From Acidimicrobiaceae bacterium (GTDB taxonomy: Bacteria > Actinomycetota > Acidimicrobiia > Acidimicrobiales > MedAcidi-G1), in assembly GCA_002726315.1 (NCBI GenBank), contig PBSS01000007.1, forward strand, positions 1-32,021: a stretch of 32,021 nucleotides of DNA, in the 5' to 3' direction. The notes under the pieces are model-generated. The model searched no databases and was not told where the DNA came from. It saw only the letters and a program-made list of their open reading frames with translations. A program made the position numbers and the translations under genes. Below are positions 1 to 32,021 of the stretch, piece after piece. Numbering within the stretch: the stretch's first letter is position 1; each line of letters begins with the position of its first letter.

Positions 1-18
1 TCTGTCAGGGAGCTCGCT

Positions 19-95
19 GGCGACGTAGCTCAGTTGGTGAGAGCGCTCGACTCATAATCGAGAGGTCGACAGTTCGAATCTGTCCGTCGCTACCA
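19..95 (+). tRNA. tRNA-Met (CAT anticodon), CCA encoded
   Basis: Cloverleaf by eye: acceptor GGCGACG/CGTCGCT (first pair G:U), anticodon stem CTCGA/TCGAG with loop CTCATAA (CAT), T arm GACAG-TTCGAAT-CTGTC, then A and CCA. Confidence 0.93.
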
Positions 96-165
96 GCCAG
101 AAAAGCGACCTGGCTCACTGAAAAGACCAGTGGGCCACCAATAGACCCGGAAGTGAGAAATCGTC

Positions 166-327
166 ATGGCATCCGATAAGCGAGTACAGGTAACCCTGGA
201 GTGCCAGGAGTGCAAGCGTCGCAACTACATCACCACCAAGTCGAAGGCGAACACGCGCGAGCGGATCGAACTCAAGAAGTACTGCCGGTGGTGCCGCTCA
301 CATATTGATCACAAGGAAACCCGCTGA
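166..327 (+). CDS. rpmG: 50S ribosomal protein L33 (53 aa, cysteine-bearing form)
   Basis: Own translation [53 protein letters not shown]; CxxC...CxxC pattern; below the ORF-track length cut-off; sits upstream of tRNA-Trp/secE. Confidence 0.93.
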
Positions 328-462
328 CCACTTGCGGGCCTAGCCCCACAAGCAAAGGTGTTCGTGGACACTCTTTTCCCTGCGGGATCGGATCAGGTCG
401 GCTGGTATCCTGCCGCCGGATCCGCCCTCCGACTCCGACGCTGAGCCCGAGGTCGGGAACAC

Positions 463-535
463 AGGGCAGTGGCTCAATTGGTAGAGCACCGGTCTCCAAA
501 ACCGGCGGTTGGGGGTTCGAGTCCCTCCTGCCCTG
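463..535 (+). tRNA. tRNA-Trp (CCA anticodon)
   Basis: Acceptor AGGGCAG/CTGCCCT, anticodon stem CCGGT/ACCGG with loop CTCCAAA (CCA), T arm GGGGG-TTCGAGT-CCCTC; canonical position before secE. Confidence 0.93.
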
Positions 536-667
536 CAAGGCCAGTCGGTTGTACCACCGATCGGTTGGCCGCCCGGATAGTCGATCAACATGTCCATCAA
601 GGGCGCGCGGCGATTTAGACCCCGTTAGCCTGATCCACCCACCGCTATTTCAATTTGAGGCCTGTCC

Positions 668-964
668 ATGTCGATGAACCGCGAGCAGAAGAGACTCCTG
701 CAGCGCCAGGGTGAGGTTGACGCCGACGGCGAGCCGATCCGCCAGCGCCGCGAGCAGTCGGCGCGCCAGCCCGAGGATAGGACCGGGGTCGCCCAGTTCT
801 CCCGCGAGGTTAGGGCAGAACTCCGCAAGGTCGCATGGCCCTCGCGTGCCGAGACTGCCAACTACGCAACGGTTGTGGTCGTAACCATCATCGCCGTGAC
901 CACCATCGTGGCAGGCCTTGACTGGGTCTTTTCCAATTCCGTACTCAACCTGTTTGACATCTGA
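668..964 (+). CDS. secE: preprotein translocase subunit SecE
   Basis: 98 aa, single C-terminal TM segment (TVVVVTIIAVTTIVAGLDWVF) preceded by 'REVRAELRKVAWPSRAET'; directly before nusG. Confidence 0.93.
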   Translation: MSMNREQKRLLQRQGEVDADGEPIRQRREQSARQPEDRTGVAQFSREVRAELRKVAWPSRAETANYATVVVVTIIAVTTIVAGLDWVFSNSVLNLFDI

Positions 965-1794
965 TGAGCACTACAGAAGAGACCGAGACACCTGTCACTC
1001 CTGCTGACCTGCTCCCGACTGGGGGCCTTGTTGGCTCGGAGGTTGATGCTGTCGATGAAACAGAGGACGATGGCGCAACCGAACCGACGCCTGCCGACCT
1101 CCTGCCTGTCGGCAACCTCGCTGATGAAACCGAGGTCGTTGTAGAGGCCGCCGTGGAGGGTCAGGTCGCTGATGTTGAGGTATTCGATGAGGATGCCCTC
1201 CTCGATCCAGACGACAGTGAGGACGGACCGAAGCCGGAGAGCGCGTATGACCGACCAGGCAACTGGTTCGTGGTCCACACCCAGTCCGGTTATGAGAACA
1301 AGGTTTGTAAGAACCTCCAAGCTCGCACGGAATCGATGAACTTGGAGGACCGCATTCTAGAGATCGTCATCCCAATGGAAGACGTCGTCGAATTCAAGAA
1401 TGGCAAGAAGGTCACAGTCGCCAAGAAGATGTTCCCGGGCTACCTGCTGGTGCGTTGCTACCTTGATGATGCCAGTTGGGCAGCGATTCGTGACACACCA
1501 GGCATCGTCAATTTTGTCGGTGCCGGTGGTAAACCATCCCGTTTGAGTCGTCGTGAGATCGAGACCTTCCTGCCGACAGCAGACGATACGGCCGCTGAGG
1601 CACCGGTCAAGGCAAAGGCCAGATTGGGTTTCGACACGGGCGACACCGTAAGGGTGAAGGAAGGCCCCTTCGCAGACTTTTCGGGTGAGATTATTGAGAT
1701 AAATATCGACCAACTGAAGGTCAAGGTGCTGGTCAATATCTTTGGACGGGAAACCCCGGTAGAACTGGACTTCTCACAGGTGGCACAACTCTGA
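964..1794 (+). CDS. nusG: transcription termination/antitermination factor NusG with long acidic N-terminal extension
   Basis: Core 'WFVVHTQSGYENKVCKNLQ...FPGYLLVRCYLDD...FVGAGGKPSRLS' plus KOW region 'GDTVRVKEGPFADFSGEI'; about 100 aa acidic N-terminus. Confidence 0.95.
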   Translation: MSTTEETETPVTPADLLPTGGLVGSEVDAVDETEDDGATEPTPADLLPVGNLADETEVVVEAAVEGQVADVEVFDEDALLDPDDSEDGPKPESAYDRPGNWFVVHTQSGYENKVCKNLQARTESMNLEDRILEIVIPMEDVVEFKNGKKVTVAKKMFPGYLLVRCYLDDASWAAIRDTPGIVNFVGAGGKPSRLSRREIETFLPTADDTAAEAPVKAKARLGFDTGDTVRVKEGPFADFSGEIIEINIDQLKVKVLVNIFGRETPVELDFSQVAQL

Positions 1795-1905
1795 GCAACT
1801 GAACCTTCTTCGGCCACCAAGATGTGCCCGGAGCCAAGGTTGCCAATCATCTGACCCACCACCAGACTTGATCGTTACCCACGGTCGCTGAATAGGCCCC
1901 ACTAC

Positions 1906-1947
1906 TGACTACTGACTACTGACTACTGACTACTGACTACTGACTAC
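1906..1947. repeat. Tandem heptanucleotide repeat (TGACTAC)x6 plus partial copy ACTAC at 1901-1905
   Basis: Read directly: six perfect copies at 1906-1912, 1913-1919, 1920-1926, 1927-1933, 1934-1940 and 1941-1947. Confidence 0.97.
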
Positions 1948-1958
1948 GAGTAAGAGAC

Positions 1959-2384
1959 ATGGCAAAGAAGAAGGCAATGGCGATCGTAAAGATCCAGATC
2001 CCTGCTGGGCAGGCATCGCCTGCACCGCCGGTCGGAACAGCACTTGGTCCCCACGGTGTGGCAATCATGGATTTCTGTAAGGAGTACAACGCCAAGACTG
2101 AGGACAAGCGCGGCCAGATCGTTCCTGTCGAGATCACGATCTACGAGGATCGTTCCTTCACCTTTATCACTAAGACTCCACCCACTTCTTTTCTCATCAG
2201 GCAGGCCGCAAAGTTGGACAAGGCTGCCGAGAATCCAGGTCGTGAAGTTGCCGGATCCATTTCGTGGGCCCAGGTTGAGGAGATCGCACATGCCAAGATG
2301 CCCGACCTCAACGCCATCGACATAGAGGGGGCCAAACTGCAGGTTGCAGGCACTGCCCGCAGTATGGGGATAGAGGTTGCCTGA
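1959..2384 (+). CDS. rplK: 50S ribosomal protein L11
   Basis: 141 aa; '[38 protein letters not shown]' is typical L11. Confidence 0.97.
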
Positions 2385-2494
2385 CCCGAATAATGATCAA
2401 ATGGCTACCACCTAGAACTGGTGGTTCCGGGACAGGGGATTACCTCACCCCGCTGGATGTTGGAGCCAAACTCGAGGGAGCCGGGAGGAACACC

Positions 2495-3208
2495 ATGGCG
2501 AAGCGTGAGCAAAGGACTGGCCGGGGCAAGCGTTACGATGACGCGGCGGCCCGGATAGAGACACAGGAACTCCACTCCGGCACTGATGCACTGGAAATGG
2601 TTAGATCCGTCTACGGCTCTAAGTTCGATGAAAGCATTGACTTGGTTGTGCGACTGGGCGTGGATCCCCGTAAGACTGAGGAAATGGTCCGCGGAACCGT
2701 GGCGCTGCCGTCCGGTACCGGCAAGGACGTCCGTGTCGCTGTCTTCGCCCAGGGCGAAGCGGCATCTTCTGCCCGTGAGGCTGGTGCCGACCACGTGGGG
2801 GCCGACGACCTAGCCACAGAGGTGGAGGGTGGGATGCTGGACTTCGATGTGGCGATTGCGACTCCAGACATGATGGCGACTGTCGGAAAGCTCGGTCGGG
2901 CTCTCGGGCCGCGTGGTCTGATGCCTAACCCCAAGTCCGGAACGGTTACCGATGACGTTGCCAAAGCCGTGGCGGAGTTCAAGGGCGGAAAGGTCGAGTT
3001 CCGGGCTGACAAGCACGGGAATGTCCACCTCCCGATCGGACGAGTTAGTTTTGAGGTCTCAGCCCTCCAGGCCAACATGAAGGCCGCCATTGAGGAGTTG
3101 GAGCGTCTCAGGCCGGCCTCCACTAAGGGCCGTTATCTCAGGAAGGTCTCAGTCTCGTCAACTATGGGACCGGGTGTCAGGATCGATCCTCTCCGGGTTG
3201 TCGACTGA
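2495..3208 (+). CDS. rplA: 50S ribosomal protein L1 (start set to ATG 2495, not the 2393 of the ORF track)
   Basis: 'MAKREQRTGRGKRYDDAA...' preceded by a GGGAGGAAC Shine-Dalgarno; 'LGRALGPRGLMPNPKSGTVTDDV' L1 motif. Confidence 0.94.
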   Translation: MAKREQRTGRGKRYDDAAARIETQELHSGTDALEMVRSVYGSKFDESIDLVVRLGVDPRKTEEMVRGTVALPSGTGKDVRVAVFAQGEAASSAREAGADHVGADDLATEVEGGMLDFDVAIATPDMMATVGKLGRALGPRGLMPNPKSGTVTDDVAKAVAEFKGGKVEFRADKHGNVHLPIGRVSFEVSALQANMKAAIEELERLRPASTKGRYLRKVSVSSTMGPGVRIDPLRVVD

Positions 3209-3259
3209 AATCCATTGGAACGCCGAAGGTGGGTCGCGGAGCCCGCAGCGGTACCCTGA

Positions 3260-3478
3260 CCGCCACAACTGACACGCTCACCGAAGACCTCCGGGTTGTG
3301 TGGCCATGCTGCACAGAACGCGCCTACCGGCCGCCCGAGCAGGCGAGTCTCCTGATCGGCTCCAGGCTATGTCTGGACTGGGTCATCGGTGTACGTCCGG
3401 CATAGCAGATTAAAGACGTACATGGGAGGCCGGGGTAACCGGCAGCCCCTGACCCGAGGAAACCCAGGAGGTAGGAGC
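3260..3478 (+). promoter_or_regulatory. Candidate L10(L12)-type autoregulatory leader upstream of rplJ
   Basis: About 270 nt non-coding gap before rplJ with several stem-loops, including perfect TGTACGTC/GACGTACA (3390-3397/3415-3422) and GCCGG/CCGGC (3429-3433/3439-3443); its position matches known L10 leaders. No covariance-model search was possible. Confidence 0.5.
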
Positions 3479-4291
3479 GTGGAGAATCCCCGCCCCGACA
3501 AGGTTGCTGTTGTAGACGAGGTCCGCGAGCGACTCTCCAACACTGAAGCTGCCGTACTTACCGAGTACAGGGGTCTTGATGTACCAGCCCTAGCTGAGCT
3601 GCGCGCTGCTCTACGTGCCGCAGGTGGAGATTACAAGGTCTACAAGAACACCCTTGTGAGGCTGGCAGTCAGTGAGTTGGACTTAGAGATAGACGACCTG
3701 CTAACTGGTCCGACAGCCATCGCCCTGGTAGCTGATCGACCTGATGGTTCGCCTGGTGATGCTGTATCCATGGCAAAGGCGTTGGACTCATTTGCCAAGG
3801 AACATGAGGCCCTAGTCATCAAGGGTGGCTTGTTGGATTCACAGCGGTTGAGTATCGAACAGGTCTTGGCCTTGGCCAAGATCGCACCGCGTGAGGTCCT
3901 ACTTGCACAACTTGCAGGTGCTATGGCCGCTCCGATACAGCAGTTCGCAGGCCTACTCAATGCCCTTCCACAGAACTTGGCTTACGCACTCAAGGCGCTG
4001 ATCGACCAGCATGGTGGTCCAGCGTCGTTAGCCGAAGACGATGCTTCTGATGAGGCACCGGTCGATGAAACTGATGTTGACGCTGTCGTTGATGAGGCGT
4101 CAGCCGATGACAATGAGGCCCCTGCTGAAGAGGCAGAAGCCGACACCGAGACGGCTGCGGCCGATGACAATGAGGCCCCTGCTGAAGAGGCAGAAGCCGA
4201 GACGGCTGCGGCCGATGACAATGAGGCCCCTGCTGAAGAGGCAGAAGCCGACACCGAGACGGCTGCGGCCGACGATACCGAGGAGGCCTAA
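3479..4291 (+). CDS. rplJ: 50S ribosomal protein L10 with long acidic repetitive C-terminal tail (GTG start at 3479)
   Basis: '[63 protein letters not shown]' L10 core; GGAGG upstream of GTG; upstream of rplL. Confidence 0.94.
4103..4267 (+). repeat. In-frame tandem repeat inside the rplJ 3' end, unit about 57 nt, three copies (57, 51, 57 nt) plus a degenerate fourth start
   Basis: GCCGATGACAATGAGGCCCCTGCTGAAGAGGCAGAAGCC(GACACC)GAGACGGCTGCG at 4103-4159, 4160-4210 (lacks 6 nt) and 4211-4267. Confidence 0.95.
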
Positions 4292-4293
4292 TC

Positions 4294-4665
4294 ATGGCAA
4301 CCAAAGAAGAGATACTGGACGCCATCGCTGAGATGAGTGTCTTGGAGTTGAGTGAATTACTGACCGACTTCGAGGAGAAGTTCGGTGTTACAGCTGCTGC
4401 TCCCGTGGTAGCTGCAGCAGCAGCAGCCCCCGCTGAAGAGGCAGAAGAGGAACAGGACTCTTTCGACGTCGTCCTTGCCGATTCTGGTGACAAGAAGATT
4501 CAGGTGATTAAGGAGGTCAGGGCACTGACCAACCTTGGTCTCAAGGACGCCAAGGAACTTGTAGACGGTGCACCTAACAACGTGATGGAGGGAGTGTCCA
4601 AGGAAGACGCCGAGAAGGCCAAGGATTCCCTCGAGGCAGCTGGAGCGACCATCGAACTCAAGTAG
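4294..4665 (+). CDS. rplL: 50S ribosomal protein L7/L12
   Basis: 123 aa; '[61 protein letters not shown]'. Confidence 0.97.
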
Positions 4666-4686
4666 TGACAAGAAGCCGTTGTGCAC

Positions 4687-4717
4687 GATGCCCCCCCGGC
4701 TCGCCCGGGGGGGCATC
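4687..4717 (+). terminator. Rho-independent-like terminator/attenuator after rplL
   Basis: GATGCCCCCCC/GGGGGGGCATC perfect 11-bp stem (extendable by 2 bp), followed by GGTTGTTTTGG. Confidence 0.75.
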
Positions 4718-4756
4718 GGTTGTTTTGGGGCATTCCGGCAATGGCGATGTGGAACC

Positions 4757-4785
4757 TTGACCGGAGGATCCAGATTCCCTAGCCT
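4757..4785 (+). promoter_or_regulatory. Candidate rpoB promoter (TTGACC-N17-TAGCCT)
   Basis: -35-like TTGACC 4757-4762 and TAnnnT -10-like TAGCCT 4780-4785, 17 nt apart, downstream of the rplL terminator. Confidence 0.4.
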
Positions 4786-4977
4786 TACGACTAGAAGGCG
4801 TCGCGCCTTGGCGCATTATTCCCGTGTCGATGAGGGCCTCGGGGTTGCGGAGCCCTGCGCGGCCGTATTATGATCCTCCGTTGCCGTGCTTGCGCCTGTC
4901 TCTCGGTCCTTTTTCGGATCGTTGGTAGTCGTTGTCCGGCTTGCCCCTCGTCCGTAAACCCTGGCCAGGAGTTCTAG

Positions 4978-7900
4978 GTGTCTGCTCGCCCCCTTGTCCG
5001 GGAACGTTATTCATTCGGATCTCTCGAAGAAGTTCGGGAGATGCCCAACCTGATCGCGATCCAAAGGGATTCGTTCCAATGGTTCCTCGATCAGGGTATT
5101 GCCGATACGTTCCGCGATCTCAGTCCGATCACCGATTTCAGTGAGACTCTCTCTCTCGAGTTGGAGTTTGACCCCAAAGACGAAGACCTCCGGCCAGTGC
5201 CGAAGTTCACCGTTGAAGAGTGTCGTGAAAAGGACATGACCTATTCGGCCCCGATGTTTGTCCGGGCCCGTTTCATGAACTCCAACACCGGAGAAATTAA
5301 GGAACAGACCGTATTCATGGGTGACTTCCCCGTGATGACCGACAAGGGCACCTTCATCATCAACGGCACGGAACGCGTTGTGGTTTCTCAACTTGTCCGT
5401 TCACCGGGAGTAATCTTCCAGCCGGGCGAGAGATACCGCCTAAGGAATCTCTCAAAGCACCAGCTGGTGACGGGAACTATCCATCCGTACCGTGGTGAGT
5501 GGATCGAGTTCGATGTAGAGCAGAAGCCCGGCAAGGACGTGACTGCCGGAACAAGGGTTGCTCGGAAGCGCAGGCTCTCGATGTTCGTGTTGCTCCGGGC
5601 TCTCGGTTATGACGAGGAGAACCATCCCGGTTTCCTCGAGCGCTTGGTAGGCCACTTCGACTACTTGGAGGGCCAGTGGGAAAAGGATCGGCTACCCGAG
5701 GGTTGGGAAGCCGCTGTCGAAGCTAATGAGCGCAAGGCACCACAGGACGAAGCCCTGCTTGAGATCTACAAGCGTGTGCGTCCGGGTGAACCACCGTCAC
5801 TTGAGGCAGCACGTGCCTACGTTCGCAACGCCTTTTTTGAGTCCCGTCGCTATGACCTCTCAAGGGTTGGCCGCTACAAGCTGAATCGCAAGCTTGGTCC
5901 AGAGATCGAGCGCTGTGAGGAACTCTTTGGCATTGAGTTGGAGAGGCCTGATCCGGATCAGTCGGTACTCAGTCGCTCAGAGGTGCTCGCCACATGTACT
6001 TACTTACTGCACCTTGCGAAGGGAGAACCGGGCTATCGCCTAGATGATCAGGACCATTTTGCTAACCGTCGCATCCGTTCGGTCGGTGAGTTGATTCAGA
6101 ACCAGGTGAGAATTGGCCTGTCCCGCATGGAGAGGGTTGTGCGCGAGCGCATGACAACCCAAGACGTAGAGGCCATCACTCCTCAGACCCTGATCAACAT
6201 CCGGCCTGTTGTGGCAGCTATCAAGGAATTCTTCGGTACGAGCCAACTCTCTCAGTTCATGGATCAGGTGAATCCGCTATCGGGCCTAACCCACCGTCGT
6301 CGGCTTTCAGCACTCGGTCCTGGAGGCTTGTCGCGAGAGAGGGCGGGCTTCGAGGTCCGTGACGTTCACTTTTCCCACTATGGACGGATGTGTCCGATCG
6401 AAACGCCCGAAGGCCCCAACATTGGCCTTATCGGTGGTCTTGCCACCTATGGCCAGATCAACGTTTTCGGCTTCATCGAATCGCCCTACAGGATTGTCAA
6501 GAAAGGCAAGGTCACCGACGAGATTGTCTACCTAGCCGCTGATGAAGAGGAGGAGTACGTGGTGGCACAGGCCAACGCTCCCCTCAACTCCAACGGCACC
6601 TTCGCCAACCAGCGGGTCTTGGTGCGTCGTTCGCCTCAAGCGGCTTCCCTTCAGGATCTCCGCCTCCAGTTGGAACAGGATGTCTTCTTTGGTTCAACGA
6701 CAGAGATTTCCTACGTTCCGCCCGAGGAGGTCCAGTTGATGGACGTCTCTCCGAAGCAGATCGTGTCGGTGGCGACAGCCCTGATCCCGTTCCTCGAGCA
6801 CGACGATGCGAATAGGGCCCTAATGGGTGCCAATATGCAGCGCCAAGCAGTGCCGCTCATTCGATCCGAGGCCCCCTACATCGGTACTGGCATTGAAGCC
6901 CGTGCAGCCAGGGATGCTGCACATATGGTCCTTGCCAATGCTGCCGGTACGGTCACGGAGGTCGACGGCGACTCGATAACTGTCGACTACGGCAAGGGTG
7001 GAATCGTCACGCACGACCTGTCCAAGTTCGAGCGTTCAAACCAAGACACTTGCATCAACCATAAGAGCAGGGTTGTCCCGGGCCAGAAGATCAAGAGGGA
7101 CGAGTTGCTGGCCGACTCATCCTCAACCGACGGCGGTGAGTTGGCCTTGGGCAAGAATCTCCTCGTGGCGTTCATGTCATGGGAGGGCTACAACTTCGAG
7201 GATGCCATCATCCTTTCTGAGAGGTTGGTGAAAGACGACGTTCTCACGTCGATCCACATCCATGAGCATGAGATCGATGCCCGTGATACCAAGTTGGGCC
7301 CTGAGGAGATTACGCGAGACATTCCGAACCTGTCTGACGAGATTTTGGCTGACCTTGACGATCTGGGCATCGTGAGAGTTGGCGCCGATGTGTCACCCGG
7401 TGATGTCCTTGTCGGAAAGGTCACTCCTAAGGGTGAGACAGAGTTGACTCCCGAAGAACGGCTCCTTCGGGCAATCTTTGGTGAGAAGGCCCGCGAGGTC
7501 CGTGACACGTCACTCAAGGTGCCTCACGGCGAAACCGGCAAGGTCATCGATGTCAAGGTGTTCAATCGCGACGATGGCGACGAACTCCCACCCGGTGTCA
7601 ACCAGCTGGTCCGGGTATACGTAGCCCAGAAGCGTAAGATCAGCGTTGGCGACAAGTTGGCCGGTAGGCACGGCAACAAGGGTGTTATCTCTAGGATTCT
7701 TCCCGTTGAGGATCTTCCATACTTGGCAGACGGCACCCCTGTCGACATCATCTTGAATCCCCTTGGTGTTCCTTCCCGAATGAACGTAGGCCAGGTACTT
7801 GAGGCCCATCTCGGTTACTGCGCTAGGTGGGGTTGGGAGGTCAACGGTGAGACCGTTGGTGTTGAGCCCGTCAGCGGGATAGAGCGCAAGACGCGTACCT

Positions 7901-8595
7901 CAACACCTCCTTCGGTCCATGTTGCTACCCCGGTGTATGACGGCGCCCACTGGGATGAGGAGGATCGTTCCGGTGGCCATCCGACCATCCAGAAGATCCT
8001 CCAGAACATCACCCCGGAGTCTGCCGATGGTGACCGCCTCGTGCAGGAAGATGGCAAGACAACCCTCTATAACGGCCGCACAGGCGAACCCTATGACCAC
8101 GAAATCATGGTGGGTTACGTCTACATCCTGAAGCTGGCCCATCTCGTTGACGACAAGATCCACGCGCGGTCTACCGGCCCGTACTCGATGATCACTCAAC
8201 AGCCGCTGGGTGGTAAGGCACAGTTTGGTGGACAGCGGTTTGGCGAGATGGAGGTCTGGGCTCTAGAGGCCTATGGCGCTGCCTACTGTCTTCAGGAACT
8301 GCTCACCATTAAGTCAGACGATGTTCTAGGTCGGGTGAAGGTCTACGAAGCGATCGTCAAGGGTGACAACATCCCCCAGCCGGGAATCCCAGAAAGTTTC
8401 AAGGTTCTCATCAAGGAGATGCAGTCTCTATGCCTCGATGTCGAGGTGCTGTCCGAGGAGGGGCATCAGATCGAGATGCATGAGTTGGATGAGGATGTCT
8501 ACCGCACGACAGAGTCTCTGGGCATCGATATTTCGAGGCCTGAGCGTGGGTCGGACGAAGAGGATGAACGGCGTAGTGCCGGCTTTGTCCACTGA
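4978..8595 (+). CDS. rpoB: DNA-directed RNA polymerase subunit beta (GTG start)
   Basis: 1205 aa; '[64 protein letters not shown]'. Confidence 0.98.
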
Positions 8596-8660
8596 TCCAT
8601 CTGAGTCAAGACCGTTAGTTATTGCACATACCCAGTGAACGAGATGTAGGAAGTAAACGA

Positions 8661-12653
<3,993 letters not shown>

Positions 12654-12687
12654 GTGCAGGTCTTACGAGCATGTCCTCTGATCGCGC

Positions 12688-12717
12688 TTGTGAGTAGCGA
12701 ATTTCCACCCGTAGACT
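12688..12717 (+). promoter_or_regulatory. Candidate str-operon promoter (TTGTGA-N18-TAGACT)
   Basis: Pattern match by eye in the rpoC-rpsL gap; TAnnnT -10-like hexamer. Confidence 0.3.
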
Positions 12718-12728
12718 CGTCCGCTGGC

Positions 12729-12757
12729 CGCGGTACGACCCCTGCGTCGTTACCGCG
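12729..12757 (+). promoter_or_regulatory. Strong hairpin in the rpsL leader
   Basis: CGCGGTACGAC (12729-12739), 6-nt loop, GTCGTTACCGCG (12746-12757): 11 bp with one bulged T. No U-run follows. Confidence 0.6.
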
Positions 12758-12813
12758 ATGTTTAGAGGTGTTCCATCCGGGAATCTTTACAGGTTCTACA
12801 AAGAGGTAAATAA

Positions 12814-13185
<372 letters not shown>

Positions 13186-13187
13186 TC

Positions 13188-13658
13188 GTGCCACGCAAGG
13201 GCCCCGCAGTACGCCGCGAATTGACACCTGATCCGGTTTATCGGTCGGTTGTCGTGACCCAGTTGGTCAACAAGGTTCTACAGAGGGGAAAGCGTTCCAC
13301 AGCGGAGCGGATCGTCTATTCGTCGATGACGATGGTCGAGTCCAAGACGGGTAGTGAACCGGTTGGCACACTGAAGCGGGCTATCGACAACGTCCGGCCC
13401 CAACTCGAGGTCCGTAGTCGGCGTGTTGGTGGCGCCACCTACCAAGTACCCGTTGAGGTTCGCCCCCGCCGTGCGAACACCCTGGCCGTCCGCTGGTTGG
13501 TGAACTACTCGCGCGACCGGCGTGAACCCACTATGGCTGAGCGCCTCGCCAACGAGATCATGGATGCTTCAAACGGCATCGGTGCCTCGGTAAAGCGCCG
13601 CGAGGACCTGCACAAGATGGCCGAGGCCAACAAGGCATTTGCCCACTACCGTTGGTGA
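13188..13658 (+). CDS. rpsG: 30S ribosomal protein S7 (GTG start)
   Basis: 156 aa '[44 protein letters not shown]'. Confidence 0.97.
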
Positions 13659-13696
13659 GCTATCTCCGAGGGCGTTACGTGGTCTGAGTCCGTTCT

Positions 13697-13746
13697 GTTG
13701 CAGGGGGCCGCGAGGTGCCTGCAACCGAGGGTGTGTCATAAACACC
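13697..13746 (+). promoter_or_regulatory. Tandem stem-loops in the fusA leader
   Basis: GTTGCAGG (13697-13704)/CCTGCAAC (13718-13725), then GGTGT (13730-13734)/ACACC (13742-13746). Confidence 0.45.
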
Positions 13747-13804
13747 ACAGGCTCCACGCGGACCCGGACAACAAATCTGAACAACCAACTACCGAGACAC
13801 TGAC

Positions 13805-15892
13805 ATGGCCGAGCGACACCCATTAGCAAAGACCCGCAACATCGGGATCATGGCCCATATTGACGCGGGCAAGACCACGACTACCGAACGCATCCTCTAC
13901 TACACCGGTGTCAACTACAAGATCGGTGAGGTCCACGATGGCGCTGCCACTATGGACTGGATGGAACAGGAACAGGAGCGGGGGATCACAATTACCTCGG
14001 CCGCCACGAGTTGTTTCTGGAACGATCACAGGGTCAACATCATCGACACCCCCGGCCACGTGGATTTCACCGTCGAAGTGGAGCGTTCATTGCGTGTGCT
14101 GGATGGTGCCGTCGCTGTGTTCGATGGAGTCGCTGGTGTAGAACCCCAGACCGAAACCGTTTGGCGGCAGGCTGATAAGTACGCCGTTCCACGCATGTGT
14201 TTCATCAACAAGATGGACCGGACGGGTGCCGACTTCTACTTCGTGCTGGGGACTATCCGTGAGCGCTTGGGTTGCAACGTGGCGGTCATTCAGCTGCCGA
14301 TTGGGGCCGAGGCCGGTTTCGCTGGGGTGGTCGACCTGGTTGAGATGAAGGCTCTTGTGTGGCAGAGCGAGGACCTGGGTGCTTCGTGGGAAGTAGTGGA
14401 CATTCCAGAGGACATGGTTGATCAGGCCCAGGAGTACCACAGTGATCTGATCGATTCCCTTTCCGAGTTCGACGAAACAATTCTTGAGAAATTCGTTTCG
14501 GAAGATGAGATAACTCCTGACGATTTGCGCTCGGCTCTCCGCGCCGGGACGATCTCAGGTGACTGTGTGCCGATCCTCACTGGTTCGGCATTTAAGAACA
14601 AAGGGGTACAGCCGCTGCTGGATGCTGTGGTTGAGTATCTCCCGTCGCCTCTAGATCTTCCACCGGTTGAAGGTGTCCACCCCCGGACCGGCGACACCGT
14701 CGAGCGCGTCGCAGATGACGATGAACCGTTTGCTGCTCTGGCATTCAAGATCATGACCGATCCCCACGTGGGGAAGTTGATCTACTTCCGAGCGTACAGT
14801 GGAACCCTCGACAAGGGGTCGGCGGTACTAAACGCCCGAACCGGTTCCAAGGAACGAATTGGCCGAATCCTCGAGATGCACGCCAATGACCGAGAGGACC
14901 GCGATGACGTTCGGGCCGGCGACATCGTCGCTGGCATCGGCCTCAAGAACACCCGAACCGGCGACACACTCTGTGTTCCGGATCACCCGATCGTGCTGGA
15001 GCAACTGGAGTTCCCGTTGCCCGTGATCCACGTCGCCGTAGAGCCACGCTCCAAGGCTGACCAAGACAAGATGAGCAAGGCTCTTGGAGCACTTGCTGAA
15101 GAGGATCCCACCTTCACGGTCAAGAGCGATGAGGAAACTGGACAGACGGTCATCGGTGGAATGGGAGAGTTGCACCTTGAGGTGCTGGTCGACCGGATGA
15201 AGCGTGAGTTCAGAGTCGATGCCAATGTCGGTAAGCCGCAGGTGGCTTATAGGGAGACGATCACTAGGGAGGTCGCTGACCACCGATATACGCACAAGAA
15301 ACAAACCGGTGGGTCCGGACAGTTTGCAGAGATCGTCGCCACCATTGAGCCATGGAGCGAAGATGACGAGACCTACATGTTTGAGGACAATATCCGGGGC
15401 GGCCGTGTTCCAAAGGAGTACATCCCCGCCGTCAACGCTGGAATCCAGTTGGCAATGACTGGTGGCGTACTTGCCGGATTCCCGTTGCTGGGCATGAAGG
15501 TGAGTCTTAACGATGGAAAGTCGCACGACGTCGATTCTTCCGAAATGGCCTTCAAGATTGCAGCCCAGGCATGGTTCCGTGAGGTCGTTCGACTTGCCAA
15601 GCCCGTTTTACTTGAGCCCGTTATGGGTGTTGAGGTCGTAACACCTGAGGAGTACATGGGTGACGTCGTCGGTGACCTTAACTCAAGGCGTGGAAGGGTT
15701 GGTCAGATGGAGGTAAGGGGTGGAAATCAGGTGGTGAGTGCACAGGTACCGTTGTCCGAGATGTTCGGGTACGCTACCGATCTGCGTTCGCGCACCCAGG
15801 GGCGCGCGACCTACACCATGCAGTTCGACTCGTATCAGCAGACACCCGGGTCGGTGCAGGAGGAGATCGTTCGTCGCATACATGGTGAATGA
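13805..15892 (+). CDS. fusA: translation elongation factor G
   Basis: 695 aa; '[24 protein letters not shown]' P-loop; 'DTPGHVDF'; '[10 protein letters not shown]'. Confidence 0.98.
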
Positions 15893-15935
15893 CCACTGAG
15901 CAGTAGAACCAGCAACATAGATCCAAGGAAGAGTT

Positions 15936-17126
15936 ATGGCCAAGGCCCAGTTTGAACGTAACAAGCCGCACGTAAATGTCGGCACTATGGGACATATCGA
16001 TCACGGTAAGACAACCCTTACCGCGGCAATCACAAAGGTCCTGTCGGACCGCGATCCCGACTCCACGGCATTCACGGAGTTTGACAACATTGACAAGGCG
16101 CCCGAAGAACGCGAGCGCGGTATCACGATCAATGTCTCGCACGTCGAGTACGAGACCGAAAACCGCCACTATGCGCACGTCGACATGCCCGGTCACGCCG
16201 ATTACATCAAGAACATGATCACCGGCGCGGCTCAGGTTGACGGGGCGATTCTCGTTGTGTCAGCTGCTGACGGTCCTATGCCCCAGACACGTGAGCACGT
16301 GTTGCTGGCCCGTCAGGTGGGTGTACCCAAGATCATTGTTGCCCTTAACAAGTGCGACATGGTCGACGACGAGGAACTCCTTGAGCTGGTCGAGATGGAA
16401 GTTCGCGAGTTGCTCGACGAGTACGAGTTCCCGGGCGACGACACTCCGGTGGTCCGGGTATCGGCTCTGAACGCCCTGGAGGGCGATGAGGCTGCAGCCG
16501 GTCAGATCGTGGAGCTCATGAGCCAAGTTGACGATTTCATCCCCCAGCCGGACCGTGACGTCGACAAGCCGTTCCTCATGCCCATTGAAGACGTGTTCTC
16601 GATCACCGGCCGCGGCACCGTCGTTACTGGTCGTGTCGAGCAGGGCAAGGTGAACACGAGTGACAATATTGAGATCGTTGGTCTCAAGGACACACAGACA
16701 ACGGTATGCACCGGTGTCGAGATGTTCCGCAAGTTGCTCGACGAAGGGATTGCTGGTGACAACATCGGTGCTCTCCTGCGAGGTATCGACAAGGACGAGG
16801 TGCAGCGCGGACAGGTTCTTGCCAAGCCTGGTTCGATCACGCCACACACCGACTTCGAGGCCGAGGTATACGTTCTGACGACCAAGGAGGGTGGACGCCA
16901 CAAGCCGTTCTTTTCCAACTACAGGCCGCAGTTCTACTTTAGGACTACTGACGTGACCGGGAACATCGCTCTTGCTGAGGGTGTCGAAATGTGTATGCCC
17001 GGTGATAACACCACCATGACGGTTGAGCTCATTGCTCCGATCGCCATGGATGTCGGCCTTCGGTTTGCCATCCGCGAGGGTGGTAGAACCGTTGGTGCTG
17101 GCGCAGTAACCAAGATCCTTAAGTAG
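15936..17126 (+). CDS. tuf: translation elongation factor Tu
   Basis: 396 aa; '[15 protein letters not shown]', 'NKCD', C-terminal '[24 protein letters not shown]'. Confidence 0.98.
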
Positions 17127-17139
17127 TCAGGTTCCACGG

Positions 17140-17460
17140 ATGCCAGCTGGTCAGAAGATTCGGATACGGCTAAAGGCCTACGACCACGAGGTGATTGACC
17201 AGTCAACGAGGAAGATCGTTGAGACAGTCCGTCGCACCCAGGCAGATATCAGAGGCCCAGTACCGCTTCCTACCGAAAAGCACCGGTACACGGTCATCCG
17301 AGGACCCTTTAAGGACAAGGACTCGCGGGAGCATTTCGAAATGCGCATCCACAAGCGCCTCCTGGACATCATGCAACCTTCTCCCAAGACGATCGATTCA
17401 CTGCAGAGACTGGACCTGCCGGCAGGAGTCGATGTCGAAATAAAGATCCAGCAGTCCTGA
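17140..17460 (+). CDS. rpsJ: 30S ribosomal protein S10
   Basis: 106 aa; '[28 protein letters not shown]...[19 protein letters not shown]'. Confidence 0.97.
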
Positions 17461-17553
17461 TTTCAAGGCCTTGCAGAGGCCGGATCCAGATTCCACGGAG
17501 CGAGTCGGAGGACTCCCTCAGTGGGTGGATTACTGGTTTTGCCAGTGACCGGC

Positions 17554-18744
17554 TCAGGACTCGTAGTCTTCCTTGGCGGTGTCGGCGATCTGGCGTCTTG
17601 CCGGGCGCAACTGGCGACTCCGTCGCTCTTGGCTCATTGACAACAGGTCCTCGGAGACCTCATGGCGAGGTGCGGTGGACGACAGGACCGCTTGGATCGT
17701 CGCTGCAGCTGGTAGGGCGAGCAACGCACCGATGACCCCCAGCACTGCGGCACCGGCTATCACGGATCCAAAGGCGACTGCAGCGTGTAGTTGCATGGTC
17801 TGTGAGGTGATCCGGGGTGCGAACAGGTAATTCTCAATCTGCTGGTAGACGGCTATGACTACAAGTGCCCATAGGCCATGTATAGGTTCTTCAAGTAGCC
17901 CGATCACGATCGGGATTGAACCCGCGATGTAGGTGCCTACTACCGGGACGAATTGGGACATGACACCCACCCAGAGGGCTAGTGCAAGGGGGGAGGGGAG
18001 GCTGATCACCTCAAAGGCAACCCAGTGGACGACCGTGGAGGCCAGCGCTAGGACAGTGCGGGAGAGGATGTAGCCACCCGTCTTAGAGATTGCCAGGTCC
18101 CATATTTCAAGGACTGCCTTCTGTCGCTGTTGTGGTAGTAGGGAACACACGGTCCTTCTGAGTCTTGGCCCCTCGGCCAACATGTAGAAGGCGAACAAGC
18201 CCACCGTGAAGATTTGGAACAACACGTTGACGATGGTGGTTCCAAATCGGGCCAGGTCATCGGCGACCGAACCGAGTCTGCGCGCCAAGCCTTCGTCGTA
18301 TTCGGCCCTCAGGTCGGCAGTTGCTCCTGAGATGCCGAAAGCATCCTCTAGGAACGAATCGATATCTCTCAGATAAGAGGGGACATTTTCGCTGAAAGCG
18401 GTTACTTGTTCAGCGAGCATCGTTCCAACCAGCGTCCCAAAGCCTCCGAGGGCACCCATGCCGAGGAGGAAGACAAGAGCCGTTGCGATGCCCCGCCGCA
18501 GACCTATCCGTTCAAGACGGTTCACTGCCGGTTCGAGGGCGAACGAGAGGAACACCGCCACTAGGAGAATGAGGAAAAGGGAGCGCAATGATGCAAGGAT
18601 CCCTCGCAGGTACCAAAGTGCAGCAAACCCCCCAAGAAGCATTAGGAGGGTCTTGCCCAGCCATACTGGCGGCATTGCCAAGGGGCTGGAAAACATACGT
18701 TGACCTGTGGGTTCGTTTGTTGTGCCCTCATTCGGGTGATTCAC
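17554..18744 (-). CDS. AI-2E/PerM-family membrane transporter
   Basis: 396 aa with multiple TM segments; N-terminal paired TMs, 'VVGTYIAGSIPIVIGLLEEP', 'VYQQIENYLFAPRI' and 'VLGVIGALLALPAAATIQAVL' are typical of the AI-2E_transport family; function not inferable further. Confidence 0.85.
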   Translation of the reverse strand: MNHPNEGTTNEPTGQRMFSSPLAMPPVWLGKTLLMLLGGFAALWYLRGILASLRSLFLILLVAVFLSFALEPAVNRLERIGLRRGIATALVFLLGMGALGGFGTLVGTMLAEQVTAFSENVPSYLRDIDSFLEDAFGISGATADLRAEYDEGLARRLGSVADDLARFGTTIVNVLFQIFTVGLFAFYMLAEGPRLRRTVCSLLPQQRQKAVLEIWDLAISKTGGYILSRTVLALASTVVHWVAFEVISLPSPLALALWVGVMSQFVPVVGTYIAGSIPIVIGLLEEPIHGLWALVVIAVYQQIENYLFAPRITSQTMQLHAAVAFGSVIAGAAVLGVIGALLALPAAATIQAVLSSTAPRHEVSEDLLSMSQERRSRQLRPARRQIADTAKEDYES

Positions 18745-18824
18745 CGAAGCGTGCTCCTGATCGCCACTGGTTCGAACCCCGACGCTACCGGTAGACCCAC
18801 GACGCAGGAGGGATGGCTGTTCGG

Positions 18825-18853
18825 TTGTGGGCTGGCTGGTTCGGCCGTATCGT
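18825..18853 (+). promoter_or_regulatory. Candidate rplC-unit promoter (TTGTGG-N17-TATCGT)
   Basis: -35-like 18825-18830 and TAnnnT 18848-18853 in the divergent gap between the minus-strand transporter gene and rplC. Confidence 0.3.
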
Positions 18854-18867
18854 TACCCCCTCAAGCG

Positions 18868-18999
18868 CTCTGGTGGACCCAGAGTTGCAAAACCGACGTC
18901 CGTATAGGCCTTTTGTTGTACTGCTTGAAACCGGTGCAACGGAGTGGAACCGTGCGGCACAACCAAAGTATCGCTCCGCCGGGTTTTCCGTGCGGAGCG
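18868..18999 (+). promoter_or_regulatory. Structured leader region upstream of rplC
   Basis: CTCTGG/CCAGAG stem (18868-18873/18879-18884) and CGCTCCGC/GCGGAGCG 8-bp stem (18972-18979/18992-18999) with inner CGG/CCG. Confidence 0.45.
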
Positions 19000-19069
19000 T
19001 TCGCGTGAGCGGCCGCCAAAGGTCGTTTCCGGCGGGAAGCACCCGTCGGTTCCAGTCGCAGGAGCCATC

Positions 19070-19708
19070 ATGGCAAGCAAGGCAATAGTCGGCGAGAAGG
19101 TCGGCATGACCCAGGTGTGGGATGACGAGAACCGTGTCGTTCCGGTCACCGTGTTGCGTGTGCTCCCGAACCGTGTGGTCCAGATAAAGACCATTGCCAG
19201 CGATGGCTATAGCGCCCTCCAGGTCACTTTTGGTGAGCGAGAGTTGGCCAAGTTAACTCGTCCCGAGGCAGGCCATTTCGAAGGTGCTGGCGTGGAAGCC
19301 GGTGTGAACCTGGTTGAACTCAGGGTTGATGATGTTGATGGGTACGAACTGGGTCAGGAAATCACCGTTGATTCACTAGCTGATGAGGTCCGGGTAGACG
19401 TCACCTCTGTTAGCAAAGGTAAGGGCTTCGCTGGTGTCATGAAGCGTCACGGTTTCGCTGGCCAGCGCGCGTCACACGGCGCCCACAAGGTGCACCGTAA
19501 GCCTGGGGCCGTGGGCCAGTGCGCTACACCATCTCGCGTCTTTAAGGGCAAGAAGATGCCCGGCCGTCTGGGCAACCAGCGTACGACGACCCTAAACCTG
19601 AAGGTTGTCGAGGCTGATTCTGAGCGCAGTTTGCTGCTTGTAAGGGGCTCGGTGCCTGGACCCAGCGGGGCCACAGTACTGATTCGCAACGCCGTGAAGG
19701 GTGCTTGA
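19070..19708 (+). CDS. rplC: 50S ribosomal protein L3 (start set to ATG 19070, not 18944)
   Basis: 'MASKAIVGEKVGMTQVWDDENRVVPVTVLRV...KGKGFAGVMKRHGFAGQRASHGAHKVHRKPGAVG'; AGGAGCC upstream. Confidence 0.95.
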   Translation: MASKAIVGEKVGMTQVWDDENRVVPVTVLRVLPNRVVQIKTIASDGYSALQVTFGERELAKLTRPEAGHFEGAGVEAGVNLVELRVDDVDGYELGQEITVDSLADEVRVDVTSVSKGKGFAGVMKRHGFAGQRASHGAHKVHRKPGAVGQCATPSRVFKGKKMPGRLGNQRTTTLNLKVVEADSERSLLLVRGSVPGPSGATVLIRNAVKGA

Positions 19709-19710
19709 CG

Positions 19711-20385
19711 ATGGCTGAGGTAATCATTCGTACCAGGACTGGCTCCGACAGTGGTTCGCTCAACCTTGACGATTCGGTTTTTGGGATTACACCGAATGCA
19801 GCCGTCTTGCACCAAGTAGTGACAGCCCAGTTGGCAGCACGCCGCAGTGGGACCCAAAGCACCAGGACCCGAGCCGAGGTTCGCGGTGGTGGGGCTAAGC
19901 CATGGCGTCAGAAGGGAACCGGTCGTGCCCGACACGGCTCAAGCAGGTCTCCAATCTGGAGAGGTGGAGGTGTGGCACTCGGCCCCAAGCCCCGAAGCTA
20001 CGCGCAGAAGACCCCCAAGAAGATGATCCGCCTCGCACTCAACTCGGCACTTTCGGACCGGGCGGCCGAAGGTCGGGTGGCTGTTGTGGATGCCTGGAAC
20101 TTTGAGGTTCCACGCACCCGTGACGCTGTAACTGCTCTAGAGGTCCTCAACATCGACGGACGTGTGTTGGTAGTGGCCGATCGTGGCGATGTCAACACTT
20201 GGAAGAGTTTCTCTAACCTCGGTCACGTTCACGTGCTTTCACCTGGCGAGTTGAATGCATACGACGTACTGGTCAGTGACTGGGTTGTGTTTACCCAAGA
20301 GACATTGCCAGTCGGTTCGGCACCGACGGGGCCAACGGCTCCCATCGACTCTGAGCCGACAACCGATGAGGGGGAAGAGGAGTGA
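19711..20385 (+). CDS. rplD: 50S ribosomal protein L4
   Basis: 'RGGGAKPWRQKGTGRARHGSSRSPIWRGGGVALGPKPRSYAQKTPKKM'; short acidic C-terminus; ATG 19711 preferred. Confidence 0.96.
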   Translation: MAEVIIRTRTGSDSGSLNLDDSVFGITPNAAVLHQVVTAQLAARRSGTQSTRTRAEVRGGGAKPWRQKGTGRARHGSSRSPIWRGGGVALGPKPRSYAQKTPKKMIRLALNSALSDRAAEGRVAVVDAWNFEVPRTRDAVTALEVLNIDGRVLVVADRGDVNTWKSFSNLGHVHVLSPGELNAYDVLVSDWVVFTQETLPVGSAPTGPTAPIDSEPTTDEGEEE

Positions 20386-20672
20386 AGGACGCACGTGACG
20401 TGATCCGTCGCCCAATCGTCTCTGAGAAGTCCTACGGACTCCTTGAGGACCACGTCTACACCTTTGAGGTCGCCAACTCAGCGTCCAAGCCCGAGATTCG
20501 CGATGCGGTCGAGGCCATCTTCGATGTCACTGTTAAGAAGGTGAACACACTCAACCGAGACGGGAAGCGCAAGCGCAACCGTCGCACTATGTCTTACAGC
20601 TCCCGTCCTGACGTCAAGCGGGCGTATGTCACCCTCGTTGAGGGTGACTCGATCGAGTTGTTCGAGGTATAG
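20382..20672 (+). CDS. rplW: 50S ribosomal protein L23 (GTG start)
   Basis: '[60 protein letters not shown]'. Confidence 0.96.
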
Positions 20673-20676
20673 AGAC

Positions 20677-21513
20677 ATGCCACAACGCAAGCGCAAGCCA
20701 ACTAGTCCCGGCCGACGGTTCCAGACCGTCGCCGACTTTTCAGACATCACGAGTACATCCCCCGAGAGGTCACTTCTTGATAAGCAGACCTCAACTGGTG
20801 GCCGCAACAACTATGGACGCAAGACCTCACGCCATCGCGGTGGTGGTCACAAGCAGCGCTACAGGGTCATTGACTTTCGACGTAACAAGGACGGCGTGCC
20901 TGCCAAGGTGGCCGCCCTTGAGTACGACCCGAACCGCAGTTGCCGGATTCTCCTGTTGCACTATCACGATGGTGAGAAGCGTTACATTCTCGCTCCCAAG
21001 GGGGTCCAAGTGGGCGACACTCTCCAGTCTGGCCAAGGCAGTGAAATTCGTCCCGGGAATGCCCTGCCGCTCCGCTACATTCCGGTCGGTACCGTTGTCC
21101 ACAACGTCGAACTGCAGCCCGAGGGTGGTGGCAAGTTGGCTCGCAGTGCCGGTTCCAGCGTGCAGTTGGTCGCCAAGGAAGGCGACTTCGCGACACTCCG
21201 CCTTCCCAGTAGCGAGATGCGTAGGGTCCGGATCGACTGTAGGGCGACTGTCGGTGAGGTCGGCAATCAGGAACACGAGTTGATCAAGATCGGCAAGGCT
21301 GGTCGCAACCGTTGGAAAGGTAAGCGCCCTCAGTCTCGAGGCGTGGCGATGAACCCGGTAGATCACCCACTGGGTGGTGGTGAGGGTAAGTCTTCAGGTG
21401 GTCGGCACCCGGTTTCTCCATGGGGAAAACCCGAGGGTCGCACCAGGAAACTAGACAAGCAATCCGACAAGATGATCGTGCGCCGGCGCCGCCGCCGCGG
21501 ATCGCGGAGGTAG
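20677..21513 (+). CDS. rplB: 50S ribosomal protein L2 (start set to ATG 20677, not 20626)
   Basis: '[21 protein letters not shown]...[33 protein letters not shown]...[28 protein letters not shown]'. Confidence 0.97.
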
Positions 21514-21519
21514 GCAGAA

Positions 21520-21798
21520 ATGCCACGGAGTCTCAGTAAGGGACCGTTCGTAGACGACCATCTCCTCAAGAAGATTGATGCGTTGAACGAGTCCGGTGAA
21601 AAGAAGGTAATAAGGACCTGGTCAAGACGATCGACGATTGTCCCTGACATGGTCGGTCACACGATCGCGGTCCACGATGGCCGTAAGCACGTACCGGTGT
21701 ATGTCACCGAGTCGATGGTCGGACACAAGTTGGGCGAGTTTGCACCGACACGTACGTTCAGGTCGCATTCGACCCAGGAAAAGGCGGTCAACCGCTGA
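21520..21798 (+). CDS. rpsS: 30S ribosomal protein S19
   Basis: '[54 protein letters not shown]'. Confidence 0.97.
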
Positions 21799-22508
21799 TG
21801 GGTGCCACCAAGACCAACGAACGACCGGGCACCCGCGCCGTGGCACGACACATCCGTGTGTCCGCGTCAAAGACGCGTGCTGTGCTTGACCTGATCAGGG
21901 GAGAGTCCTATGGGAGGGCCACTGAGATCCTGGAGTTCTCTGAGCGGTCTGTGTCCGAGGTGGTTTCCAAGTGCCTTGACTCGGCTGTAGCTAATGCAGA
22001 GCACAATGACGAGATAAGTGCCGAGGAGCTCTATGTGTCAGCCTGCTTCGCAGACGAGGGGCCGACGCTCAAGCGTTGGCGTCCAAGGGCACGAGGCCGT
22101 GCTACGCGCATCAACAAGAGGACCTGTCACATCACGATCATCGTTAGTCGATACAGCGTCGATGAGCTCGAGGCGATGCGTGAGCGTGCAGAGTCACGAG
22201 GCAGGGTGGATTCCAGTGAGCAGGCAGCGGAATCACGCCGTCAGCGGGTCCAAAAAAGTCGTGCTGTCGAGGCTGAGGCTGAGGCTGCAGAGGAGGCCGA
22301 AGCCGCTGCCGACGGTCGAGACACCGAGGAAGCATTAGGCGAAGCAGCTGAGATTTTGCCTGAAGAGGTCACAGGCGAGGCCATCGATGAAGCGGAAAGG
22401 GCTAGTGACGAAGTCACAGATGAGGTAGCCAAAGATGCAGTCGACGAAGCCGAAGAAGATGTCGTCGATGAAGACGAGTCTGCCAAGTCCACAGAGGAGC
22501 AGGGCTGA
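21798..22508 (+). CDS. rplV: 50S ribosomal protein L22 with long acidic C-terminal tail
   Basis: 236 aa; L22 core '[36 protein letters not shown]...[25 protein letters not shown]' followed by about 110 aa Glu/Ala-rich tail. Confidence 0.95.
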
Positions 22509-23458
22509 TGGGCCAAAAGGTAAACCCGTATGGGTTCCGTCTCGGTGTAACCACCGACTGGAAGTCGCGCTGGTTTGCGACCCGCCAGGAATATGCCGAC
22601 AACATCATCGAGGACTGGAAGGTGCGTGAGTACCTGATGACCGAGTTGCCGCATGCGGCAATCAGTCGTGTCGAGGTGGAGCGTACCCGCGACCGCCTCC
22701 GCGTGGATGTACACACGGCGAGACCTGGAATTGTCATAGGTCGTAAGGGCACCGAAGCTGATCGCTTGAGGACCGGTTTGGGTGATATAACCGGGAACAA
22801 CAGGGTCCAGCTCAACATTCAGGAGATCAAGGAGCCCGAGTTGGACGCCGCCCTAATCGCACAGGGCGTTGCTGATCAACTGGCTGGTCGGATTGCCTTT
22901 CGACGGGCCATGAAGCGAGCGGTCCAGAACGCACAGAAAGCAGGTGCGCTCGGAATCAGGGTGCAGTGTTCAGGTCGCCTCGGTGGCGCGGAGATGTCGC
23001 GTACTGAGTGGTATCGCGAAGGCCGTGTTCCACTACACACCTTGCGCGCCGACGTTGACTACGGATTCCGTGAAGCCCGTACAACCTATGGGCGCATCGG
23101 CGTGAAGGTCTGGATCTACAAGGGTGACATCCTCCCCTACAAGAGCCAATTGGAGGACAAGATCACCAAAGAGGCGGCCATGGCCGTTGGCGGGACCTCC
23201 GGCCAGACCAAGCCTGGCAAGGTAGTTTCCTCGTCCGCAGCTGTCCATCGTCGTTCGACTGAAGAGGTCGTCTCTGAAAAGCAGCCGGTGGTGTCAGAAG
23301 CGCCTGATGAGGAAGTTGACACATCTGTGGAGCCGCTTCCACTTGTCAAGGAAGGTGATGCAGAGTTTGAAAAGTTGCTTGCTGAAGAGGAAGCTATCGA
23401 GGCATCCACAAGGGAGCAGCACGAAACCCCCCACTTCCGGTCCGGGGACGGTGACTGA
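22508..23458 (+). CDS. rpsC: 30S ribosomal protein S3 with extended acidic C-terminus
   Basis: 316 aa; '[24 protein letters not shown]', KH region '[15 protein letters not shown]', '[16 protein letters not shown]'. Confidence 0.96.
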
Positions 23459-23460
23459 TC

Positions 23461-23877
23461 GTGTTGATGCCCAAGAAGGTCAAACACCGTAAGCAACACC
23501 GTGGGAGGATGCGTGGTAACTCCAAGGGGATGACCGACGTCACCTTCGGTGAGTACGGAATCCAGGCATTGGAACCCGGGTGGATTACCGCCCGTCAGAT
23601 CGAGGCTGCTCGTATAGCCATGACCCGCCACATCAAGCGCGGTGGCAAGGTCTGGATCAACGTTTTCCCGGACAAGCCGGTTACTGAGAAGCCTGCTGAG
23701 ACCCGTATGGGTTCCGGCAAGGGAAACCCCGAGACATGGGTTGCCGTAGTGAAGCCCGGACGGATCTTGTTTGAACTCTCCTACAGCGACGTCGTGGTTG
23801 CACGCGAGGCAATTGATCGGGCCATCCAGAAGCTTCCGATCAGGGCTCGATTCGTCGAGCGAGAGGAGGGTTTCTAG
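23461..23877 (+). CDS. rplP: 50S ribosomal protein L16
   Basis: '[70 protein letters not shown]'. Confidence 0.97.
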
Positions 23878-23879
23878 CA

Positions 23880-24116
23880 ATGGTGAAGAAAAAGACGCTT
23901 GTCGAGGTAGGTGACACTGAACTGCTGGAGCGGTTGAGCGAGTCGAAAGAGGAGTTCTTTAATTTGCGATTCCAGCTGGTTACCGGAGAGTTGGAGAACC
24001 ATGCGCGCATCGGTGAGGTCAAGAAGACTATTGCTCGCCTCCTGACAGAGTTGCGTGCACGTGAGATCGAAGCAGCAGAAGCTCTGGCTACTGCTGGTGA
24101 GGAGGTGGACGGCTAA
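23880..24116 (+). CDS. rpmC: 50S ribosomal protein L29
   Basis: 'LLERLSESKEEFFNLRFQLVTGELENHARIGEVKKTIARLLTELRARE'. Confidence 0.95.
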   Translation: MVKKKTLVEVGDTELLERLSESKEEFFNLRFQLVTGELENHARIGEVKKTIARLLTELRAREIEAAEALATAGEEVDG

Positions 24117-24409
24117 TGGCAGAGACCGAAGCAACTAGCAACGAGGGCCCAGAGGCCAGGCCGAATCGGCGCAAGGTGCGCGAAGGCGTGGTCGTGTCAG
24201 ATCTTCAGGATAAGACAGCGGTTGTCCTCGTGGTCGACCGTGTGCGGCATCGCCGTTATGGCAAGACCATCCAGCGGTCAAAGCGCATCCACGTCCACGA
24301 CGAGGCCAACGACGTGAAGATCGGCGACCGCGTGAGAGTTCAGGAGACCCGCCCGCTTTCCAAGTTGAAGCGCTGGCGCCTCGTCGAGATCCTTGAGAGG
24401 GCCAGGTAG
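24116..24409 (+). CDS. rpsQ: 30S ribosomal protein S17
   Basis: 'REGVVVSDLQDKTAVVLVVDRVRHRRYGKTIQRSKRIHVHDEANDVKIGDRVRVQETRPLSKLKRWRLVEIL'. Confidence 0.96.
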   Translation: MAETEATSNEGPEARPNRRKVREGVVVSDLQDKTAVVLVVDRVRHRRYGKTIQRSKRIHVHDEANDVKIGDRVRVQETRPLSKLKRWRLVEILERAR

Positions 24410-24778
24410 ATGATTCAACAAGAGACCCGCCTCAGGGTGGCAGACAACTCGGGTGCCCGTGAGGTGCTCTGTATCAAGGTATTGGGCGGCTCAAAGCGAC
24501 GTTACGCGTCTATCGGTGACGTGTTCACCGCCACGGTAAAAGATGCCACGCCGGGTGCAGCGGTGAAGAAGGGCGAGGTCGTCAGGTGTGTCGTCGTGCG
24601 TACGAAGAAGGAATGCCGGCGCCCAGACGGCTCATACATCAGGTTCGATGAAAATGCTGCTGTCTTGCTCAACGAGTTGGATCAGCCGCGTGGTACCCGC
24701 ATCTTCGGCCCCGTGGGTCGCGAATTGCGTGACCGGAAGTTCATGCGAATTGTCTCTTTGGCGCCGGAGGTGCTCTGA
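24410..24778 (+). CDS. rplN: 50S ribosomal protein L14
   Basis: '[48 protein letters not shown]'. Confidence 0.97.
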
Positions 24779-24779
24779 G

Positions 24780-25094
24780 ATGAAGATCAAGAAGGGCGAC
24801 ACCGTTCGGATCTTGGCCGGCAAGGACAGGGGTCGTGAGGGAGAAGTGACCCGTGCACTTCCCTCCGAGGGAAAGGTGATCGTCGAGGGCATCAACATAG
24901 CTAAGCGTCACCAGAAGCCCACTAGCGCAACCATGCAGGGAGGAATTATTGACAAGGCGATGGCGCTTCACGTATCGAACGTGGCGGTCATCAGCCCGAG
25001 TGACGGTAAGCCGACCAGGGTTGGCTATCGCTTTGACACCGATGGTGTGAAGGTGCGGATCTGTCAGAGGACGGGGGTGGAGCTCGATGGTTGA
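24780..25094 (+). CDS. rplX: 50S ribosomal protein L24 (start set to ATG 24780)
   Basis: '[47 protein letters not shown]'. Confidence 0.96.
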
Positions 25095-25659
25095 GACAAC
25101 GACCACAACTGCTGTCCGCCTCCGGGACCTGTATGTCGACGAGGTCCAGTCGGGCCTTCAGGCCGAGTTGGGCTTTTCCAATATTATGCAGGTGCCGAAA
25201 CTCAAGAAAATTGTTGTCAATATGGGCGTCGGTGATGCTGCTCAACAGGCCAAGTTGCTCGATGGAGCCCTTGTCGATCTCGAGTCGATCACCGGCCAGA
25301 AGCCTTTGGTGACTAAGGCCAGGACCTCAATCTCCAACTTCAAGTTGCGTGAGGGGCAGGCGATCGGGGCAAAGGTCACCCTCCGGGGCCCGCGGATGTA
25401 CGAGTTTCTGGATCGCCTAATCAGTCTCGCAATTCCCCGTATCCGGGACTTCCGTGGTCTCAACCCGCGGTCGTTTGACGGCAACGGGAACTACACATTC
25501 GGTGTGACAGAGCAACTCATCTTCCCGGAGATCGACTACGACACTGTTGACCGCACCAGAGGTATGGACATAACGATCGTGACATCCGCATCCGATGACG
25601 CTGGGGGTCGTGCACTCCTAACCGCATTTGGATTTCCGTTCCGCAAGGAGGGGCAGTAG
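25087..25659 (+). CDS. rplE: 50S ribosomal protein L5
   Basis: '[69 protein letters not shown]'. Confidence 0.97.
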
Positions 25660-25844
25660 TGGCAAAGAAAGCACTCGTCAACAAGCAGCAGAAGACGCCC
25701 AAGTTCAAGGTCCGTGCCTATACGCGGTGTCGCCGCTGTGGGCGTCCGCGCTCCGTGTACCGGGCCTTCAACCTGTGTCGCGTCTGCCTGCGATCGATGG
25801 CCCATGCAGGTGAGATTCCAGGCCTCACGAAGGCCAGTTGGTAG
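25659..25844 (+). CDS. rpsN: 30S ribosomal protein S14, zinc-type (GTG start)
   Basis: 61 aa; '[38 protein letters not shown]'. Confidence 0.96.
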
Positions 25845-25857
25845 GGGGTGATCTGAG

Positions 25858-26262
25858 ATGACAATGACTGATCCAGTGGCCGACATGCTCACCCGCATCC
25901 GCAACGCCAACCAGGCAATGCACGACGGGTTGGACATGCCGTCCTCTAACCAGAAGGTTGCCCTCGCCGGAGTGCTCAAGAGCGAGGGCTACATCACCGA
26001 CTTCGACGTCGCCGATGCCTCCAACGGGCCGGGGAAGGTGCTGACCATCCAGATGAAGTATTCACCTGAACGGGAGAGAGTGATTAGCGGCGTCCAGCGC
26101 GTATCAAAGCCGGGTCTGCGCGTCTACACCAACTCCACCACAATCCCCCGCGTCTTGGGTGGTCTCGGCGTAGCCGTGATCAGCACCAGCAAGGGCCTGA
26201 TGAGCGATCGCGAGGCACGTCGCCGCCACATGGGCGGCGAGGTGCTCTGTTACGTCTGGTAG
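25858..26262 (+). CDS. rpsH: 30S ribosomal protein S8
   Basis: '[28 protein letters not shown]...[28 protein letters not shown]'. Confidence 0.97.
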
Positions 26263-26274
26263 GGGAGGAACGAT

Positions 26275-26814
26275 ATGTCCAGAGTTGGCAAAGCTCCCAT
26301 AGTTGTTCCATCCGGCGTTGAAGTGACTCTCAAAGGCCAGCACGTGGAGGTGACTGGTCCCAAGGGAACAATTGACTTGACCGTCCCGGGCGATATCAGT
26401 GTCCGCCAAGATGGCGACACGATCGTGGTCGAACGCCCCGATGATGAGAGGAAGAACCGGGCACTGCACGGTTTGGCCAGGTCCCTAGTGAACAACATGG
26501 TCTTGGGTGTTTCCGAAGGATTCACGCGTGAACTCGAGATAATCGGGGTCGGCTATCGGGCCGTGGCGAAGGGTACCGATGCTCTCGAGCTGCAGTTGGG
26601 TTTCAGCCACCCAGTCAACGTGAAGGCTCCCGAGGGCATCACGTTTGATGTTCCGGAGCCCACAAGGATCATTGTTTCGGGCATCGACAAGCAGGCGGTT
26701 GGTCAAACAGCTGCCGTTATCCGTTCCTACCGTAAGCCGGAGCCTTACAAAGGCAAGGGAATCAGGTATCTCGGCGAGCATGTGGCTCGCAAGGCCGGAA
26801 AGGCTGCCAAGTGA
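26275..26814 (+). CDS. rplF: 50S ribosomal protein L6
   Basis: '[32 protein letters not shown]...[27 protein letters not shown]'. Confidence 0.97.
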
Positions 26815-27167
26815 GTACCACCAATCGACGTACGGGCCGTATCCGCCGACACCGTCGGGTACGTAAGGTCGTCCGCGGCACCGCTATCCGGCCACGCTTG
26901 GCCGTATTTAGGTCGAGCCGGAACATCTCGGCACAGGTCATCGATGACCATACAGGCACCACTTTGGTCTCGGCTTCCAGCCAGCAAGCTGGAGTCGCTG
27001 ACGGTTCTACTGGGATCGCAGCGGCGACCGAGGTGGGAAAGGTGGTTGCCGAAAGGGCACGTACGGCCGGCGTCGAGAGGGTCGTATTCGATCGAGGCGG
27101 TTATCGCTATCACGGGCGGGTGGCAGCCCTTGCCGACGCTGCCCGTGATGCAGGACTGGAGTTCTAG
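26811..27167 (+). CDS. rplR: 50S ribosomal protein L18
   Basis: '[45 protein letters not shown]...[28 protein letters not shown]'. Confidence 0.97.
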
Positions 27168-27760
27168 TGGCACAGCAGAGACAGAAGACCGATGACTCCC
27201 AGCTGCGGGAGTCACGGGTCATCCACATCAACCGGGTAGCCAAGGTGGTTAAGGGTGGGCGAAGGTTCTCGTTCACTGCCCTCGTTGTGGTTGGCGACGG
27301 AGCTGGTCGGGTCGGCCTCGGGTATGGCAAGGCTAAGGAAGTGCCCCTCGCGATTCAAAAGGGAACTGAAGAGGCCAAACGGAACCTGTTCGACGTGGCA
27401 CTTACTGGTTCCACAATCATCCACCCGGTCGTGGGCACTATGGGTGGTGGACGTGTAATGCTCAAGCCGGCTGCTCCTGGTACCGGTGTGATCGCCGGCG
27501 GTGCTGCTAGGGCCATCCTGGAGGAAGCTGGGGTTCATGACGTTCTCTGCAAGTCGATGGGTTCGTCCAACCACATCAACGTGGCACGGGCCACAATCAA
27601 CGGCCTCAAGTCACTGCGTAGGCCCGACGAGATTGCACGCCTGCGGGGCTTGGACCCCGAGGAGTTCGTACCTATGGCACTGCTTACCGCCTATCGCAGG
27701 ACAGAGGCAGGGGTGGCCAGCCCTGAGGTCGGTGGGAGTGAAGAGGAGGTGTCGACATGA
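27167..27760 (+). CDS. rpsE: 30S ribosomal protein S5
   Basis: '[56 protein letters not shown]'. Confidence 0.97.
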
Positions 27761-27954
27761 GTACGCCAAACTCCGGAAACCTCAAGGTGACCCAGGTCCG
27801 TTCCACGATCGGCACTAAACCCAAGCAGAGGGGAACGCTGCGTGCCCTGGGGCTCGGCCGGATTGGCCGAAGCAACGTCTTGCCGAATCGGGGAGAGATC
27901 CGGGGCATGATTGCCCGGGTCCCACACCTGATCAAGGTAGAGGAGGTCGAGTGA
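27757..27954 (+). CDS. rpmD: 50S ribosomal protein L30
   Basis: '[56 protein letters not shown]'. Confidence 0.95.
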
Positions 27955-27955
27955 G

Positions 27956-28441
27956 ATGAAGGTCCATGATCTGACGCCCCCGCCGGGGTCCCGCACGCGG
28001 GGGAAGCGCGTGGCCCGTGGAATCGGTGGCAAGGGTGGCAAGACCGCTGGTCGCGGGATGAAGGGCCAGCGGGCCCGCAACACGGTCCGTCACGGATTCG
28101 AAGGTGGGCAGATGCCCTTGAACCAACGGATTCCCAAGCTACGTGGTTTCAAGAATCCTTTTCGGGTTGAGTACCAGGCCGTAAACTTGGACACCATCGA
28201 GGAGTCGGGCTTGACCGATGTGAGCCCTGAGACGCTACTCACCAAGGGCCTGGTTGGTAAGAACTCACTTATCAAGGTTCTGGGTCGGGGTGAGATCACA
28301 CGGGCGGTTACCGTGAAGGCACATGCCTTCTCGAAGTCTGCCGAGGTGGCGATCCTGGCTGCTGATGGGACCATCGAAAAACTATCTCTGCCCTTTGCTG
28401 TGAGGCCTCCGGCCAGCGGCAACGCGCTGATGAACCGCTGA
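27956..28441 (+). CDS. rplO: 50S ribosomal protein L15
   Basis: 'MKVHDLTPPPGSRTRGKRVARGIGGKGGKTAGRGMKGQRARN...FEGGQMPLNQRIPKLRGFKNPF'. Confidence 0.96.
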   Translation: MKVHDLTPPPGSRTRGKRVARGIGGKGGKTAGRGMKGQRARNTVRHGFEGGQMPLNQRIPKLRGFKNPFRVEYQAVNLDTIEESGLTDVSPETLLTKGLVGKNSLIKVLGRGEITRAVTVKAHAFSKSAEVAILAADGTIEKLSLPFAVRPPASGNALMNR

Positions 28442-28496
28442 CCACATCCATTTTCTCCGGGTCGAACCGGGGGACACCCGACAACGGGGAGCAAAC

Positions 28497-29828
28497 GTGA
28501 TTTCCAGCATGCTGAACATGTTCAGGGTCGCAGATCTGCGCAAGCGGATCCTGTTCACACTGCTCATGATCCTGCTTTACAGGATCGGTGCCTTCATGCC
28601 GGCTCCGGGAATCGACGTCGAACAGGTCCAGTTGCTGCGCGACAGGGCCAACCAGGGTGGCGTGCTGGCCTTCCTCCAGTTGTTCTCGGGTGGAGCGCTC
28701 ACCACATTCGCCGTATTCGCTTTGGGCGTCATGCCTTACATCACCTCGTCGATCATCATGCAGGTTCTGGGGGTAGTCGTTCCCAAAATCGAGCAGTGGC
28801 AGCAACAGGGGGCTGTGGGCCAGCGCAAGATTACCCAATGGACCCGTTACCTGACCGTGGTCATCGCAGTCATCCAGTCCACAAGTTTCGCCTTTCTTTT
28901 CAACAGTGGAGGAAACTCCATCAGTGGATCTTCAGGCTCGAATCTGTTACCCAACTTCCACATCGGAACGGTCAGCGTGGTGGTGCTCACTCTTACCGCT
29001 GGCACCGCACTGCTCATGTGGATGGGTGAGCTGATAACCCAGAAGGGAATTGGCAACGGCATGTCACTCCTGATCATGATCTCGATCGTGAGTGCATTCC
29101 CGGCACAGGGATCCCTGATACATGCGGAGAACGGTCCCGCAGCGCTCGGTGTTGTCCTGCTTGTCCTAGTCGGTCTCGTAGCTACGATCGTCTTTGTTGA
29201 ACAGGGCCAGCGTCGGATTCCGGTGCAGTTTGCCAAGCGGGTGGTTGGGCGACGCATGTACGGGGGTCAGAACACCTACATCCCCCTGAAGGTCAACCAA
29301 TCGGGTGTAATCCCGATCATTTTCGCATCTTCAGTCCTGTACCTGCCCGTGCTGTTGGCCGCCGCCCTTCCATGGGACGGCTTTCGTGGTTGGATCGACG
29401 ACAATCTGGCCCAGCCGGACAACGTGTTCTACTTCAGCATCACCGGTCTCTTGGTGGTGGGTTTTGCCTACTTCTATACGGCCATCACCTTCGATCCGGT
29501 CAAACAGGCCGACACGATCCGCAAGCAAGGTGGCTTTGTCCCCGGAATCCGCCCCGGTTACCAGACTGAGAGATATCTGGCCAAGATCCTCTCCCGGATA
29601 ACACTCCCGGGTGCACTTTTCCTGGCAGCGGTTGCACTGATCCCCTCGATCCTCATCAACGTGTTTCTCGACACCAGTTCCGGGATCGGCAGTTCCTCTG
29701 GCGCAGGAGCAGCCGGTTTTGGATTTGTGGGGATCTCAATTCTGATTGCCGCTGGTGTATCTCTTGAGACCATGAAGCAGGTCGATTCACAGTTGACTAT
29801 GCGTAACTATGAAGGCTTCCTCAAGTAG
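28497..29828 (+). CDS. secY: preprotein translocase subunit SecY (GTG start)
   Basis: 443 aa polytopic; 'RKRILFTLLMILLYRIGAFMPAPGID', 'ALGVMPYITSSIIMQVL', 'MGELITQKGIGNGMSLLI'. Confidence 0.97.
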   Translation: MISSMLNMFRVADLRKRILFTLLMILLYRIGAFMPAPGIDVEQVQLLRDRANQGGVLAFLQLFSGGALTTFAVFALGVMPYITSSIIMQVLGVVVPKIEQWQQQGAVGQRKITQWTRYLTVVIAVIQSTSFAFLFNSGGNSISGSSGSNLLPNFHIGTVSVVVLTLTAGTALLMWMGELITQKGIGNGMSLLIMISIVSAFPAQGSLIHAENGPAALGVVLLVLVGLVATIVFVEQGQRRIPVQFAKRVVGRRMYGGQNTYIPLKVNQSGVIPIIFASSVLYLPVLLAAALPWDGFRGWIDDNLAQPDNVFYFSITGLLVVGFAYFYTAITFDPVKQADTIRKQGGFVPGIRPGYQTERYLAKILSRITLPGALFLAAVALIPSILINVFLDTSSGIGSSSGAGAAGFGFVGISILIAAGVSLETMKQVDSQLTMRNYEGFLK

Positions 29829-29854
29829 TCCTGCTGCTTGCGCGACTTGATGTC

Positions 29855-30427
29855 ATGACTTCAGCTCACCTGGTGATCCTGGGTCGTCAGGGTTCCGGAA
29901 AGGGCACCCAATGTGAGCGCCTGGTTGAGGCATACGGCATGATCCATGTTTCCACTGGTGTCATGTTGAGGTCTGCTGTGGCGGCCGGTACCGAATTGGG
30001 CCGCGAGGCCCAGGCGATCATGGACACGGGAAACCTTGTGCCCGATGAGGTAATCAACGGAATTGTTGCTGAGAGGCTCGCAATGCCCGACGTGGTCGAG
30101 CACGGTGCGGTTCTTGACGGATTCCCCCGCACACCTGTTCAAGCTCAGGTGCTTGAGGACATGTTGGATTTGGCAGGGACCCCCCTGGTCGGCGCTCTCA
30201 ACCTAGACGTACCTGTCGGCGTGGTGATCCATCGCATGTTGGATCGTGGTCGTGTTGACGACACCGAAGAGGCGATTCGCCGCCGCCTGGACCTCTACGA
30301 GTCTGAGACCGAGCCCTTGCTCTCGTGGTTTGAGGACAGAGGTCTATTGAAGGTGGTTGACGGCCTCGGCAGTGAGGAAGAGGTGTTTTTGCGACTCTGC
30401 ACCACTGTCGACGAGATCCTGGGATGA
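29855..30427 (+). CDS. adk: adenylate kinase (short-lid form)
   Basis: 'LVILGRQGSGKGTQCERLVEAYGMIHVSTGVMLRSAVAAGTELGREAQAIMDTGNLVPDEV'; 'DGFPRT'. Confidence 0.95.
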   Translation: MTSAHLVILGRQGSGKGTQCERLVEAYGMIHVSTGVMLRSAVAAGTELGREAQAIMDTGNLVPDEVINGIVAERLAMPDVVEHGAVLDGFPRTPVQAQVLEDMLDLAGTPLVGALNLDVPVGVVIHRMLDRGRVDDTEEAIRRRLDLYESETEPLLSWFEDRGLLKVVDGLGSEEEVFLRLCTTVDEILG

Positions 30428-30597
30428 ACGGTACTTCGCGGATGGACCCGCAGGCGGGTTGGACCCTTCTGGGGCCTGCGATAGCGTTGTTCCTCGGCCT
30501 CGGCCGGGCTGCAGCCCGTGTCGCTGGTGGGTATCCGGCTAGGTATGCCCATGATCGTCAGGTACGCCAACGGTGTGTCCAGGGCGCTCAGAGTTGA
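30424..30597 (+). CDS. Hypothetical small ORF (57 aa) overlapping the adk stop codon, in the place where map is usually found
   Basis: ATG 30424 overlaps TGA of adk (ATGA); translation MNGTSRMDPQAGWTLLGPAIALFLGLGRAAARVAGGYPARYAHDRQVRQRCVQGAQS; one hydrophobic stretch; no homology check possible. Confidence 0.3.
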   Translation: MNGTSRMDPQAGWTLLGPAIALFLGLGRAAARVAGGYPARYAHDRQVRQRCVQGAQS

Positions 30598-30628
30598 AAT
30601 ATTTGACCAATAATGTACAACCGGGAGT

Positions 30629-30859
30629 ATGACCCTGACGAAGTCCAAGGAAGACGCGATTGTGATGGAGGGCACGGTGTTGGAGCCTTTGCCCAATGCC
30701 ATGTTCCGTGTCGAACTGGAAAATGGCCACAACGTACTGGCTCATATCTCCGGCAAGATGCGGATGCACTACATCCGGATCCTTCCAGGTGATCGGGTCC
30801 AGGTTGAGTTGACTCCCTACGACCTCCAGAGGGGCCGTATTACCTACCGCTACAAATAG
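30629..30859 (+). CDS. infA: translation initiation factor IF-1
   Basis: '[70 protein letters not shown]'. Confidence 0.97.
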
Positions 30860-30868
30860 CCGAAAAGA

Positions 30869-30885
30869 CTGGTCGACTCGACCAG
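30869..30885 (+). other. Perfect 7-bp hairpin between infA and rpmJ
   Basis: CTGGTCG-ACT-CGACCAG. Confidence 0.6.
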
Positions 30886-30912
30886 CGAACATGAAGATCG
30901 AATGAGCAGATT

Positions 30913-31026
30913 ATGAAGGTCCGAACAAGCGTCAAGCGGATGTGTGAAAGGTGCCGGGTCATCCGGCGGCACGGTCGCGTACAGGTGATCTGCAGCAACC
31001 CGCGGCACAAACAACGTCAGGGCTAG
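30913..31026 (+). CDS. rpmJ: 50S ribosomal protein L36 (37 aa, cysteine-bearing form)
   Basis: Own translation [37 protein letters not shown]; below the ORF-track cut-off. Confidence 0.95.
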
Positions 31027-31039
31027 GGGCACATACCAC

Positions 31040-31417
31040 ATGGCACGAATATCAGGCGTCGACGTACCCCGTGAGAAGCGGGTGTTGATAGCACTCACCT
31101 ACATCCATGGAATTGGCCGCACCACAGCTGGACTGGTGTGTGAGGGTGCTGGTGTCAACCCAGCGACACGCGTCAGGGACCTCACTGACGAAGAGGTCAC
31201 ACAAATCAGGGCGTTCGTTGACCAGCAGTTGAAAGTTGAAGGAGACCTTAGGCGTGAGGTCTCCCAGAACATCAAGCGAAAGATGGATATCGGGTGTTAT
31301 CAGGGCCTACGTCACCGCCGCAGCCTCCCGGTTCGTGGACAGCGCACCCATACGAACGCTCGAACACGTAAGGGTCCGCGTAAGACCGTTGCAAACAAGA
31401 AGCAGGCAGTGAAGTAA
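31040..31417 (+). CDS. rpsM: 30S ribosomal protein S13
   Basis: '[41 protein letters not shown]...[37 protein letters not shown]'. Confidence 0.97.
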
Positions 31418-31815
31418 TGGCGAAACCATCAGCAGGGGGCCGTCGTCCTCGTAAGAAGGAACGCAAGAATGTTCCGCACGGTGTGGCGCATATCAAGAGT
31501 TCCTTCAACAACACGATCATTACGATTACCGACCAGGGTGGTAATACTCTCGCCTGGGCTACGGCTGGGAACGTGGGCTTCAAAGGCTCCCGTAAGTCGA
31601 CGCCGTTCGCTGCCCAGATGGCTGCAGAACAGTGTGCTCGCCAGGCAATGGAACACGGAGTCCGCAAGGTGGATGTTGTCGTCAAGGGGCCCGGGTCGGG
31701 TCGTGAGACCGCTATTCGCACTATTCAGAACACGGGCATCGAGGTGACCGGCATCAAAGACGTCACCCCAATTCCACACAACGGTTGTCGCCCACCTAAG
31801 CGGCGGAGGGTCTGA
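31417..31815 (+). CDS. rpsK: 30S ribosomal protein S11
   Basis: '[55 protein letters not shown]...[18 protein letters not shown]'. Confidence 0.97.
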
Positions 31816-32021
31816 TGTCGCGCTATACGGGCCCCAGGGCTCGCGTCTCGCGTCGTCTGGGTACGAACATCTTCGGTACCAAGGGTGAAACTACCGCCCT
31901 CGACAAGCGTCCCTATCCGCCTGGCGATCATGGTCGCACTCGCCGTAGGGGCAATCCGTCCGAGTACTTGGCCCAACTTCAGGAAAAGCAGAAGGCCAGG
32001 TTCTCCTACGGCCTGACAGAG
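31815..32021 (+). CDS. rpsD: 30S ribosomal protein S4, truncated by window end
   Basis: Own translation [69 protein letters not shown]..., typical S4 N-terminus. Confidence 0.94.

Follow-up and report, generated by a model that had tools for sequence, protein, structure and literature searches.

In most members of the order that contains the genome studied here (class Acidimicrobiia), gene order indicates a break in the S10 operon between rpsJ and rplC, with or without an inserted gene, and alignment with covariation analysis places a conserved two-hairpin RNA directly before rplC. The adjacency of rpsJ and rplC is among the most conserved gene neighborhoods of bacteria. The window, as the whole analyzed stretch is called here, comprises 32,021 nucleotides of an Acidimicrobiaceae bacterium (assembly GCA_002726315.1, contig PBSS01000007.1). 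We consider it likely that its features belong to a single account, in which the rpsJ–rplC junction is a boundary between transcription units, the genes from rplC onward have their own promoter and an attenuating two-hairpin leader that probably responds to ribosomal protein L4, and the AI-2E/PerM-family transporter gene at the junction is a passenger.

Gene Order at the rpsJ–rplC Junction

The following features of the window frame the junction:

15936–17126, plus strand: tuf, the last str gene upstream of rpsJ (ORF of 396 aa)
17140–17460, plus strand: rpsJ (S10), the final gene of the str unit here (PF00338; TIGR01049, 1e-44)
17490–17545, no strand assigned: hairpins of the terminator type, in the gap where rpsJ and the transporter gene converge (fold better than shuffles, z −2.5 and −3.5 on the two strands)
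17554–18744, minus strand: AI-2E/PerM-family membrane protein gene (396 aa, GTG start; PF01594, AI-2E_transport, 3e-61)
19060–19064, plus strand: ribosome-binding site of rplC, AGGAG (read from the sequence)
19070–19708, plus strand: rplC (L3), opening the unit that the leader precedes (TIGR03625, 2e-82)
19705–20385, plus strand: rplD (L4), second in this unit, encoding the proposed ligand (TIGR03953, 9.5e-70)

The original prediction, that a minus-strand PerM gene splits the S10 operon, describes a real arrangement: all of its coordinates check, and the arrangement is repeated in other assemblies. Both junctions (rpsJ/PerM and PerM/rplC) lie within a single contig of 35,620 bp (G000:C7), and the same order on one contig is found in G096, G113, G012, G084, G052, and G034 and in 31 named assemblies (of 76 named loci). 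Most of the named genomes reached through the leader are MAGs of Acidimicrobiia under the labels Acidimicrobiales, Acidimicrobiaceae, Microthrixaceae, or Candidatus Microthrix. It had been anticipated that presence in all relatives would make the arrangement an ordinary lineage trait; a lineage trait it is, but one that is not universal within the order.

An extended rplC reading frame that would start at 18944 and run through the leader was rejected, because the leader differs freely in length from genome to genome and the match of relatives to L3 begins at 19070. Among the ribosomal proteins encoded in the window, L22 (rplV, 21798–22508) matches its family over residues 14–116 of 236 only and continues as a long acidic tail; S3 (rpsC, 22508–23458, 316 aa) and L4 have acidic C-terminal extensions.

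The rpsJ–rplC Boundary Across the Order

Only 13 bp separate tuf from rpsJ in the window, and the spacing is at most 50 nt in 59 of 70 loci, which supports the prediction that rpsJ is transcribed with the str genes. The hairpins between rpsJ and the transporter gene are imperfect in the window, though folding beats shuffles on both strands, and close relatives have at this site a clean hairpin followed by GUUUU. Across 129 loci, a strong hairpin lies 3′ of rpsJ in 75, against a mean of 14 in mononucleotide shuffles, and tails of the CGCGU(C) or CGUUU(U) type follow 31 of 72 post-rpsJ hairpins, against 4.8 expected; a terminator after rpsJ is supported by these sequence features.

In the 90 order genomes that carry rpsJ and rplC on one contig, the gap between the two has a median of 381 bp; among 88 genomes from elsewhere in the phylum the median is 35 bp. 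A gap of at least 900 bp occurs in 35 of the 90 and in 2 of the 88. The p value of the difference (3e-10) is to be taken as indicative, because the genomes are phylogenetically non-independent. Like the split itself and the tuf–rpsJ linkage, these distances are read directly from the assembled sequences. Two class members that have no leader (G162 and G174) keep rpsJ and rplC 3 bp apart. Long gaps were also observed outside the class, in four genomes of the phylum sample (G193, G213, G203, and G129; 413 to 7,799 bp).

In many other genomes of the order the gap holds varied, unrelated cargo, which includes genes for an AMP-binding enzyme, MmgE/PrpD, a molybdopterin-binding oxidoreductase, a glycosyltransferase, a TrkA-type potassium channel protein, a HipA-like protein (L058:897–2123), an M6 peptidase, and a phage-type integrase (L052:5020–6060), among others. 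In two genomes (G027, L234/L235; G015, L236/L237), rpsJ and rplC are on separate long contigs, each gene flanked on both sides by tens of kb; here rpsJ and the str genes have parted completely from the S10 cluster, and the leader remains with rplC.

The Transporter Gene at the Junction

The protein encoded at 17554–18744 matches PF01594 over residues 33–355 with 207.7 bits (gathering score 34.3; 3.3e-61), and no NCBIfam subfamily model reached its cut-off for this protein. It thus passes the score of the AI-2E transporter family, and its position beside rplC is specific to the lineage. Among 118 genomes of the order, an opposite-strand transporter gene lies between rpsJ and rplC in the genome of the window (G000) and in the six genomes named above; in four more (G054, G085, G035, and G077) it is next to rplC or rpsJ at a contig break, and in G027 it is still found 3′ of rpsJ, though rplC sits elsewhere. 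The nearest relatives of the transporter belong to the named genomes in which the leader was found, with up to 87% identity.

In a tree of 70 transporters, location requires 2 changes (17.6 with shuffled labels), and one clade with support of 98/95 holds all copies at the site. The two changes are read as one gain and one later exit (family f17); a single entry into the rpsJ–rplC site followed by inheritance is therefore most likely, and the PerM gene is an old passenger in the gap.

A Conserved Leader RNA Before rplC

Between the transporter gene and rplC, the window has the following features:

18825–18853, plus strand: candidate promoter TTGTGG-N17-TATCGT, in register with the order-wide TAnnnT peak
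18889–19008, plus strand: conserved leader RNA (covariance model, 85.7 bits, E 2.9e-23; covariation level reached in 0 of 500 shuffles)
18898–18958, plus strand: leader hairpin P1 (stem of 18898–18911 with 18945–18958; internal AGGCC/GGAACC conserved; helices 1 and 2, double changes in 7 of 10 pairs)
18972–18999, plus strand: leader hairpin P2 (CGCUCCGC...GCGGAGCG), terminator-like (helix 3, double changes in 6 of 10 pairs)
19000–19008, plus strand: conserved tail UUCGCGUGA immediately 3′ of P2 (from the alignment; terminators of the lineage have similar tails)

The original prediction rightly called for a promoter in the divergent gap (18745–19069) and missed the main feature of that gap, the leader RNA at 18889–19008. 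Read across all fetched loci, the block before rplC has the order-wide form CAACCGACGUCCG..AGGCC(variable hairpin)GGAACC..CGGCACAACCGA...CGCUCCGCCGGG(loop)CCCGUGCGGAGCG-UUCGCGUGA. The conserved elements of P1 are GACGUC, AGGCC/GGAACC, and GGCACAACCGA, and the alignment shows strong conservation in its loop and flanks; by folding, its stem is extended in the window by a long variable stem. In an alignment of 49 leader sequences, 96.8% of cells are paired, double changes occur in 13 of 20 pairs, and 87 cells are compensatory (double changes) against 19 in shuffles.

The covariance model finds the leader in 96 of 118 order genomes, in almost every case as a single strong copy upstream of rplC, and among exact pattern matches in the collection of named genomes the leader lies 13–94 nt before rplC at 76 of 76 loci. 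Two marks of an r-leader, a consistent position upstream of r-protein genes and a secondary structure supported by covariation, are both found here. Strong matches in a 297-genome sample of the phylum are confined to the order plus G133 and G310, which belong to the same class and have rpsJ and rplC next to the leader; elsewhere in that sample there are weak matches only, none of them near rplC. Of the 76 genomes that carry a leader, 35 have an insert in the gap, against 0 of 14 leaderless genomes (p 6e-4), a contrast softened because several genomes scored as leaderless show leader-like matches of 15–32 bits just before rplC when filters are off; only some of the genomes so scored appear to be truly without a leader.

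At one locus (L170) the leader is doubled (100–215 and 5187–5290), and the transporter gene is separated from rplC by a further insert. The copy at rplC is intact (94.3 bits), and its retention there fits a function at rplC; the orphan copy beside the transporter gene, 5 kb upstream, scores 79.7 bits and has changes in conserved positions. The two copies flank the transporter gene and an inserted large gene (780 aa, DUF262-like by eye).

The leader family is apparently previously undescribed within the scope of Rfam 15 and the open-access literature. No family in Rfam 15, the r-leaders held there included, gave more than chance-level matches to it, and no account of an rplC leader or of this split in Acidimicrobiia was found in the main texts of open-access papers. 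The 2020 r-leader survey has no entry before rplC for Actinobacteria (PMC7247131).

A Candidate Promoter and the Terminator Likeness of P2

Order-wide, TAnnnT is enriched 45–47 nt and TTG 68–70 nt before GACGTC, and it is on this positional enrichment that the promoter of the rplC unit is called; a scan with a strict sigma-70 consensus reported no site. The candidate at 18825–18853, in combination with the order-wide peak, supports the prediction of a separate promoter for rplC onward in the divergent gap. The site is upstream of the leader, and the leader should therefore be transcribed.

The terminator idea for P2 arose from a search for mimicry of 23S rRNA, in which the full leader model scored no higher than about 7 bits anywhere within 23S and gave its best match to the hairpin after the 5S gene. 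An alternative helix (P3), a would-be antiterminator in which the UUCGCGU tail pairs with the 3′ half of P2, was tried and rejected, its covariation being no better than that of shuffles; with neither 23S mimicry nor this helix, no switch is seen in the leader. The UUCGCGU tail of P2 is U-poor, whereas the rpsJ terminators of close relatives end in GUUUU. Comparable hairpins occur elsewhere in the lineage: after the 5S gene of G002, followed by UUCGCGUCC; after a tRNA gene of G074, ending in UUUUGCGUGA; and in G081, where a strong hairpin ends in UUCGCGUGC. In G089, a GCGTCC tail follows 8 of 31 gene-end hairpins and 5 of 499 others (p 6e-8, which is exploratory because the words were chosen after the hairpin tails of G089 itself had been seen). 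Such word-specific tests were used because, at 72% GC, a general profile of the tails behind gene-end hairpins in G089 is uninformative. Over 400 kb of this genome (L243–L262), gene-end hairpins were observed in which a CGCGUCC tail replaces the U-run. CGCGUCC-tailed hairpins are possibly a U-poor terminator type of the lineage, and the likeness of P2 to a terminator is supported by these comparisons.

Proposed Regulation and Alternatives

In the proposed mechanism, the str unit would run through tuf and rpsJ and end at the rpsJ–rplC junction, and the remaining genes of the S10 operon (rplC-rplD-rplW-rplB-...) would start from their own promoter with the two-hairpin leader, which lies roughly 10–200 nt ahead of rplC. 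P1, with its GACGUC, AGGCC/GGAACC, and GGCACAACCGA elements, would be the sensor, and P2 with the UUCGCGU tail an attenuator of the intrinsic-terminator type; an excess of an r-protein of the rplC unit, most likely L4, would bind the leader and promote termination before rplC. Foreign DNA would be tolerated at the junction because nothing needs transcription across it, and the antisense PerM gene would go back to one insertion in the ancestry of several families. The leader RNA probably controls the unit from rplC onward, and we infer that it does so by feedback through transcription attenuation. The likeliest ligand would be L4, since this protein is established for another leader of the same genes, which is the best guess by the rule applied in the r-leader survey for such cases (PMC7247131), and since it is encoded second in the unit. 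The most specific form of the proposal is put forward tentatively: the leader would be a new r-leader confined to Acidimicrobiia, in which P1 senses free L4 (or L3), switches the U-poor P2 terminator, and so controls the S10 unit from rplC onward, and the shift of the start would have uncoupled rpsJ and made the junction a landing site.

A less probable alternative is that the leader acts on translation or mRNA stability instead of termination, by blocking ribosome loading at rplC or by recruiting or repelling an RNase. In its favor, translational control is common among r-leaders, the tail of P2 is U-poor, and in a few genomes P2 ends only 8–20 nt before the rplC start; against it, the spacing between P2 and the start codon varies between about 8 and 192 nt, a poor fit for direct occlusion of the ribosome-binding site, and P2 resembles terminators of the lineage. 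That resemblance, and the position of P2 at a boundary with inserts, would also suit a mere insulating terminator against upstream read-through, with P1 as a 5′ stabilizing hairpin and no feedback. This is improbable: with a promoter-like site upstream of the leader, P2 would stop its own unit too; a separate hairpin already follows rpsJ in many genomes; and both the conservation of the P1 loop and flanks and the persistence of the RNA with rplC when rpsJ is elsewhere speak against it.

The framing of the original prediction, in which the transporter is the cause of the split, did not survive the comparison, as the boundary belongs to most of the order, with varied cargo or no gene in the gap. 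That its insertion split the operon and reflects a functional link to ribosome synthesis is very improbable; the gene has been kept at the site across several families after a single insertion, but long gaps, a separate leader, and a detached rpsJ are found in many genomes that have no transporter at the site, orthologs lie elsewhere in about 20 genomes, and unrelated cargo occupies the same gap. A causal role was rejected because the long gap exists without the transporter. Misassembly of unrelated segments has a negligible probability, even in a draft genome of 53 contigs and 88% completeness, because identical errors in 31 named assemblies with the same order on one contig are implausible.

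Comparison with Known Systems

An attenuating leader at a unit boundary, the preferred reading, has a counterpart in the S10 leader of E. coli, where L4 with NusA promotes premature termination and a hairpin upstream of the attenuator hairpin is needed for L4 control (PMC10931766, section 3.3). Both are structured 5′ leaders of an S10-cluster transcript (predicted here), with a hairpin followed by a terminator-type hairpin, and both units encode L4. The Acidimicrobiia leader differs in that it precedes rplC and not rpsJ, which has left the unit; in that its tail is UUCGCGU in place of a U-run; and, as far as Rfam and the covariance model show, in its unrelated sequence and structure. An L4 r-leader of Archaeoglobi, as given in Table 1 of PMC7247131, is also predicted before rplC-rplD-rplW-rplB, with L4 assigned by precedent; it is archaeal and is likened here by its description only. 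The Firmicutes S10 r-leader and the Alphaproteobacteria L2 r-leader, as described in the same source, are also found inside or before the S10 cluster, in other phyla and in positions before rpsJ or rplB.

Implications

If it is an r-leader, the RNA before rplC would add an r-leader of the S10 cluster in Actinomycetota, for which the survey lists none (PMC7247131), and its P2 hairpin is a candidate attenuator whose tail is U-poor, in bacteria of high GC content. Most of the order gave up the adjacency of rpsJ and rplC, and the visible reason would be a regulatory start that moved one gene downstream.
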